Origin: Thiohalophilus thiocyanatoxydans
GTDB lineage: Bacteria > Pseudomonadota > Gammaproteobacteria > UBA6429 > Thiohalophilaceae
DNA length: 64,000 nucleotides
Reading direction: 5' to 3'
Assembly: GCF_004366735.1 (NCBI RefSeq)
Contig: NZ_SOQX01000010.1
Location: 1 to 64,000, forward strand
Below, in pieces: positions 1 to 64,000 of the stretch. The translations under genes were made by a program, and so were the position numbers. Below the pieces are notes generated by a model. The model was not told the DNA's origin and did no database searches. It worked only from the letters and a program-made list of their open reading frames with translations. Each line of letters starts with the position of its first letter. The first letter of the stretch is position 1.

Positions 1-12
1 ATGGGTGTTCAT
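1..12 (-). CDS. 5' end of a gene running off the left edge
   Basis: On the minus strand a perfect AGGAGG (18-23) lies 5 nt before an ATG at 10-12, followed by codons for M-N-T-H before the window ends. The product cannot be identified. It lies downstream of, and in the same direction as, the btuF-like gene, so another cobalamin or transport gene is possible, but that is inference from position only. Confidence 0.5.
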
Positions 13-76
13 CCGGGCCTCCTGGCGGTTGGTTTGGGTTTGCACCGCCAATTGTCCGGGTAGGTGCCGGATGAAC
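7..76 (-). promoter_or_regulatory. structured leader that can pair with the start codon of the left-edge gene
   Basis: In minus-strand RNA the 10-mer GTTCATCCGG (67-76) is perfectly complementary to CCGGATGAAC (7-16), which contains the ATG. Between them a second stem pairs TGGCGGT (44-50) with ACCGCCA (23-29), ending against the Shine-Dalgarno. This could gate translation. It does not match the cobalamin riboswitch boxes I know, so the ligand or trigger is unknown. Confidence 0.4.
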
Positions 77-109
77 AACCTACTGAGAGATCACAGCTAG
101 CAACCAGGT

Positions 110-190
110 GTAGGTCAGGTTGCGCGCAGCGCTACCTGACATTCTTCGTATCGGCAGGGATGTCACGCAGGCTAACACCAGCGAGACCTG
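110..190. repeat. REP/BIME family 1, copy A
   Basis: About 80 bp made of two inverted hairpins. The left one begins GTAGGTCAGG and closes with CCTGAC. The right one contains GTCACGCAGGC and a degenerate closing arm GAGACCTGC. The GTAG tetranucleotide next to a palindrome is the hallmark of REP sequences linked to RAYT transposases. Related copies lie at 4717, 6389 and 57939. Confidence 0.75.
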
Positions 191-292
191 CAGAATTCGT
201 TATTTAGATTCCGACGAGAAAGGATTTGTTCAGAGCTTCCCGGGTTTCCGGAACGGGCAAATCAGGGCTTTCTGGGGGAAGAAGTCTCGAGG

Positions 293-1168
293 TCAGCGCG
301 AGCGGACCTGCTCCAGTTGCCGGCACAGGGTCTCGGCCCCCTGCAGGATACGCACGGTGTGGCGTTGCAGATGATCGGGGTTGATCATAAAAAGATGATC
401 GTGACGTACCGCCGGCATCTGTTGCCAGCGCCGCCAGCGCTCGAGCCATTCGGCATGTTGCTCGCCCATGCCACCGATAACAATGGCCTGTGGGGCTCTT
501 GCGATCACCGCTTCTTCTGAAATTTGCGGCGTCAGGCTGGTCGTCTTGCCGAATACGTTACGCCCGCCGCACAGACGGATCACATCCCCGATCAAATGTT
601 CGTTGTTGACCGTCATCAACGGCCGATCCCAGATCTGATAAAAAACATCGACCGGCTGTCGTTCGCTGAACCGCTCCAGCCGTTTCAGCTTTTCCTTGAA
701 ATCGGCGATCACCGTCTCGGCTTGCTGCTCCGTACCGGTCAACACCGCCAGACGACGCAAGGTCTCGGGAATATCCATCAGCCGGCGGGGCTCATTGATG
801 AACAGCGGCAGATCGAAGCGCCGCAGTTTTTCCAGATCGGCCGGGTTGTTGCCGCTTTCCCAGCCGACCACCAGATCGGGCTTGAGGGTTACAATCCGCT
901 CCAGATCCAGCGCGTTATATCCCCCGACCCGCGGAATCGATTCGGCCGCCTCGGGATAATCACTGTAATTGACCGCCCCCACCAGCCGCTCGCCGGCACC
1001 GATGCTGAACAGCAGTTCGGTCACATGCGGGGCCAGGCTGACGATGCGCTGCGCCGGCTGTTCCAGCCGGACCTGCTGGCCGGTGTAGTCGGTGACACTG
1101 CGTGTCCCGGCGCTCACGAACCCGACGAGCAAACAGAGCCCTATGATGGCGATCAGACGAGATTTCAT
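293..1168 (-). CDS. btuF: BtuF-like periplasmic cobalamin-binding protein
   Basis: A 291-residue helical-backbone (Peripla_BP_2) solute-binding protein that would capture corrinoids in the periplasm for a BtuCD-type ABC importer. The start MKSRLIAIIG gives a signal peptide ending near VSA (residue ~20); the frame stays open further upstream but overlaps cobD. The motif SLAPHVTELLFSIGAG and the central lobe KPDLVVGWESG fit the family. Its ATG overlaps the cobD stop as ATGA, so the two are translationally coupled. Cobalamin specificity is inferred from the cobD-cbiB context; siderophore-binding relatives look similar. No btuC or btuD is seen here. Confidence 0.8.
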   Translation of the reverse strand: MKSRLIAIIGLCLLVGFVSAGTRSVTDYTGQQVRLEQPAQRIVSLAPHVTELLFSIGAGERLVGAVNYSDYPEAAESIPRVGGYNALDLERIVTLKPDLVVGWESGNNPADLEKLRRFDLPLFINEPRRLMDIPETLRRLAVLTGTEQQAETVIADFKEKLKRLERFSERQPVDVFYQIWDRPLMTVNNEHLIGDVIRLCGGRNVFGKTTSLTPQISEEAVIARAPQAIVIGGMGEQHAEWLERWRRWQQMPAVRHDHLFMINPDHLQRHTVRILQGAETLCRQLEQVRSR

Positions 1169-2196
1169 GCATGTACCACCTGGTTGGGTTTCGATTGAGG
1201 CAGCTGCGCCAGCGCGCTTTCCAGTCGCTGCCATTCGCTCTCCGCACCCGGCAATCCCAGGCGCAGCCCGGGGCCGCCGGCGGCCGGGTCAAAATAGCGG
1301 CTCCAGATACCCTGATGGGCCAGCTGTTCATGCAACGTGTAAGCGTCCGACGTCGGCAACCAGACAAACAGCGGCGAACGATCGCCGACCGGCAGGCCGT
1401 ATTCGGTGAGTAATTGCGCCAGCCGTTCGCTGGCCCGGGGCAATTGCTCACGCATCCGCTGTTGCCAGTTTCTGTCCTGCAGTGCCGTCTGCATGATAAA
1501 GCGCGCCGGGCCGGCGACGGCCCAGGGGCCCAGTCGCTCGTCCAGCGCCGCCAGCAGCCCGACCTCGGCCAGTACAAAACCGCCGCGCAGCCCCGGCAGG
1601 CCGAAGAACTTGCCGATGGAGCGCAGGACGATTAACCCGGGTAAATGACTATAAGCGGCCAGGCTCTGCTCGGGGGTACAGTCGATAAAGGCCTCGTCCA
1701 CCACCAGCCAGCCGCCCCGGGCCTGCAGACGCCGGTGCCACTCAAGCAGTTGCGCCGGAGCAAAACGGTGGCCGGTCGGATTGTTGGGATTGACCACCAC
1801 CAGCACATCCAGTGTGTCGATCTGGGTGTCGAGCCGGGACTCGATCGTATCGGGATGCAGAGCCACCCGTGTATGGCCGGCCTGTTCCCAGCGATAGCCG
1901 TGTTCATTGTAGCTCGGCGCGAGCACGCCGACGCGACCGGGCGCACGCAGGCCCGGCAACAGCTGTATGGCCTGCTGCGAGCCGGCCACCGGTAGGGCAA
2001 CGGGCGCGCCGTAATACTCGAGCGCGGCGTCGATCAGCCCGTCGCTCTGCTGGGGCAACTGCTGCCAGACCCGGGGCGGCAGCGCCGGCACGGGATACGC
2101 CCCGGGGTTGATCCCGGTGGACAGATCCAGCCACTGCTCCGGCGCCCGCCCGTAACGGCGCGCCGCCTCCAGCAAATTACCCCCATGTTGTGGCAA
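1165..2196 (-). CDS. cobD: threonine-phosphate decarboxylase CobD
   Basis: A 343-residue fold-type I PLP enzyme that makes (R)-1-aminopropan-2-yl phosphate, the linker joined to adenosylcobyric acid. Visible features are the N-terminal HGGNL, the NPNNPTG motif near residue 140, the aspartate of VVDEAFID, and the PLP lysine in RSIGKFFGLPGLRGG. Length is normal for the family. It overlaps cbiB by 20 bp upstream and btuF by 4 bp downstream, giving cbiB-cobD-btuF. A histidinol-phosphate aminotransferase role is unlikely in this context. Confidence 0.92.
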   Translation of the reverse strand: MPQHGGNLLEAARRYGRAPEQWLDLSTGINPGAYPVPALPPRVWQQLPQQSDGLIDAALEYYGAPVALPVAGSQQAIQLLPGLRAPGRVGVLAPSYNEHGYRWEQAGHTRVALHPDTIESRLDTQIDTLDVLVVVNPNNPTGHRFAPAQLLEWHRRLQARGGWLVVDEAFIDCTPEQSLAAYSHLPGLIVLRSIGKFFGLPGLRGGFVLAEVGLLAALDERLGPWAVAGPARFIMQTALQDRNWQQRMREQLPRASERLAQLLTEYGLPVGDRSPLFVWLPTSDAYTLHEQLAHQGIWSRYFDPAAGGPGLRLGLPGAESEWQRLESALAQLPQSKPNQVVHA

Positions 2197-3115
2197 ACAG
2201 CCCTCCTCCGATCGCGATGATCACCAGCCATAAAATCAGCGTGTATTGTACGAGACGCACCGCCCGGGCGATATCACCCACCCGGGCAGAAGGGCCGGCG
2301 CCCAGCGGCGGCCGCTCGCGCAGCGCGCCATGATACTGCACCGCCCCGCCCAGGGTCCGGTTCAGTGCCCCGGCACCGCTGGCCATCACCACCCCGGGAT
2401 TGATGCCCCCCCAGTGCCGCGCCTGTGCCCGCCAGCAGCGCAGGGCCTGGCGGGTGTGGCCCAGCAGGGCGTAACCGAGCGCGGTCAGCCGGGCCGGGAT
2501 CCAGTTCAGGAGATCGTCCAGGCGCGCCGCCAGCGTGCCGAAGTCCCGGTAGCGGTCGTTGCGATAGCCCCACATCGCATCCAGGGTATTGGCCAGCCGA
2601 AACAGCACCACCCCCGGCGCGCCGAGCAGCAGGAACCAGAACAGGGTGGCGAACACGGCGTCGTTGCCGTTCTCCAGCACCGACTCCAGCGTGGCGGTGC
2701 TGATCTGGGAAGGCGTCAGGGAGTCGGTATCGCGACTGACCATCATCGCCACGGCGTGGCGCGCACCGTCCAGATCATTTTGTTCCAGCTTGCCAGCCAC
2801 TCGAAGCGCGTGGTGTGCCAGCGAACGGGCCCCCAGGGCCAGATAGAGCAACAGCACCTCGATCGCCGCCGCGCCCCACGGCGGCAGGATCGCCACCAGC
2901 CAGGCCGTCAGCGCCACCGGCGGGGCCACCAGCAGCAGCCAGCCGAGCGCGCCGCGCCAGCGCCGTCGCCCGTCACGCAACGAGGGCGGCCCGTAAAGCC
3001 GGGGCTCCAGCCACAGGACCAGTCGGCCAAAACCGGCCAGCGGATGATAACGGCGGGGATCGCCCAGTAACTGGTCCAGCACCACCGCCGCCAGCATGAT
3101 CGCCACGCTCAACAT
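2177..3115 (-). CDS. cbiB: adenosylcobinamide-phosphate synthase CbiB
   Basis: A 312-residue integral membrane enzyme that condenses adenosylcobyric acid with aminopropanol phosphate. The N-terminus carries the typical [14 protein letters not shown], then [10 protein letters not shown] and several hydrophobic helices. The central [18 protein letters not shown] and the block [15 protein letters not shown] are family signatures. It is the first gene of cbiB-cobD-btuF and is divergent from cobQ, with 65 bp between start codons. The homologous block WIPARLTVLCYALAG occurs in AmpE at 8.3-9.1 kb. Confidence 0.92.
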
Positions 3116-3180
3116 GCGCGGATTGGGGCCACGGCGCGGGGGCGTTCTGTATTAAAATGGCCAGTTCGTTTCACGGGATA

Positions 3181-4656
3181 ATGGATGCTGTTTTGAAAAC
3201 CTGTCGCGCCCTGATGATCCAGGGCACTACCTCCGATGCCGGCAAAAGCATCATGGTCACCGGCCTGTGCCGGCTGTTTGCCAATCGCGGGCAACGTGTC
3301 GCCCCCTTCAAGCCGCAGAACATGGCGCTCAACAGCGCGGTGTCGGCGGACGGCGGCGAGATCGGCCGGGCCCAGGCGGTCCAGGCCCGGGCCGCGCGGC
3401 TGGCCCCGCACACGGATATGAATCCGGTGCTGATCAAGCCCGCCAGCGACACCGGCGCGCAGATCATCATCCAGGGCCGAGCGTTGCAAAATATGGACGC
3501 GGTAGAATACCACCAATACAAACAGACCGCGAAAACCGCGGTGCTGAACTCCTGGCAACGGCTGACGGATCAATATGAACTGCTGCTGGTCGAAGGTGCC
3601 GGCAGCCCCGCCGAAATCAACCTGCGCGAACATGACATCGCCAACATGGGCTTCGCCGAGGCGGTGGACTGCCCGGTGCTCCTGGTGGCTGACATCGATC
3701 GCGGCGGCGTCTTCGCCCAGCTGGTCGGCACCGTGCAACTGCTCAGCCCCTCGGAACGCGAGCGGATCAAGGGCTTTATCATCAACCGCTTCCGCGGTGA
3801 CGTCAGCCTGCTGCAACCAGGCCTCGACTGGCTGGAACGGGAAACCGGCATCCCGGTGCTGGGCGTGATTCCTTATCTGCCCCATCTGCAGATCGACGCC
3901 GAGGACAGCCTGAACCGGGAACAGCAGTGCGACACAGACCGTCCGTTTGATGTCATCGTCCCGTTGCTGCCGCGGATCAGCAACCACACCGACTTCAATC
4001 CCCTGCGCGTGGACCCGCGTATCAACTTTCGCTATATCGGCACCAGTGATCCGATTCCGCCGGCGGATCTGATCCTGCTGCCGGGCAGTAAAAACGTGCG
4101 CGCCGATCGCCAGTGGCTGAGCGATCACGGCTGGGACGCGGCCATCGCCCGCCATCTGCGTTACGGCGGCAAGCTGATCGGCATCTGCGGCGGTTTCCAG
4201 ATGCTGGGCGAACAGCTGCACGATCCGCAGGGGCTGGAAGGCCCGCCCGGCTCCACGGCCGGCCTCGGCTATCTGCCAATGGAAACCACCCTGGAGCCGG
4301 CCAAACAACTGCACAACGTGAACGGCCGATTAACGATCGCCGATGCGCCGGTCAGCGGCTACGAGATCCATATGGGCCACACCCACGGCCCCGCCTGTGA
4401 CTCCCCCGCCGTCATCCTCGACGATCGCCACGACGGGGCTATCTCAAACGATAACAACGTCATGGGCACCTATTTACACGGCCTGTTCGACGACCCGCAG
4501 GCCTGCCAGGCGCTGCTGGAATGGGCGGGACTTGCCCGGCAATCGGAACAGCCGGACTATCAACAACTTCAGGAAGTCGACATCGACCGGCTGGCCGCCA
4601 CGCTGGAACAGCATCTGGACATGCCGAAGCTTTTGACCATCATCGAAAGGGGATGA
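3181..4656 (+). CDS. cobQ: cobyric acid synthase CobQ
   Basis: A glutamine-dependent amidotransferase of 491 residues that amidates carboxylates of the corrin ring. The N-terminal P-loop is GTTSDAGKS (about 15-23). The C-terminal class I glutaminase domain has the nucleophile Cys336 in [10 protein letters not shown] and His433 in YLHGLFDD. I chose the ATG at 3181 because the following segment matches the family N-terminus; an in-frame ATG at 3157 would add eight residues. The stop codon opens a heptad array. Confidence 0.93.
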
Positions 4657-4717
4657 GTGCTGAGTTCTGAGTTCTAAGTCCTAAGTCTTAAGTCCTGAAT
4701 CCTGAGTATCAGTCCTG
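4655..4717 (+). repeat. heptad array at the cobQ stop codon
   Basis: Eight successive 7-bp units starting in the cobQ stop codon read GAGTGCT, GAGTTCT (twice), AAGTCCT, AAGTCTT, AAGTCCT, GAATCCT, GAGTATC, then a slipped AGTCCTG. Consensus is RAGTNCT. A TGA or TAA spans nearly every junction, so all three frames are stopped. It runs directly into REP copy B. Confidence 0.85.
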
Positions 4718-4794
4718 TAGGTCAGGTTGCGCGGCGCGCTACCTGACATCTCCGTTAGAGAGGCGTCACGCAGGCTATCGCCAGCGTGACCTAC
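4717..4794. repeat. REP/BIME family 1, copy B
   Basis: This 78-bp element begins GTAGGTCAGGTTGCGC and ends GCGTGACCTAC. It contains one hairpin GTCAGG...CCTGAC and one GTCACGC...GCGTGAC in inverted orientation, each with an outward GTAG. It sits between the heptad arrays of convergent cobQ and cobS. Confidence 0.85.
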
Positions 4795-4807
4795 ATGGCT
4801 TTTACTG

Positions 4808-4867
4808 CCAACTGCCAACTCATCTCAGAACTAAGAACTAAGAACTAAGAACTAAGTACTAAGTACT
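4808..4867 (-). repeat. heptad array at the cobS stop codon
   Basis: On the minus strand the units are AGTACTT (2), AGTTCTT (3), AGTTCTG, AGATGAG, TTGGCAG (2). The first units encode the last CobS residues (V-L-S-T) and supply its TAG; later units repeat TAG in the other frames. The final TTGGCAG unit is the same heptamer used after ispH and pilE. Confidence 0.82.
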
Positions 4868-5610
4868 ATCAGGCATAGCAACACCGCTTCGGTGATTTCG
4901 ATCAGGGCGCCGGCGGTGTCGCCGGTGGTGCCGCCGAGACGTTGTTGCATGATCGCACGCAGTACGACAAATACCAGTCCCATCGCCACAATCAACATCC
5001 AGCCTGATTCGATCAGCGTGATAACGGCAACGGCGATCAACAGCAACCACGCCCAGGCCGTCTTGCGTGGCAGGTGTTCGGTGGCCGACGCGCCCATGCC
5101 GCCGGGGCGCACATAGGCGGTGGTCAGAAACAGCAACACCACCTGCAAGCGCGCCAGCACCGGAATTACCAGCAAGGCGGGCCAGAGCGTCCAGCTCAGC
5201 TCACTCAGCGCGGCGAACTTGAGCAGCAGGATCACCATGATTGCGGTCACGCCGGCCGGCCCGGCGTAAGAGTCTTTCATGATCGCCAGGGTGCGTTCCC
5301 GATCGCCGAAGCCGCCCAGCCAGGCATCGGCGCTGTCGGCCAGGCCGTCGAGATGCAGGGCACCGGTGACGATCACCCAGCCGGTGAGCAATAACCCGGC
5401 GTGCAAAAGCGACGCCTCGCTTTGCCACACCGGTTGCAACAGGCCGAGCAATAACACCAGCAAGGCACCGATCAGCACGCCCACCACGGGATAGAAGAGC
5501 ACCGCATAACCGGCCACCTTCGCCTGGCGATCCGGATCATGGCCGGGGATCGACAGCGGAATACGGGTCAGCAACTGCAGTGCCGTGACAAAAGCCTGCA
5601 GAAGCATCAT
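4852..5610 (-). CDS. cobS: adenosylcobinamide-GDP ribazoletransferase CobS
   Basis: A 252-residue membrane enzyme that joins AdoCbi-GDP and alpha-ribazole(-phosphate), closing the nucleotide loop of cobalamin. The metal-binding signature GALHLDGLADSADAW is near residue 85 and GGTTGDTAGA near 225; about six hydrophobic helices are visible. The start overlaps the cobC stop by 4 bp, so cobC-cobS are coupled. The last residues are encoded inside a heptad repeat array, so the extreme C-terminus is repeat-derived. Confidence 0.93.
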   Translation of the reverse strand: MMLLQAFVTALQLLTRIPLSIPGHDPDRQAKVAGYAVLFYPVVGVLIGALLVLLLGLLQPVWQSEASLLHAGLLLTGWVIVTGALHLDGLADSADAWLGGFGDRERTLAIMKDSYAGPAGVTAIMVILLLKFAALSELSWTLWPALLVIPVLARLQVVLLFLTTAYVRPGGMGASATEHLPRKTAWAWLLLIAVAVITLIESGWMLIVAMGLVFVVLRAIMQQRLGGTTGDTAGALIEITEAVLLCLIVLST

Positions 5611-6239
5611 GCCGGTTGACCGCCGTGAAAGATGAGTCGCGGCAGTTGCTGGCCTTCATACACTTCGACTTCGATGCGGGTAAAGCCGGCCAGCTCCACT
5701 CGCAGGCGAAACATGTTCTCCAGCGGCATGGCCAGCACGTGGCGAACGATCATGCGGATCATCCCCGCATGGCCCACCACCAGCAGATGTTCACCGGCGT
5801 GTTGCTGTAACAGATCGTCCCAGGCAGCGATCACCCGCTGCTCGAACTCGTGCAGGGTTTCCGCACCCGGCGGCGTGTTGTTGAGCGGATCGGACCAGAA
5901 ACGAAACAACCGTTGCTGATCCTCGGCCATCAGCTCTTCAGCGGTGCGTCCTTCCCACTCGCCAAAACCGATCTCCATCAATCGCGGTTCCGCCGCAACC
6001 GGCAGGCCGTGACGCTCGGCCAGTTCACGGGCGAAATCCTGGCAGCGACACAAACTGGACGTCACGATCCGATCCCAGGGACAGTGATCCGCCACCGCCT
6101 CGCGCATCTGCCGCCAGCCCAGCTCGCTCAACGGATCATCGATCTGGCCGCGGTACTTCTTGCCGCCCACCGGTTCACCGTGGCGCAGCAGGTCAATGGT
6201 TGTGGTTACATTCTGTTGAGCCATGGGTTTGTTCATCAC
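5607..6239 (-). CDS. cobC: alpha-ribazole phosphatase CobC (histidine phosphatase family)
   Basis: A 210-residue histidine phosphatase expected to dephosphorylate alpha-ribazole phosphate or adenosylcobalamin phosphate. The phospho-acceptor His is in LLRHGEP (about 18-24); GFGEWEGRTAEEL and VVGHAGMIRM carry other catalytic residues. The frame opens with GTG (6239), then ATG at 6236 and 6224; the last gives MAQQNVTTTIDLLRHG and may be the true start. The region around the start is duplicated about 257 bp upstream (6479-6532). Assignment over a generic phosphoglycerate mutase rests on coupling to cobS. Confidence 0.85.
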   Translation of the reverse strand: MMNKPMAQQNVTTTIDLLRHGEPVGGKKYRGQIDDPLSELGWRQMREAVADHCPWDRIVTSSLCRCQDFARELAERHGLPVAAEPRLMEIGFGEWEGRTAEELMAEDQQRLFRFWSDPLNNTPPGAETLHEFEQRVIAAWDDLLQQHAGEHLLVVGHAGMIRMIVRHVLAMPLENMFRLRVELAGFTRIEVEVYEGQQLPRLIFHGGQPA

Positions 6240-6376
6240 TGTGACACGGATTCTACATCCTGACTATGAACGCGGAGTTCGCGGAGTCGCAGAGTCGCGG
6301 AGAAAAATAAACAACCATATTCTATAAATCCCGTGTCTCCGCGCCTTTGCGTCCTTCGCGTTGGTTTCCAGCAGAC
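6222..6376. repeat. duplicated leader plus CGCGGAG-type dispersed element, copy 1
   Basis: The segment from the cobC start region (CATGGGTTTGTTCATC) continues into CGCGGAG/CGCAGAG repeats, a central AT-rich spacer and the opposing arm CTCCGCGCCTTTGCGTCC. A diverged second copy starts at 6479, with roughly 80% identity over the first 55 bp. Confidence 0.65.
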
Positions 6377-6388
6377 CAGACAAAAACG

Positions 6389-6467
6389 CAGGTTACGCTG
6401 GCGGCAGCCTGCGTGACACCCGGCTAATCGAAGGGTGTCAGGTAGCGCGCTGCGCAACCTGACCTAC
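6389..6467. repeat. REP/BIME family 1, copy C
   Basis: This copy reads ACGCTGGCGGCAGCCTGCGTGAC then GTGTCAGGTAGC and GCGCAACCTGACCTAC. Its left GTAGGTCA arm is degenerate (GCAGGTTA) and its right GTAG arm intact. It lies between the two CGCAGAG-type elements upstream of cobC, in a 434-bp stretch (6240-6673) with no gene. Confidence 0.8.
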
Positions 6468-6478
6468 CGTACTGTCGA

Positions 6479-6652
6479 GTCATGGGCTTGTTCATTACCG
6501 TGACACATATTCTTCATTCCGATTATAAACGCAGAGGACGCCGAGGCGTTTATGCCCGTTGTTTGGGTGCAGAGACGCGGAGAAAACAACAATCTTATTT
6601 TAAAATCTCTGCGCCTCCGCGCCTTTGCGTCCTCCGCGTTAATTCCCAGAAG
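6479..6652. repeat. duplicated leader plus CGCAGAG-type dispersed element, copy 2
   Basis: Second copy of the cobC leader (CATGGGCTTGTTCATTAC) followed by CGCAGAGGACGCCGAGG, a 29-bp core (6546-6574, TTTATGCCCGTTGTTTGGG inside it), and the opposing arm CTCCGCGCCTTTGCGTCC. The core recurs at 41064-41092 and, inverted, at 45741-45769. No open frame is credible here. Confidence 0.65.
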
Positions 6653-6673
6653 ATTAAAGATGAGGCACGATAG

Positions 6674-7738
6674 TCACTCATCCCCCGCTCCTTTGTTTGA
6701 AACCGCCGCCTCTTCGAAGGTCGCCATGCCGTTATGCAGGGCGCAGGCATGACGTAACAGGGATAAGGCCACGGCCGCGCCACTGCCCTCGCCCAGACGC
6801 ATGCCAAGATCGAGTAGCGGCTTCGCCTCCAGGGCCTCCAGGATCGCCCGATGACCCGGCTCGGCGGAGCGGTGACTGTAGATAAACCATTGTTTGCTGC
6901 CCGGCAGCAACCGCTCGGCGATCAGCGCGGCGACGCTGCAGATAAAGCCGTCCACCAGTACCGGCAGGCCGCACTGGGCGGCGTGGATAAACGCGCCGCT
7001 CAGGGCCGCGATCTCAAAGCCGCCGAAATGGCGCAATACCTCCAGCGGCTGATCGGCCGACACCGCATGGCGGGCGATGGCCGCGTCGATCACCGCCGCC
7101 TTGTGCCGGACGCCGCTATCATCCAGCCCGGTGCCCGGTCCGACCAGTTGCCGGGCCGGTTGCTGCAACAACACACAGCCCAGTGCGGCGGCCGAGGTGG
7201 TGTTGGCGATACCCATCTCGCCACCGATATATAACTGACTTCCCGCATCCTGTGCCCGTTGTACCGAATCGCGGCCCGCCGCCAGCGCCTGCTCGGCCTG
7301 TTCGGGCGTCATGGCCGGTTGCTGGCTGAAGTCGGCCGTGCCTTCACCGATGCGTTGCTCGACCACCCCCGGCAGTTCGCCGGGATCGTGCGCGGTGCCA
7401 ACATTGACCACTTCCAGCCGGGCGTGCTGTTCTGCCGCCAGCACGCTGATGGCGGCACCGCCGCGGGCAAAGTTGCGCACCATCTCGGTGGTGACAATTT
7501 GCGGAAAGGCGGACACGCCCTGATGGGCAATGCCGTGATCCGCGGCGAACACTGCGATCCAGCATTGTTCGATAACGGGCGAAACATTCGCCTGCAGACC
7601 CGCCAGTTGAATAGCCAGCGATTCCAGCTGGCCCAGCGAACCGGGCGGCTTGGTCAATTGGCCCTGGCGCTGTTGCGCGGCCTGTTGCGCGTCGGCATCG
7701 ATCGCTTTGACAGGCTGTTGCAGCCAGTACGGCGTCAT
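6674..7738 (-). CDS. cobT: nicotinate-nucleotide-dimethylbenzimidazole phosphoribosyltransferase CobT
   Basis: A 354-residue enzyme that makes alpha-ribazole-5'-phosphate from NaMN and a lower-ligand base. Family motifs include TKPPGSLGQLE (about 29-39), FAADHGIAHQGVSAFPQ, GEMGIANTTSAAAL, and the catalytic Glu in LGMRLGEGSGAA. It starts 3 bp after the cobU stop. The C-terminus ends G-A-G-D-E, encoded by a degenerate heptad array resembling the tails of Lpd and ThiO, so the last residues are probably not functional. Confidence 0.95.
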   Translation of the reverse strand: MTPYWLQQPVKAIDADAQQAAQQRQGQLTKPPGSLGQLESLAIQLAGLQANVSPVIEQCWIAVFAADHGIAHQGVSAFPQIVTTEMVRNFARGGAAISVLAAEQHARLEVVNVGTAHDPGELPGVVEQRIGEGTADFSQQPAMTPEQAEQALAAGRDSVQRAQDAGSQLYIGGEMGIANTTSAAALGCVLLQQPARQLVGPGTGLDDSGVRHKAAVIDAAIARHAVSADQPLEVLRHFGGFEIAALSGAFIHAAQCGLPVLVDGFICSVAALIAERLLPGSKQWFIYSHRSAEPGHRAILEALEAKPLLDLGMRLGEGSGAAVALSLLRHACALHNGMATFEEAAVSNKGAGDE

Positions 7739-7741
7739 GAT

Positions 7742-8254
7742 TTATCCTTTGAGTGTTTGCGGCAGTCCCGCGGTGATCATCGTGACCCGATCACACGCCC
7801 GGGCGAGACGCTGATGCAGGCGGCCGGTTTCATCGGCGAAGCGGCGGGAAAGCGGATCGGCGGGAATGATGCCCTGCCCCACTTCGTTGCTGACCAACAA
7901 CAGATCGGCCTGCAATAACGGCAGGCAGGCCAGCAGGTTGTCCTGTTCCTGTTCTAATCTATGCGAATCTTCCTCGAGCAACAGATTGGTCAGCCACAGG
8001 GTCAGACAATCGACCAGCACGATCGCCCCGGGATCATCACTCTGCTGCAGGGCTGCGCTCAGCGCCAGCGGCTCTTCAATCACCTGCCAGTGGGCGGGGC
8101 GCTCCTGTTGATGGCGACGAATGCGCTCAAGCATCTCTTCATCGCCGGCCGTGGCGGTGGCGATCAGGGTGACGGGCTTGTCGCTCTCCTGCGCCAGTTG
8201 CTGGGCATGGCGGCTTTTACCGGAGCGGACTCCGCCGAGGATCAATTGCTGCAT
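7742..8254 (-). CDS. cobU: bifunctional adenosylcobinamide kinase/guanylyltransferase CobU
   Basis: A 170-residue enzyme that phosphorylates adenosylcobinamide and transfers GMP to give AdoCbi-GDP, the CobS substrate. The P-loop GGVRSGKS is at residues 7-14, followed by the family segments ATATAGDEEM, RIRRHQQERP, VDCLTLWLTNLL and LVSNEVGQGIIP. It lies 18 bp downstream of ampE and 3 bp upstream of cobT, so it is probably carried on an ampD-ampE-cobU-cobT transcript. Confidence 0.95.
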   Translation of the reverse strand: MQQLILGGVRSGKSRHAQQLAQESDKPVTLIATATAGDEEMLERIRRHQQERPAHWQVIEEPLALSAALQQSDDPGAIVLVDCLTLWLTNLLLEEDSHRLEQEQDNLLACLPLLQADLLLVSNEVGQGIIPADPLSRRFADETGRLHQRLARACDRVTMITAGLPQTLKG

Positions 8255-8272
8255 GGTGGTTAAAGACGGGTA

Positions 8273-9142
8273 TCAGAAAGTCAGGCCCATGAGAGTCAAC
8301 AGGGCAAGCAGCACCACCCAGACCACCAGCGCCCGCTTGACCAGCGCCAGGGCGTTTTGAGCCGGGGCCGTATTGATCTCAGTTTCCTCGTCCGACTCGG
8401 TGTATTCCCCCTGAATCGCCCCGTTACCGCTGGCGATCAAAAAAGCGTCGCTCTCCTCTTCCCAGAGATCCCTGGGGCTCTGCCAGCGGCTGAGGGTATT
8501 GACGAAATTGCCGGCCAGGGCGTAGCACAACACGGTAAGCCGGGCGGGAATCCAGGCAAGAATACGATACAGATCGCGGGTGGCATTGCGATACTCGTCG
8601 GTCACCGACGCTTGCTGGCGTACCTGACAGCTCAATCGAAACAGGACCGCGCCGATCGGGCCCAGAATCAGGAACCAGAACAGCACGCCGAATATTCGCG
8701 TGTTCGCCTCGACCAGAATCCGATCGCGCACCTGTTGCACCAGCTCCGCTTTTGATTCGGCGGTGATTTCCGTCTCGTCACCCAGCTGGCGGGCATTGAG
8801 TAAGGCGGCTTCGGTGTCACCCCGTTCCAGGGCATCCAGCACCTGTTGCGCATCGTCATCCAGATGACGCGGACCAAGGGTAAATATCAGTACCGCCAGC
8901 CCGAACAAGAAGGCCAGCAGCCCGGTCAGGGCGCCCAGCGCCGCCAGCACGATCCAGACCGCGAGCGCGACCAGTCCGACCAGCAGAATGACCCCCACCG
9001 GTCCGTCGCGCAACGGCTGGCCATCCAGCTTGTGGTAGAGGGTTTCGTGGTAACGATCGAACCAGTCGAAACGGCGCAGGTCAGACACCGGCTTGTAGAA
9101 GAGCTCTACCGCCAGTGCCAGCAATATACTTATCAGATTCAT
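8273..9142 (-). CDS. ampE: AmpE-like inner-membrane protein
   Basis: A 289-residue membrane protein with three or four clear hydrophobic segments (near 1-15, 50-90, 150-170, 265-285). It belongs to the AmpE/CbiB superfamily: FGVLFWFLILGPIGAVLFRL and WIPARLTVLCYALAG align with the matching blocks of CbiB at 2.2-3.1 kb. It follows ampD, the order known from enterobacteria, where AmpE is linked to beta-lactamase signalling with unclear mechanism. The neighbouring cobU raises the alternative of a cobalamin-linked paralogue, but the missing CbiB N-terminal signature argues against it. Confidence 0.8.
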   Translation of the reverse strand: MNLISILLALAVELFYKPVSDLRRFDWFDRYHETLYHKLDGQPLRDGPVGVILLVGLVALAVWIVLAALGALTGLLAFLFGLAVLIFTLGPRHLDDDAQQVLDALERGDTEAALLNARQLGDETEITAESKAELVQQVRDRILVEANTRIFGVLFWFLILGPIGAVLFRLSCQVRQQASVTDEYRNATRDLYRILAWIPARLTVLCYALAGNFVNTLSRWQSPRDLWEEESDAFLIASGNGAIQGEYTESDEETEINTAPAQNALALVKRALVVWVVLLALLTLMGLTF

Positions 9143-9203
9143 GATGCCAAGTGTCTATATAAAAGGTGTAAATATCAAGTCTTGTCCCCACTTTCGGGCA
9201 TGC

Positions 9204-9749
9204 TCAGAGCCCGGCCAGCAGCCGGTCCCACTCAAAAGCGGGACCCGGATCGCTCTTGCGCCCCGGCGCGATGTGACAATGGCCCGCAATCCGTTCACGG
9301 GTAATGGCCGGATAGGCCTGTTGTAACAGGCGGGTGACCTCTTGCAGACGTTGATACTGAATCGACGCATAAGGCAGATGGTCACTGCCTTCGAGCTCGA
9401 TACCGATGGAAAAATCATTACAGTTGGCCCGTCCGCCGAATTCCGATTCACCGGCGTGCCAGGCCCGCTCGCCAAACGGCACATACTGTACTACCTCGCC
9501 GTCGCGGCGAATCAGCAAATGGGCCGAGACCTGCAAATCACAAATTTCCCGAAAATAGGGATGCCGCTCGGGATCCAGGCAATTGGTGAAAAAACGGTCG
9601 ATATCATCCCCGCCGAACTGATCCGGCGGCAGACTGATATTGTGAATCACCAGCAGGGAAATATCCGCCGGATCAGGGCGCGCGTTGTAATTGGGCGAGG
9701 GACACTGACGGGCGCCCTGCAATAGCCCGGTCTGAAGCTCGATCTCCAT
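9204..9749 (-). CDS. ampD: 1,6-anhydro-N-acetylmuramyl-L-alanine amidase AmpD
   Basis: A 181-residue zinc amidase of the N-acetylmuramoyl-L-alanine amidase-2 fold that cleaves anhydro-muropeptides in the cytoplasm during wall recycling. Candidate zinc ligands are His in VIHNISLPP (about 36) and the His/Asp pair in GHCHIAPGRKSDPGPAFEW; AWHAGES is also typical. No signal peptide, consistent with AmpD rather than AmiA-type enzymes. It is the first gene of the ampD-ampE-cobU-cobT group. No ampR or ampC is visible. Confidence 0.93.
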   Translation of the reverse strand: MEIELQTGLLQGARQCPSPNYNARPDPADISLLVIHNISLPPDQFGGDDIDRFFTNCLDPERHPYFREICDLQVSAHLLIRRDGEVVQYVPFGERAWHAGESEFGGRANCNDFSIGIELEGSDHLPYASIQYQRLQEVTRLLQQAYPAITRERIAGHCHIAPGRKSDPGPAFEWDRLLAGL

Positions 9750-9918
9750 CGGTTATTCCCTCACCCTGCCACCATCCTGCGATACGCCCGGTTGTCCGGT
9801 TGTGACAACCCTGAATTTTGTGTACGTCAGATTACACCATCCGCCACAGGCTGTTAATATCACTCACGGCTCCCCCGCCCTGTCCTGAACACAAAAACAA
9901 CCATCACGGGAGAACAGC

Positions 9919-11280
9919 ATGGACAACCTGTTGGCCGCATTGACCGAATGGACCGGCACGGTCTCGGATTATGCCTGGGGCATTCCCTCGATCGTTCTGC
10001 TGGTCGGCACCGGACTCTATCTGACCTTTCGCCTGCGGTTTGTACAGTTGCGCGGCTTCAAACACGCCTGGCAGATTATTCGCGGTAACTATGACAAGCC
10101 GCACGATCCCGGCGAGGTGAGTCACTTTCAGGCACTGTCCACGGCCCTGTCGGCGACGGTCGGGACCGGCAACATCGCCGGGGTGGCCACGGCCATCGCC
10201 TTCGGCGGGCCCGGCGCGGTGTTCTGGATGTGGATCACCGCGCTGGTCGGCATGGCGACCAAGTTCGCTTCCTGTTCGCTGGCGGTCAAGTTCCGCCGCT
10301 TTCACCCCGACGGCTCGGTCTCCGGCGGGCCGATGTACACCCTGCTGTACGGACTCAATTTCAAGACCCTGGCTATCCTGTTCGCCGCCTTCACCCTGAT
10401 CGCCTCGTTCGGCATCGGTAACATGGTACAGGCCAACTCGGTGGTGGACGGACTGTCGTATGTCTTTCCCGGCGCCGAAACCTACCGGCTGGGGATCGGC
10501 GTCATCATCGCGATTCTGGTCGGCCTGGTGATCATCGGCGGCATCAAGCGCATCGCCAGGGTGACCTCCCGCATTGTCCCCTTCATGGCGGTCTTCTATT
10601 GCGCCGCGGCACTGGTGGTCCTGTTTTTACATATCGAACGGATCCCGGCCGCCTTTGCCACCATCTTCAATCTCGCCCTGAACCCCTGGGCCGCCGGCGG
10701 CGGGGCCATCGGCGCCGCCATCCAGTACGGCGTGGCGCGCGGGATCTTCTCCAACGAGGCGGGGCTCGGCTCCGCGCCCATGGCCCACGCCGCCGCGCGC
10801 ACCGACGAACCGGTACGCGAGGGGCTGGTCGCGATGATGGGCCCGTTCATCGACACCATCGTCATCTGCACCATGACCGCGCTGGTGATCGTCATCATGG
10901 GCGCCTGGGGCGAGGCCCGACCCGAGGGCCTGGAAGGCGCCGCCCTCTCGGCCCACGCCTTCGAACAGGGGCTGGGCAGTATCGGCGGCTGGATCGTCGG
11001 CATCGGCCTGACCTTTTTCGCCTACTCGACCATGATCGCCTGGTCCTATTACGGCGATCGCAGCGCCGAGTTTCTGTTCGGCGAGCGGGCGGTGATGCCC
11101 TATCGGGTGATATTCACCGTCCTGGTGGTGGTCGGCGCCTATGTACCGCTGCAACTGGTGTGGAATTTCGCCGACATCGCCAATATCCTGATGGCCGCCC
11201 CCAATCTGATCAGCCTGATCCTGCTGGCCGGACTGGCGAAAACGCTGTCCGACGATTATTTCCGTCGCATGCCGGGCTGA
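9919..11280 (+). CDS. sodium:alanine (AGCS family) symporter
   Basis: A 453-residue inner-membrane carrier with about ten hydrophobic segments. The AGCS signatures ALSATVGTGNIAGVATAI, GGPGAVFWMWITALVGM and the later GIFSNEAGLGSAPMAHAAA are present. It would import alanine or glycine with Na+. A good Shine-Dalgarno (GGGAG) precedes the ATG. It is followed after about 60 bp by the lipoprotein gene at 11343, which has its own AAGGAG, so co-transcription is possible but not shown. Confidence 0.92.
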   Translation: MDNLLAALTEWTGTVSDYAWGIPSIVLLVGTGLYLTFRLRFVQLRGFKHAWQIIRGNYDKPHDPGEVSHFQALSTALSATVGTGNIAGVATAIAFGGPGAVFWMWITALVGMATKFASCSLAVKFRRFHPDGSVSGGPMYTLLYGLNFKTLAILFAAFTLIASFGIGNMVQANSVVDGLSYVFPGAETYRLGIGVIIAILVGLVIIGGIKRIARVTSRIVPFMAVFYCAAALVVLFLHIERIPAAFATIFNLALNPWAAGGGAIGAAIQYGVARGIFSNEAGLGSAPMAHAAARTDEPVREGLVAMMGPFIDTIVICTMTALVIVIMGAWGEARPEGLEGAALSAHAFEQGLGSIGGWIVGIGLTFFAYSTMIAWSYYGDRSAEFLFGERAVMPYRVIFTVLVVVGAYVPLQLVWNFADIANILMAAPNLISLILLAGLAKTLSDDYFRRMPG

Positions 11281-11342
11281 CTCGGCTAGAATGTGAGTAT
11301 GCTGCCGGCACACACCCGGTGTTCTCGACAAGGAGATCGAAC

Positions 11343-11912
11343 ATGAACGTATTGCCCTCCCTCAAACAGGGTATCATCGTCACGCTTGCCCTGGGATTGA
11401 TGGCCTGTGGCGGTGGCGGCCCGACCCGGGTGGAAAGCGACCTGGGTATCCGCGGCGCACCCGAATGGGTCAACGAAGGCACCCAGTATTTGAACGCCGG
11501 GGACGGACGACTCTTTCACGGCGTCGGCCATGCCCCGCCGATGGACGACAAGTCGCTGCAAATCTCCACCGCCGATAATCGTGCCCGCGCGGAAGTCGCC
11601 CGCATTCTCAGTTCGTACATGGATGTGGTCAGTAACGATTACAGCAGCCACGCTGCCAGTGCCGGCCGTTCTATCAACCAGCAAAGCGTCTCGCGACAGA
11701 TTAACAATCTGACCAAAGTGAACCTGACCGGCGTCAGAATCATCGGCCACTGGGAAAATGAGCAGACCGGAAATATCTGGTCCATCGCGGAACTGGACAT
11801 GGCCAATATGGCCGAGACGCTGGACAGGGTCGACAACATGAACGCCGATCTGAAACGGTATATCAGCGATCAGGGCGGCAACATTTTTGATAACCTGGCG
11901 CAGGAGAACTGA
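11343..11912 (+). CDS. LPP20-family outer-membrane lipoprotein
   Basis: A 189-residue predicted lipoprotein. The ATG at 11343 follows AAGGAGATCGAAC; the open frame extends much further upstream but overlaps the symporter in another frame. The lipobox is LMAC with Cys22, followed by glycines, so the Lol sorting rule predicts the outer membrane. The body (GAPEWVNEG, RARAEVARILSSYMD, TGNIWSIAELDM) resembles LPP20 proteins. It is first of four consecutive lipoproteins, ending 2 bp before lpoB. Confidence 0.78.
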   Translation: MNVLPSLKQGIIVTLALGLMACGGGGPTRVESDLGIRGAPEWVNEGTQYLNAGDGRLFHGVGHAPPMDDKSLQISTADNRARAEVARILSSYMDVVSNDYSSHAASAGRSINQQSVSRQINNLTKVNLTGVRIIGHWENEQTGNIWSIAELDMANMAETLDRVDNMNADLKRYISDQGGNIFDNLAQEN

Positions 11913-11914
11913 GC

Positions 11915-12532
11915 ATGCCGTACCTGACTATCCGACGAAATCTTCCCTGGCTGGCCGGTACACTGGCGCTGATTCTGAGTCTTGGCGGCTGCGGCACCCA
12001 GGTCGAACGCCTGGAAGCGGATGAAGTCCGGGATCTCAGCGGCGCCTGGAACGACACCGACTCGCGCCTGGTCTCCGAAGAGATGATCGACGACATGCTG
12101 TCGCGCCCCTGGGTGGATGACTTCAGGCGCCGCACCGGCAAACAGCCGGCCGTCATCGTCGGCAGCGTGCGCAACCTGAGCCACGAACACATCAACACCA
12201 ACACCTTCGTCAATGACATCCAGCGCGAGTTGACCAACTCCGGCCGGGTGACCTTTGTTGCCACCAGCCAGGAGCGTGAGGACATCCGTGATGAACGGCT
12301 GGATCAGGACATTCATGCGAGTGAGGAAACCCGCAAGGCGATGGGTCAGGAATACGGTGCCGATTTCATGCTCAGCGGACAAATCAACACCATTATCGAC
12401 ATGGAAGGCCGCACCCAGGTCCGCTACTACCAGGTGGATCTCACCCTGATCAGCCTGACGGATAATCGCAAGGCCTGGGTAGGTCAGAAGAAGATCAAAA
12501 AAGAGGTCGTCAATAGCAAGCTGCGGTTCTAG
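11915..12532 (+). CDS. lpoB: penicillin-binding protein activator LpoB
   Basis: A 205-residue lipoprotein: signal sequence, lipobox LGGC with Cys26, then a compact C-terminal domain (about 60-205). In enterobacteria LpoB crosses the periplasm from the outer membrane to stimulate PBP1b. Matching segments are VIVGSVRNLSHEHINT, QRELTNSGRVTFVA, GADFMLSGQINTI and YYQVDLTLISL. The linker between lipid anchor and domain is short. It sits in a lipoprotein cluster, so its partner may be local proteins as well as a PBP. Confidence 0.85.
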   Translation: MPYLTIRRNLPWLAGTLALILSLGGCGTQVERLEADEVRDLSGAWNDTDSRLVSEEMIDDMLSRPWVDDFRRRTGKQPAVIVGSVRNLSHEHINTNTFVNDIQRELTNSGRVTFVATSQEREDIRDERLDQDIHASEETRKAMGQEYGADFMLSGQINTIIDMEGRTQVRYYQVDLTLISLTDNRKAWVGQKKIKKEVVNSKLRF

Positions 12533-12655
12533 AGGGTGCGATTGGCTCTGCAATCGTACTGGAAAACAAGCGACGACCCCGTGCCCCCTCTCCGTCAAGA
12601 AGAGGATTAGGACGGGGTAGTCGATGATCACCCGCTAGCAACAGCAGACCGGCCT

Positions 12656-13984
12656 ATGCCTTCCCGTCAAACGCAATTCTCCGCCTGCTATTACCTGGGC
12701 TGGCTGTTGGCCGGTATTCTGATTCTGTTGCAAACCGGCTGCGCCAGCTACAGCCGTGATTTTGAACGGGAGATCCAGACTCTCGCCAGCCAGGATCCCG
12801 CCGCCGCTCTCGAAGCCCTGGAAGAGCAACGCCATCCCGAGCGCAATCGCCTGCTGTTTCACCTGAACAAGGCCATGCTGCTGCACATGCTCGGCGACTA
12901 CGCCGCCAGCAATGCCGAGTTTGAACAGGCCAAGAGAATCATCGAACAGTACCAGGCCGCCAGCATCTCCGAAGAGAGCGCCGCGTTTTTCATCAATGAC
13001 GGCACCCGGACCTACACCGGCTCATCCCTCGAACAACTGATGCTGCATGTGTACGCCGCACTCAACTATTTATTGCAGGACAAGGTGGATGCGGCACGGG
13101 TCGAGGCCCTGCAAATCGATATACGCCTGCGTCAATTACAGGAAGCCAACCCCGACTCCATATTGAGCATCGATCCTTTCGTGCGTTATCTCACCGGCCT
13201 GATCTACGAACAACAGGGCGAGAACGACAATGCCATGATCGCCTATCGCAAGGCCTACAACGCTTACCGGGAACATCAACAAGCCTACGGTATCCAGGTT
13301 CCCCGGCAGCTCAAGCAGGACCTGTTACGCCTCAGCCGGCAACTGGGGCTAACCGAAGAGTACACCGGGTATGCTGCGCGTTTCGATGTCGAAACCCGAC
13401 AGCTCGACCCGGAGCAGGCTGAACTGGTTGTTCTGTTTCACAAGGATCTGGCCCCGATCAAACGCTCGCAGCGCATCGGCCAGATGGATCCGCGCACCGG
13501 GTATCTGGTCCATTTTGCCGTGCCCGTTTATGAACCGCGCAACAGTCATCTCAGTCACGCCCGGGTGGTGGTTGATGAGCGGCGAGTCCGTACCGAACCC
13601 ATGGAAGACATCAGCGGCATTGCCCTGCGTACCCTGCAAGACAACATGCCCGCGATCACGGCCCGCGCCCTGGCGCGGGCCGTGGTCAAATACAAAATGT
13701 CACGTCAGGCCGGTGAAAATGACGCGCTTGCCGGACTGTTGATGAATATCGCCGGGGTGGTTACTGAACAGGCCGACACCCGCAGCTGGCTGACCCTCCC
13801 CGGCGAAATCCAGATGGCGCGTGTCACGCTGCCGCCGGGCGACTATAATGTGACTCTGGAACTGATCGGACTGGACGGCCGGGTGACCAGGAGTCGGCAA
13901 CTGGGCCGGGTTAACCTGACCCGCGGCAGCAAGCGTTATCTGTCCTATTTGTGGTTCCCCGCTTATCCAACACTGAGGCACTAG
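12656..13984 (+). CDS. COG3014-like TPR lipoprotein
   Basis: A 442-residue predicted lipoprotein (lipobox LQTGC, Cys29). Residues about 40-250 look helical and TPR-like (NRLLFHLNKAMLLHMLGDY, SIDPFVRYLTGLIYEQQ, NDNAMIAYRKAYNAYREH); about 265-440 is a beta-rich domain ending LSYLWFPAYPTL. I recognise the COG3014 group but know no biochemical function. The 123 bp after lpoB hold no gene I can see. It ends 1 bp before the next lipoprotein, so the two are coupled. Confidence 0.75.
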   Translation: MPSRQTQFSACYYLGWLLAGILILLQTGCASYSRDFEREIQTLASQDPAAALEALEEQRHPERNRLLFHLNKAMLLHMLGDYAASNAEFEQAKRIIEQYQAASISEESAAFFINDGTRTYTGSSLEQLMLHVYAALNYLLQDKVDAARVEALQIDIRLRQLQEANPDSILSIDPFVRYLTGLIYEQQGENDNAMIAYRKAYNAYREHQQAYGIQVPRQLKQDLLRLSRQLGLTEEYTGYAARFDVETRQLDPEQAELVVLFHKDLAPIKRSQRIGQMDPRTGYLVHFAVPVYEPRNSHLSHARVVVDERRVRTEPMEDISGIALRTLQDNMPAITARALARAVVKYKMSRQAGENDALAGLLMNIAGVVTEQADTRSWLTLPGEIQMARVTLPPGDYNVTLELIGLDGRVTRSRQLGRVNLTRGSKRYLSYLWFPAYPTLRH

Positions 13985-13985
13985 C

Positions 13986-15017
13986 ATGAACAACCTTGCC
14001 GGTTTTTATCCTCCGCTTGTCATAACGATACTGATCACGCTATTAACCGGCTGTGCCGGTCCCGGCGCGGGCGATGACCGCCCCGACTGGATCAGCGGTA
14101 ACAGCACGGCCTATCCGTCCGAACAGTATCTGATTGGCCGCGGTGAAGCCGAACATGCCGCCGTGGCCCGGGATCGGGCCCGTGCCGATCTGGCCAAGGT
14201 GTTTGAGGTCACCATTAACGAACAGAGCGAGGATGTCACCGAATACAGCCGCACAACCGGCAGCGGCGAGCAGGTCCGCTCCAGCCTGGAAACCGCCATC
14301 TCGCGCCGGATTGATACCCGCACCGATCAGACTCTCTCACACATCGAAATCGCCGAAATCTGGCAGGACCCCGACAGCGGCCGTGAGTATGCCCTCGCCG
14401 TACTGGATCGCCTCAAGGCCGGACAACAACTGCGGGACGCAATCCGGCAACTGGATAATCTGACCAGTACAGTGATCGGGGATGCCAGGCAACAAAGTGA
14501 ACTGCTGCGCCAGCTCGAGCGGGCCAATCGCGCCGTCGAGCTCCAGCTGCAGCGCCGCGCCCTGCAACGTCAGTTACAGGTGATCGATCCCGCCGGCCAG
14601 GGCGAGCCAGGCCGTTACCCGCTCGAAAATCTGCTGCATGACCGTAACAATCTGGCCCAACGAGTCCGCATCCGCCCCCGTATCGAACAGGATGCGAGCG
14701 GACAATTACCGACCCTGATCAATGGTGCCCTGGCTGAAGCGGGTTTCCAGCAGGTCAACGAGGGGGCCAATTACCAGCTTGATGCCAGTCTGGATATGTC
14801 ATCCACCGCTGAACAGAAATGGTACTGGGTCCACGGCAACCTGACTATTGTACTTCGCTCCCTGTCCAGCAACACCGTGCAGGGCAGTCATCGCTGGGAG
14901 ATCAAGCAGGCCGCCAGCCAGCCCTTGCTCGCACGTCAGCGGGCACTGCAGAGTCTGGATGATCGCCTCAAAGGCGAGTTGCACGATGTCATTCTCGATT
15001 TTGCCAAAACCCAATAA
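13986..15017 (+). CDS. LPP20-like lipoprotein with coiled-coil segment
   Basis: A 343-residue predicted lipoprotein (lipobox LLTGC, Cys23). An LPP20-like N-terminal domain ([36 protein letters not shown]) is followed by a probable coiled coil rich in Q, E, L and R (about 150-205) and a C-terminal domain (about 220-343). It ends the lipoprotein run, 11 bp before nadC. The alternating order LPP20-LpoB-COG3014-LPP20 suggests a surface or envelope assembly; its job is unknown. Confidence 0.72.
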
Positions 15018-15028
15018 GTACGGATCCT

Positions 15029-15871
15029 ATGCTGTTTACTGTTCCCCCCGAGCTCATTCAACAACAGGTCAGCCTCGCGCTGGCCGAAGATGTTGGCAGC
15101 GGCGATGTCACCGCCGCCCTGTTACCGGAAACCCGCCAGGCCAACGCCCGGATCATTTGCCGCCAGTCCGCGGTGATCGCCGGCCATGCCTGGTTTGACG
15201 AGGTGTTTCGCCAGCTCGATCCGGCCACCCGGATCGACTGGCAGATCAGCGACGGCGATCGTGTTGAAGCCGACCAGTTACTGTGTGAGTTACGGGGCCC
15301 GGTTCGCTCACTGTTAACCGGCGAGCGTACCGCGCTCAATTTCCTGCAACTTCTCTCCGGCACCGCCACGTCGGTACGCCACTATGTCGATCAAGTCGCC
15401 GATACCGGCGCGCGCATCCTCGATACCCGCAAAACCCTCCCCGGCCTGCGTCTGGCGCAGAAATACGCAGTCAGTTGCGGCGGCGGCACCAATCACCGCA
15501 TCGGCCTGTATGACATGGTCTTGATCAAGGAGAATCACATCGCCGCCGCCGGCTCGATTCTCAAAGCCGTCGACACGGCGCGAGGCTTGTCACCCCAACT
15601 CGAGGTTGAAGTGGAGGTCGAAACCCTGGAACAGCTGGAACAGGCCCTGGAAGCCGGCGTCGAACGGGTTCTGCTCGATAACATGTCGCTCAAAACACTG
15701 GGCCAGGCGGTCAGCCTGAACAGCGGCCGCGCGATACTGGAAGCCTCCGGCGGGATTACCCTGGAGAATATCCGCGAGGTGGCACAGACCGGCGTTGATT
15801 TCATCTCTGTCGGCGCGCTGACCAAGGATGTCCAGGCCGTGGATCTGTCGCTGCGAATCAAAGAAGATTAG
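15029..15871 (+). CDS. nadC: nicotinate-nucleotide pyrophosphorylase NadC
   Basis: A 280-residue quinolinate phosphoribosyltransferase that makes NaMN, the NAD precursor that is also the CobT substrate. Signatures: [16 protein letters not shown] near the N-terminus, [53 protein letters not shown], and [11 protein letters not shown]. Length is normal. It starts 11 bp after the lipoprotein gene. Its TAG is the first unit of a heptad array. Confidence 0.96.
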
Positions 15872-15908
15872 TGCTGAGTGCTGAGTGCTGAGTGCTGAGT
15901 GCTGAGTA
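15869..15908 (+). repeat. heptad array at the nadC stop codon
   Basis: The TAG of nadC opens TAGTGCT, followed by four exact GAGTGCT units and a GAGTATG. Each junction creates TGA, and because 7 is not a multiple of 3 the stops fall in all three frames. Confidence 0.88.
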
Positions 15909-16078
15909 TGAATCGCCCCGGACTTTCCTCATTCTCCCCCTTATTTGTGTGACGGCAATCAAACATTCTGCACCTGTCTCGGTCGGCACCCTGCAGGTTC
16001 AATGAATCCGTGCTGTAATTCTCGACAGACCTATTCGCTCATTTTTCCGGTGGATAATAATCAAAAGAGAACACTGCC

Positions 16079-16972
16079 ATGTTTATACGGATTACAGCCA
16101 AATTACTGATTTTCGCAACCGCATGCCTTGGCATGGTTGCGCACGCCGGCGAGAAGACCATCAACGAGATCGAGATTAATCACCCGATCGGGACGGCTCA
16201 ATCGCTCTCCATCCCCGGTGCCGCGCTTGTCCCGGCTGAGCTGGGTAACGGCGGTTCTGATGACCTCGACTACTTCAGCTTCCGGGCAACAGCGGGGGAT
16301 GTTGTAACGATTGATATCAACAACGGATGGGGCGGGACGCAGAGCGTGGACACCGTGCTGGCCGTGTTTGATAGCGGCCCCGAGTACAAGATGCTGCGTT
16401 TCAATGATGACGCAACCTCACCCGATGACGGCAGCATAAGCCAGTACGATTCCCGAATCGACGACTTCGTGGCCCCGACAACCGGGCGCTATATCGTTGG
16501 TGTCAGCAACTTTCCCCGCTATTTCATCGATGGTGGCGACGTCCGCTACCCGGACTATGGAAAAGAGGGTGATTACAGTCTGGAAATTACGGGGGTAACG
16601 GCCCAGGTAAAACAGGTTGCGATCAGGGTCAAGCCGGGTAAAGGCAAGGTCAAGCCGATCAACCCGAAGAGTCGCGGGAGTATCCCGGTCACGATTCTGG
16701 GTGGACCCGACTTTAACCCGCTTAACATTGACACGGACACCCTGACCTTTGGCGCCACCGGCGAGGAGAACAGCCTGGTTAAATGCAACCGGAAAGGCGT
16801 GGACCTGAACCAGGACGGCCGCATTGACCGCCTCTGCCACTTCGACAACCGGAAGGCCGGTTTCAGAATGACCGACGCCGAAGGGACAGTTCGCGGCCAA
16901 ACCAGAGACGGCACAGCGTTTGAGGGCACCGGCTACCTGAATGTCGTGCCGGCTGAAAAAGCCCGGCACTGA
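16079..16972 (+). CDS. secreted PPC-domain-like protein
   Basis: A 297-residue exported protein of unknown function. A signal peptide ends near MVAHAG (about 24). Residues about 30-180 look like a bacterial pre-peptidase C-terminal (PPC) beta domain: DDLDYFSFRATAGDVVTID, DTVLAVFDSG, GRYIVGVSN. Residues about 190-290 match a motif common in secreted bacterial proteins, with VKPINPKSRGSIPVTILG, and include a DLNQDGRIDRL calcium-type loop. No protease domain is present, so it may be a binding or adhesion protein. It ends at a strong hairpin. Confidence 0.65.
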   Translation: MFIRITAKLLIFATACLGMVAHAGEKTINEIEINHPIGTAQSLSIPGAALVPAELGNGGSDDLDYFSFRATAGDVVTIDINNGWGGTQSVDTVLAVFDSGPEYKMLRFNDDATSPDDGSISQYDSRIDDFVAPTTGRYIVGVSNFPRYFIDGGDVRYPDYGKEGDYSLEITGVTAQVKQVAIRVKPGKGKVKPINPKSRGSIPVTILGGPDFNPLNIDTDTLTFGATGEENSLVKCNRKGVDLNQDGRIDRLCHFDNRKAGFRMTDAEGTVRGQTRDGTAFEGTGYLNVVPAEKARH

Positions 16973-16986
16973 ATAAAGGCGAAATC

Positions 16987-17028
16987 GAAATCAGGCAAAA
17001 CGGGGGTATCCCGGTTTTGCCTGATTTC
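16987..17028. terminator. bidirectional hairpin terminator
   Basis: A long palindrome pairs GAAATCAGGCAAAACGGG with CCCGGTTTTGCCTGATTTC around a short loop, between the convergent genes ending at 16972 and 17044. The stem is AT-bounded, so it could work in both directions. Confidence 0.75.
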
Positions 17029-17043
17029 ACCTGACCGCGGTCA

Positions 17044-18948
17044 TCAGCCCGTACCCGCCTGCTCCAGCATTTCGATCTCTTCGTTAACACTCAGCCACTG
17101 CGCCTCAACGGCTTGCTGTTGTTGTTGCAGCTCTGCCTGTTGGGCGAGCAATTCCTGCAGCTCGGTCTTGTTCTGTTCCTCATACAGGCGGGTGTCAGCC
17201 AGTTGATCGTGCAGTTCGGCCTGCCGACTGGTCAGGGTCTCCATCTGCTGTTCCAGCTTTTTGACTTTATTACGCAACGGCTGTATCTGGCGGCGCTGTT
17301 CGGCGGCCTGCTGGCGTTGTTGCTTTTTGTTGAGTCCGGGCGTGGTTTTATTACCACGGGCATCCGCCGCGAAGGCTTTCTCCTGTTGCTGCACCCACTG
17401 GCGATAATCGTCCAGATCGCCGTCAAAGCGCGAGACGTTGCCATCGGCGACCAGCAACAGGCTATCGGCCACACTGCGCAGCAGATAGCGATCGTGGGAA
17501 ACCACCACCATGGCGCCGTCGAATTCCTGCAATGCCAGGGTCAGCGCATGGCGCATTTCCAGATCCAGGTGGTTGGTGGGCTCATCGAGCAGCAACAGGT
17601 TCGGCTTTTGATAGACCAGCATGGCCAGCACCAGACGCGACTTTTCCCCGCCGGAGAACGGCGCCACCGGGGAGACGGCCATCTCGTTGCCGAAGCCGAA
17701 ACCGCCCAGATAGTTACGCAGGGACTGTTCACTTGCTTTGGGATCGATCCGTTGTAAATGCAACAGGGGACTGGCCTGCGGATCCAGTTGCTCAAGTTGA
17801 TGCTGGGCAAAGTAACCGACTTCCAGGCCTTTGGCCGGGGTGGTTTCACCCATCAGCGGCTTCAACTCACCGGCCAGTGATTTGATCAGGGTCGACTTGC
17901 CGGCGCCGTTATAGCCCAGCAGGCCAATGCGATCGCCCGGCGCAATGGTCAGTTTGACCGCGTTCAATACCGGTTCTTTCGCATAGCCGATCGCCACCTC
18001 ATCCAGTTGCAGCAATGGATTGGGTAACTGGTTCGGCGTGCGAAAACTGAAATGAAAGGGTGAGTCCACATGCGCCTGGCTGATCACCTCCATGCGTTCC
18101 AGCGCCTTGATCCGGCTCTGTGCCTGGCGGGCCTTGTTGGCCTGCGCCCGGAAGCGATCGATGTATTTCTGGATATGAGCGATTTCGCGCTGCTGTTTTT
18201 CATACGCCGACTGCTGATTGGCCAGTTGCTGCGCGCGCAATACTTCGAAGGCGGAGTAGTTGCCCGTATACAACGTCATGCGACACTGCTCGATATGCGC
18301 GATATGGGTAGTCACCCGATCCAGAAAGTCGCGATCATGGGAGATCAGCAACAGGGTGCCGGGATAGGCGCGCAGCCACTCTTCCAGCCAGACCACCGCC
18401 TCCAGATCGAGATGGTTGGTCGGCTCATCCAGCAGCAACAGATCGGAACGACACATCAGCGCCTGGGCCAGATTCAGGCGCATGCGCCAGCCGCCGGAAA
18501 ATTCGCGCACCGGGACCGACTCCTGTTCGGCGGAGAAACCCAGCCCGTGCAACAGCTTGCCGGCCCGGCTGGCGGCACTGTAGCCGTCGATATGTTCCAG
18601 TTCACTGTGCAGCCGGGCCAGTTGTTCGCCGCGATTCTGCTGTTCGGCGTCGCGGATCTGCTGTTCAATATCGCGCAGACGGGTATCGCCGTCGATGACA
18701 TACTCCAGCGCGCTTTTGTCCGCCGCCGGCATTTCCTGAGCGACATGGGCGATCACCGTATTCGGCGGCAGGGAGAACTCGCCGGCGTCCGGTTGCAACT
18801 CATTTAATATCAATGCGAACAGGCTGGACTTGCCGACGCCGTTGGCCCCGGTGATACCCACCTTCTGACCTGCCTGCACGGTGCAGGTGACGTCGTGCAA
18901 CAGCTCGTGCTTGCCGCGGCGCAGGGAAAGATGGGAGAAGTTCAGCAT
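17044..18948 (-). CDS. yheS: ABC-F ribosome-associated ATPase YheS-like
   Basis: A 634-residue soluble ABC-F protein with two ATPase domains, thought to act on the ribosome. I use ATG at 18948 (MLNFSHLSLRRGKHELL), which matches the YheS N-terminus; the frame stays open for 32 codons more. Walker A motifs are GANGVGKSS and GYNGAGKST; signature motifs are REFSGGWRMRLNLAQ and PFSGGEKSRLVLA; Walker B is LLLLDEPTNHLD in both. The inter-domain linker is basic and helical, and the C-terminus is a Q/E-rich coiled coil (about 520-630). Divergent from lpd by 94 bp. Confidence 0.9.
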   Translation of the reverse strand: MLNFSHLSLRRGKHELLHDVTCTVQAGQKVGITGANGVGKSSLFALILNELQPDAGEFSLPPNTVIAHVAQEMPAADKSALEYVIDGDTRLRDIEQQIRDAEQQNRGEQLARLHSELEHIDGYSAASRAGKLLHGLGFSAEQESVPVREFSGGWRMRLNLAQALMCRSDLLLLDEPTNHLDLEAVVWLEEWLRAYPGTLLLISHDRDFLDRVTTHIAHIEQCRMTLYTGNYSAFEVLRAQQLANQQSAYEKQQREIAHIQKYIDRFRAQANKARQAQSRIKALERMEVISQAHVDSPFHFSFRTPNQLPNPLLQLDEVAIGYAKEPVLNAVKLTIAPGDRIGLLGYNGAGKSTLIKSLAGELKPLMGETTPAKGLEVGYFAQHQLEQLDPQASPLLHLQRIDPKASEQSLRNYLGGFGFGNEMAVSPVAPFSGGEKSRLVLAMLVYQKPNLLLLDEPTNHLDLEMRHALTLALQEFDGAMVVVSHDRYLLRSVADSLLLVADGNVSRFDGDLDDYRQWVQQQEKAFAADARGNKTTPGLNKKQQRQQAAEQRRQIQPLRNKVKKLEQQMETLTSRQAELHDQLADTRLYEEQNKTELQELLAQQAELQQQQQAVEAQWLSVNEEIEMLEQAGTG

Positions 18949-19042
18949 GGGCGCAGTGTAACAGAGCCGCCGGTTCGATTGTTCCAGCCCCTGCATCCCG
19001 TTAGTATCGGATGACGCACTCACCCATGAGCGGGGGAACCCC

Positions 19043-20485
19043 ATGTCCGAACATCATCGCCTGATTATCCTCGGCGCCGGCACCGCCGGCCTGGTGGCCT
19101 ACAAGGAAGCGGCGCGGCATAGCAAAGATATTCTGCTGATCGATCCCGGCCCGCTCGGCACCACCTGCGCCCGGGTCGGCTGCATGCCCTCCAAGGTCCT
19201 GTTGCAGGTGGCCAAGGAGTTTCATAGCGGGCGCCGCCTGACAGAGCGCAAGCTGACCCGGGATGCGTCGCCGGCCCCCGATGGCCCGGCCGTGATGCAA
19301 CACGTGCGCACCCTGCGGGACGGGTTCGCCAGTGGCGCGATCAAGATGGTCGAGAAACTGGGCGACCGGTATCTCAAGGGCCGTCCCCGCTTTGTCAGTC
19401 CCGACACCCTGGAGATCGATGGCCGGCAGATCAGCGCCGACGCCATTATCGTCGCCACCGGTACCCGCCCGGTGGTGCCCGAACCCTGGCAGGCGCTGGG
19501 GGAACGACTCATCACCAGTGACACGATCTTCGATCTGGAGACCCTGCCCCAGCGCATGGCGGTGGTGGGACTGGGTGCCATCGGCGCCGAACTGGGCCAG
19601 GCGCTGGCGTGGCTCGGGGTCGAGGTCCAGGCCTTCGGGCGTAGCGAACGTCTGGCGGGACTGGACGATGATCCCGTCAACGAAGCGGCCCTTGAGGCAA
19701 TCGGTCAATCGATGACCCTGCATACCGGCCACGATGTTGAAGTTGAAGCGGCGGACAACGGCGTGACCGTAAACTTCGGCGAACAGCGGTTTGAGTTCGA
19801 CGCCCTGCTGGCTGCCGTCGGGCGCCGGCCCAATATCGAGGATCTGAACCTCGCCGCGCTGGGCCTGCCGCTGCAGGACAACGGCCTGCCGGAGATCGAT
19901 CCGCAACGGCTGCGCGCCGGCGATACCCCGGTCTATTTCGCCGGCGACCTCAACGGCATCCGCCCGCTGATGCACGAAGCCGCCGACGAAGGCCGCATCG
20001 TCGCGCACCACGCCCTGCATCCTGACGCCGACTGCCTGCAACGGCGTACCGCGCTGGGCATCGTCTTCACCGAACCGCAGATCGCACAAGTGGGCATGCC
20101 GTTCAGCGAGTTGCCTGACGATGCGCTGATCGGAAAAGCCGATTTCAGCGATCAGGGCCGTGCCGTGATCCTCGATCAGAACCATGGCCTGTTACGCGTC
20201 TACTCCGATACAGAGGGTCGGCTGCTCGGCGCGCAAATGGCCATTCCCGGCGCCGAACATATCGCCCATGAACTGGCCTGGCTGATCCAGCAAAACCTGG
20301 ATGTCGACACCGCCCTGCAACTGCCCTACTACCACCCGGTGCTGGAAGAGGGCCTGCGCTCTGCCCTGCAGGGCATCCGCCGTCAGCTCGAGGCCAGCCG
20401 ACAACGTCCGGATTTGCCGTTATGCGGGGACGAAGACGATCCGCTCGCCGGCGCGCGCCTGACGGCAGGGCCGGGGGACGAGTAA
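19043..20485 (+). CDS. lpd: dihydrolipoamide dehydrogenase-like flavoprotein
   Basis: A 480-residue class I pyridine nucleotide-disulfide oxidoreductase. FAD site GAGTAGLVAYKEA, redox disulfide C-x4-C in TTCARVGCMPSK, NAD site VGLGAIGAELGQALAWLG, and the C-terminal catalytic YYHPVLEEG. The last confirms a dihydrolipoamide dehydrogenase-type active site. No E1 or E2 dehydrogenase genes are adjacent, so its partner complex is unknown and a moonlighting reductase is possible. The final G-P-G-D-E is encoded by a heptad array shared with thiO. Confidence 0.87.
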   Translation: MSEHHRLIILGAGTAGLVAYKEAARHSKDILLIDPGPLGTTCARVGCMPSKVLLQVAKEFHSGRRLTERKLTRDASPAPDGPAVMQHVRTLRDGFASGAIKMVEKLGDRYLKGRPRFVSPDTLEIDGRQISADAIIVATGTRPVVPEPWQALGERLITSDTIFDLETLPQRMAVVGLGAIGAELGQALAWLGVEVQAFGRSERLAGLDDDPVNEAALEAIGQSMTLHTGHDVEVEAADNGVTVNFGEQRFEFDALLAAVGRRPNIEDLNLAALGLPLQDNGLPEIDPQRLRAGDTPVYFAGDLNGIRPLMHEAADEGRIVAHHALHPDADCLQRRTALGIVFTEPQIAQVGMPFSELPDDALIGKADFSDQGRAVILDQNHGLLRVYSDTEGRLLGAQMAIPGAEHIAHELAWLIQQNLDVDTALQLPYYHPVLEEGLRSALQGIRRQLEASRQRPDLPLCGDEDDPLAGARLTAGPGDE

Positions 20486-20502
20486 CGAGGGACGAGGAAA
20501 GT
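20468..20502 (+). repeat. heptad array at the lpd stop codon
   Basis: Units GGGCCGG, GGGACGA, GTAACGA, GGGACGA, GGAAAGT span the lpd stop (TAA at 20483-20485). The first 33 bp occur again, inverted and identical, at 25308-25340 over the thiO stop. Confidence 0.85.
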
Positions 20503-20503
20503 C

Positions 20504-20576
20504 GTAGGCCCGATATAGCGAAGCGGTATCGGGCACGCCCGGATTGCCGGACAACGCTTTGCTATGTCCGGCCTAC
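20504..20576. repeat. REP/BIME family 2, copy 1
   Basis: Two inverted hairpins: GTAGGCCCGATATAGCG with GGTATCGGGC, and GCCGGACA with TGTCCGGCCTAC. GTAG tetranucleotides flank both ends as in RAYT-linked REPs. The neighbouring gene-free stretch 20486-20825 otherwise holds only the second copy and three heptad arrays. Confidence 0.85.
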
Positions 20577-20586
20577 CCCCGATAAA

Positions 20587-20614
20587 GGGTCGAGGGACGA
20601 GGGACGAGGAAAAT
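20587..20614 (+). repeat. heptad array between the two family 2 REPs
   Basis: Units GGGTCGA, GGGACGA, GGGACGA, GGAAAAT. Same heptamer type as at the lpd stop, placed exactly between REP copies 1 and 2. Confidence 0.8.
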
Positions 20615-20615
20615 C

Positions 20616-20691
20616 GTAGGCCCGATATAGCGAAGCGGTATCGGGCAACCCACCCCGATTGCCGGACACCGCTTCGCTATGTCCGACCTAC
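20616..20691. repeat. REP/BIME family 2, copy 2
   Basis: Nearly identical to copy 1 and 112 bp downstream of it, beginning GTAGGCCCGATATAGCG and ending TGTCCGACCTAC. The pair REP plus heptads looks tandemly duplicated. A further short heptad run (GGGCCGA, GGGACGA, GGAAACA) follows at 20702-20722. Confidence 0.85.
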
Positions 20692-20825
20692 CCCCGATAA
20701 AGGGCCGAGGGACGAGGAAACACATTGCCCCCTCGTCACTCGGCCCTGAGCCCGGGAGGACCTTGTGGTCCTCCGGGGCGAGTGGCAGAATGTCGCCAAC
20801 ATCGCCAATGACAATAACGGACAGC

Positions 20826-22952
20826 ATGGACGACCCGGCCGACATACTCAGGACGATCTTCGGCTACGAACAGTTTCGCCCGCCGCAGGACGAGGTCATC
20901 GACACCCTCATTTCGGGGCGCGATGCGCTGGTACTGATGCCCACCGGCGGCGGCAAATCCCTCTGTTATCAGATCCCGGCCATCGCCCGCCCCGGCGTGG
21001 GGATTATCGTCTCCCCGCTCATCGCCCTGATGCAGGATCAGGTCGCGGCATTGACCCAGGCCGGCGTGCGCGCCGCGTACGTCAATTCCAGCCTCAGCGC
21101 GGAAGAGGCCGCCCGGGTTGAAGGACAGATGCAGCGCGGCGAACTGGATCTGGTGTATGTCGCCCCCGAACGGCTGCTGACCGAACGCTTTCTTAGCAAA
21201 CTCGACCAGACCCCGCTGGCGCTGTTCGCCATCGATGAGGCGCACTGCGTCTCCCAGTGGGGCCATGACTTTCGCCCCGAATACATCCAGTTATCCTTAC
21301 TGGCCGAGCGTTATCCGAATATCCCGCGTATCGCCCTGACCGCCACCGCCGACGAGCTGACCCGCGAGGAGATCGTCACCCGATTGCAACTGCAACAGGC
21401 GCGGCGTTTTATCAGCAGTTTCGATCGGCCCAACATTCGCTATCGCATCAATCAGCGCGGCAATGCCCGCGAGGAACTGTTGCGCTTTATCCAGGAACAG
21501 CACTCCAATGCGTCGGGCATTGTCTATTGCCTGAGTCGCAAGAAGGTCGAGGCCACCGCCGAGTGGCTCAGCAAGCAGGGCCTGACCGCCTTGCCCTATC
21601 ACGCCGGGCTCAGCAGCGAATTGCGTCAGCATCACCAGCACCGCTTTCAGAACGAGGAGGCGGTGATCATCGTCGCCACCATCGCCTTTGGCATGGGCAT
21701 CGACAAACCGGACGTGCGCTTTGTCGCCCACCTCAATCTGCCCAAGAGCATCGAAGCCTATTACCAGGAGACCGGCCGCGCCGGACGCGACGGCCTGCCC
21801 GCCGATGCCTGGATGGCCTACGGGCTGGAAGATGTGATCACCCTGCGCCAGATGGTCGAGCAATCCGAAGCCAACGAGGCGCGCAAGCGGATCGAGCGGC
21901 ACAAACTCGAGGCGATGCTCGGCCTGTGCGAAACCACTGCCTGCCGACGCCAGGCGTTGCTGCGCTATTTCGACGAGCCCCGCGACGAGCCCTGCGGCAA
22001 TTGCGACACCTGCCTCACCCCGCCGCAGACCCACGATGCCACCGAAACCGCGCGCAAGGCGCTCTCCTGTGTCTATCGCACCGGCCAGCGTTTTGGCGTG
22101 ACCTATCAGGTTGATATCCTGCTGGGCAAAAGCGATCCGCGCATCGAACGCAACGGCCACGATCAGCTCCAGCTGTTCGGCGCCGGCAAGGAACTCAACG
22201 CCACCGAATGGCGCGGCATCTTCCGCCAGCTCATCGCCCTGGGTTATCTGCAGGTGGATGTCGGTGGCCACGGCAGCCTGCGCCTGGCCGAAAGCTGCCG
22301 GCCGCTGTTGCGCGGCGAGCAGAGCCTGCATCTGCGCGTTGAACAAAAACCGGCGCGCAAACGCCGCGCCGGACGCGCCGATACCGAACTGAATAACGAT
22401 CCCGACAAACAGCTGTTCGAAGCCCTGCGCAGCCTGCGCCGGCAACTGGCCGAAACCCAGGACGTGCCGCCCTACGTCGTCTTCCACGATGCCACGCTCA
22501 TGGAACTGGTCGAACGCCGCCCGCAAAGCCGGGAACAGCTGGCCGACATCGCCGGCCTAGGCGAGCGCAAGATCGCCGCCTACGGCCAGGCAGTGCTTGA
22601 TGTATTGACACAGCATCGCAACGCACCGACCGAACGCTCCGATACCGTGAAAGAGACCCTGCGCCTGCTGCGCGAAGGCCACAACGCCGCCGACATCGCC
22701 CGCCAGCGCGGCCTGACCGAAAGCACCATCTACAACCACTTCGCCCGCGCCCTGGAACAGGGCGACGTGCAACTCGACGACGTCGTTAATCTCACCGACG
22801 ATCAACTGAACACCATCCGCGCCGCCTTCGATCTGGCCGGCGCCAGCGGCCGACTCAAGGATGTCTACACAGCTCTCGACGGGGAATTTGACTATGGCAT
22901 CTTGCGCTGCGTCGGCACCGAGAGCGGCAGGCTGACACCGTCCCGCGCATAG
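20826..22952 (+). CDS. recQ: ATP-dependent DNA helicase RecQ with extra C-terminal HTH
   Basis: A 708-residue 3'-5' helicase for recombination and fork repair. Motif [13 protein letters not shown], motif [20 protein letters not shown], motif [12 protein letters not shown]. The zinc module has cysteines in CETTACRRQ and CGNCDTC, then the winged helix and an HRDC domain (about 525-600). The last ~100 residues carry a helix-turn-helix, [22 protein letters not shown], that E. coli RecQ (609 aa) lacks but some relatives have. I use ATG at 20826 because [14 protein letters not shown] fits the family; ATG 20808 is possible. Confidence 0.93.
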
Positions 22953-23094
22953 GCCCGAACCGGTCGCCAGGCCCCTTATCAGCTGGCTCGAATACCCCTC
23001 AGCGCCGCGTTTCCGACACCAAACACCCAATCCGATCACAGTTTTTTGCTGGACGTCCGGTTTGCATCCCCTATATTTGTAGTATGCTAATTAC

Positions 23095-23511
23095 ATGTAT
23101 CGGGCCGGATCACGCATGGCTGCTGAGAATTCACACACAACGCGACTGATCGACTGTGACGCCGGCAGACGGCTGGGCTGCCAGTCTTTTTGCTGCCACT
23201 TGCTGGTGCGGCTCAAACCCCATGAAATGGAACAAACAGACGACGGGACACCGCCGAAAAGTTTCATCGACAAGGACGCGGAGGGCTACTGTACTCACTT
23301 CGATAAACAAACATCACTGTGCGGCATCTGGGCGCAGCGCCCGGAGGTTTGCCGGGAATACGAATGCAACACGGATGTCATGCTGCAGATTGCCCTCAGG
23401 GAAGAGTTTCGGAATATCGTCGAACTGGCCAGAAAAGCGGTAACAACCTACATTCCGGCAGAAACCTACACATTCATTCCCGAAATCGACAGCGATGAAA
23501 AGGAAAAGTGA
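23095..23511 (+). CDS. YkgJ-type cysteine-cluster protein
   Basis: A small protein of 138 residues from ATG 23095, or 131 from ATG 23116. Eight cysteines lie at about 21, 29, 33, 34, 66, 76, 86 and 91 (CDAGRRLGCQSFCC, CTHFDKQTSLCG, RPEVCREYEC). The pattern fits the UPF0153/YkgJ family thought to chelate Zn or an Fe-S cluster. Function is unknown. It stands alone between recQ and the transposase; an AT-rich segment about 30 bp upstream may hold its promoter. Confidence 0.75.
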   Translation: MYRAGSRMAAENSHTTRLIDCDAGRRLGCQSFCCHLLVRLKPHEMEQTDDGTPPKSFIDKDAEGYCTHFDKQTSLCGIWAQRPEVCREYECNTDVMLQIALREEFRNIVELARKAVTTYIPAETYTFIPEIDSDEKEK

Positions 23512-23580
23512 AACACCGCTCATAAAGTACGCGGGATTACCCTCAAGGACAATATCGCCACGGCCGATTTAACCAGCGGA

Positions 23581-23610
23581 CAATTCCGGGGACAGTATAC
23601 CTATTTCTCT
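23581..23610 (-). repeat. inverted copy of the RAYT-flanking 34-bp repeat
   Basis: CAATTCCGGGGACAGTATAC followed by CTATTTCTCT. It is the reverse complement of the units at 24334-24437. It overlaps the end of the transposase gene: its GAGAAATAG supplies the last two codons and stop. Confidence 0.85.
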
Positions 23611-24287
23611 GCGTTCACCATCGGCTTTCGGCCAGGCTTTTTCCGAGCCAACGCTTTTCCAGTTAGCGATTCAAGTTCAGCAATAAATTGGTTATTACCC
23701 AGCGGTCTGCCTGTCCGTGTGTGTTGTTGAATGTGTTGTTGAATGTATTGGTGAGTGATCTGTGTTTCCTGTACGACTGACAGATAGGCTTCCCAGTCAT
23801 CAATCCGCTCCAACATCGGTCTCACTGATACCAGGCTATCATCTATGCCCGCAATGTGGGCGGCTGCGCTTGACCAGGGCCAATCGATCGGGTGACGGCA
23901 TAATCGTGCCGCAACCGGGTTACGCTCAACATAGCGAACGGTTGCCAATAGGTACTGTTCATCCATAACGAATGAATGAAACCGTTCTTGCCATAAATGT
24001 CCACGCCAGCCCTCACGGAAATTGATATGGCGCGTATAATGCCGATGCGCTTCCCCCAGCACGGCCCGTAGCCCATCCTCATCACCGGGAACCATAACCA
24101 GATGCACATGATTCGGCATTAGGCAATAAGCCCAGATTTCGGCGTCAGAGGTGGCGACGGCTTCGGACAGAAGCTGAATATAATAGCGATAGTCGTCGTC
24201 ACAAAAAAAGGTCTTTTGGCGGCGATTTCCTCGTTGCGTAACATGATGAGGGTAACCGGGCACAACCACCCGTGGCATCCTGGCCAT
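23601..24287 (-). CDS. REP-associated tyrosine transposase (RAYT, Y1/HUH family)
   Basis: A 228-residue single-strand DNA transposase-like protein. The HUH pair is His60 and His62 in MPNHVHLVMVPG. The probable catalytic tyrosine is Tyr119 in TVRYVERNPVAARL. The N-terminus MARMPRVVVPGYPHHVTQRG and the C-terminal tail RPLGNNQFIAELESLTGK then KKPGRKP are typical. It is bounded by copies of a 34-bp repeat, three upstream in tandem and one inverted at its 3' end. All motifs are intact, so it is likely active. Its relation to the GTAG REPs of this window is suggested, not shown. Confidence 0.93.
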   Translation of the reverse strand: MARMPRVVVPGYPHHVTQRGNRRQKTFFCDDDYRYYIQLLSEAVATSDAEIWAYCLMPNHVHLVMVPGDEDGLRAVLGEAHRHYTRHINFREGWRGHLWQERFHSFVMDEQYLLATVRYVERNPVAARLCRHPIDWPWSSAAAHIAGIDDSLVSVRPMLERIDDWEAYLSVVQETQITHQYIQQHIQQHTRTGRPLGNNQFIAELESLTGKALARKKPGRKPMVNAEK

Positions 24288-24333
24288 CTTTGCACCTCCT
24301 TGTGCATGAACTCGTTGTCAATAGTCTAACAAT

Positions 24334-24437
24334 GGTAGAGAAATAGGTATACTGTCCCCGGAATTGGGGTAGAGAAATAGGTATACTGTCCCCGGAATTG
24401 GGGGGTAGAGAAATAGGTATACTGTCCCCGGAATTGG
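24334..24437 (+). repeat. three tandem copies of the RAYT-flanking 34-bp repeat
   Basis: Units start at 24334, 24368 and 24404, each GGTAGAGAAATAGGTATACT followed by GTCCCCGGAATTGG. They lie 46-150 bp upstream of the transposase start and contain a GTAG. They are directly adjacent without spacers, so this is not a CRISPR array. They may be the cleavage substrate or control region of the gene. Confidence 0.88.
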
Positions 24438-24552
24438 AAGTTCCGTCCGGGGTTGTCTCCTGATGCAGCCCACAAATGCGGGGCAAAAGGGCGCACCCGA
24501 CAACAAACCGGCAGGTTCAGCAAAATAAGGCGAAGAAAAGGTGTTCAGGAAA

Positions 24553-24628
24553 TGGTGCCGGCGATAGGAATTGAACCTACGACCCACGCATTACGAATGC
24601 GTTGCTCTACCGACTGAGCTACACCGGC
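24553..24628 (-). tRNA. tRNA-Thr (anticodon CGT)
   Basis: The 76-nt minus-strand sequence begins GCCGGTGTAGCTCAG, has the anticodon stem CGCAT/ATGCG around CGT, the T arm GGTTCAATTCC, and encoded CCA. It decodes ACG. Its 5' end lies 8 bp after the fur-like stop codon, so it may be processed from that transcript or use a promoter inside the gene. Confidence 0.96.
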
Positions 24629-24636
24629 GGCAACGG

Positions 24637-25068
24637 TTACCCGCGGCTGCGGACCCGGATGATGATATCCACCCCGTCGGCTTCGGTCCCCTCGGGCAGG
24701 GTCGGCAGCTGATCCAGTTTGAGCGCCTGTGAGTCGATGTCCATCAACTCGCCGGAATCGACGTTGTAAAAGTGGTGGTGGTCGCTGACGTTGGAGTCGT
24801 AGAACACCTTGCTCGGATCCACAATCACCTCGCGCACCAGCCCCTTGCGGGCGAAGAGGTTGAGGGTGTTATAGATGGTCGCCTTGGAAACCAGCTGGGT
24901 CTCCTGGTTGACGATGGACAGCACCTGATCGGCCGACAGATGCTGCGGCCGCGCGAACAGGATCCGGGCAATATCGACCCGCTGCTGGGTGGGCGTGACA
25001 TCATGCGCCCGCAGATGGGCGCTGATTTCCGCATCACTCATCCAGGATGTTGGTTCTTTATCCATCAT
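24637..25068 (-). CDS. Fur-family regulator, Irr-like
   Basis: A 143-residue regulator from ATG 25068; TTG 25098 and ATG 25041 are alternatives. The winged helix carries PTQQRVDIARILF and VSKATIYNTLNLFARKGLVREV. The dimerisation part has YDSNVSDHHHFYNVD, whose His cluster resembles the haem/metal region of Irr rather than the classic Fur HHDH with CxxC; no C-terminal cysteines exist. It may sense haem, iron or peroxide. A palindrome upstream suggests autoregulation. Confidence 0.82.
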   Translation of the reverse strand: MMDKEPTSWMSDAEISAHLRAHDVTPTQQRVDIARILFARPQHLSADQVLSIVNQETQLVSKATIYNTLNLFARKGLVREVIVDPSKVFYDSNVSDHHHFYNVDSGELMDIDSQALKLDQLPTLPEGTEADGVDIIIRVRSRG

Positions 25069-25072
25069 GGGC

Positions 25073-25104
25073 CGAGTATAGACCACGCTTTTAGACAAAG
25101 TCTA
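25073..25104 (-). promoter_or_regulatory. palindromic operator and -10 of the fur-like gene
   Basis: TAGACAAAGTCTA (25092-25104) is a perfect 5-3-5 palindrome. On the minus strand TATACT (25073-25078) lies 18 bp downstream of TAGACT within it, so the palindrome overlaps the -35. The -10 ends only a few bases before the ATG at 25068, so a leaderless mRNA or use of the downstream ATG at 25041 is likely. Confidence 0.5.
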
Positions 25105-25161
25105 GTCGTTTACGCCGTTTTCACCTGAAAACAGTAGATAATTCAGGGATATAGACGACAC

Positions 25162-25196
25162 AGTGACGAGGGCCGAGGAACGAGTAACGAGGCCAA
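25162..25196 (+). repeat. heptad array upstream of the fur-like gene
   Basis: Units AGTGACG, AGGGCCG, AGGAACG, AGTAACG, AGGCCAA. Same type as at lpd and thiO, in the divergent-looking gap between fur and the 3' end of thiO. Confidence 0.75.
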
Positions 25197-25201
25197 AAGG
25201 A

Positions 25202-25266
25202 ACCACGAAGGCGCGAAGACTCGAAGAGTCAACAATGACAACTTCGTGGCTTCGAGTCTTCGTGGT
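25202..25266. repeat. inverted repeat element in the fur-thiO gap
   Basis: ACCACGAAGGCGCGAAGACT pairs with AGTCTTCGTGGT, with CTTCGTGG and CGAAGACTCGAAG motifs repeated inside. It resembles the dispersed CGCAGAG-type elements in layout, but the sequence differs. Flanked by heptad arrays on both sides. Confidence 0.7.
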
Positions 25267-25307
25267 GAAATTTTTCGACGACATTGGCAGGGCGTAGAAT
25301 CCGCGCA

Positions 25308-25342
25308 TTTCCTCGTCCCTCGTTACTCGTCCCCCGGCCCTC
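25308..25342 (-). repeat. heptad array at the thiO stop codon
   Basis: Read on the minus strand it is identical over 33 bp to 20468-20500 at the lpd stop: GGGCCGG, GGGACGA, GTAACGA, GGGACGA. It encodes the G-P-G-D-E tail and TAA of thiO. Confidence 0.85.
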
Positions 25343-26423
25343 CCGCTACCGCCTGGTAAGGCGCCGGCGGAACGATGGGCTCGCGCCCGAGCAGCAGATC
25401 GGCGAGCAGCCGGGCCGAGGCGAGGCCCAGGACCACGCCGTTGCGAAAATGGCCGGTGTTGAGATACAGCCCCGCCACCCCGGGCACCTCGCCTATATAA
25501 GGAATACCGTGGGGCGAGCCGGGGCGCAGGCCGGCCCATTGATGCTCGACGGGCCAGTCCCCCAGTGCCGGAACCAGCCACTCGCCCGCCTCGCGCAGGG
25601 TCGCCAGGGCCTCTTCGGTGGTCGATTTGTCGAAGCCCACCTCCTCGATAGTACTGCCCACCAGCACCCGTCCGTCGCGGCGCGGGATGACATAGCGGTC
25701 CTGGCTGAGCACGATGCGCCGGATCCGCCCCGGCTCGCCGCGATAGAGGATCATCTGTCCGCGCACCGGGCGCACCGCCAGTTCAATCCCCAGCGACTCA
25801 AGCAGCCCGGCGCTCCAGGCCCCGCCGGCGATGATCACCTGATCCGCCCGGAACGTCTCGCCCCGGCTTTTCACCCCGTGAACCCGGCCGTCTTCGATCA
25901 GCAGCGCGTCCACCGGCTGCTGCTCGTACACCGCGACCTCCAGCGCGTCGAGACTGCCCCGGACGGCGCGGCCCAGGCGCGGATTGCGTAACTGCCCGAC
26001 CTCCGGCAACCAGAGCGCCTGCTCCGGTACCGGACCCAGCTGCGGCTCGAGTTGGCGGATGTCGGCCGCGCCCACCGCCTGTAGATCCACCTGCCAGCGC
26101 CGCGCCCAGGCCAGGGCCGCCTCGCGCTCGTCACTGTCGAGGATCAGCAGGCCGCTGGGTTCATATTCGGGATCGATGCCGCTCTCCTCCCGCAGTTGCC
26201 CGGCAAAGGCCGCGTAGCGCGGCTGGGCCCAGCGGGCCAGCGCGTTCACCGCATCGTCAAAGCGCCACGGATAGAGCGGCGAGAGGATCCCGCCGCCGGC
26301 CCAGGTCGACTCGCGCCCGGTCAGTCCCCGATCGAACAGCGCCACGCGCCGCCCGGCCCGCGCCAGCTCCCGGGCCGAGAGCATGCCCAGCAAGCCGCCG
26401 CCGATAACAATCACCTCGTACAT
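25323..26423 (-). CDS. thiO: glycine oxidase ThiO
   Basis: A 366-residue FAD-dependent DAO-family oxidase that converts glycine to iminoglycine for the thiazole of thiamine. FAD site VIVIGGGLLGMLSARELARA; other signatures are GRESTWAGGGILSPLYPW, RPVRGQMILYRG, YVIPRRDGRVLVGST and LYLNTGHFRNGVVLG. I use ATG 26423, preceded by GGGAGAGGGA; the frame is open further upstream. No thiG or thiS is adjacent, so the thiamine role is from family knowledge. The C-terminal five residues come from a heptad array. Confidence 0.9.
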   Translation of the reverse strand: MYEVIVIGGGLLGMLSARELARAGRRVALFDRGLTGRESTWAGGGILSPLYPWRFDDAVNALARWAQPRYAAFAGQLREESGIDPEYEPSGLLILDSDEREAALAWARRWQVDLQAVGAADIRQLEPQLGPVPEQALWLPEVGQLRNPRLGRAVRGSLDALEVAVYEQQPVDALLIEDGRVHGVKSRGETFRADQVIIAGGAWSAGLLESLGIELAVRPVRGQMILYRGEPGRIRRIVLSQDRYVIPRRDGRVLVGSTIEEVGFDKSTTEEALATLREAGEWLVPALGDWPVEHQWAGLRPGSPHGIPYIGEVPGVAGLYLNTGHFRNGVVLGLASARLLADLLLGREPIVPPAPYQAVAGGPGDE

Positions 26424-26619
26424 TCCCTCTCCCGTGACGGCGCACAACCCCGTCACCTGCAAATTCGCTATTATGACACTAATCCGGATCCCCTTGCGGG
26501 CAAACCCGGGGCGGAACCTGATCACACAATCCGCTCCGCCATGACCGCTTGTCCGGGATTCCATCCCGCCCGTCGGGAGACAGCCGACAAGTCCCCTCTC
26601 CATCGGCTATATAGATGCC

Positions 26620-27201
26620 ATGAAAACAAAAAAAACCAAGGGGCTGACACTCGTCGAGCTGATAGTGGCCATGGCCATATTCAGCATCCTGGCGGCCATC
26701 GCCGTGCCCAGCATGGACGCGTTTATGCGCAATAACCGTTTGAGCAGCACGACCAACGATCTGGCCACCACGCTGAATCTGGCACGCAGCGAAGCCGTCA
26801 AGCGCGGAACCCCCATCAAGACCTGCATCAGCAATGCCGCCCAGGATAATTGTGATACGACCACCACTAACTGGGAAAACGGCTGGATCACCTTCATTGA
26901 CAGCGACAATGACAACAACATCGATGCGAATGAAACCGTCCTGCGTCTGAACGCCAGCCCCAAAGAGGGCATAACAGTTCGCAATGCGCAAGATAACAAC
27001 ACCATCACTTTCGACAGGGATGGCAGCGCCAGCGATACCGGTTCTTTCGTCATCTGCGGAGACAGTAATAACATGGTCGGCCGGGGTATCAATATCTCCC
27101 TGTCCGGCAGTATCTCCGCCGCCCGGGACACTGACGACGACAAAATCAGCAATATCTATACCGATGATGCCGGCAACTGGGGAAACCTGACATGTCCCTG
27201 A
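26620..27201 (+). CDS. fimT: minor pseudopilin FimT/GspH family
   Basis: A 193-residue prepilin. The leader KTKKTKG is followed by the PilD cleavage point and LTLVELIVAMAIFSILAAIA, the Glu at mature position 5 being present. The rest is a GspH/FimT-like globular domain with DFDRDGSAS-like polar loops. It opens the minor-pilin operon fimT-pilV-pilW-pilX-pilY1. Its stop overlaps the pilV start by 10 bp. Confidence 0.88.
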   Translation: MKTKKTKGLTLVELIVAMAIFSILAAIAVPSMDAFMRNNRLSSTTNDLATTLNLARSEAVKRGTPIKTCISNAAQDNCDTTTTNWENGWITFIDSDNDNNIDANETVLRLNASPKEGITVRNAQDNNTITFDRDGSASDTGSFVICGDSNNMVGRGINISLSGSISAARDTDDDKISNIYTDDAGNWGNLTCP

Positions 27202-27680
27202 AAACAGACAAACTGAAAACCGGCAGGAAACCGCAGAGGGGGTTTACCCTGCTGGAAGTCATGGTCGCCCTCGTGATCTTCTCGATCGGCCTGCTGGGGC
27301 TGGCCGGACTGCAATCCCAGAGTCTGCGCTACAACCACAGCGCCTACCTGAAGACCCAGGCCTCCTACCTGGCCTACGACATTCTTGACCGAATGCGGGC
27401 CAACCGCCAAGCAGCCCTCGACAGCGGCTATAACGCCGAGGACACCACAACGGGGGCGGATAAGGACTGTGACACCAAGGGCGCAACCTGCAGTACCAAT
27501 GATATGGCCCTGCACGATATCTATGAGTGGAAACAGCTATTATCTGACACCCTTCCCGAGGGAACCGGTTCGGTCGACCAGGCTACTCTGGGCGAGAACA
27601 ATTTCACCGTCACCATCGTGTGGGAAGACCCCGGCACCCCCGAGGAAGAAAGTGAATATCAACTTCGGTCACAAATATGA
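27192..27680 (+). CDS. pilV: minor pilin PilV
   Basis: A 162-residue type IV pilus minor pilin. The basic leader ends KPQRG, followed by FTLLEVMVALVIFSIGLLGLA, the classic PilV segment. LQSQSLRYNHSAYLKTQAS and ILDRMRANR follow, as in PilV/PilI proteins. PilV helps prime pilus assembly with PilW, PilX and FimU/FimT. It overlaps both fimT and pilW, which implies coupled translation. Confidence 0.9.
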   Translation: MSLKTDKLKTGRKPQRGFTLLEVMVALVIFSIGLLGLAGLQSQSLRYNHSAYLKTQASYLAYDILDRMRANRQAALDSGYNAEDTTTGADKDCDTKGATCSTNDMALHDIYEWKQLLSDTLPEGTGSVDQATLGENNFTVTIVWEDPGTPEEESEYQLRSQI

Positions 27681-28804
27681 AGCACAGGCATCCCCAGTAC
27701 AAATTCGGTCACGGCTTTACGATCATCGAGCTGATGATCTCGATTGTCATCGCCTCCATACTGATGCTGGGCGTCATGCAGGTCTTTTATGCCAACAAAC
27801 ATGCCAGCGCCGTGGGCAGCGGCCTGGCACGCGTACAGGAGAATATCCGTTTCGCCCTGAAAGACATCAGCTATGCCGGGCGTCTGGCCGGTTATACAGG
27901 CTGTTCCGACAACCTCACCAATCATCTCGATCCGGATGATGACGGGTATGATGAGGAGCTGTTCAACTTTGAAAATGCCACCGGCGGCTGGGAATTCTCC
28001 GACGGCGGGGCCCCCAGCACCACCAGCCCCGACCAGAGCTATACCCTGACTACCGTCACCCCCGCAGCGGACGGCACCAAATGGGACAATATCAACGATG
28101 AAGGGCTGCCCGACTCCCTGGTTGACAAGGTTGTGCCAGGCAGTGATGTACTGGTACTGAAATGGGCCGACGAGAACACCGATATAGAGATCAAGAACAT
28201 GACCACCAATGGGGCGATAACCGTTGGTGATAATGATATTGAGCAGGGTACCATCCTCATGGTGTCGGACTGTTCCGGGGCCGATGCCTTCCAGAGTTTC
28301 CCCTCCAAATCCGGCAAGGCGCTGACCCGGGCCAGTGGCGGTTCGGGCAAGTCCCCCGGGAACAAGAATCCGGGTAAAAACAACTGGTCAAAAGCCTACA
28401 GCGATGGCGCGGAAATCCTGTTTTTCGTCAGCCGGGCCTATTTTATCGGCCAGGGGGTCAGTGGCGAGCCCGCGCTCTATCGCATCAGCTATACCCAGGG
28501 CAGTACCGACGCGGTCATCGAAGAACTTGCCGAGGGCATCGAGAACATGCAGGTACTGTTTGGTTATGACGTCGACGGCGACGGTTACGCCGACCGCTTC
28601 GTGACAGCCCAGGACCTGCCGGATCATGCAGGCGTGGTGGCCCTGAAACTGGCGTTTCTCGCCCGCAGCGCCGAAGAGATCAGGGAAAACCCGGCGAGCA
28701 GGGATTACACCTTGCTTGGAACCACGATCACCTCTCCCTCGGACGGCCGCCTGCGCTACGCCTTCAGCACCACGATCAAACTGCGTAACAAGGGAATCAA
28801 GTAA
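27677..28804 (+). CDS. pilW: minor pilin PilW
   Basis: A 375-residue prepilin with leader ending KFGHG and helix FTIIELMISIVIASILMLG. LARVQENIRFALKDISYAGRLAGYTGC is characteristic of PilW, and the C-terminal region (ENMQVLFGYDVDGDGYADRF, VVALKLAFLARS) is conserved in the family. A glycine- and lysine-rich loop, GGSGKSPGNKNPGKNNWSK, lies near residue 225. Overlaps pilV by 4 bp and pilX by 1 bp. Confidence 0.9.
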   Translation: MKHRHPQYKFGHGFTIIELMISIVIASILMLGVMQVFYANKHASAVGSGLARVQENIRFALKDISYAGRLAGYTGCSDNLTNHLDPDDDGYDEELFNFENATGGWEFSDGGAPSTTSPDQSYTLTTVTPAADGTKWDNINDEGLPDSLVDKVVPGSDVLVLKWADENTDIEIKNMTTNGAITVGDNDIEQGTILMVSDCSGADAFQSFPSKSGKALTRASGGSGKSPGNKNPGKNNWSKAYSDGAEILFFVSRAYFIGQGVSGEPALYRISYTQGSTDAVIEELAEGIENMQVLFGYDVDGDGYADRFVTAQDLPDHAGVVALKLAFLARSAEEIRENPASRDYTLLGTTITSPSDGRLRYAFSTTIKLRNKGIK

Positions 28805-29346
28805 TGCCGCGATATTCAACTCCCATGCAAAGCCGGCCTGAACAACAACATGGCATGGTGTTGATTCTAGCGCTGGTTATTCTCATGGCCATGACGATTA
28901 TTTCGGTTTCATCCATGAGCACCAGTACGTTGGAAGAACGCATGGCCGGTAACCTCAAGGATCGGGAGATCGCCTTTCAGGCCGCCGAAGCCGCCCTGCG
29001 CCACGGGGAGAGCCTGGTGGACAGCGGCATATCGACAGGTTCTTTCAACTCCGAATGCACCAATGGTTTTTGTGACTACGATCTGCAGGAAGCAAACGAC
29101 TTCCCGGTTTACTGGAAGGACGAGACGCTCGATGTCTGGAATAACAGCAGCAGACATATCGCTTTCCCCGTCACCGGAAGCGCTGAAGACGCAAAAATCA
29201 TCATCGAATATATGGGCGTACAGATACAGGATTTATCGGGCGAACCGCAGCCGACCGACCCGCCGATATACCGTGTTACGGCCCTGGGTTACGGACAGAC
29301 AACCGATGCCCGGGTCATGCTGCAATCCAGTTACATGAAAGAGTGA
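28804..29346 (+). CDS. pilX: minor pilin PilX
   Basis: A 180-residue PilX protein. The N-terminus HGMVLILALVILMAMTIISV lacks the Glu5 of classical pilins, as PilX/GspK-like tip proteins do. STLEERMAGNLKDREIAFQA and AEAALRHGESL form the family signature. It is thought to lie under PilY1 at the pilus tip. It starts one base before the pilW stop ends and is followed 37 bp later by pilY1. Confidence 0.88.
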   Translation: MPRYSTPMQSRPEQQHGMVLILALVILMAMTIISVSSMSTSTLEERMAGNLKDREIAFQAAEAALRHGESLVDSGISTGSFNSECTNGFCDYDLQEANDFPVYWKDETLDVWNNSSRHIAFPVTGSAEDAKIIIEYMGVQIQDLSGEPQPTDPPIYRVTALGYGQTTDARVMLQSSYMKE

Positions 29347-29383
29347 TGAGGCTCCACGCGGATCACACAAAGAGGCAAAAGAG

Positions 29384-32300
29384 ATGAACGCCCTACATAG
29401 ACTCAATACCGTATTCAATAAAAAGACAGCCATCTTTGTGGTCGCGGCGCTTTGTGCGATACAGCTGGCCGCGGCGGCGACAGTGAACGGGTCCGCCACG
29501 GACTTCAACGCCATCCCCATACAAAACACCGGTAACAATCAGAGCGACGAGCCGTTGGCCATGCTGGTCATGTCAAATGACGAGCAACTTTATAACAAGG
29601 CCTATGATGACTACTCGGACCTGAATGGCGACGGCAAGATCGAAACCACCTATAATGATGAAATCGATTATTACGGCTATTTTAACAGCAATGGCTGTTA
29701 TACGCACGACGGGAACCGTTTCAACCCCGCAAGTACCGCCACCGGCGACAATGACCACACCTGCGCGAGCAGTGAATGGAGTGGCAACTTTCTTAACTGG
29801 GCCAGCATGACGCGCATGGACATAGTGCGAAAAGTTTTGTATGGCGGCTACCGCAGTACCGATGACACCTGGAGCACCACGGACGGCCACACCATCCTGG
29901 AGCGGGTTTATCTGCCCAATGACATCCATGCCTTTGCCAAGGTATTTGAAACCTCAACCACCTCGGAAATGCAGAAATTCACCCCCTATGCACAGAAACG
30001 GCTGTCCATGTGCAACCTGACGGGGACAACCAATACCGCCACCGAATCACAATTGATCAACACCGACAACAACCCGCCATTACTGCGGGTGGCCGCCGGC
30101 AGCTGGCATCGCTGGGCATCCCAGAATAAGGAACAATGTCTCTACAGCGGTGACACCTCCACCCCGGATGGCGCGGATGAGCTTGATGAACTCATCGTGC
30201 AGGTCAGCGTCTGCGAAGACGGCAAACTGGAATCGGGCTGCGCGGAGTATACCGATGGCGGCAACACCTATTACAAGCCCGCCGGGCTGCTGCAAAAATA
30301 CAGCAAAAGCGCCGGCAGCAAAATGCATTTCGGCCTGATATCGGGGAGCTACGGTCAAAAAGACAAAGGCGGCGTGTTAAGGAAAAACATCTCCGTCATC
30401 GACGATGATGACGCCAACAACACCGACGGGGACGAGATCACCGATGACGGGCGCATAAAAGACGACGTTCAGGGTATTATTAACACGATCAACAGCTTTC
30501 GGGTTGTCAAGTACGACTCGGACGACAATAAGTATATCGATTGTGCCAGCCCCGGGATTACGGTGGACGAGTTCAAAACCAGCTCGGATACCGCGAAACA
30601 ATGCACCAACTGGGGCAATCCGATCGGGGAGATGTATCTCGAGGCCCTGCGCTATTTTTCCGGCAACACCTCGCCCTCCGCTGTTTTTGATGCCGACGAC
30701 TCCGGTCTGATAAACAGCAGCAACAACAGCTCTATTCCGACTACGCTGAATAAAGTCACCTGGGAAGATCCCATCATCCCCGACGGCCAGAGCGGCCAGA
30801 ATTATTGCGCCAGCTGCAATATTATTCTGCTGTCCAGCGGGCTGAATAATTTCGATGGCGACGATCTGCTTTCAGCCAAGGATATCGAAGGCATCAATAA
30901 CGAATCAAACAACCTTAGCGGCATAACCGATGAAGTCGGCCAACACGAAGGATACAGCGGTAACTTCTTTATCGGGAATAACGGTTCGACCAGCGATGGC
31001 GAGTGTACCGCCAAGGAATACACCACGCTCCACGACATGACCGGCATCTGTCCCGAACAGCCCACGCTGGAAGGCAGCTACCAGATTGCCGGCCTTGCCT
31101 TCCATGGTCGTACCACCGATCTGCGGCCGGACAATACCAGCTATCCGGATACCCAGAATGTCAACACCTACTCCATCGCCATGGCCCGGGGCGTGCCGCA
31201 ATTTCGCATTCCCGCCTATAATGATAGCGGGGTTAAACAGGGCGAATTCAACTTTATGCCGGCCTGCGGCGCCAACAGTGATGGTACCGCCTCGCTCACG
31301 GACAGTGGCTGGCGTCAGTGCAGCCTGGTGGATATCCAGCTTGTCAACCCGATTTACAAAACCGTCACCGACAGTGACAGTGGCGAGACAGTCAACGTCC
31401 TCACCAATGCAACGGCGCGCATTACCTGGGAGGATTCCACCTGGGGTAACGACTATGACATGGACGGGGTGCAGGATCTGCGCTTCAGTTATGACCCCTC
31501 AACCCAAGAACTCACTGTCACGGTCGAGTCCAAACAGGCTGAAGCCGACCACGCGCTTCGCTGGGGATACGCCATAAGCGGCTCGGATAATGACGGCCTC
31601 ACCTACCCCTTGTTGCGCCCGGGCAAAGATAATTACGATCATATCGGCACCGCGGATGTTCGCACCTGTGCCACTGCCAGCGACTGCCAGGCAACCTACA
31701 GCCCCGGCAACACCAGTACCCAACTGCTTGAGGATCCGCTGTGGTACGCGGCGAAATGGGGCGGCTTTAATGATCTCAATGACAACAACCGCCCCGACCT
31801 GACCAGTGAATGGGACCAGAAAAACAACCGTACCGGTGAACGCGATCCGGACGGTATCCCCGACAATTATTTCCTTGCCACCAATCCCAACGAGCTTGAG
31901 AAACGGCTGGATGGGGTCTTCAACGATCTATTGAAACGGCTGTCGGCCGGTTCCGCGGCCGCGGTAATTGCCGATACCGTCACCATGACCGGCGGCGTGG
32001 TCCAGGCACTCTATCAGCCCGAGCAGGCGATCGACGGCAAGATCCTGAGCTGGACGGGGCTGGTCCACAGCGTGTTCATCGACGAAAACGGCAACCTGCG
32101 CGAGGATACCAATGGCAATGCCCGCCTCGACGATTACAGCACCGACAAGTGGATTCAGATTCAATATGACGAGTCGGTCGAACGAACCCGCATATTCTAT
32201 TGTAATCAAGGCGATGACTGCGCCTCCTATGACGATATAAAGGAGATCGAGGATCTTAACCCCATATGGAACGCCCGCGACCGCCTCGCCGAGGTCAGCA

Positions 32301-34366
32301 GCACTCGAATCACCGAACAACGTGCCTACGATACCTCCTTCGGCGATTCCAGCGCTGGCGGACGTCATATATTCACCTGGCTTGATAACGACACGGACAA
32401 TGTGGTCGACAGCGGCGAAGTCGTCGACTTCGTCGACGACAACATTACCACCGGCAACTACGGCTATCTCAATGCGGTGGATGCGACCGAGGCGAAAAAT
32501 ATTGTTAATTTCATTCGCGGCGATGACAGTATCAGCGGCTATCGAAATCGCACGGCCGACTATGACGGGGAAGGCGAAAAAGTCTGGCGCCTGGGGGATA
32601 TTGTCCATTCGACCCCGCTGATTGTGTCAAACCCGTCCGAGGGGTGGGATATTCGCTACGGCGATAATACCTATCGCGAATTCAGGGCTGAATACAGCGA
32701 CCGCCGCAGCGTGGTCTATGTCGGCGCCAACGACGGGATGCTGCATGCCTTTAATGCCGGTTTCTTCGACGGCAACAACAGTCGATTCTGTCTCGATGCC
32801 GGATGCACCGCGCCATCCGACGCACACCCGCTGGGCGCGGAACTCTGGGCCTATGTCCCCAAGAACCTGCTGCCCCACCTGCGCTGGCTGACCGAGCCTG
32901 ATTACCCGCACGTCTATTATATGGACGGCAAACCCCAGTCGTTCGATGTCAACATTTTCCCCGATGACCCCGATCACCCCGGTGGCTGGGGAACGATTCT
33001 TGTCGTCGGAATGCGCCTCGGCGGCGGCAAACTTGGCGTGGATTACGACAATGACGGGGGGGATCCGGATTACACGGCCCAATCCGCTTATGCCATTTTC
33101 GATATCACCAATCCTGAAAACCCGCCCGAATTACTGGCCGAGTTTACCGACGCCGATCTCGGGTTTACCACCAGCGCCCCGCAGATTGCCGTACGCCGCC
33201 AGGCGGATGAGACGAGTCTTGACTGGTCAGATCCCGTCATCAACGACTGGTATCTGGTTTTTGGTAACGGTCCCACCGATCTGGATTCGGTCACCAGTGC
33301 CAATAATGCACAGCTCTATGCGCTGAAACTGGAACTGCTGGCCAATGACAGCCTGAACGTGGACGCCAGTCAGGTCACCAAGATCGACACGGGTATCACC
33401 AGCAGTTTTGTCGGCGATCCGGCGGTTGTCGACTGGTCCAATGACTTTCTCTCCGATGCCATTTACTTTGGCACCGTCGGGGGCACCCCGGCCGTTCCGG
33501 ACGGGCAGTTGATGCGCATCGCGCTGACCAGCGACAGCACCGCCGACTGGGCGAGCAGTTCCAACCGCGGGACCCTGATCGACCCGGGACAGCCTTTTGT
33601 CCATCGACCGGAGCTGCACTCGCTTGATGGGTCACCGCAAAATGAATGGTGGGTCTACGCCAGCACGGGACGGCTGTATACCTCCGCCGATAACGGCAGC
33701 GTTGAAACCCAGTCCATGTACGGTATCCGGGAGATACACGATCCGAACAATCTGCCGGTGCTTCCCGATGTGGATGTATCTGTCTCCCGTGACTCAACGG
33801 CGACCTATCCGCTGCAGGAAGTCACCGGTGTGAGCGTTTACACGGATGGAACGGTCGACGGCAACGGCGTGGTGACCGATCCCGATGGTACCGAGCCTTT
33901 CACTTTCAATGAGCTTGAAGGTATCGTCGACGGCAAGCAGGGCTGGTATTTTGACTTTGACTCTGACGGTACCAGCCCCGCCAGTCGAGGAATATCCCGC
34001 GCGACCTTCTGGCAGGATCTGGTTCTGTTCAACAGTTACAATCCGCCAACAGCAACCTCCTGTCTGGCGGAAGGGTTCAGCGATATCTGGGCGGTCTATC
34101 ACTCGACCGGTACCGCCCACCCGCAGGAGATCGGTTTCAATATAACAGACGACAATTCAGTTAATGATGCCGGTTACCCCGAAAAAGTACCCAAGATCGA
34201 ACTGGGCTACGGTATTGCGTCCGATATCACGCTCTATCGAACCAAGGACGGCACCAGCAAACCGATCGTGCAGCTGACCACGGGTGAAATTGTGGATACC
34301 GAAAAGGTAACAGGTGGGGCCGGTAAGTCGGGGCGCCAATCCTGGCGCGAGATTCCCCTGAACTGA
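29384..34366 (+). CDS. pilY1: pilus tip adhesin/biogenesis factor PilY1
   Basis: A 1660-residue exported protein; P. aeruginosa PilY1 has about 1160. A signal peptide ends near LAAAATV. The N-terminal half is long and Asp/Asn/Thr-rich, with DLNGDGKIET and DDDDANNTDGDE calcium-type loops. The C-terminal half is the PilC/PilY1 propeller: GDIVHSTPLIV, VVYVGANDGMLHAFNAGFFD, and DYDNDGGDPDY near the calcium site. It controls pilus extension and surface adhesion in known species. Large size and acidity suggest extra N-terminal repeats or a marine adaptation. Confidence 0.93.
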   Translation: MNALHRLNTVFNKKTAIFVVAALCAIQLAAAATVNGSATDFNAIPIQNTGNNQSDEPLAMLVMSNDEQLYNKAYDDYSDLNGDGKIETTYNDEIDYYGYFNSNGCYTHDGNRFNPASTATGDNDHTCASSEWSGNFLNWASMTRMDIVRKVLYGGYRSTDDTWSTTDGHTILERVYLPNDIHAFAKVFETSTTSEMQKFTPYAQKRLSMCNLTGTTNTATESQLINTDNNPPLLRVAAGSWHRWASQNKEQCLYSGDTSTPDGADELDELIVQVSVCEDGKLESGCAEYTDGGNTYYKPAGLLQKYSKSAGSKMHFGLISGSYGQKDKGGVLRKNISVIDDDDANNTDGDEITDDGRIKDDVQGIINTINSFRVVKYDSDDNKYIDCASPGITVDEFKTSSDTAKQCTNWGNPIGEMYLEALRYFSGNTSPSAVFDADDSGLINSSNNSSIPTTLNKVTWEDPIIPDGQSGQNYCASCNIILLSSGLNNFDGDDLLSAKDIEGINNESNNLSGITDEVGQHEGYSGNFFIGNNGSTSDGECTAKEYTTLHDMTGICPEQPTLEGSYQIAGLAFHGRTTDLRPDNTSYPDTQNVNTYSIAMARGVPQFRIPAYNDSGVKQGEFNFMPACGANSDGTASLTDSGWRQCSLVDIQLVNPIYKTVTDSDSGETVNVLTNATARITWEDSTWGNDYDMDGVQDLRFSYDPSTQELTVTVESKQAEADHALRWGYAISGSDNDGLTYPLLRPGKDNYDHIGTADVRTCATASDCQATYSPGNTSTQLLEDPLWYAAKWGGFNDLNDNNRPDLTSEWDQKNNRTGERDPDGIPDNYFLATNPNELEKRLDGVFNDLLKRLSAGSAAAVIADTVTMTGGVVQALYQPEQAIDGKILSWTGLVHSVFIDENGNLREDTNGNARLDDYSTDKWIQIQYDESVERTRIFYCNQGDDCASYDDIKEIEDLNPIWNARDRLAEVSSTRITEQRAYDTSFGDSSAGGRHIFTWLDNDTDNVVDSGEVVDFVDDNITTGNYGYLNAVDATEAKNIVNFIRGDDSISGYRNRTADYDGEGEKVWRLGDIVHSTPLIVSNPSEGWDIRYGDNTYREFRAEYSDRRSVVYVGANDGMLHAFNAGFFDGNNSRFCLDAGCTAPSDAHPLGAELWAYVPKNLLPHLRWLTEPDYPHVYYMDGKPQSFDVNIFPDDPDHPGGWGTILVVGMRLGGGKLGVDYDNDGGDPDYTAQSAYAIFDITNPENPPELLAEFTDADLGFTTSAPQIAVRRQADETSLDWSDPVINDWYLVFGNGPTDLDSVTSANNAQLYALKLELLANDSLNVDASQVTKIDTGITSSFVGDPAVVDWSNDFLSDAIYFGTVGGTPAVPDGQLMRIALTSDSTADWASSSNRGTLIDPGQPFVHRPELHSLDGSPQNEWWVYASTGRLYTSADNGSVETQSMYGIREIHDPNNLPVLPDVDVSVSRDSTATYPLQEVTGVSVYTDGTVDGNGVVTDPDGTEPFTFNELEGIVDGKQGWYFDFDSDGTSPASRGISRATFWQDLVLFNSYNPPTATSCLAEGFSDIWAVYHSTGTAHPQEIGFNITDDNSVNDAGYPEKVPKIELGYGIASDITLYRTKDGTSKPIVQLTTGEIVDTEKVTGGAGKSGRQSWREIPLN

Positions 34367-34411
34367 ACAGAAGGGTTTCCAGGCACCTTGACGTTAGCCG
34401 ACGCCGCCGCC

Positions 34412-34445
34412 CCTCCAGGACACGCCGTGAACAGGTCCTTGGAGG
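34412..34445. repeat. short relative of the 50.2-kb inverted-repeat element
   Basis: CCTCCAGGACACGCCGTGAA then GGTCCTTGGAGG. It shares CCAGGACACGC-GTGAA and GGTCCTTG with the element at 50193-50347 but lacks the middle. It lies in the 154-bp gap between pilY1 and pilE, where I see no gene. Confidence 0.55.
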
Positions 34446-34520
34446 CGCGCACGGCTGCCCTTATACCTGTACCGGGACTCTGAAGCATTGATTAGACTTA
34501 ACGGAAGTGGATAAAACACT

Positions 34521-34955
34521 ATGTATTTCAATCTGAAACAAAACAATCAAGGGTTCACGCTGATCGAGATCATGATCACCCTGATGGTGATCGCGGTACT
34601 CGCCTCCATCGCCGTCCCTGCCTATAACTCGATGAAGCAGCAGAGTAATCGCAGCGATGCCGTCAGCGCACTGACCCGGGTCGCGCAATTGCAGGAACGC
34701 TGGTATTCGAACAAGGGGACCTACGCCGATAACCTGACGACCATTGGCATGAGCTCTACCACCAGCAAAGAGGGCCACTACGACCTGTCACTGACCTTCG
34801 ATGACACTGAACCGGATGAATTCGTCGTGACCGCCACCGCCACCGGTCCCCAAAAAGACGATGAAAACTGTCGTACCTTCAGCCTCGATCAGGCCGGACG
34901 CAAAACTTCCGAGGACAGTGATGGTAACGCGTCAACCGGTTGCTGGCAGAAATAG
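34521..34955 (+). CDS. pilE: type IV pilin PilE-like
   Basis: A 144-residue pilin. The leader NQG precedes FTLIEIMITLMVIAVLASIA, with Glu5 present. LQERWYSNKGTYADNL is the PilE-type segment. Two C-terminal cysteines (DDENCRTF and STGCWQK) can form the D-region disulfide. It follows pilY1 after 154 bp, as in P. aeruginosa pilE, and probably joins the minor-pilin set. Two TTGGCAG-type heptads follow the stop. Confidence 0.9.
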   Translation: MYFNLKQNNQGFTLIEIMITLMVIAVLASIAVPAYNSMKQQSNRSDAVSALTRVAQLQERWYSNKGTYADNLTTIGMSSTTSKEGHYDLSLTFDDTEPDEFVVTATATGPQKDDENCRTFSLDQAGRKTSEDSDGNASTGCWQK

Positions 34956-35069
34956 AACAGAAAGTTGGCAGTTGGCATAAGAGAAAGCTGGCAGTCATCA
35001 GATGGCAGCTTGCAGCGGCGAAATCGGAAGTGTGCCATTGACAAAAATAAACCTTGGTTCAAAATTTTC

Positions 35070-35097
35070 TGCCAACTGCCAACTGCCAACTGCCAAC
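35070..35097 (-). repeat. heptad array after the ispH stop codon
   Basis: Four perfect GTTGGCA units on the minus strand begin 4 bp after the ispH TAA. Two more GTTGGCA units follow pilE on the plus strand (34962-34975), and TTGGCAG ends the cobS array. Confidence 0.85.
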
Positions 35098-35101
35098 TTT
35101 A

Positions 35102-36046
35102 TTACAAACTTTTTTCCCTGAGTTCAGCAGGCAGGGAGAAGAAGACATTCTCGGACTGGCCTTCACCCCCCTCGATCACGTCCACGCCCCACTGACGCAG
35201 TTTCTCGATCACCTGTTCGACCAGCACTTCCGGGGCGGAGGCGCCGGCGGTGAGGCCGATGGCGGAGACCCCTTTCAGCCATTCCGGCTCGATCCGGCTT
35301 TCATCGTCAATCAGGTAGGCGGTGGTGCCGCGGCGTTCGGCGACCTCTTTGAGGCGGGTGGAGTTTGAGCTGTTGGGCGAGCCGACCACCAGTAATAGAT
35401 CCACCTGATCGGCGAGGGATTTGACCGCGTCCTGGCGATTCTGGGTGGCGTAGCAGATATCGTCCTTGCGCGGTCCCTGGATGGCGGGGAAGCGTTCCCG
35501 CAGGGCATCGATGATCGCGGCGGTATCATCCATCGACAGGGTGGTCTGGGTGACGAAGGCCAGATGGTCGGGATCCGTAACCTGCAGTCTGGCCACATCA
35601 GCGACGTTTTCGACCAGATACATCCTGCCTCCCTCGCAGGTATCGAACTGCCCCATGGTACCTTCCACTTCCGGATGGCCGGCATGACCGATGAGGATGC
35701 ACTCCTGGCCGTTGCGACTGTAACGCGTCACCTCCAGATGGACCTTGGTCACCAGCGGACAGGTGGCATCGAACACCTCCAGTCCACGCCGCGCCGCTTC
35801 CTGACGCACGGCCTGGGAGACCCCGTGGGCACTGAAAATGACCGTCGCACCGTCGGGGACTTCATCCAGCTCCTCGACAAAGACCGCCCCCTTGGCACGC
35901 AGATCGTCGACCACGAAACGGTTATGAACCACTTCATGGCGGACATAGATGGGCGCGCCGAACAGCTCCAGTGCCCGCTCGACAATGTCGATGGCACGAT
36001 CCACGCCGGCACAGAAGCCGCGCGGATTGGCGAGTATGACTTTCAT
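35102..36046 (-). CDS. ispH: 4-hydroxy-3-methylbut-2-enyl diphosphate reductase IspH
   Basis: A 314-residue [4Fe-4S] enzyme giving IPP and DMAPP in the last MEP-pathway step. Cluster cysteines are in [14 protein letters not shown] (Cys12), [12 protein letters not shown] (about 96) and [11 protein letters not shown] (about 197). HEVVHN and the later [11 protein letters not shown] are typical. It overlaps fkpB by 4 bp and ends the ribF-ileS-lspA-fkpB-ispH operon, the order seen in E. coli. Confidence 0.96.
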
Positions 36047-36516
36047 GTTTCACTGTCCTGGGTGAATTCACCCGGTTGAATCGCCAGTATCTCCACATCG
36101 AAGATCACCGGCCGCCCGGCAAGGGGATGATTGAAATCAACCACTACTTCCTCGTCGTGGACTTCGTGAATGGTACCTGGTACCTCTTCGCCGGAAGGGG
36201 TGCTGAAGCCGAGAATGATCCCCTCCTCCAGCGGCAGTTCCGCGGCAAACTCGCTGCGCGCCAGGGTATGAATGTTCTCCTCCTCGGGAAAACCGAAGGT
36301 GTCGCGCGGTCCGATCTCCAGACACTGTTTGTCGCCCACCTTCAGACCGTACAGTACCATTTCCAGCCCCTCGACCAGGGTACCGTCGCCCATGGTAAAG
36401 GTCATCGGCTCCCCCTCTTCGGTGCTGTCCGCCACCGTGCCATCGGTGAGACTCAGGGTAAAGTGCATGGTGACCTGTGAACCCGGCCCGATGGTCAATG
36501 CTTCGATATCCGCCAT
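36043..36516 (-). CDS. fkpB: FKBP-type peptidyl-prolyl isomerase FkpB (SlpA)
   Basis: A 157-residue SlyD-like isomerase. The FKBP part contains [38 protein letters not shown] and [13 protein letters not shown]; the inserted IF domain spans about 70-130, then [18 protein letters not shown] closes the FKBP fold. The His-rich tail of SlyD is absent, which fits SlpA/FkpB. It lies between lspA (18 bp gap) and ispH. Confidence 0.92.
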
Positions 36517-36534
36517 AATAATCCGCCCGTATAA

Positions 36535-37074
36535 TCAGTCTTTGTATTTTGCCGCCAGTTTCCGGTCGGCCCGGTGCTGGCGCAGGGTATCGATCAATAT
36601 CAACACCACCCCGAGGGTAATTGCCGCATCGGCCACATTAAACGCCGGCCAGTGGCATTCGGCCTGGCCGCCTCGATTCCAGGTGTAAAACATAGGCAGG
36701 CAGCCTGTGCCGCGATAATAGACATCGAGAAAATCGATTACATAACCGTGCAGCAGGCGATCGACCAGATTGCCCAGCGCCCCGCCCAGAATCAGTGCCA
36801 GCGACGCCGCCTGCAGATGCTCGTGCCGCAGACGCTTGATCCATAAAAAGATCGCCACACTGATAACAATCGACAACAGGGCAAAAACCCAGCGCTGCCA
36901 GCCCCCCGCATCGCTGAGAAAGCTGAATGCCGCGCCGCTGTTATGCATCAGCGTCAGATTGAATACCGGCAACAGCTCGACCGGCTGGTGTAATACCAGA
37001 TAAGCACTGGCGATCAGTTTACTTACCTGATCGAGCACCACCACCACCGCCGTCAACCATAACCATTTCAGCAT
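36535..37074 (-). CDS. lspA: lipoprotein signal peptidase LspA
   Basis: A 179-residue inner-membrane aspartyl protease that removes signal peptides of prolipoproteins, such as the four at 11.3-15 kb. Four hydrophobic helices are visible. The catalytic aspartates are in GALGNLVDRLLHG and FNVADAAITLGV. Length is slightly above the E. coli enzyme. It starts 55 bp after ileS, with a heptad array in the gap. Confidence 0.94.
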   Translation of the reverse strand: MLKWLWLTAVVVVLDQVSKLIASAYLVLHQPVELLPVFNLTLMHNSGAAFSFLSDAGGWQRWVFALLSIVISVAIFLWIKRLRHEHLQAASLALILGGALGNLVDRLLHGYVIDFLDVYYRGTGCLPMFYTWNRGGQAECHWPAFNVADAAITLGVVLILIDTLRQHRADRKLAAKYKD

Positions 37075-37090
37075 GTAAAATCCTCGTTAC

Positions 37091-37125
37091 AGTTTCTAGT
37101 TACTAGCCGCTAGCGACTAGAAACT
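37091..37125. repeat. heptad array between ileS and lspA
   Basis: Five units AGTTTCT, AGTTACT, AGCCGCT, AGCGACT, AGAAACT (plus-strand reading), starting on the minus strand 4 bp after the ileS TAA. The unit AGNNNCT is symmetric, so the array also reads as heptads on the other strand and the end units form a hairpin. Confidence 0.82.
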
Positions 37126-37129
37126 GATT

Positions 37130-39991
37130 TTACGCGTGCAGCCGTTCCTCGCCCGCACCGTCAACATTCTCCACGCAACGTCCGCACAGCTCGGGATGAT
37201 CGGCATGACTGCCCACCTCCTCGCGATGGTGCCAGCAACGTACGCATTTGGGATGGGCGGAAGCCGAGACCGAGATCCATATCTCATCGTTGCCCGGCAA
37301 TGTGTAATGCTGGGCTTCGACCGGGGGTTCGCCGGCCAGATAGATTCTCGCCGCGGAGGTGATCAGCACAAACCGCAGCTCATCCTCGATCAGAGCCAGC
37401 GCATCATAAATTTCCCGTCCGCAATAGATGCCGACCTCGGCATCCAGATTGGCGCCGATGCCGCCGGCCACGCGCAGGTTTTCCAGCTCCTTGTTCACCG
37501 CGTCGCGCACCTGGATGATGCGTTGCCAGTAGGCCAGCTCGTCGGCGGCGCTCTGCTCATCGCTGAACATGCGCGGCAGTTCGTACCAGGTATTGAGCAG
37601 GACCGAGGCGTTGCGTTCGCCGGGAATGTTTTCCCAGATATCCTCGGCGGTAAAACTCAACACCGGCGCCATCCAGCGCACCAGCGCCTCGGCAATATAA
37701 AACGCCGCGGTCTGCGCCGAACGGCGGGCCACACTCTCACCGGGCATGGTGTACTGGCGATCCTTGATCACATCCAGATAGAAGCTGCTCAGATCCACCG
37801 CGCAGAAGTTGTGCATCAGCTGATAGATATTATGGAATTCGTAGTTGTCATAGGCGGTCACGACCTGCTGCTGGATCTCGCGGGTGCGTTCCACCGCCCA
37901 TTTGTCCAGCGCCAGCATCTGATCGGCCGGCACGCTGTGTCGGGCCGGATCAAAGTCGCCCAGGTTGGCCAGCAGATAACGGGCGGTGTTGCGCATACGC
38001 CGATAGGCATCGGCAGTGCGTTTGAGAATTTCATCGGAGACGCGCATCTCGCCGCTGTAATCGGTAGCCGCCACCCAGAGGCGCAGGATGTCCGCGCCCA
38101 GGTTATTAATGACCTTTTGCGGCGCCACCACGTTGCCCTTCGACTTGGACATCTTCTGGCCTTTGGCATCGACCGTGAAGCCGTGGGTCAGCACCGCCTT
38201 GTAGGGGGCACTGTCCTGCATGGCCACGGCGGTCAGCAGCGAGGACTGGAACCAGCCGCGATGCTGATCGGAACCTTCCAGATAGAGATCGGCGGCAGGA
38301 TAGGTCGTCAGACCGAGACGCCGGTTCAATACCGCAAAATGGGTGACGCCCGAGTCAAACCAGACATCCAGAGTATCGCGGACCTGTTCGTAGTCATCGG
38401 CCTTGTCGCCCAGCAGCGTGTTGACGTCCAGCTCGAACCAGGCATCGATGCCCTGCTGCTCGATCTGTTGCGCCACCTGCTCAATAAGCTCACCGGTTTT
38501 TGGATGCAGCTTGCCGCTTTGCTTGTGTACGAACAGGGTGATCGGCACCCCCCAGGTACGCTGGCGCGAGATACACCAGTCGGGCCGGTTCTCCACCATA
38601 CCGATGATGCGCGCCTCGCCCCATTGCGGCATCCAGCGGGTTTTGCCGATGGCTTCAAGCGCATTTTTACGCAGGTCGGCCTGTTCCATCGAAATGAACC
38701 ATTGCGGCGTGGCGCGAAAGATGATCGGGCTCTTGTGCCGCCAGCAATGAGGATAACTATGACGAAACGCCTCATCATGGACCAGCTTGTTATGGGCTTT
38801 GAGGGTGTCGATCACACTGTCGTTGGCCTTGAACACATGCTGGCCTTCGAACAGTGGCGTGCCCTCGACAAACTTGCCGTCACCGCCCACCGGGTTGTCG
38901 ACCTTGAGGTGATAATGCTGGCCGACCACATAGTCTTCCTGACCGTGGCCGGGCGCGGTATGCACGGCACCGGTCCCCGCATCAAGACTGACGTGATCGC
39001 CGCAGATGACCGGCACTTCACGATCATAAAAGGGATGCTGCAATTTGAGACCTTCGAGATCGACGCCCTTGCAGTAGGCCACCACGCGGTAGTCTTCCAC
39101 GTCCCAGCGCGCCATGATGTCGCCCAGCAGGGCCTCGGCGACGATCAACCGCTCGGGCACATGATCGCCCACGCCGTCGCACTGGACCACAGCGTAATCG
39201 AGTTCGGGATTGACCGCCACCGCCTGGTTGGCCGGCAGGGTCCAGGGCGTCGTGGTCCAGATCACCACCGACACCGCTCCCTTCCCACCATGACCCTCAA
39301 CATGCTGGCAACGGCTCAGCAACGCCTCTTCGTTCAGCAGCTCGAAGCGCACATCGATGGCCGGCGAGGTCTTGTCCTCGTATTCCACTTCCGCCTCGGC
39401 CAGGGCCGAGCCGCAATCGACACACCAGTGCACCGGTTTGAAGCCCTTGTGCAGATGCCCCTGATCGATGATCCGGCCCAGCGCCCGCACGATGTCAGCC
39501 TCGAACTGGAAGTCCATGGTCAGGTAGGGCCGGTCCCAGTCGCCCAGCACCCCCAGCCGCTTGAAGTCCGCGCGCTGGCCGTCCACCTGTTCGGCCGCGT
39601 AATCGCGGCAAGCGGCACGGAACTTGTCGTGGGCCACGGCGCTGCCCGCCTTACCGATCTTTTTCTCCACCTGCAGCTCGATCGGCAGGCCGTGGCAGTC
39701 CCAGCCGGGGATATAGGGGGCATCGTAACCGGCCAGCGTCTTGGACTTGATAATGATGTCCTTGAGTATCTTGTTGACGGCATGACCGATGTGAATCTCG
39801 CCGTTGGCGTAGGGCGGACCGTCGTGCAGCAGAAACAGCGGCCGGTTTTCGGCTCTGGCCTGCTCGCGCAACTGCTGATAGAGATCCATCTCATACCAAC
39901 GCTTAAGAAAGTCCGGCTCGCGTTTGGCCAGGTTGCCGCGCATGGGGAAATCGGTCCGCGGAAGATTCAGGGTGTGTTTGTAATCAGTCAC
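37130..39991 (-). CDS. ileS: isoleucyl-tRNA synthetase IleS
   Basis: A class I synthetase of 953 residues. I use the GTG at 39991, giving (M)[18 protein letters not shown], the family N-terminus, 4 bp after the ribF stop; the frame is open further upstream. HIGH-type motif [11 protein letters not shown] near residue 60; KMSKSKGN near 600; editing domain in between ([16 protein letters not shown]); C-terminal zinc finger [12 protein letters not shown] with CGRC. A bacterial type I enzyme. The long opposite-strand frame here is not a gene. Confidence 0.96.
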
Positions 39992-39995
39992 GTTG

Positions 39996-40958
39996 TTATC
40001 CGTTTTGGCGTTCAGTGTGTTCTTTGTGATGCGCGGCAAAATAGGCTCGCGTCTGTTGAACATCCGTGTCGATCTGCTGTTTCAATCGTTCCAGCGAATC
40101 ATACTTCTCTTCGTCGCGCAGCTTGTGTCGAAAACTGACCTGCAGATGCCGGCCATAGATATCCTGATTGAAATCGAGAATGAACACTTCCAGCAGGGCG
40201 CGTGCGTCGTCATCCACGGTGGGCCGGTTACCAAGACTGGCGGCACCCTGCAGTGGTTCGCGCTCCAGCCCGAACACCTCCACGGCAAAGATCCCCTGCA
40301 ACGGCGTCACCTGCCGGTGCAGATGGATGTTGGCAGTGGGAAAACCGAGCTGGCGCCCCAGCCGGTTGCCGTGCGCCACCCGTCCGCTCATGCGATAGTC
40401 GCGCCCCAGCAGCCGTTCGGCCGCGCTCATGTCACCGGCTTCCAGGGCCCGGCGCACGCGGGTACTGCTGACCCGTTCCCCGTCGATCTCGAAGGTGTGC
40501 ATGTTGACCACCGTAAAACCATGTTCGCGCCCGGCCGCGCACAGGTGGTCGATCGTGCCGGCCCGGTCGCGGCCGAACCGAAAATCGTCGCCGACCACCA
40601 GGTATTTGACACCGAGGCCGTCGACCAGCACCTGTTGAATAAACGCTTCCGGGCTCAATTGCGACAGCTTGCGGTTGAACGGCAGACACAACACCCGATC
40701 GACGGCGTAACGGCGCAGGGCCTGCAGCTTCTCCCGAAAGCGGGTCAGGCGCGAGGGCGCCGCCTCGGGTTTGAAATACTCCAGCGGCTGCGGTTCGAAG
40801 GTGATCACCACCGTCGGCAGACAGAGTTCGTCGGCCTTCTCCGCCAGCTGGCCGATCACCGCCTGATGGCCCAGATGCACCCCGTCGAAATTGCCAATGG
40901 TAGCCACGCAACCGTGGTGACGGGGGCGCAGATTATGCAGACCGCGGATCAGCTCCAT
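39996..40958 (-). CDS. ribF: bifunctional riboflavin kinase/FAD synthetase RibF
   Basis: A 320-residue enzyme giving FMN and FAD. The N-terminal adenylyltransferase domain has [17 protein letters not shown] and the later [16 protein letters not shown]; the C-terminal kinase domain has [14 protein letters not shown] and [17 protein letters not shown] 40958 ([12 protein letters not shown]) matches the family start; ATG 40988 would add ten residues. It is the first gene of the operon that ends with ispH. Confidence 0.95.
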
Positions 40959-41049
40959 GATTGATTGACACCACCGGAAAAAGGCCAAAAGTATAACAAA
41001 AACAAGGGGCTGTTAGCGAAAAATCCCAAGACTTTAGCTAAATGAAATA

Positions 41050-41150
41050 AAACGCTCGCCAAGACGTTTATGCCCGTTGTTTGGGTGCAGAGCCGCCAAG
41101 AAAAGATTACTGTTCTTCTTTGCGAGCTTAGCGTCTTTGCGAGAGATCAT
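41050..41150. repeat. dispersed element with the 29-bp core, copy 3
   Basis: An AAACGCTCGCCAAGACG arm leads into the core with TTTATGCCCGTTGTTTGGG, then GCCGCCAAGAAAAG and the opposing arm CTTTGCGAGCTTAGCGTC. It shares the core (41064-41092) with 6546-6574. It lies in the ribF-murJ gap, where no gene is visible. Confidence 0.7.
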
Positions 41151-41168
41151 TCTCTGCCCGACGACAGG

Positions 41169-42731
41169 TTAACCTGACACCGGCCGGCGGAACTGGCCGA
41201 AGCGCAGACCACTGAGGGCCAGTACGGCGAAGTAGCTGACCACCCCGACGGGGATCAGCCAGCCCAGATGAATCAACCGCTCGCGCAGCGAATAGTCAAC
41301 CCACTGGGCCCAGTCGCCGGCCAGGTACCAGAGGCCCGCGCCCATCAACCCGGCGGCCAGCCCGACACGTAACAGGTAGATGATCCAGCCGCTTTCGGGC
41401 CGGAACACCCCGTCGCGCAACAGGCCGCGCAACAGCAGCATGGCGTTCATGAACGACGAGAGCGTGGTCGCCAGCGCCAGCCCGGCGTGGGGCGCGGAAT
41501 AGCCCACCTGCACCAGCGTCACCACCAGGATCACGTTGAAAATCATGTTGGCGACCATGGCAATCAGCGCCACCTTCATCGGGGTTTTCGTGTCCTGGCG
41601 GGCGAAATAACCCGGCACCAGCACCTTGACCAGCATGAAACCGAGCAGACCGAAGCTGTAGGCGATCAGTGCCAGCGCCATCATGGTCAGATCATGGCCG
41701 CCCTTGCCGCCGTATAAAAACAGGGTTGCCAGGATCGGCCCGGCCAGCACGCCAAGGGCGACCGCCGCCGGCACCCCGATCAACAGCACCCAGCGCAGCG
41801 CCCAGTCCAGGGTGCGGGAGAAGGCCAGGCTGTCCTGGCGGGCGAACTTCTCCGACAGATAGGGCAGGATCACCGTGGCCAGACCGATGCCGAACAGCCC
41901 CAGCGGAAATTCCATCATCCGATCGGCAAAATAGAGCCAGGTGATGCTGCCGAAGGCGAGAAACGAGGCGACCATCACATCAAACAGCAGGTTAATCTGC
42001 ATGGCCGAGGAGCCGATAATCCCCGGCAGCATCAGCTTCATGATCCGCCGCACCCCCGAATCGCGCCAGCCCCAGCGCGGCCAGCGCAGCAGCTTGAGGC
42101 GCAGCAAAAACGGCAACTGCAACAGCAGTTGCGCCACCCCGGCGATCAACACCCCCCAGGCCAGAGCCATGGCCGGCACGTCAAAATAGTCCGACAGCCA
42201 CAGGGCCGCGCCGATCAGACTCAGGTTGAGCAGTACCGGGGTGAAGGCCGGCAGGGCGAAACGGCCGTAGGTGTTGAGCACCCCGCCGGACAGCGCGGTC
42301 AGGGAGATAAAAAAGATATAGGGAAAGGTGATGCGCAGCATCTCGGCGGTCAGATCCACCTGCCCCGGATCGCCGATATAGCCCAGCGCGATCAGCATCA
42401 CGAACAGCGGGGTGATCAGTACCACCAGCGCGGTCAGGATCAGCAGTATTGCGCCCAGGGTCCCGGCCGTGGCGGCCACCAGATCCCGCACCGCCTCGCT
42501 GTCGCGCTGGACCTTGTATTCGGCCAGCACCGGCACGAAGGCCTGGGCAAAGGCCCCCTCGGCGAACAAACGACGCAGGAAATTGGGGATCTTGAAGGCG
42601 ATTAAAAAGGCGTCGGTGGCCTTGCCGAACTCAAATACCGCCGCGAACACCACGTCCCGCACCAGGCCGGTGATGCGAGAGATGAGGGTCATGCTGCTGA
42701 ATACCGCCGTGGACCGTAACAGTCCCATCAA
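41169..42731 (-). CDS. murJ: lipid II flippase MurJ
   Basis: A 520-residue MOP-superfamily flippase with about 14 hydrophobic helices that flips lipid II to the periplasm. The N-terminus LLRSTAVFSSMTLISRITGL is characteristic, as are RDVVFAAVFEFGKATDAF, NFLRRLFAEGAFAQAFVPVL and the central SSAMQINLLFDVMVASFL. It is divergent from rpsT with a 224-bp gap, the E. coli arrangement for murJ/rpsT with ribF nearby. Confidence 0.95.
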   Translation of the reverse strand: MMGLLRSTAVFSSMTLISRITGLVRDVVFAAVFEFGKATDAFLIAFKIPNFLRRLFAEGAFAQAFVPVLAEYKVQRDSEAVRDLVAATAGTLGAILLILTALVVLITPLFVMLIALGYIGDPGQVDLTAEMLRITFPYIFFISLTALSGGVLNTYGRFALPAFTPVLLNLSLIGAALWLSDYFDVPAMALAWGVLIAGVAQLLLQLPFLLRLKLLRWPRWGWRDSGVRRIMKLMLPGIIGSSAMQINLLFDVMVASFLAFGSITWLYFADRMMEFPLGLFGIGLATVILPYLSEKFARQDSLAFSRTLDWALRWVLLIGVPAAVALGVLAGPILATLFLYGGKGGHDLTMMALALIAYSFGLLGFMLVKVLVPGYFARQDTKTPMKVALIAMVANMIFNVILVVTLVQVGYSAPHAGLALATTLSSFMNAMLLLRGLLRDGVFRPESGWIIYLLRVGLAAGLMGAGLWYLAGDWAQWVDYSLRERLIHLGWLIPVGVVSYFAVLALSGLRFGQFRRPVSG

Positions 42732-42881
42732 TTCGTCTCTATCTTATTGTTATTTATCAATATTTATAAGTTTGTGGTGACTTACCAACCCGCCCCGGCC
42801 GCTGTCCGGCCCGGCCTGCCCCGCATCTTACCCCAGGCGCCGGTGCGCTGAATACGCAGCAGGGGAAATTTCGCCCGGGCG

Positions 42882-42910
42882 TTGACATTCGGGGCCAAAA
42901 CCACCATGAT
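42882..42910 (+). promoter_or_regulatory. sigma-70 promoter of rpsT
   Basis: A perfect TTGACA (42882-42887), a 17-bp spacer and CATGAT (42905-42910) lie 46 bp before the rpsT start codon. Confidence 0.6.
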
Positions 42911-42955
42911 ACGCGGCCTTCAAACCCCCGAATTGCTTGAGTCAGGAGAGACGTT

Positions 42956-43216
42956 TTGGCTAACACTGCACAATCCCGCAAGCGTGCGCGCCAGGCGGAA
43001 AACAATCGCCAGCACAATGCCGCTTACCGTTCCAAGTTCCGCACCTTCGTCAAAAAAGTGCTGGGCGCAGTGAAGGCGGGTGACAAGGCCCAGGCCGAGC
43101 AGGCCTACAAGCAGGCCGTGTCCATCATCGACAAGACCGCCAACAAGGGCCTGATTCCCAAGAACAAGGCCGCCCGGCAGAAAAGCCGGCTGAACGCCCG
43201 CATCCGCGCGATGTAA
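42956..43216 (+). CDS. rpsT: 30S ribosomal protein S20
   Basis: An 86-residue basic protein starting from TTG at 42956 (AGGAG upstream within GTCAGGAGAGACG). The sequence ANTAQSRKRARQAENNRQHN, then SKFRTFVKKVLGAVKAGD and KGLIPKNKAARQKSRLN, is diagnostic for S20, which binds 16S rRNA helices. TTG/UUG starts are also known for E. coli rpsT, where they matter for autoregulation. A strong terminator follows. Confidence 0.96.
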   Translation: MANTAQSRKRARQAENNRQHNAAYRSKFRTFVKKVLGAVKAGDKAQAEQAYKQAVSIIDKTANKGLIPKNKAARQKSRLNARIRAM

Positions 43217-43237
43217 CAGGCGCCAGCGCCGAACCCC

Positions 43238-43267
43238 AAAAAGCCGGATTTTTATCCGGCTTTTTTT
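43238..43267 (+). terminator. rho-independent terminator of rpsT
   Basis: AAAAAGCCGGAT, a short T-rich loop, and ATCCGGCTTTTTTT. Confidence 0.92.
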
Positions 43268-43334
43268 ATGGACGGACACCCCGCCGCGCGAGTTCCTGAA
43301 CGACCCGGGCTCGCGTTCAATCAAGGTTTCCCGT

Positions 43335-44462
43335 CTAGACCAGCACCATATTATCCCGGTGGATCAATTCCGGCTCGTCGATATAGCCCAGAATCGACTC
43401 GATCGCCTCGCTGGGCTGGCCCATGATGCGGCGCACCTCGTCGGCGTTGTAGTTGACCAGACCGCGGGCGATCTCCCGCCCTTCGGCGTCCACGCAGGCC
43501 ACCATCTCGCCACGGGCAAAATCGCCCGACACGCCCCGTACCCCGACCGCCAGCAGGCTGCGGCCCGAGTGGCACAGCACCCGGACCGCCCCCTCGTCCA
43601 GCTCCAGGCGGCCGCGCATCTGCAGATGGCCGGCCAGCCACTGCTTGCGCGCCGCCAGCGGGGCCTGTTCGGCATACAGCAGGCTGCCCAGCGCCTCCTC
43701 GCCGGCCCGCAGGCGGGTCAGGATCCGGGCCTCGCGGCCCGAGGCGATCACCGTGGAAGTGCCGGAACGGGCCGCCAGACGCGCCGCCCGCAGCTTGGTC
43801 TTCATGCCGCCACGGCCCAGCGCCCCGGCACTGTCGGTGGCCATGGCATCCAGCGAGGCCTCGTGGACCAGCACCTCGTCGATCAGCTTCGCGTCGGGGT
43901 GATGACGCGGATCGCAATCGTACAGCCCCTGCTGATCGGTGAGGATAATCAGGCTATCGGCCTCGACCAGATTGGCCACCAGCGCGGCCAGGGTGTCGTT
44001 ATCGCCGAAGCGGATCTCGTCGGTGACCACGGTATCGTTTTCGTTGATCACCGGGATCACCCCCAGCTGCAGCAGGCTGCGCACGGCGCTGCGGGCATTG
44101 AGATAGCGCTTGCGGCTGGTGAGATCGTCGTGGGTCAGCAGGATCTGGGCGGTATGCAGGTTGGCGCGGGCAAAACGGGATTCATAGGCCTGGATCAACC
44201 CCATTTGACCGACCGCCGCGGCGGCCTGCAGATGGTGCAGTTCGCTGGGCCGCCGGCTCCAGCCGAGACGGCACATCCCCTCGGCCACAGCGCCGGAGGA
44301 GACCAGCACCACCTCCACGCCCTGTTCCACCAGCGCGGTCATCTGCGCCACCCAGTCATCCAGCCCCGGCTGATTGAGGCCGGTGCCGTCCCCGGTGAGC
44401 AGCGCGCTGCCGATCTTGATCACCCAGCGCCGGGAGGTTGTCAGTTGTTGCCGTCTGGACAT
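43335..44462 (-). CDS. proB: glutamate 5-kinase ProB
   Basis: A 375-residue first enzyme of proline synthesis. The amino-acid kinase domain has [53 protein letters not shown] and [19 protein letters not shown]; the C-terminal PUA domain (about 280-365) is complete. Proline feedback inhibition is expected. It follows obgE by 23 bp, a common arrangement in gammaproteobacteria. Confidence 0.96.
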
Positions 44463-44485
44463 AGCCGTCTTTTTCCGCTGTTGCG

Positions 44486-45535
<1,050 letters not shown>

Positions 45536-45730
45536 TCAGTTCCGTATAGTTACGAGAGCCAAGACGGCCCGGGAAAATTGGTCTTACCTGCTCCAAATCA
45601 TATTTGATTTGCAGACATATTTGGTCCGACAACACTGTTGTTTAGCGGTCGAACCACAAACCCTCAAAAGCAACAGTTCCGGACACACATATCAAACGCA
45701 ATCGCTCACTGCCTGAATGCCCTGTTCCCA

Positions 45731-45795
45731 TTCTCCGCGCCTTTGCACCCACACAACGGGCATAAACGCCTCCGCGTCCTTTGCGTTATTTCCAG
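45731..45795. repeat. dispersed element with the 29-bp core, copy 4 (inverted)
   Basis: The core appears reversed at 45741-45769 (CTTTGCACCC then ACAACGGGCATAAACGC), followed by CTCCGCGTCCTTTGCGTTAT. Only one arm is clear, so this copy may be truncated. It is the only thing I see in the 45533-45902 gap besides the rpmA terminator. Confidence 0.68.
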
Positions 45796-45845
45796 TAGCC
45801 TGGAGAAAAGACACGTATTCGCTGATTGCATACCCGTCCAGCAAA

Positions 45846-45875
45846 CAAAAACCCCGTCACGAGGGACGGGGCTTT
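45846..45875 (-). terminator. rho-independent terminator of rplU-rpmA
   Basis: On the minus strand AAAGCCCCGTC and GACGGGGTTTTTG form a GC stem followed by a T run, 28 bp after the rpmA stop. Confidence 0.9.
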
Positions 45876-45902
45876 GGCGGTTCGGCTTGTACCCTGGCGT
45901 CT

Positions 45903-46160
45903 TCAGGCCGGAATAATGCTGACCTGCTTGCGCTGCCGGGGCCCCTTGGTCTCGAATACCACGGTGCCGTCAGCCTTGGCAAACAGGGTATCGTCACCAC
46001 CCTTGCCGACGTTCACGCCCGGGTGAACCTTGGTGCCGCGCTGGCGAACCAGGATATTACCGGCCTTGACCACCTGACCGCCGTAGCGCTTGACGCCAAG
46101 GCGCTTCGACTGGGAATCGCGACCGTTGCGGGTACTCCCGCCTGCTTTCTTATGAGCCAT
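45903..46160 (-). CDS. rpmA: 50S ribosomal protein L27
   Basis: An 85-residue protein starting [19 protein letters not shown], the L27 N-terminus that reaches the peptidyl transferase centre, with [19 protein letters not shown] following. It starts 17 bp after rplU and precedes a terminator. Confidence 0.98.
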
Positions 46161-46177
46161 GCTTTACGTCCTCTTGC

Positions 46178-46489
46178 TTAACCGCTGATACCGGTGATTT
46201 CCAGTTCCGTGTAGTCCTGACGGTGCCCCTGGGTCTTGCGGCTGTGTTTACGGCGACGGAATTTGATAATGGTAATCTTCTTGCCGCGACCCTGGCTGGC
46301 GACGGTGGCCGTCACCTTGCCGCCTTCGACGTAGGGCTTGCCGACCTTGAAGTCCTCGCCATCGGCGATCATCAGGACCTTGTCGATATCCACACTGGCG
46401 CCGGCCTCCGCGTCGAGTTTCTCGACCTTGATTTTCTGGCCCTGTTCTACCCGGTATTGCTTGCCACCGGTTTCGATAACCGCGTACAT
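46178..46489 (-). CDS. rplU: 50S ribosomal protein L21
   Basis: A 103-residue protein from ATG 46489 ([20 protein letters not shown]), the conserved start; the frame is open upstream but not conserved. [19 protein letters not shown] and [16 protein letters not shown] are L21 features. Divergent from ispB, with about 197 bp shared. Confidence 0.97.
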
Positions 46490-46685
46490 AATCTGTGCTC
46501 CAAATATCCCCGCCGTTTGGGCGGACTCGACTGTGGAAAGGGGCGCAATTTTAGCGTCTGGGGCCGCCCCGGTCAAAGAATTTTCCTGATTTTCTGCCAA
46601 TTTAAGTGCCCCAAGTCGCCCGTCCAGCTTGACAGGCACCGGGGGGCTCCCTAGCATTTTGCGCTTTGCTCACAGGCTTGTCGCA

Positions 46686-47657
46686 TTGAAGACACTCGAG
46701 GACATTCAGGCGTTGATCGGCCCCGACATGGGCGAGGTCGATCACTGCATCAGCGGACGACTGCGCTCCGAGGTGGTGCTGATCAACCAGATCGGCGCCT
46801 ACATAATAAAGAGTGGCGGCAAGCGGCTGCGTCCTGTTATCCATCTGCTGTGCGCCCGGGCGCTCGGTTATGAGGGCCGCTATCATATTGAACTGGCGGC
46901 CATTATCGAGTTCATCCACACCGCCACCCTGCTCCACGACGACGTGGTCGACAGCTCCGAACTGCGCCGCGGCCAGGAGACGGCCAACAATTTGTGGGGG
47001 AATGCGGCCAGCGTGCTGGTGGGCGATTTTCTCTATTCCCGGGCCTTCCAGATGATGGTCGATATCGGCCAAATGGATATCATGCGGATTCTGGCCAATT
47101 GCACCAACACCATCGCCGAGGGCGAGGTCCAGCAACTGCTCAATATTCACGACGCGGACACCACCGAGGCCCGCTACATGGAGGTCATCCACAACAAGAC
47201 CGCCAAACTGTTCGAATCGGCCAGTGAACTGGCGGCGGTGATCACCGACCAGCCCGAGAGCATCCAGCAGGCGATGGCCCGCTACGGGATGCACCTGGGC
47301 AGCGCCTTTCAGCTGGTCGACGACGTGCTCGACTACCGCTCCGACAGCGAGGAGACCGGCAAGAACATCGGCGACGACCTGGCCGAGGGCAAGCCTACCC
47401 TGCCGCTGATCTACGCCATCGCGCAGGGCAGCCCGGAGCAGGCCGCGGTCATCCGTGACGCCATCGAAACCGGCGGCCTGACCCAGATCGACGCCGTGCG
47501 CGCCGCGATTGAATCCACCGGCGCTATCGACTACACTGCGCGCTGCGCGCGAGCGGAGGCCGATCAGGCCATTGAGGCGCTGAGCGGAATCCCGACGTCC
47601 GAGTATAAAGACGCACTCAGCTTTCTCGCCGAATTCGCCGTCAACCGCAGTTATTAA
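46686..47657 (+). CDS. ispB: octaprenyl diphosphate synthase IspB
   Basis: A trans-isoprenyl diphosphate synthase that makes the ubiquinone side chain. First Asp-rich motif LLHDDVVDSSELRRG, second QLVDDVLDYRSDSEETG; KSGGKRLRPVIHLL binds IPP. No ATG fits the family start: I propose TTG 46686 (LKTLEDIQALIGPDM, 323 residues), which aligns with E. coli IspB; TTG 46629 and ATG 46728 are alternatives. Chain length cannot be judged from sequence. Divergent from rplU-rpmA. Confidence 0.92.
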   Translation: MKTLEDIQALIGPDMGEVDHCISGRLRSEVVLINQIGAYIIKSGGKRLRPVIHLLCARALGYEGRYHIELAAIIEFIHTATLLHDDVVDSSELRRGQETANNLWGNAASVLVGDFLYSRAFQMMVDIGQMDIMRILANCTNTIAEGEVQQLLNIHDADTTEARYMEVIHNKTAKLFESASELAAVITDQPESIQQAMARYGMHLGSAFQLVDDVLDYRSDSEETGKNIGDDLAEGKPTLPLIYAIAQGSPEQAAVIRDAIETGGLTQIDAVRAAIESTGAIDYTARCARAEADQAIEALSGIPTSEYKDALSFLAEFAVNRSY

Positions 47658-47710
47658 TCCGCGTTACAACCGTTTAATACGGTTCGAGTCGAAGCCGCTT
47701 TATTAAGGTT

Positions 47711-47884
47711 TTATTAGGCCGTATAAGCGGATGATGACAAGGCAAAGCGAGCGAGAAAAGCGGAGTTATGCACAGGATGTGCGGTATGTCGCGGGAGGCA
47801 GGACGCCGGTAGCGACGAACATCGGAAAGCTTATTTTCGAGCCGACGCTTTAACGCAGTCAGGGCCGCTTATACGGCCTAATAA
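47711..47884. repeat. MITE-like element with 20-bp perfect inverted ends
   Basis: A 174-bp segment bounded by TTATTAGGCCGTATAAGCGG and its exact reverse complement. Inside are further partly self-complementary tracts (GCGAGCGAGAAAAGCGG against GCTTATTTTCGAGCCG). It ends 2 bp before the tRNA-Pro gene. No frame of protein character is inside. A structured RNA is the alternative. Confidence 0.7.
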
Positions 47885-47886
47885 TT

Positions 47887-47963
47887 CGGGGTGTAGCTCA
47901 GCCTGGTAGAGCACCGCCTTCGGGAGGCGGGGGTCGTAGGTTCAAATCCTGTCACCCCGACCA
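47887..47963 (+). tRNA. tRNA-Pro (anticodon CGG)
   Basis: The 77-nt sequence begins CGGGGTGTAGCTCAGCC, has anticodon stem CCGCC/GGCGG around CGG, the T arm GGTTCAAATCC and encoded CCA. It decodes CCG. Its promoter must lie in or before the MITE-like element that abuts it. Confidence 0.97.
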
Positions 47964-47978
47964 ATTCTTAATTCTTTA

Positions 47979-48000
47979 CGCCGGACCTTGCCGGCGGTTT
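47979..48000 (+). terminator. probable terminator of tRNA-Pro
   Basis: CGCCGG, a six-base loop and CCGGCG followed by GTTT, 16 bp after the tRNA. The T run is short. The rest of the gap to 48217 shows no gene. Confidence 0.5.
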
Positions 48001-48217
48001 GATGTGGGTGACCGGGGTCGCTCCAGACTCCCTGTCCTCTCGCGACAGAGCCCACCCCGCAAGCAAGGCGAGTGTTTTGGGTGTTCTTCCCTGTACGTCA
48101 TTTCCGGGCGTTTGCGACATCTCCTCATCACGACTACGACCGGGCTTTTCCCTGTCCCGCGCCGATTCCGTTAAACTGGGCGCTCCAATTCATCGTAATC
48201 TCCAGAGTCGGCTCTTC

Positions 48218-49414
48218 ATGCAAACAGATGTTGTGATTATCGGCGCGGGTGCCGCGGGTCTGATGTGTGCCATCGAGGCCGGCAAACGCGGGCGCAAGGT
48301 GATCGTGCTGGAGCATGCCAACAAGCCCGGCAAGAAGATCCTGATGTCCGGCGGCGGGCGCTGCAACTTCACCAATTACGATATCCGTGCCGACCATTAT
48401 CTGTCCCGCAATCCCCATTTTTGCAAATCGGCCCTGAGCCGTTATACCCAATGGGATTTTATTGCCCTGCTCGACCGCCACCACATTCCCTGGCACGAGA
48501 AAGCTCACGGCCAGCTGTTTTGTGATCACAGCGCCAGGGATGTACTGAATATGCTGCTGGACGAATGCCGCCGGGCCGGCGTCGAGATCCGCCTCAACTG
48601 CAGCGTCGAACGGATTGAGCAACCCGACGCCTCCTCCTCTTCCGCTGACAACAGGTTCACGCTTTACACCACCCGGGAGAAGATTGAAACCGGGTCACTC
48701 GTGATTGCCAGCGGCGGGCTGTCCATCCCGAAAATGTGCGCCACACCTTTCGGTTACCGGATCGCCGAACAGTTCGGTCATACGATTCAGCCGACCCGGG
48801 CCGCCCTGGTACCGTTTACCTTGCAGCCACAGGACAGGACACGCTTTAGTGAATTAACCGGTGTTTCCGTCGACAGTATCGTCAGTCATGCACGTATCAG
48901 CTTTCGGGAAAACATCCTTTTCACCCACCGGGGCTTGAGTGGTCCGGCGATATTGCAAATTTCGTCTTACTGGCAACCGGGCGAGACGATTAGCGTTAAC
49001 CTGCTGCCGGATCAGGATGTGGTGACTTATCTAAAAACCCGACAAAACCACCAGCCGCGCAGCAAGCTCAAAACCGTGCTCGGCGAGATCCTGCCAAAGC
49101 GCCTGGTTGCCGTTATACTGGACAGCACATTAATTGAGACACCCCTGCAAGCTCTGTCACATACCCGGTTCGATGCCATCGCCCGGCAACTGCAACAATG
49201 GGAAATCACCCCCGGCGGCAGCGAAGGCTATCGCACCGCGGAAGTGACCCTGGGCGGGGTCGACTGCGATGAGCTCTCTTCCAAAACCATGGAATCGCGA
49301 CGCGTCCCCGGCCTCTATTTTATCGGCGAGGTGGTGGATGTCACCGGCTGGCTCGGCGGCTATAATTTCCAATGGGCCTGGTCCTCGGGCTGGGTGGCCG
49401 GCCAGGTGGTTTAA
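48218..49414 (+). CDS. HI0933/YhiN-family flavoprotein
   Basis: A 398-residue FAD-dependent protein. I start at ATG 48218 because MQTDVVIIGAGAAGLMCAIE is the dinucleotide fold; the frame is open upstream without similarity. NKPGKKILMSGGGRCNFTNYD and GGVDCDELSSKTMESRRV, then LYFIGEVVDVTGWLGGYNFQWAWSSG, are diagnostic for the HI0933 family. Its substrate is unknown; an oxidoreductase role is annotated by homology only. Confidence 0.88.
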   Translation: MQTDVVIIGAGAAGLMCAIEAGKRGRKVIVLEHANKPGKKILMSGGGRCNFTNYDIRADHYLSRNPHFCKSALSRYTQWDFIALLDRHHIPWHEKAHGQLFCDHSARDVLNMLLDECRRAGVEIRLNCSVERIEQPDASSSSADNRFTLYTTREKIETGSLVIASGGLSIPKMCATPFGYRIAEQFGHTIQPTRAALVPFTLQPQDRTRFSELTGVSVDSIVSHARISFRENILFTHRGLSGPAILQISSYWQPGETISVNLLPDQDVVTYLKTRQNHQPRSKLKTVLGEILPKRLVAVILDSTLIETPLQALSHTRFDAIARQLQQWEITPGGSEGYRTAEVTLGGVDCDELSSKTMESRRVPGLYFIGEVVDVTGWLGGYNFQWAWSSGWVAGQVV

Positions 49415-49467
49415 CTGAAAAGCCGTCGAATCACGTTACCGGGTAGTATGCAAAACGGAGTTATGCA

Positions 49468-50178
49468 ATGAAGCCTGTTTTTCGCACTGTACGTAGACTG
49501 ATCGCAACCGGCCTGTTACTGGTCGCCGCCTCGACTGCGCCGCTGGTCGGTGGCGCCTCGGCCGGGGAAAACGTCAATCCTGAGATCAATCGCCATTACC
49601 AGGATCCGGATTTTGCACGCTGGCAGAGTACTTTTGAGCGACCCGGGCGGGAAGTCTACGATCAACGGCATGCGATTATCGAGGCGCTCGATCTGAAAAC
49701 CGGCATGCATATCGCCGACGTGGGAGCCGGTACCGGCCTGTTCACCCGGTTGTTTGCCCAACGGGTCGGCGCGACCGGCAAAGTCTATGCCGTGGATATT
49801 GCCCAAAACTTTGTCGATAACATTCTGCGCACGGCCCGCGAACAGGATCTGACGAATATCGAAGGGATAGTGAACGATCAACAATCTACTCGCCTGCCCG
49901 GGCAAAGCGTTGACCTGGTCTTCTTAAGCGACACCTATCACCACTTTGAATATCCCGAAGCCATGCTGGACTCGATACACCGGGCCCTGCGTCCCGGCGG
50001 CCAACTCGTGATCATCGATTTTCGCAAGGAGCCGGGAAAAAGTTCCGACTGGGTGATGTCCCATGTCAGGGCAAATCGTGATCAGGTCGTCGACGAAGTG
50101 ACTGCTGCCGGTTTTGCCCTGCTCCGCGAGCCGCAGATGCTCGAGGAGAATTACTTTTTGATCTTCCGACGCCGCTGA
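49468..50178 (+). CDS. SAM-dependent methyltransferase with N-terminal signal peptide
   Basis: A 236-residue class I methyltransferase. Motif I is IADVGAGTGLFTRLFAQRVG, with the acidic YAVDIAQNFV after it and RPGGQLVIIDFRKEPG later. Oddly, the N-terminus MKPVFRTVRRLIATGLLLVA continues ASTAPLVGGASAGENV, which looks like a cleavable signal peptide of about 32 residues ahead of a complete fold. An exported methyltransferase lacks an obvious SAM source, so it may use an unusual ligand or stay anchored. Substrate unknown. Confidence 0.78.
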   Translation: MKPVFRTVRRLIATGLLLVAASTAPLVGGASAGENVNPEINRHYQDPDFARWQSTFERPGREVYDQRHAIIEALDLKTGMHIADVGAGTGLFTRLFAQRVGATGKVYAVDIAQNFVDNILRTAREQDLTNIEGIVNDQQSTRLPGQSVDLVFLSDTYHHFEYPEAMLDSIHRALRPGGQLVIIDFRKEPGKSSDWVMSHVRANRDQVVDEVTAAGFALLREPQMLEENYFLIFRRR

Positions 50179-50192
50179 GCTCCTAAATAACT

Positions 50193-50347
50193 GTTCCGAA
50201 TACCAGTAGAGTTGCGGGGTGTGACGAGGTTATCCAGGACACGCAGTGAATACATCCCTGTATGCTCGACGGCCGCTTCCATGCGGCCAACGGTCCTTGA
50301 TAACCTCGTCACACCCCGTTGAAACAAAGTGATCTGATATTCGGAAC
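50193..50347. repeat. element with nested inverted repeats between convergent genes
   Basis: An outer 10-bp pair GTTCCGAATA/TATTCGGAAC (50193, 50338) encloses a 26-bp pair (50215-50240 and 50293-50318) differing at one position, CGGGGTGTGACGAGG at its start. The 52-bp middle contains GCGTGAA-like and GACGGCCGCTTCCATGCGGCC tracts. It may be a mobile element or a large terminator. A shortened relative is at 34412-34445. Confidence 0.7.
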
Positions 50348-50353
50348 TCCTAT

Positions 50354-51379
50354 TTAGCCTTCGAGAATCATCTCCAGGCGCAGCGTCAAAGATCGTTCAG
50401 CATCAAAATCATTTTCACGCTGGTATAACACTCTGGGGATCAACTCCATAAACAGATAGTCGGAATGAATATTCTGACGATAGCGGATTTGTGCCAGGTA
50501 ATCGGTGGTATGCCAGCCCGGCTCGCTAATCCCGTATGCCCCGACTTGATAAGCCACCCCACGCCGGGAGCTCAGGCTGTGCAGCAGGGAAAAAATCTGG
50601 CTGGGCTCGTAGTAATCATTTTCATCAGTATAACGAACCAGACTGGAGGACCGGAACAGCACATCGTCGGTAATCCCGTAGTCCAGGGCAAATCGGGTGT
50701 CCGATCCGAAGCCTTTTTCCTTGAAGGTATAGAAGGTCTGGCTGGGACGAAACAGCCAGTCACCGGTTTTGTAGTTTCGATCTATGCGCAGGCGCAGAAA
50801 GATATCGATCGGCTTGTCAAACTTGACACCGATCGAAGGCTTGAAACGCCATTTTCTCTCGTCGCCCAGTGTCGCCTGAATCCCGCCATAATACTCTCTC
50901 TCCCGTGCGACCTCACCCGGGGAGTCTTCCAGTGTCCGGTCCAGGTCATCCCGCTGTTCATTCGGATCACTCTCAAAGGTCAGCTTGAGTTTTTCTTCCG
51001 TGTGCGGCAGGCGCAGCTTGACTTTGACATCCCCGGTATAACGGGTGTCACCGGCCTCTTCAAACACCATGTCCGTCGTTAACCGCACATAACTGCCGGT
51101 CTTGTCATAAAAGACCCGCTCCTCGGCAAAAAATTCGTCCATGGCGATAGCCATTTCGTTCAATCCATAGGAGAGGGTGTCCTGAGGCCAATCGAGAAAA
51201 GAAAAGAACGACTTGTCACCGGCACCATCGTCAGCCGACGGCTTCGGCCGGTTCGAACAGTCATCATCAAACGGTCCGCACTCTCTGGCTTTAGCTTCGG
51301 ACGACGCGGCCAGTGGTGAGCCCGAAAACAGTAGGCTGGCAAGCAGGCATGTCAGTAAGCAAGGTTTCACGTTATGCAA
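50354..51379 (-). CDS. exported protein of unknown function, probable outer-membrane beta-barrel
   Basis: A 341-residue protein with a signal peptide ending near SPLAAS. After a Cys-containing, charged stretch (ECGPFDDDCSNRPKP), most of the chain has alternating polar/hydrophobic strands: SYVRLTTDMVFEEAGD, VKVKLRLPHTEEKLKLTF, GVKFDKPIDIFLRLRID. The final LTLRLEMILEG lacks the usual terminal Phe. I do not recognise the family. TATAAT hexamers on the minus strand at 51426-51431 and 51441-51446 may mark its promoter. Confidence 0.7.
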   Translation of the reverse strand: MHNVKPCLLTCLLASLLFSGSPLAASSEAKARECGPFDDDCSNRPKPSADDGAGDKSFFSFLDWPQDTLSYGLNEMAIAMDEFFAEERVFYDKTGSYVRLTTDMVFEEAGDTRYTGDVKVKLRLPHTEEKLKLTFESDPNEQRDDLDRTLEDSPGEVAREREYYGGIQATLGDERKWRFKPSIGVKFDKPIDIFLRLRIDRNYKTGDWLFRPSQTFYTFKEKGFGSDTRFALDYGITDDVLFRSSSLVRYTDENDYYEPSQIFSLLHSLSSRRGVAYQVGAYGISEPGWHTTDYLAQIRYRQNIHSDYLFMELIPRVLYQRENDFDAERSLTLRLEMILEG

Positions 51380-51606
51380 TTAAGACCAGGTGACGGCCCC
51401 GATTAAGGGTGAATAATCACTTTTTATTATAGTGATCTGGATTATAAATAGAACCTAACCGGAGAGCCCGGCACTGTCAATTACTGCCCTGCCCGCATAG
51501 TGGCGTCGTCCGCTCCAGGAGCTGGCGTACTCACGGTTCGATGATCACTGCAGTTCGTCCCGTATAGATAACTTCAGGTTACAATTTTTGAATCGTAGCC
51601 GACAAT

Positions 51607-52068
51607 TCAGTCAAGACGTCTGGGTTCGGCTTTGCCGAGAATCCGCCCCAGTTGTACCCGGCTCGTACGCTGGATAGTTTGCGGGGAGAGTCGACGCTCC
51701 TGAAACAGCAATTGTTGCAACAGGGCATCCTGCTGATAGATGATCTGTTCCGCTTGCGGGTTGAAGGCCTGTTTGTGACTCAGGCGGGCGATGTGCCCCA
51801 GATTGATACCCCGTCCGTCGGAGAGGATCAGCATGTGTGGATAGAGCCGCCGGGCGGGATCCGGCGCGGGAAAGTCCACCACCTCCAGCAGGGTCACCGG
51901 TGTGCTCTCCAGTGTCACCGCCAGGTTGATATCGGTGGGTTTGAGTAAGACCAGGTAGATCGACTGGCCAATCATGTCGCGCACTGCGGCCAGCTGTCGA
52001 TCGTAATCCGCCGAGGGCCAGAGATAGCCCTCGTGTTGCGGTTTTTGGGACCCTTCCAGTTCGGCCAT
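51607..52068 (-). CDS. conserved-looking protein of unknown function
   Basis: A 153-residue cytoplasmic protein without signal or membrane segment. Its N-terminus has EGYLWPSADYDRQLAAVRDM, and a central strand-rich part reads YLVLLKPTDINLAVTLES and YPHMLILSDGRGINLGHIAR. The C-terminal third is helical and Q-rich. A second frame shifted by one base is also open but is Arg/Gly/Pro-rich and less protein-like. I do not recognise a function. The gap 51380-51606 upstream of the next gene shows no other frame. Confidence 0.65.
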   Translation of the reverse strand: MAELEGSQKPQHEGYLWPSADYDRQLAAVRDMIGQSIYLVLLKPTDINLAVTLESTPVTLLEVVDFPAPDPARRLYPHMLILSDGRGINLGHIARLSHKQAFNPQAEQIIYQQDALLQQLLFQERRLSPQTIQRTSRVQLGRILGKAEPRRLD

Positions 52069-52222
52069 ACTTAGCTGACACAGTATTCAGTATTTCTCAC
52101 CATAATATAAACGGCCAGCGGCTTACAATGCCCGGTTCGGTTAACTATTTTGCCGTCGTTGCACGGAATGATCGCCATTTCTATGCTTTACTGTAATTCA
52201 AATTTCACTAGGAGGTGACATT

Positions 52223-52792
52223 ATGCAATTCAATCTTGCCAGACAAATTCCACTTCTACTCGCCCTCTCCCTGAGTGCGCCATGGGTACTGGCCCAGGAG
52301 GCGGATGAGCCGATTTACGGCCAGCAGCTGATGAGCGAGGAGGAACGGGCCGAACATCGCGAGCAGATGCGTAACATGGAGTCGGAAGAAGAACGCGAAG
52401 CCTTTCGTGAAGAACACCATGAACGAATGCAGCAACGGGCCGAGGAGCGGGGTGTTGAGCTACCCGATGAACCCGGCCAGCGCGGCGGGATGATGAACCG
52501 CGACGGTGAACGTGGTCAGGGAATGGAACAGGGCCAGAACCGTGGCCGGGGCATGGAAGAGGGCCAGAACCGTGGTCGGGGCATGGAAGAAGGCCAGAAC
52601 CGCGGCCGGGGTATGGAAGAGGGCCAGAACCGCGGCCGGGGTATGGAAGAGGGCCAGAACCGCGGCCGGGGTATGGAAGAGGGCCAGAACCGCGGCCGGG
52701 GTATGGAGCACGGTCGAGGGATGGAACAAGGTCAGGGTCGTGGCCAGGGCATGGGCGGCGGCAGAGGCGCCGGTCAGGACAATAACCGCTGA
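52223..52792 (+). CDS. exported repeat protein with Gly/Arg/Gln/Met tail
   Basis: A 189-residue protein with a signal peptide ending near WVLAQE. The next part (YGQQLMSEEERAEHREQM, then EEREAFREEHHERMQQRAEE) is a helical, Glu/His/Met-rich segment I have seen in periplasmic proteins of unknown role. The tail holds six 10-residue repeats of type MEEGQNRGRG encoded by 30-bp DNA repeats, then degenerate versions. AGGAGG precedes the ATG. Metal binding is conceivable. A bidirectional terminator follows. Confidence 0.75.
   Translation: MQFNLARQIPLLLALSLSAPWVLAQEADEPIYGQQLMSEEERAEHREQMRNMESEEEREAFREEHHERMQQRAEERGVELPDEPGQRGGMMNRDGERGQGMEQGQNRGRGMEEGQNRGRGMEEGQNRGRGMEEGQNRGRGMEEGQNRGRGMEEGQNRGRGMEHGRGMEQGQGRGQGMGGGRGAGQDNNR
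52523..52702 (+). repeat. 30-bp coding tandem repeat, six units
   Basis: Units start every 30 bp from 52523 (ATGGAAGAGGGCCAGAACCG in each). Units 4, 5 and 6 are identical, which suggests recent expansion and variable copy number. Confidence 0.93.
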
Positions 52793-52817
52793 GACCGACC
52801 CGTTCTCCCTGACGGCC

Positions 52818-52855
52818 ATAAAACAAAACCCCGCTCAGTCGGGGTTTTGTTTTAT
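52818..52855. terminator. bidirectional terminator between the repeat protein and ssb
   Basis: ATAAAACAAAACCCCG, a short loop, and CGGGGTTTTGTTTTAT. T runs occur on both strands, serving both convergent genes. Confidence 0.93.
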
Positions 52856-52872
52856 CAGACAGGCTGCATCAT

Positions 52873-53340
52873 TCAGAAAGGAATATCGTCGTCAAAATCC
52901 CCCATCGGGACCGGCTCGGGCTGGCCGCCACCGCTACCGGCACCACCACCGCTGCTGCTCTGACCACTGTCGTAGTTGTTGTCAAAATTAGCGGTACCGC
53001 CGCCGCGCGAGTCGAGCATCTGCATTTCGTTGGCCACGATCTCGGTGGTGTAGCGATCCTGGCCCTCTTTGTCCTGCCACTTGCGGGTCTGCAGTTTGCC
53101 TTCGATATAGACCTTGGAGCCCTTCTTCAGGTATTCACCGGCAATCTCGGCCAGGCGACGGAACATCACCACCCGGTGCCATTCGGTCTTCTCCACCTGT
53201 TCGCCGGTGTTCTTGTCTTTCCAGCTTTCGGAGGTGGCGATCGATACATTGGCAATCGCCGCGCCGTTGGCGGAATAACGCACTTCCGGATCGCGCCCCA
53301 GGTTACCCACCAGAATTACTTTATTAATGCCCCTTGCCAT
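52873..53340 (-). CDS. ssb: single-stranded DNA-binding protein SSB
   Basis: A 155-residue protein. The OB fold begins [20 protein letters not shown], with [19 protein letters not shown] and [20 protein letters not shown] Gly/Ser/Gln linker (about 115-145) leads to the acidic tip DFDDDIPF that recruits partner proteins. The order uvrA, MFS transporter, ssb resembles that in pseudomonads. Confidence 0.96.
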
Positions 53341-53378
53341 GTTCGTCCTCTCCCTTCGTGCAATGGTTACGCTGATAT

Positions 53379-54755
53379 TCAGCCTTGTGCTGTTACCGAA
53401 TAGGCAAACAGCGCGGTTTGATCCAGTTTCGGTTTGTCGACCTTGAGGTAGGCGACACCCTCCTCGGCAACAATTATAGCTTCGATGACCCCCGGTACCG
53501 CGCTCAACTTGCGGACCAGCTCCTCGGCCTGCTGCGCGTCCAGGTTGCCCACGTTCAGCAGCTGGCTGGTGTAATAAGACGGCTGACGCATACTGATCAC
53601 CAGCAGCAGCCAGATCCCTGCCAGGACCGTATTAAACAGAAACAGGCTGGTCAGCGTATAGTGCTCCGCCAGCCAGCCGCCGGCCGCCCCGCCGACAAAC
53701 ACCCCCAGAAACTGCGCCGTGGTGTAGGCGCCCATGGCCGTGCCCTTGCGGGTTACCGGCGCCAGTTTGGCCACCAGCGATGGCAGGCTGGCCTCCAGCA
53801 GGTTGAACGCCACAAAAAACAACCATAGCACGAAGACCATGCCGGCCATAGAGTCGATGCCCGACGCCAGGGCGGCCTGGACCGCCAGCATCAGCCCGAC
53901 GGCGAAGACAAGTATCTGTTTTACCATGCGTTTTTTTTCAGCCAGGAAAATAAACGGCATGATTACCAGCATCGACAGCAGCAACACCGGCAGATAGATC
54001 TGCCAGTGGCTGGCGCCCGGCAGGCCGAAACGCTGCTCCAGCAGGCCCGGTACCACCACGAAATTGGCCATCAGCAGCAGATGCAGGATGAAGATCCCGG
54101 CATCGACCCGCAGCAGCTGGCTATCGCGCAGCACCTGGCCCAGCGAGGCCGGCTCCACCTCGGTGTCGCGGTGAAAGCGCACACTGACCGGTCTGGGCAC
54201 CGCGCGCAGCACCAGCGCGATGGCCAGCATGGCCAGGACCGCGGTAACCCAGAAAATCCCCGGCACCCCGAACCAGCCGTGCAGCAGCGGTCCGACCACC
54301 ATGGCCAGCGCGAAGGAGAGCCCGATGCTGATGCCGATCAGGGCCATCACCTTGAGCCGGTGTTCCTCGCGGGTCAGGTCGGCCGCCAGCGCCAGCACCG
54401 CACTGGCAATGGCGCCCGCGCCCTGCAGGGCGCGACCCAGAATCATCCCCGCCATACTGTCAGCGAGGGCCGCGATGAGGCTGCCGACGGCGAACACCAC
54501 CAGACCGGCGACGATCACCGGCTTGCGGCCGATGCGATCAGAGAGCATCCCCAGCGGGATCTGCAGCAGGGCCTGGGTCAACCCGTAGATACCGAGGGCC
54601 AGCCCCGCCAGGGTCAGGGTATAGCCGTGCAACTCGTGGGCGTAGAGGGTGAAGACCGGCAGGATCATGAACAGCCCCAGCATGCGGGAGGAAAATACCC
54701 CGGCCAGGACCAGCGCAATGCGCCGTTCGCCTTTGGTCATCGCGTTATCGTGCAT
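53379..54755 (-). CDS. yajR: MFS transporter YajR-like with C-terminal YAM domain
   Basis: A 458-residue major facilitator with about 12 helices. [33 protein letters not shown] and IGRKPVIV form the motif A region. Beyond the last helix, about 75 residues ([34 protein letters not shown]) fit the ferredoxin-like YAM domain of E. coli YajR, whose sequence it resembles throughout. The substrate is unknown. It lies between ssb and uvrA. Confidence 0.83.
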
Positions 54756-55046
54756 TGATTGGGTTCAGGAGAAGTCCAGCATGAGAAAAGCGGGATAGTC
54801 CCAGTCAGACTACCAGTAAAAGGTCGATGTTAGCAGGAACCTCCCGCCCGGGAAACACTGAACCGGCGGGTCGCCAAATACCCATCTCGAATGCCCCTGC
54901 CGGTCTCCAGCCCGGCCGCCCGCGTCAGGCAACGTAATACCGGCAAGGGGAACCTGTTTCGTCGCGGCACAGAAACAGCGTATCGGCTTCCCCGTGATGG
55001 TGAAAACGTCGTATAGTAGCGTGTTTGGCTGTAGCAGGAAGAGTTC

Positions 55047-57893
55047 ATGGACACGATCCACATCAAGGGTGCACGCACCCACAATCTCAAGAACATCGAT
55101 CTGGATCTGCCGCGCGACAAACTGATCGTGATTACCGGCCTGTCCGGTTCCGGCAAATCGTCGCTCGCCTTCGACACCATCTATGCCGAGGGCCAGCGCC
55201 GCTACGTGGAATCGCTCTCCGCTTACGCCCGCCAGTTCCTGTCGGTGATGGAAAAGCCCGATGTGGATCACATCGAGGGGCTGTCGCCGGCCATCTCCAT
55301 CGAGCAGAAGTCCACCTCGCACAATCCCCGCTCCACGGTCGGCACCATCACCGAAATCTACGACTATCTGCGTCTGCTGTTCGCCCGCGCCGGCGAGCCA
55401 CGCTGCCCGGAACACGACACCGTCCTGGACGCGCAGACCGTCAGTCAGATGGTGGACCACATTCTGGCCCAGCCCGAGGGTACCCGGCTGATGCTGCTGG
55501 CGCCGGTAATCGACGATCGCAAGGGCGAACACGAACAGGTGTTCGACACCCTGCGCGCCGAGGGCTATATCCGCGCCCGGGTCGACGGCGAGGTGGTGGA
55601 GCTGGACGATCTGCCCGCGCTGGACAAGCGGCGCAAGCACACCATCGAGGCGGTGGTGGATCGCTTCAAGGTGCGCGCCGATCTGCAAACCCGGCTGGCC
55701 GACTCCATCGAAACCGCGCTGAACCTGGGCGGCGGCGTGATCCGGGTTGCCTATATGGATGGGGACCAGCCGGATCTGGTCTTCTCCGCCAACTACGCCT
55801 GCCCGGTCTGCGGCTACTCGCTGAGCGAGCTGGAGCCGCGGCTGTTCTCCTTCAACAACCCGGCCGGCGCCTGTCCCAGTTGCGACGGCCTGGGCATGCG
55901 CCAGTATTTCGATCCCCAGCGGGTGGTCAGCCACCCGGAACTGAGTCTGAGCAGCGGCGCCATCCGTGGCTGGGATCGGCGCAATGTCTATTACTTCCAG
56001 ATGCTGCTGTCGCTGTCGCGCCATTACGACTTCGACATGGACAGCGCTTTCGAGGATCTGCCCAAATCTCTGCAGCAGATCATTCTCCACGGCAGCGGCG
56101 AGGAGAAGATCGAGTTTGTCTATTTCAACGAGCGCGGCGGCGAGCACAAAAAGCGCCAGCCGTTCGAGGGGGTCATCCCCAACATGCAGCGCCGCTATCG
56201 CGAGACCGAGTCCAACGTGGTGCGCGAGGAACTGGCCAAGTACCTGAGCCATCAGTCCTGTCCCGACTGCCATGGCACCCGGCTGAACAGCCAGGCCCGG
56301 CATGTGTTTGTCACCGACAAGACCCTGCCCGATGTCACCGCCATGGCCATCGATACGGCGCATCACTTTTTCAGTACCCTCGAACTGCCCGGCCGACGCG
56401 GCAAGATTGCCGAAAAAATCCTCAAGGAGATTACCCTGCGGCTCAACTTTCTGGTCAACGTGGGACTGGAGTATCTGAGCCTGGATCGCAGCGCCGACAC
56501 CCTCTCCGGCGGTGAGGCGCAGCGTATCCGTCTGGCCAGCCAGATCGGCGCCGGGCTGGTGGGGGTCATGTACGTGCTGGATGAGCCCTCCATCGGCCTG
56601 CATCAACGGGACAACAGTCGACTGCTCAATACCCTTTATCATTTAAGGGATTTGGGCAACACCGTGATCGTGGTGGAGCACGACGAGGAGGCGATTCTGA
56701 GCGCCGATCACGTGCTGGATATCGGCCCCGGGGCCGGCGCCCACGGCGGCCATATCGTGGCTCAGGGCACGCCACAGCAGATTATGGCGAGCCCCGACTC
56801 CCTCACCGGCCAGTACCTGGCCGGCCACAAAGCCATTGCCGTGCCGGCCACGCGCACCCCCACCGGCGATCGCTGGCTGTCGATCCACGGCGCCCGGGGC
56901 AACAATCTGCAGAATGTGACGATCGACATCCCGGTGGGGCTGATGACCGCGGTCACCGGCGTCTCCGGTTCGGGCAAATCGACCCTGATCAACGACACCC
57001 TCTATTTGCACGCCGCCGCCGAGATCAACCAGGCGGGCCAGGAGCCGGCGCCCTGCGACGAGATCGCCGGCCTGGGCCAGTTCGACAAGGTGGTGGACAT
57101 CGACCAGAGCCCCATCGGCCGCACTCCCCGCTCCAATCCGGCCACCTATACCCAGCTGTTCACCCCCATCCGGGAGCTGTTTGCCGGCACCCAGGAGGCC
57201 CGCGCGCGGGGTTACAACCCCGGCCGCTTCAGCTTCAACGTCAAGGGCGGACGCTGCGAGGCGTGCCAGGGCGACGGCGTGATCAAGGTGGAGATGCACT
57301 TTCTGCCGGATATCTACGTGCCCTGCGATGTCTGCAAGGGCAAGCGCTATAACCGCGAGACCCTGGAGATCAAATACAAGGGCCGGAACATCTTTGAGGT
57401 GCTGGAGATGACCGTCGAGGATGCACTGGGCTTTTTCGACGCCGTGCCGGCGATCAAGCGTAAGCTGCAGACCCTGATGGACGTGGGCCTCACCTATATC
57501 AAGCTGGGCCAGAACGCCACCACCCTCTCCGGCGGCGAGGCGCAGCGGGTCAAACTGGCACGCGAGCTGTCCAAGCGCGACACCGGCAATACCCTGTATA
57601 TCCTGGACGAGCCGACCACCGGCCTGCACTTTTACGACATCGAACAGCTGCTGGCCGTCCTGCACCGCCTGCGCGATCACGGCAACACCATCGTGATCAT
57701 CGAGCACAACCTGGATGTAATCAAAACCGCCGACTGGATCATCGACATGGGACCCGAAGGCGGCAACAAGGGCGGTACCCTGGTCTGTGCCGGCACCCCG
57801 GAAGAGGTGGCCGAATACGACAGCTCACATACCGGCGTTTATCTCAAACCGGTCCTCGAAGCCCAGCACAAACGCGACAAGAAGCGCGCCTGA
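55047..57893 (+). CDS. uvrA: excinuclease ABC subunit A (UvrA)
   Basis: A 948-residue DNA damage recognition ATPase. Walker A motifs are [14 protein letters not shown] and [14 protein letters not shown]; signature motifs [18 protein letters not shown] and [17 protein letters not shown]. Zinc modules have [17 protein letters not shown] and the later [16 protein letters not shown]. Length is standard. TATAGT at 55012-55017 may be its -10. No LexA box was found in the 291-bp upstream gap (54756-55046), which otherwise shows no gene. Confidence 0.98.
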
Positions 57894-57938
57894 ACAACTG
57901 TTCCAAATTCATGTCTACTTTATACTCTGGCTAATCCC

Positions 57939-58018
57939 GTAGGTCACGCTGGCGTTAGCCTGCGTGACGCCCTGCGAATAGAAGGGTGTCAGGTAGCACT
58001 GCGCGCAACCTGACCTAC
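57939..58018. repeat. REP/BIME family 1, copy D
   Basis: The best-preserved copy: it starts GTAGGTCACGCTGGCG, has GCCTGCGTGAC, then GGTGTCAGGTAGC and ends GCGCAACCTGACCTAC. The ends are GTAGGTCA and its exact complement. It lies between the convergent uvrA and SAM hydroxide adenosyltransferase genes. Confidence 0.88.
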
Positions 58019-58022
58019 TCCT

Positions 58023-58769
58023 CTAGGGGCCAGGGGCCGGATCCTGTATCGCCAGCTTGTCACCCACGCACAGGTTCAAGCGTTCGGCAACGCTGTCACC
58101 GTACAGTGCCAGCTCGACCAACCCCACCGAGTTGCGATACCAGAACGGCCGCCCCTTTTCCGCCAAAGAAAAGGTCCGGGTGTACTCGAGCATCTGATCC
58201 CCGATCTGCAGTTGTTGATCCGTGCCGAGTGTCTCGGACCGGATGCCGGTCATGGCATTGCCATAGTGATCGAAATAGATAATCTCGTACAGGTCCGACG
58301 GCCAGTCGGGACTCAGCAGTTTGTTAACCGAAATGCGCTCGGCATCGGGCATTCGCCCCAACGCCAGCTGCGCCGCCACCGGCGCAAACAGGTCGCGACC
58401 ATGGAAGGAATCGGACAGTTGTGACGGCCGCCAGGTAATTTCCCAGGCCTCGACTTCCCCGGCCAGCTTGATCACGGTATTGAACAGGGTATTGGCCGGA
58501 CCGACGAACCAGTGATTGTCGGCGCGGACGATCACCGGGCGGCGATTCGGATGCCCGACGCCCGGATCCACCACCGAGACGAACACGGATTGGTCGGGAA
58601 ACGGTTCGCATAGTGCCGCCAGCAGATAGGCGGCGGCACGGGCATTGAAGGTCGGCGCATCGTGCATCAGATCGATCACCGGCACATTCGGCGCCTGGCG
58701 GGCCAGCACCGCCTTCATCTGCCCGACATAGGGGCCTGCATAGCCAAAATCCGTAAACAGCACAATCAT
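58023..58769 (-). CDS. SAM hydroxide adenosyltransferase (DUF62 family)
   Basis: A 248-residue enzyme of the fluorinase/chlorinase superfamily; most bacterial members hydrolyse SAM to adenosine and methionine. Motifs: VLFTDFGYAGPYVGQMKAVL, DLMHDAP, VFVSVVDPGVGH, DNHWFVGPANTLF, FHGRDLFAPVAA and IIYFDHYGNAMTGI. No halogenase-specific feature can be judged by eye. Its role in this cell is unknown. It follows REP copy D and is convergent with uvrA. Confidence 0.88.
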   Translation of the reverse strand: MIVLFTDFGYAGPYVGQMKAVLARQAPNVPVIDLMHDAPTFNARAAAYLLAALCEPFPDQSVFVSVVDPGVGHPNRRPVIVRADNHWFVGPANTLFNTVIKLAGEVEAWEITWRPSQLSDSFHGRDLFAPVAAQLALGRMPDAERISVNKLLSPDWPSDLYEIIYFDHYGNAMTGIRSETLGTDQQLQIGDQMLEYTRTFSLAEKGRPFWYRNSVGLVELALYGDSVAERLNLCVGDKLAIQDPAPGP

Positions 58770-58943
58770 GTCGCACCCGATACGTTCGAATCGTCAGTCT
58801 TTAAGATAGGCAACGAATGATTCAATGACCAGCGAGGATTTATGCCCTTCAGGGTATAGCGAATTTAGAAAACACTGAATATTCGATTCGGTGAGTTCAG
58901 TGTCTTGGCTGGTTCCGCCTTTTTGATTCGTGATGCCCAAAAC

Positions 58944-58972
58944 AAAAAAAGCCGGGCAATGCCCGGCTTTTA
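58944..58972 (-). terminator. rho-independent terminator of the alpha operon
   Basis: On the minus strand AAAAGCCGGGCATTGCCCGGC is followed by seven T, 21 bp after the rplQ stop. Confidence 0.93.
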
Positions 58973-58993
58973 TTCGGAAGCTGAACCTGTCGT

Positions 58994-59401
58994 TCAGGCT
59001 TCGGCGTTTTCGGTCGCCGGTTCCTCGGCAGAGACTTCCGGTGCCGGGCGATCGACCAGTTCGACATAGGCCATCGGCGCGTTGTCACCGGTACGGAAAC
59101 CGCACTTGAGAATACGTAGATAACCGCCGGGACGATCCTGATAACGCGGACCCAGCTCATTGAAGAGCTTGGTTACGGTCTCGCGATCGCGCAGACGGTT
59201 GAACGCCAGGCGTCGGTTGGCCACACTGTCAGTCTTGGCCAGCGTGAGTAACGGTTCGACGGTGCGCCGCAATTCCTTGGCCTTGGGCAAGGTGGTGCGG
59301 ATCAATTCATTCTGGAACAGGGAAACGGACATATTGCGGTACATCGCCTTGCGATGCGGGCTGTTCCGGTTGAGCTTTCGACCACTTTGACGATGACGCA
59401 T
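58994..59401 (-). CDS. rplQ: 50S ribosomal protein L17
   Basis: A 135-residue protein starting [20 protein letters not shown], with [20 protein letters not shown] and [20 protein letters not shown]. The acidic C-terminal tail ([14 protein letters not shown]) is a family-typical extension. Last gene of the alpha operon. Confidence 0.98.
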
Positions 59402-59443
59402 GGTTCTAAATCCTAAACTAGATTCGTTAAACAGTCAGAAGCT

Positions 59444-60439
59444 TCAGGAAGCTTCCTTGTCCTTCAGGCTTGCCGGCGGCCAGTTTTCCAGGCGCATACC
59501 CAGTGACAATCCACGGGAGGCCAGCACGTCCTTGATTTCGGTCAGGGACTTCTTGCCCAGATTCGGTGTTTTGAGCAGTTCCACCTCGGTGCGCTGAATC
59601 AGATCACCGATGTAGTAAATCTGTTCCGCCTTGAGGCAGTTGGCGGAGCGGACAGTCAGTTCCAGATCATCGACCGGACGCAGCAGAATCGGATCAATTT
59701 CCGGCTCCTGCTCGGCGGGCGTGGACTCTTCCTTGCCGCGCAGATCGACAAAGGCAGACAACTGGTCCTGAAGAATGGTTGCCGCACCGCGGATCGCCTC
59801 TTCCGGATCGATAGTGCCGTTGGTTTCAAGTTCGATCGTCAGTTTATCCAGATCGGTCCGTTGCTCAACACGCGCACTGTCGACTACATAGGCGACACGC
59901 TGTATCGGGCTGAAACTGGCATCCAGCTGCAAACGACCGATGGGATGATCCTCTTCTTCGTCATCACCGCGGGTGTTGGCAGCTTCATAACCTCGACCAC
60001 GAGTAATTTTGATGGTCATGCTCAACTCGCCTTCCTTGGTCAGGTTGGCCAGGACATGATCCGGATTAATCACTTCCACATTCTGAATCAGCTGGATGTC
60101 CGCGGCAGTAACCTGTCCGGGACCTTTTTTGTTCAAAGTCAGGGTAGCTTCATCCTCCCCTTCCATGCGCATGGCAACACCCTTGAGGTTCAGCAGAATG
60201 TCGACCACATCTTCCTGAACACCTTCAATGGTAGTATATTCATGCAGAACACCGTCGATTTCCACTTCGGTGATGGCGGCGCCACTCATCGAAGACAGCA
60301 GAATGCGGCGCAGGGCATTACCCAGTGTGTGCCCGAAACCCCTCTCGAGTGGCTCGAGAGTGACCTTGGCATGGGTATCGCTGATTTGCTGAATATCAAC
60401 AATTCGCGGAGTCAGAAAATCTGATACTGAGGCCGTCAT
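59444..60439 (-). CDS. rpoA: RNA polymerase alpha subunit
   Basis: A 331-residue subunit. The N-terminal dimerisation domain (about 1-235) has [20 protein letters not shown] and [20 protein letters not shown]. After a linker, the C-terminal domain (about 250-325) has [20 protein letters not shown] and [19 protein letters not shown], which contact UP elements and activators. Confidence 0.98.
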
Positions 60440-60491
60440 CTATGTCCTCTCAATTTAGTGTTCAAAAGTCCCTGTGTCCTGCTCGAACTGA

Positions 60492-61118
60492 TTACTTGGA
60501 GTACAGCTCGATGACCAGGTGTTCTTTGATATCAGTCGGCAATTCGCTGCGTTCCGGTACGCTCTTGAACGTACCTGTCAGCTTATCGGTATCGACTTCC
60601 AGCCATTCGGCAAATCCGCGGTTCTGAGCCGCATCCGTAGCGCCCTTGATGCGCAGCTGATTGCGGGATTTTTCCGCGACAGCAACCACATCACCCGCCC
60701 GGATCTGCATGGAAGGGATGTTTACCTTGCGACCGTTAACGGTAATAGCGTTGTGCCGAACCAGTTGGCGCGCTTCTGAACGCGAGGCACCAAAGCCCAT
60801 GCGAAATACGACATTGTCCAGACGGCATTCCAGCAACTGCAACAGATTGTCACCGGTGGAACCTTTGAGACGATCGGCTTGTTTATAATAACCGAGGAAC
60901 TGTTTTTCCATGATGCCGTACGAGCGACGCATTTTCTGCTTTTCACGCAACTGGGTTGCGTAATCGGACAAGCGACCACGGCGTTGACCGTGCTGTCCCG
61001 GCGGAAACGGCCGGTTTTCAATCGCACATTTACTGCCGTAGCATTTCTCGCCTTTTAAAAAAAGCTTTTCGCCTTCACGGCGGCACAGGCGGCATTTTGA
61101 ACCAATATATTTAGCCAA
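60492..61118 (-). CDS. rpsD: 30S ribosomal protein S4
   Basis: A 208-residue primary 16S rRNA binder with [21 protein letters not shown]9 and C12 belong to a four-cysteine zinc-type arrangement (CRLC, CYGSKC). The S4 domain has [20 protein letters not shown]. In E. coli S4 represses the alpha operon through a pseudoknot; I did not identify one here. Confidence 0.98.
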
Positions 61119-61133
61119 GGTATTCTCTCCCGC

Positions 61134-61529
61134 TTATACGCGACGTTTCTTCGGAGGACGGCAACCATTGTGAGGAATGGGCGTCACGTCTGCGATGTTG
61201 GTGATACGAAAGCCTTTTGCATTCAATGCACGTACGGCGGATTCGCGTCCCGGCCCCGGGCCCTTGACCCAGACTTCCAGGTTTTTCATTCCATATTCCT
61301 GCGCCATCTCGCCGACACGTTCGGCAGCAACCTGTGCGGCAAACGGCGTGCTCTTGCGAGACCCGCGGAACCCGGAACCGCCGGCAGTCGCCCAGCATAG
61401 TGCGTTACCCTGACGATCCGAGATAGTCACAATCGTATTATTGAATGATGCATGGACGTGAGCAATTCCGTCCGAGACATCACGTTTGACTTTTTTACGT
61501 GTACGAGCTGCTTTAGCTTTGGTTGCCAT
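61134..61529 (-). CDS. rpsK: 30S ribosomal protein S11
   Basis: A 131-residue protein with [38 protein letters not shown] and [15 protein letters not shown], the conserved C-terminus. Between rpsM and rpsD. Confidence 0.98.
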
Positions 61530-61555
61530 ATTTCCAGAAACCTATTTAATGAAAC

Positions 61556-61912
61556 TTATCGTCTGATCGGTTTGCGCGGTCCCTTGCGGGTCCGGGCATT
61601 GGTCCGGGTACGTTGGCCGCGCAGCGGCAAACCACGGCGATGGCGGATTCCGCGGTAGCAACCCAGATCCATCAACCGCTTGATATTCATAGAAACTTCC
61701 CGGCGCAGATCACCTTCCACGCTGATCTTGCCGACTTCGTTACGCAATTTCTCAATCGCGTCATCATCCAGATCACGAATCTTGGCCGTCGGGTCGATCC
61801 CCGCGTCCACACAAATCTGCCGGCCGCGGGTGCGGCCGATGCCGTAAATCGACGTCAGCGCGATATCCGCGTGCTTGTTTACCGGAATGTTGATGCCTGC
61901 AATACGGGCCAT
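61556..61912 (-). CDS. rpsM: 30S ribosomal protein S13
   Basis: A 118-residue protein: [32 protein letters not shown], and the C-terminal [20 protein letters not shown] and KGPRKPIRR, which contacts the P site. It heads the alpha operon after rpmJ. Confidence 0.98.
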
Positions 61913-62033
61913 CTAACCTTACTCCTACCGTTCAAATCTCTGAATTAGCCAACCAAGTCTTGCTAAACGGGCAATTTTAATCGCTAACTGCCTGCCCTAG
62001 CAAGGCTTTTTCCGTTTTTTCACCCGCGCCGGG

Positions 62034-62147
62034 TCAGCCCTGGCGCTGTTTGTGCCGCGGATCACTGCAGATCACCCGGATCACCCCATTACGGCGGATG
62101 ATCTTGCAGTTCCGGCACATTTTCTTGACTGATGCACGCACTTTCAT
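62034..62147 (-). CDS. rpmJ: 50S ribosomal protein L36
   Basis: A 37-residue protein read directly from the minus strand: [20 protein letters not shown] then [17 protein letters not shown]. It has the zinc-binding C-x2-C-x12-C-x4-H pattern (C11, C14, C27, H32) of the zinc form. Between secY and rpsM. Confidence 0.97.
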
Positions 62148-62187
62148 TGCAGTCTCTCCAAATTCCAGTTCATCTCGTCAGCCCGGT

Positions 62188-63534
62188 CTAGCGCAGCAGA
62201 CCGGACGGGCCGTGGCCCTTCAGGTTGGCCTTTTTCATCAAGCTGTCGTACTGATGCGACATCAGCAGCGCCTGGGTCTGGGCCATGAAATCCATCACAA
62301 CCACCACCACAATCAGCAGCGAGGTTCCGCCAAAATAGAACGGGACCCCCCAGGCCAGAATCAAAAATTCCGGTAACAGGCAGACGGCGGTGATATAGAC
62401 CGCGCCTACCAGGGTCAAACGGCCCAGAATCGAATCGATATAACGGGCCGTCTGTTCACCCGGGCGAATGCCGGGCACAAAGGCACCGGAACGCTTCAGG
62501 TTGTCCGCTGTTTCTTTCGGGTTAAACATCAACGCCGTATAGAAGAAACAGAAGAATATAATCGCCAGGGCATACAGCAGAACATACAGCGGTTGCCCCG
62601 GCGACATCATGGTGGAGATGTCCTGCAGGACACCTGCCGCGCCGCCGGCACCGCCTCCGAACCACCCCAGCAAGGTGGATGGAAACAGAATAATGCTCGA
62701 CGCGAAGATCGGCGGAATAACGCCGGCCATATTAATCTTCAAGGGCAAATGGCTGCTTTGCGCCGCATACATCTTGCGTCCCTGCTGACGCTTGGCGTAA
62801 TTCACCGTGATCCGGCGCTGACCACGCTCCATAAAGACCACAAAAGCAGTCACGCCCAAGGCCAGTGCAAACAGCACCAGAATCTTGCCATAAGCCAGAT
62901 CGCCGGTCCGGCCCATTTCCATCGTTGTCCCGAGGGCCGTCGGCAGTCCGGCAACGATACCCGCGAAAATAATCAGTGAAATGCCGTTGCCGATGCCGCG
63001 CTCGGTAATCTGTTCACCCAGCCACATCAAAAACATGGTACCGGTTACCAGCGTCACCACGGTCGTAAAGAAGAACGTGTTGTGATCAATGATCACCAGT
63101 CCTTCCTGGCGAGACAAGGCGACAGCGACACCCAGCGCCTGGAAAGTCGCCAGTCCCAGCGTCGCCAGCCGGGTATACTGGGTAATCTTGCGTTTGCCGG
63201 CGGCGCCTTCCTTGCTTATCTGCTCAAGCTTGGGGTGCACCTTGGTCAGCAACTGCATGATGATCGAGGCCGAGATGTACGGCATGATCCCCAGTGCGAA
63301 CAATGACAGCCGGGCCAGCGCGCCGCCGGAAAACATGTTGAACATGTCCAGTATCGTACCGCGCTGCTGCTCAACCATCTGAGCCAGTGACTCGGGATCA
63401 ATTCCCGGCACAGTAATAAAAGAGCCAACCCGAAATACCAGCAGAGCCCCGAGCACGAACAGCAAACGCTGACGCAACTCGGTAAACTTGCCCCCGGCCA
63501 TGGCATTGGCCATTCCCTGTCGCGAAGCGCCCAT
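62188..63534 (-). CDS. secY: preprotein translocase subunit SecY
   Basis: A 448-residue channel subunit with ten expected transmembrane helices. [72 protein letters not shown] and [15 protein letters not shown] are SecY signatures. It starts 8 bp after the rplO stop, as in other spc operons. Confidence 0.98.
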
Positions 63535-63542
63535 CCCGCGGC

Positions 63543-63977
63543 TTACTCTTCGACCTTGCCGCCGGCGGCCTCAATAGCTTCCCGGGCACCTTTGGTGACG
63601 CGAATGCCCTTGAGGGTGACAGCTTTTTCGAGCTTGCCGGACAGCATGACTTTGGCCCGTTGAATTTCCTTGCTAACGAGGTTGGCCTTTTGCAGCACTG
63701 CCATGTCGATCACGTCAGCATCAAGGTTATTCAACTCATGCAAGCGAATTTCATCGGTGACACGCGCAAGACGAGATTTGAAGCCGACTTTCGGCAGACG
63801 ACGTTGCAGGGGCATCTGGCCGCCTTCAAAGCCCACCTTGGTGAAACCGCCGGAACGCGCTTTCTGGCCTTTGTGACCGCGACCACCTGTCTTGCCCAGA
63901 CCGGAACCAATGCCCCGGCCGCGACGTTTGGCCGGTTTTCTTTCTCCCGGGGTCGGTTTGAGGTTATTCAAATTCAT
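63543..63977 (-). CDS. rplO: 50S ribosomal protein L15
   Basis: A 144-residue protein: [20 protein letters not shown], then [20 protein letters not shown] and [18 protein letters not shown]. It lies between rpmD and secY. Confidence 0.98.
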
Positions 63978-63979
63978 GC

Positions 63980-64000
63980 TCAGCTCTCCTCAACCTTTAC
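63980..64000 (-). CDS. rpmD: 3' end of rpmD (ribosomal protein L30)
   Basis: The minus strand encodes ...V-K-V-E-E-S and a TGA ending 2 bp before the rplO ATG. L30 proteins commonly end VKVEE, and rpmD precedes rplO in spc operons. The rest lies beyond the window. Confidence 0.8.

Follow-up and report, generated by a model that had tools for sequence, protein, structure and literature searches.

The gene at positions 23601-24287 (minus strand) of the window, by which we mean the whole analysed stretch of 64,000 nucleotides, most probably belongs to a TIRtron. It would encode a TIRYT, that is a relative of the RAYT proteins within the HuH/Y1 superfamily, and it is enclosed by inward-facing terminal inverted repeats (TIRs) of 25 bp, which would be the recognition ends of the enzyme. 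Judging from the sequence comparisons described here, we assign this reading a probability of roughly 0.88. In such a unit the enzyme would bind both TIR ends and nick one strand at each of them, and would thereby move or copy the DNA that a pair of TIRs encloses, be it the gene unit or a short pair without the gene. Positions 2, 7 and 8 of GGGGACASNWTAY may, with a probability only slightly above one half, be read through residues 104, 101 and 97 of the enzyme, which are located in the segment before strand 4, and the tandem copies upstream of the gene would arise by local duplication of an end.

The open reading frame comprises 228 codons from ATG to TAG and contains no internal stop codon. 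On one side it is flanked by a gene for a CxxCxxCC-domain protein, which we take to be YkgJ-like, and on the other side by tRNA-Thr (24553-24628) and a Fur-family gene. Upstream of the latter, the window also contains nested inverted repeats (25168-25342) with 25-nt arms that are 92% (outer) and 84% (inner) complementary and that, judged by eye, are unrelated to the TIR. A Pfam profile search of the 228-aa protein detected the Y1_Tnp domain (E 6.1e-11) and no HTH family at E <= 0.001, and the catalytic residues H60, H62 and Y119 are invariant among 88 aligned sequences. The sole NCBIfam match was the model for the REP-associated tyrosine transposase (REP_Tyr_transpos), with 75.9 bits and thereby below the cut-off of 80. 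The predicted structure of the protein (pLDDT 91) has C-terminal helices at residues 177-192 and 199-209, and its best solved match is 4er8, i.e. TnpAREP with a REP hairpin.

Four TIR copies surround the gene. The downstream one (23582-23606, plus strand) is inverted in regard to the other three, which are located on the minus strand: copy 1, nearest to the start codon, at 24341-24365 (repeat unit 24332-24367), copy 2 at 24375-24399 (repeat unit 24366-24401) and copy 3, the outermost one, at 24411-24435 (repeat unit 24402-24437). The three direct copies upstream of the transposase start (24332-24437), which an earlier note on this DNA had described, are thus confirmed, with a spacing of 34 and 36 bp and 94-100% identity to the reference copy. 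The same is true for the statement that the inverted 3' copy supplies the last codons and the TAG: this copy (23581-23610) matches the upstream copies to 100% over 30 nt, 30 bp being common to all four, and the end of the gene, GAG AAA TAG (Glu-Lys-stop, with the stop codon at 23603-23601), lies inside it. GTATAC, which had been ascribed to every copy, is indeed present in all four, as is GGGGACAG, which represents the GGGGWSAS motif. In contrast, the GTAG that had likewise been ascribed to each copy occurs in the three upstream ones only, since the 3' copy reads GCAG, and its position does not belong to the 25 bp that relatives conserve. When up to two mismatches were allowed, GGGGACAGTATAC was found five times in the window, including four exact occurrences that are all at the locus, whereas 100 shuffled controls gave 0.75 occurrences on average and never more than 3. 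A literature search for GGGGACAGTATAC retrieved no paper, and the listed matches to GGGGACAGTATA and CGGGGACAGT were, by title, on unrelated subjects.

The repeats of the window recur at the ends of related genes. We compared the window with 80 loci of named genomes, i.e. the best 80 of at least 558 relatives, which are 51-68% identical over the best segment and are close relatives rather than a random sample. Across these 81 loci the end repeat has 25 bp and the form AAWTCC-GGGGACA[G/C]NWTA[C/T]-TTAWTT, with the core numbered from 0 to 12. An unbiased search for inverted repeats in the 400-bp flanks (one of the 80 loci, L174, was dropped because it has no upstream flank) gave 59 of 79 loci that beat the best of 79 shuffled controls, and the median score was 17.0 for the own flank pairs of a locus versus 10.0 for 400 swapped pairs. 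A motif matrix, which was trained on the same flanks as it scored and for which the highest of 162 reversed flanks served as threshold, identified the motif, with the window counted, in 74 of 80 upstream and 68 of 81 downstream flanks; 64 of 80 loci have it at both ends and 78 of 80 at one end at least. In 14 of the 81 loci, the downstream flank contains no motif that scores above 8. The scored copies face inward; an additional motif of opposite orientation occurs in 18 of 161 flanks, and some of these copies belong to paired units. In two such loci, L138 and L182, a two-TIR unit (83 and 92 bp) is located on each side of the transposase gene.

The two ends of a given locus also correspond to each other. 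At positions 7-9 they agree in 2.69 of three bases, compared to 1.43 between loci (62 loci), and an agreement as high as this was reached in none of 5000 permutations. The earlier proposal of an enzyme that lies between its own recognition sites is supported by the motif counts and by this matching of the ends. As to the concern that the repeat might be missing near orthologous RAYTs and occur elsewhere independently of them, the first part is rejected by the same counts, but gene-free copies do exist elsewhere.

An intact gene together with a downstream motif is present in 66 loci, the window being one of them. In 46 of these, the motif overlaps with the end of the gene, and in 29 (28 of 65 without the window) it has the same register as in the window and covers the last codon and the stop codon, so that the stop-supplying repeat is a recurrent design. 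The stop codons at this register are TAA (17) and TAG (13) but never TGA, where the 30 codons include that of L119, which has an internal stop and was left out of the offset counts. The loci without an overlap, in contrast, use TGA in 11 of 20 cases. Read along the gene, the TIR usually has AAWTAA or AAATAG at its inner end. Overlaps of TIRs with a gene end are already marked as 5'ov or 3'ov in the available text of Di Nocera et al. 2013 (PMC3733652). There are also two observations that we regard as leads only. Within the TIR, positions -4 and 16 can pair in 72% of the cases versus 52% in shuffled ones, and positions -3 and 15 in 84% versus 79%, with the other mirror positions pairing at or near chance; however, the overlap with the stop codon constrains the inner end of the TIR as well. 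The second lead concerns an association of residue 220 (R/P) with TIR positions -4 and 16.

The part of the analysis that looks new, and that seems more interesting than the stop codon, is the link between residues 97, 101 and 104 of the enzyme and TIR positions 8, 7 and 2, which was also seen out of sample. A paper by Bertels and colleagues from 2017 deals with RAYT groups and may mention the residue association. In the literature on RAYT coevolution and specificity that we searched, only PMC2817692 and PMC6006769 are RAYT papers by title, and neither the consensus of 25 bp nor the fixed register of the stop codon nor the residue-base association appears in the available part of the text of PMC3733652.

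In alignment A2, which comprises 77 named loci (of the 80, L119, L127 and L174 were left out), residue 101, located in WQ-x-RF, is the column most informative on TIR position 7 (0.74 bits, with 0.38 for the next column; 71 rows). C7 goes along with Gly101 in 32 of 32 training rows and G7 with Glu101 in 33 of 39. Seen from the protein, Glu101 is accompanied by G7 in all 33 training rows and in all 20 validation rows with a TIR, while Gly101 is found in validation with G (17), C (15) and T (5). For this validation new loci were fetched and positions 7-9 were masked in the matrix; removal of near-duplicate proteins reduced 104 rows to 87, and a TIR could be read in 57 of these. In a set of 58 loci, duplicates were removed after the presence of a TIR had been required. 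Here, after training on the first set, residues 101 and 104 together predicted TIR position 7 correctly in 48 loci (nearest training protein 38, majority base 37), residue 104 predicted position 2 in 55 (41 and 42) and residue 97 predicted position 8 in 46 (42 and 33). Residue 101 alone was no better than the majority base at position 7 (36 versus 37 of 58), because Gly101 occurs with G (17), C (16) and T (5), and the combination of residues 97 and 101 predicted position 8 in 40 of 58 loci, which is worse than the 42 of the nearest protein. Most of the Gly101 rows with G7 belong to a separate subfamily, as 13 of 17 have Gly104 and 12 of those have T at TIR position 2.

Since 18 of the 58 loci had been fetched, and most of them also inspected, before the hypothesis was formulated, the 40 later ones were counted apart. 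In these, residues 101 and 104 gave the correct base at position 7 in 31 loci (nearest protein 24, majority 26), residue 104 at position 2 in 38 (27 and 31) and residue 97 at position 8 in 35 (30 and 25), and Glu101 was accompanied by G7 in 15 of 15. Among the 18 earlier loci, residue 97 was correct in 11 versus 12 for the nearest protein. In a pairwise alignment, residues 101 and 104 are opposite to H101 and R104 of TnpAREP from E. coli; a profile alignment results in the same pairing but is weak at that place. H101 and R104 are listed among the GTAG-recognising residues in the available text of PMC6006769, whereas R97, which is opposite to residue 97, is outside of the list given there.

The link between residues and bases is an association and not a demonstration of contact. 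It is well conceivable, if somewhat short of an even chance, that it reflects nothing but shared ancestry, with related enzymes keeping related TIRs without any contact between the two. TIR position 7 and residue 101 are indeed clustered on the protein tree (16 changes at position 7, compared to a shuffled mean of 28.5), and the tree is poorly resolved, with two to three independent contrasts on well-supported branches, which are too few for a test. However, shared ancestry would not readily explain that the residues predict TIR positions 7, 2 and 8 better than the nearest training protein does, nor that they lie in the part of the protein that aligns with the GTAG-reading segment. Moreover, the best tree, taken as a whole (132 rows), contains 14 disjoint pairs with a difference in G7; Glu101 changes in the same way in seven of them, in the opposite way in none and not at all in the other seven. 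For the seven informative pairs, which are on branches without full support, the two-sided sign test gives 0.016. One MAG encodes two sister enzymes, L150 and L159, of which the former combines Glu101 with G7 and the latter Gly101 with C7. We lean slightly towards the view that TIRYT enzymes use a compact code in which residues 104, 101 and 97 specify TIR positions 2, 7 and 8, by means of the segment with which TnpAREP reads GTAG.

The tandem copies in front of the gene had been taken as a sign of self-regulation, and one could imagine a domesticated enzyme for which the repeats serve as operators, with the tandem copies autoregulating the gene. The position of three copies just upstream of the start codon and the low copy number agree with such a role. 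Nevertheless, we consider it improbable, since two or more copies are equally frequent upstream and downstream (14 of 81 loci each) and since the promoter-like sites in 23500-24560 number two versus 1.5 expected, one of them being inside the gene and the other on the plus strand at the array, from where it reads away from the gene. No promoter-like site is present on the gene's strand within the array, and the proposed self-regulation is not upheld by these results. The simpler account is that the upstream copies are extra ends resulting from local duplication and no regulatory array.

In regard to its class, the locus fits a new member of the known TIRYT/TIRtrons, which have been described as RAYT-like genes between terminal inverted repeats that contain GGGGWSAS (PMC3733652). 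It shares with them the HuH/Y1 domain with its catalytic residues, the perfect inverted pair of 30 nt and the motif in all four copies, and TIRs that occur in genomes as single, dimeric or grouped copies are likewise described in the available text of that study. Twenty of 26 TIRYTs belong to subclass 2.1 of the TnpAY1 proteins (Quentin et al. 2018, PMC6006769), near whose genes, according to the text available, no REP-like repeats are found. The protein studied here resembles this subclass in its NHVH, W-Q and Y-x-x-x-NP motifs and in having no REP nearby, and its length of 228 aa can be compared to the median of 238 aa stated there. The subclass has a C-terminal domain that resembles a helix-turn-helix; for the present protein, the structure model gives the two C-terminal helices named above, and the Pfam search gave no HTH family.

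There are also similarities to the RAYT/TnpAREP proteins with their REPs and REPINs, as far as these are described in the available texts of PMC2817692 and PMC8266576: a HuH/Y1 enzyme between inverted repeats, a coevolution of repeat and enzyme at the level of the tree, REPs near the stop codon and, for REPINs, short gene-free inverted pairs, which we found in other genomes. The locus differs in that it does not possess a GTAG-headed hairpin (GT[AG]G at the hairpin foot). A stable fold was sought for single repeats as well as for the array and none was found; the minimum free energy of the repeat is 0 on either strand, and 200 of 200 shuffles were as good. The REP label was tried for the repeats and rejected, as they do not fold and GTAG is not conserved. 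A classical RAYT that reads a GTAG-headed hairpin is very unlikely, since the common superfamily, the REP-bound TnpAREP as best solved match, the REP-associated transposase as best NCBIfam model and the GTAG in three of four copies are outweighed by the NCBIfam score below the cut-off, by the missing fold on both strands and by a GTAG position that is outside the conserved 25 bp and changed to GCAG in the 3' copy. To the IS200/IS605 elements (IS608, ISDra2) there is a likeness in the catalytic fold, as far as the structure model indicates, but the repeat has no hairpin and the genome contains no second near-identical copy of the gene.

Some more distant relatives do have hairpin ends, with -7.0 and -4.9 kcal/mol in two examples. 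In L063, L070, L309 and other distant RAYTs, which are 36-41% identical, palindromic end repeats are found in a similar frame (AATCAAGGGGTCAGACTCCTTGATT; AAAAGGGGACGCTACCCTTTT), which possibly bridge TIRs and REPs. Relatives of the enzyme are also encoded on eight viral contigs of 16-32 kb (L185-L192), and the three viral loci left after duplicate removal have ends of the GGTGACAG type.

In its own genome (2.9 Mb) the core occurs seven times exactly, including the four copies at the locus, and ten times if one mismatch is allowed, compared to one occurrence of the reversed control. Nine places are within three mismatches of the 25-bp form, again including the four at the locus, and none was found with the reversed control. 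Among the 369 genomes of the class, 30 contain the exact core (reversed control: four) and 143 encode relatives of the enzyme at E <= 1e-20, not all of which have the same type of ends. The gene itself is present in one copy in its own genome, and the six other RAYT-like matches are at most 47% identical, this value being reached over a piece of 51 residues. The best full-length paralogue (L012) is 36% identical and is flanked, within 400 bp on either side, by another inverted repeat, AAGGGGTCAAAGCCCTTT. A distant RAYT-like gene on contig C1 (L015; 29% identity over 100 residues) has in its 400-bp flanks an inverted repeat of 48 nt that begins with GTAG, so that the genome may harbour a system of the REP type as well.

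The earlier view of the locus as a mobile unit is in line with the observation that the gene comes and goes: the sister species G369 from the same genus has no match to the enzyme at E <= 1e-30. A search for relatives of the locus on plasmids gave no match either. The synteny with G369 extends to the end of the presumably YkgJ-like gene and resumes at tRNA-Thr, with other DNA in between. At the same intergenic spot of G369 (locus L194, about 510-1010) there is a C-terminal remnant of a different RAYT near inverted arms of the GGGTCAGGGTAAAAACT type. Because of this other DNA and the remnant there is no clean junction, and the search for an exact empty site in the sister species found none. Together with the single gene copy, this leaves present-day transposition unsupported. 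Two solitary copies in the own genome, one after what we take to be mfd and one beside a presumably thioesterase-like gene, have decayed counterparts at shared sites in the sister species, so that they probably predate the split of the two species. Judged by record title, the relatives span 10 phyla (76 of 77 named loci in the tree), and the tree requires 20 phylum changes versus 29.0 in shuffles, which indicates a vertical signal besides possible transfer, with binning errors being possible as well.

Copies without an adjacent transposase gene occur in other genomes. In the fetched stretches of G265, G093 and G360 we identified gene-free inverted pairs that are 58-94 bp apart, whereas no REPIN-like inverted pair with a short spacer is present among the nine places in the own genome. 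In the class genome G024 (1.6 Mb) the 13-bp core is found 100 times in its exact form, and there is no RAYT relative at E <= 1e-20; in 13 fetched stretches (L209-L221) these copies form clusters, inverted runs and tandems, the spacing of the latter (about 33 bp) being similar to the 34 and 36 bp of the array in the window. The gene-free pairs and the clusters of G024 look like non-autonomous units in the style of REPINs.

In the available texts of PMC3733652 and PMC6006769, the recognition of hairpin-less ends by TIRYTs is left open, and for the C-terminal domains the latter considers that they are either not directly involved or have evolved towards a new target. The residue-base association makes this kind of recognition testable by one substitution and short oligonucleotides. 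If the association is based on a direct reading of the DNA, the TIR core would be the counterpart of the guide tetranucleotide of IS200 elements and REPs, and one or two substitutions might suffice to alter the specificity for the ends, such as an exchange of Glu101 for Gly together with a change from G7 to C7. The association would also link the way in which REP guides are read to that in which TIRs are read.
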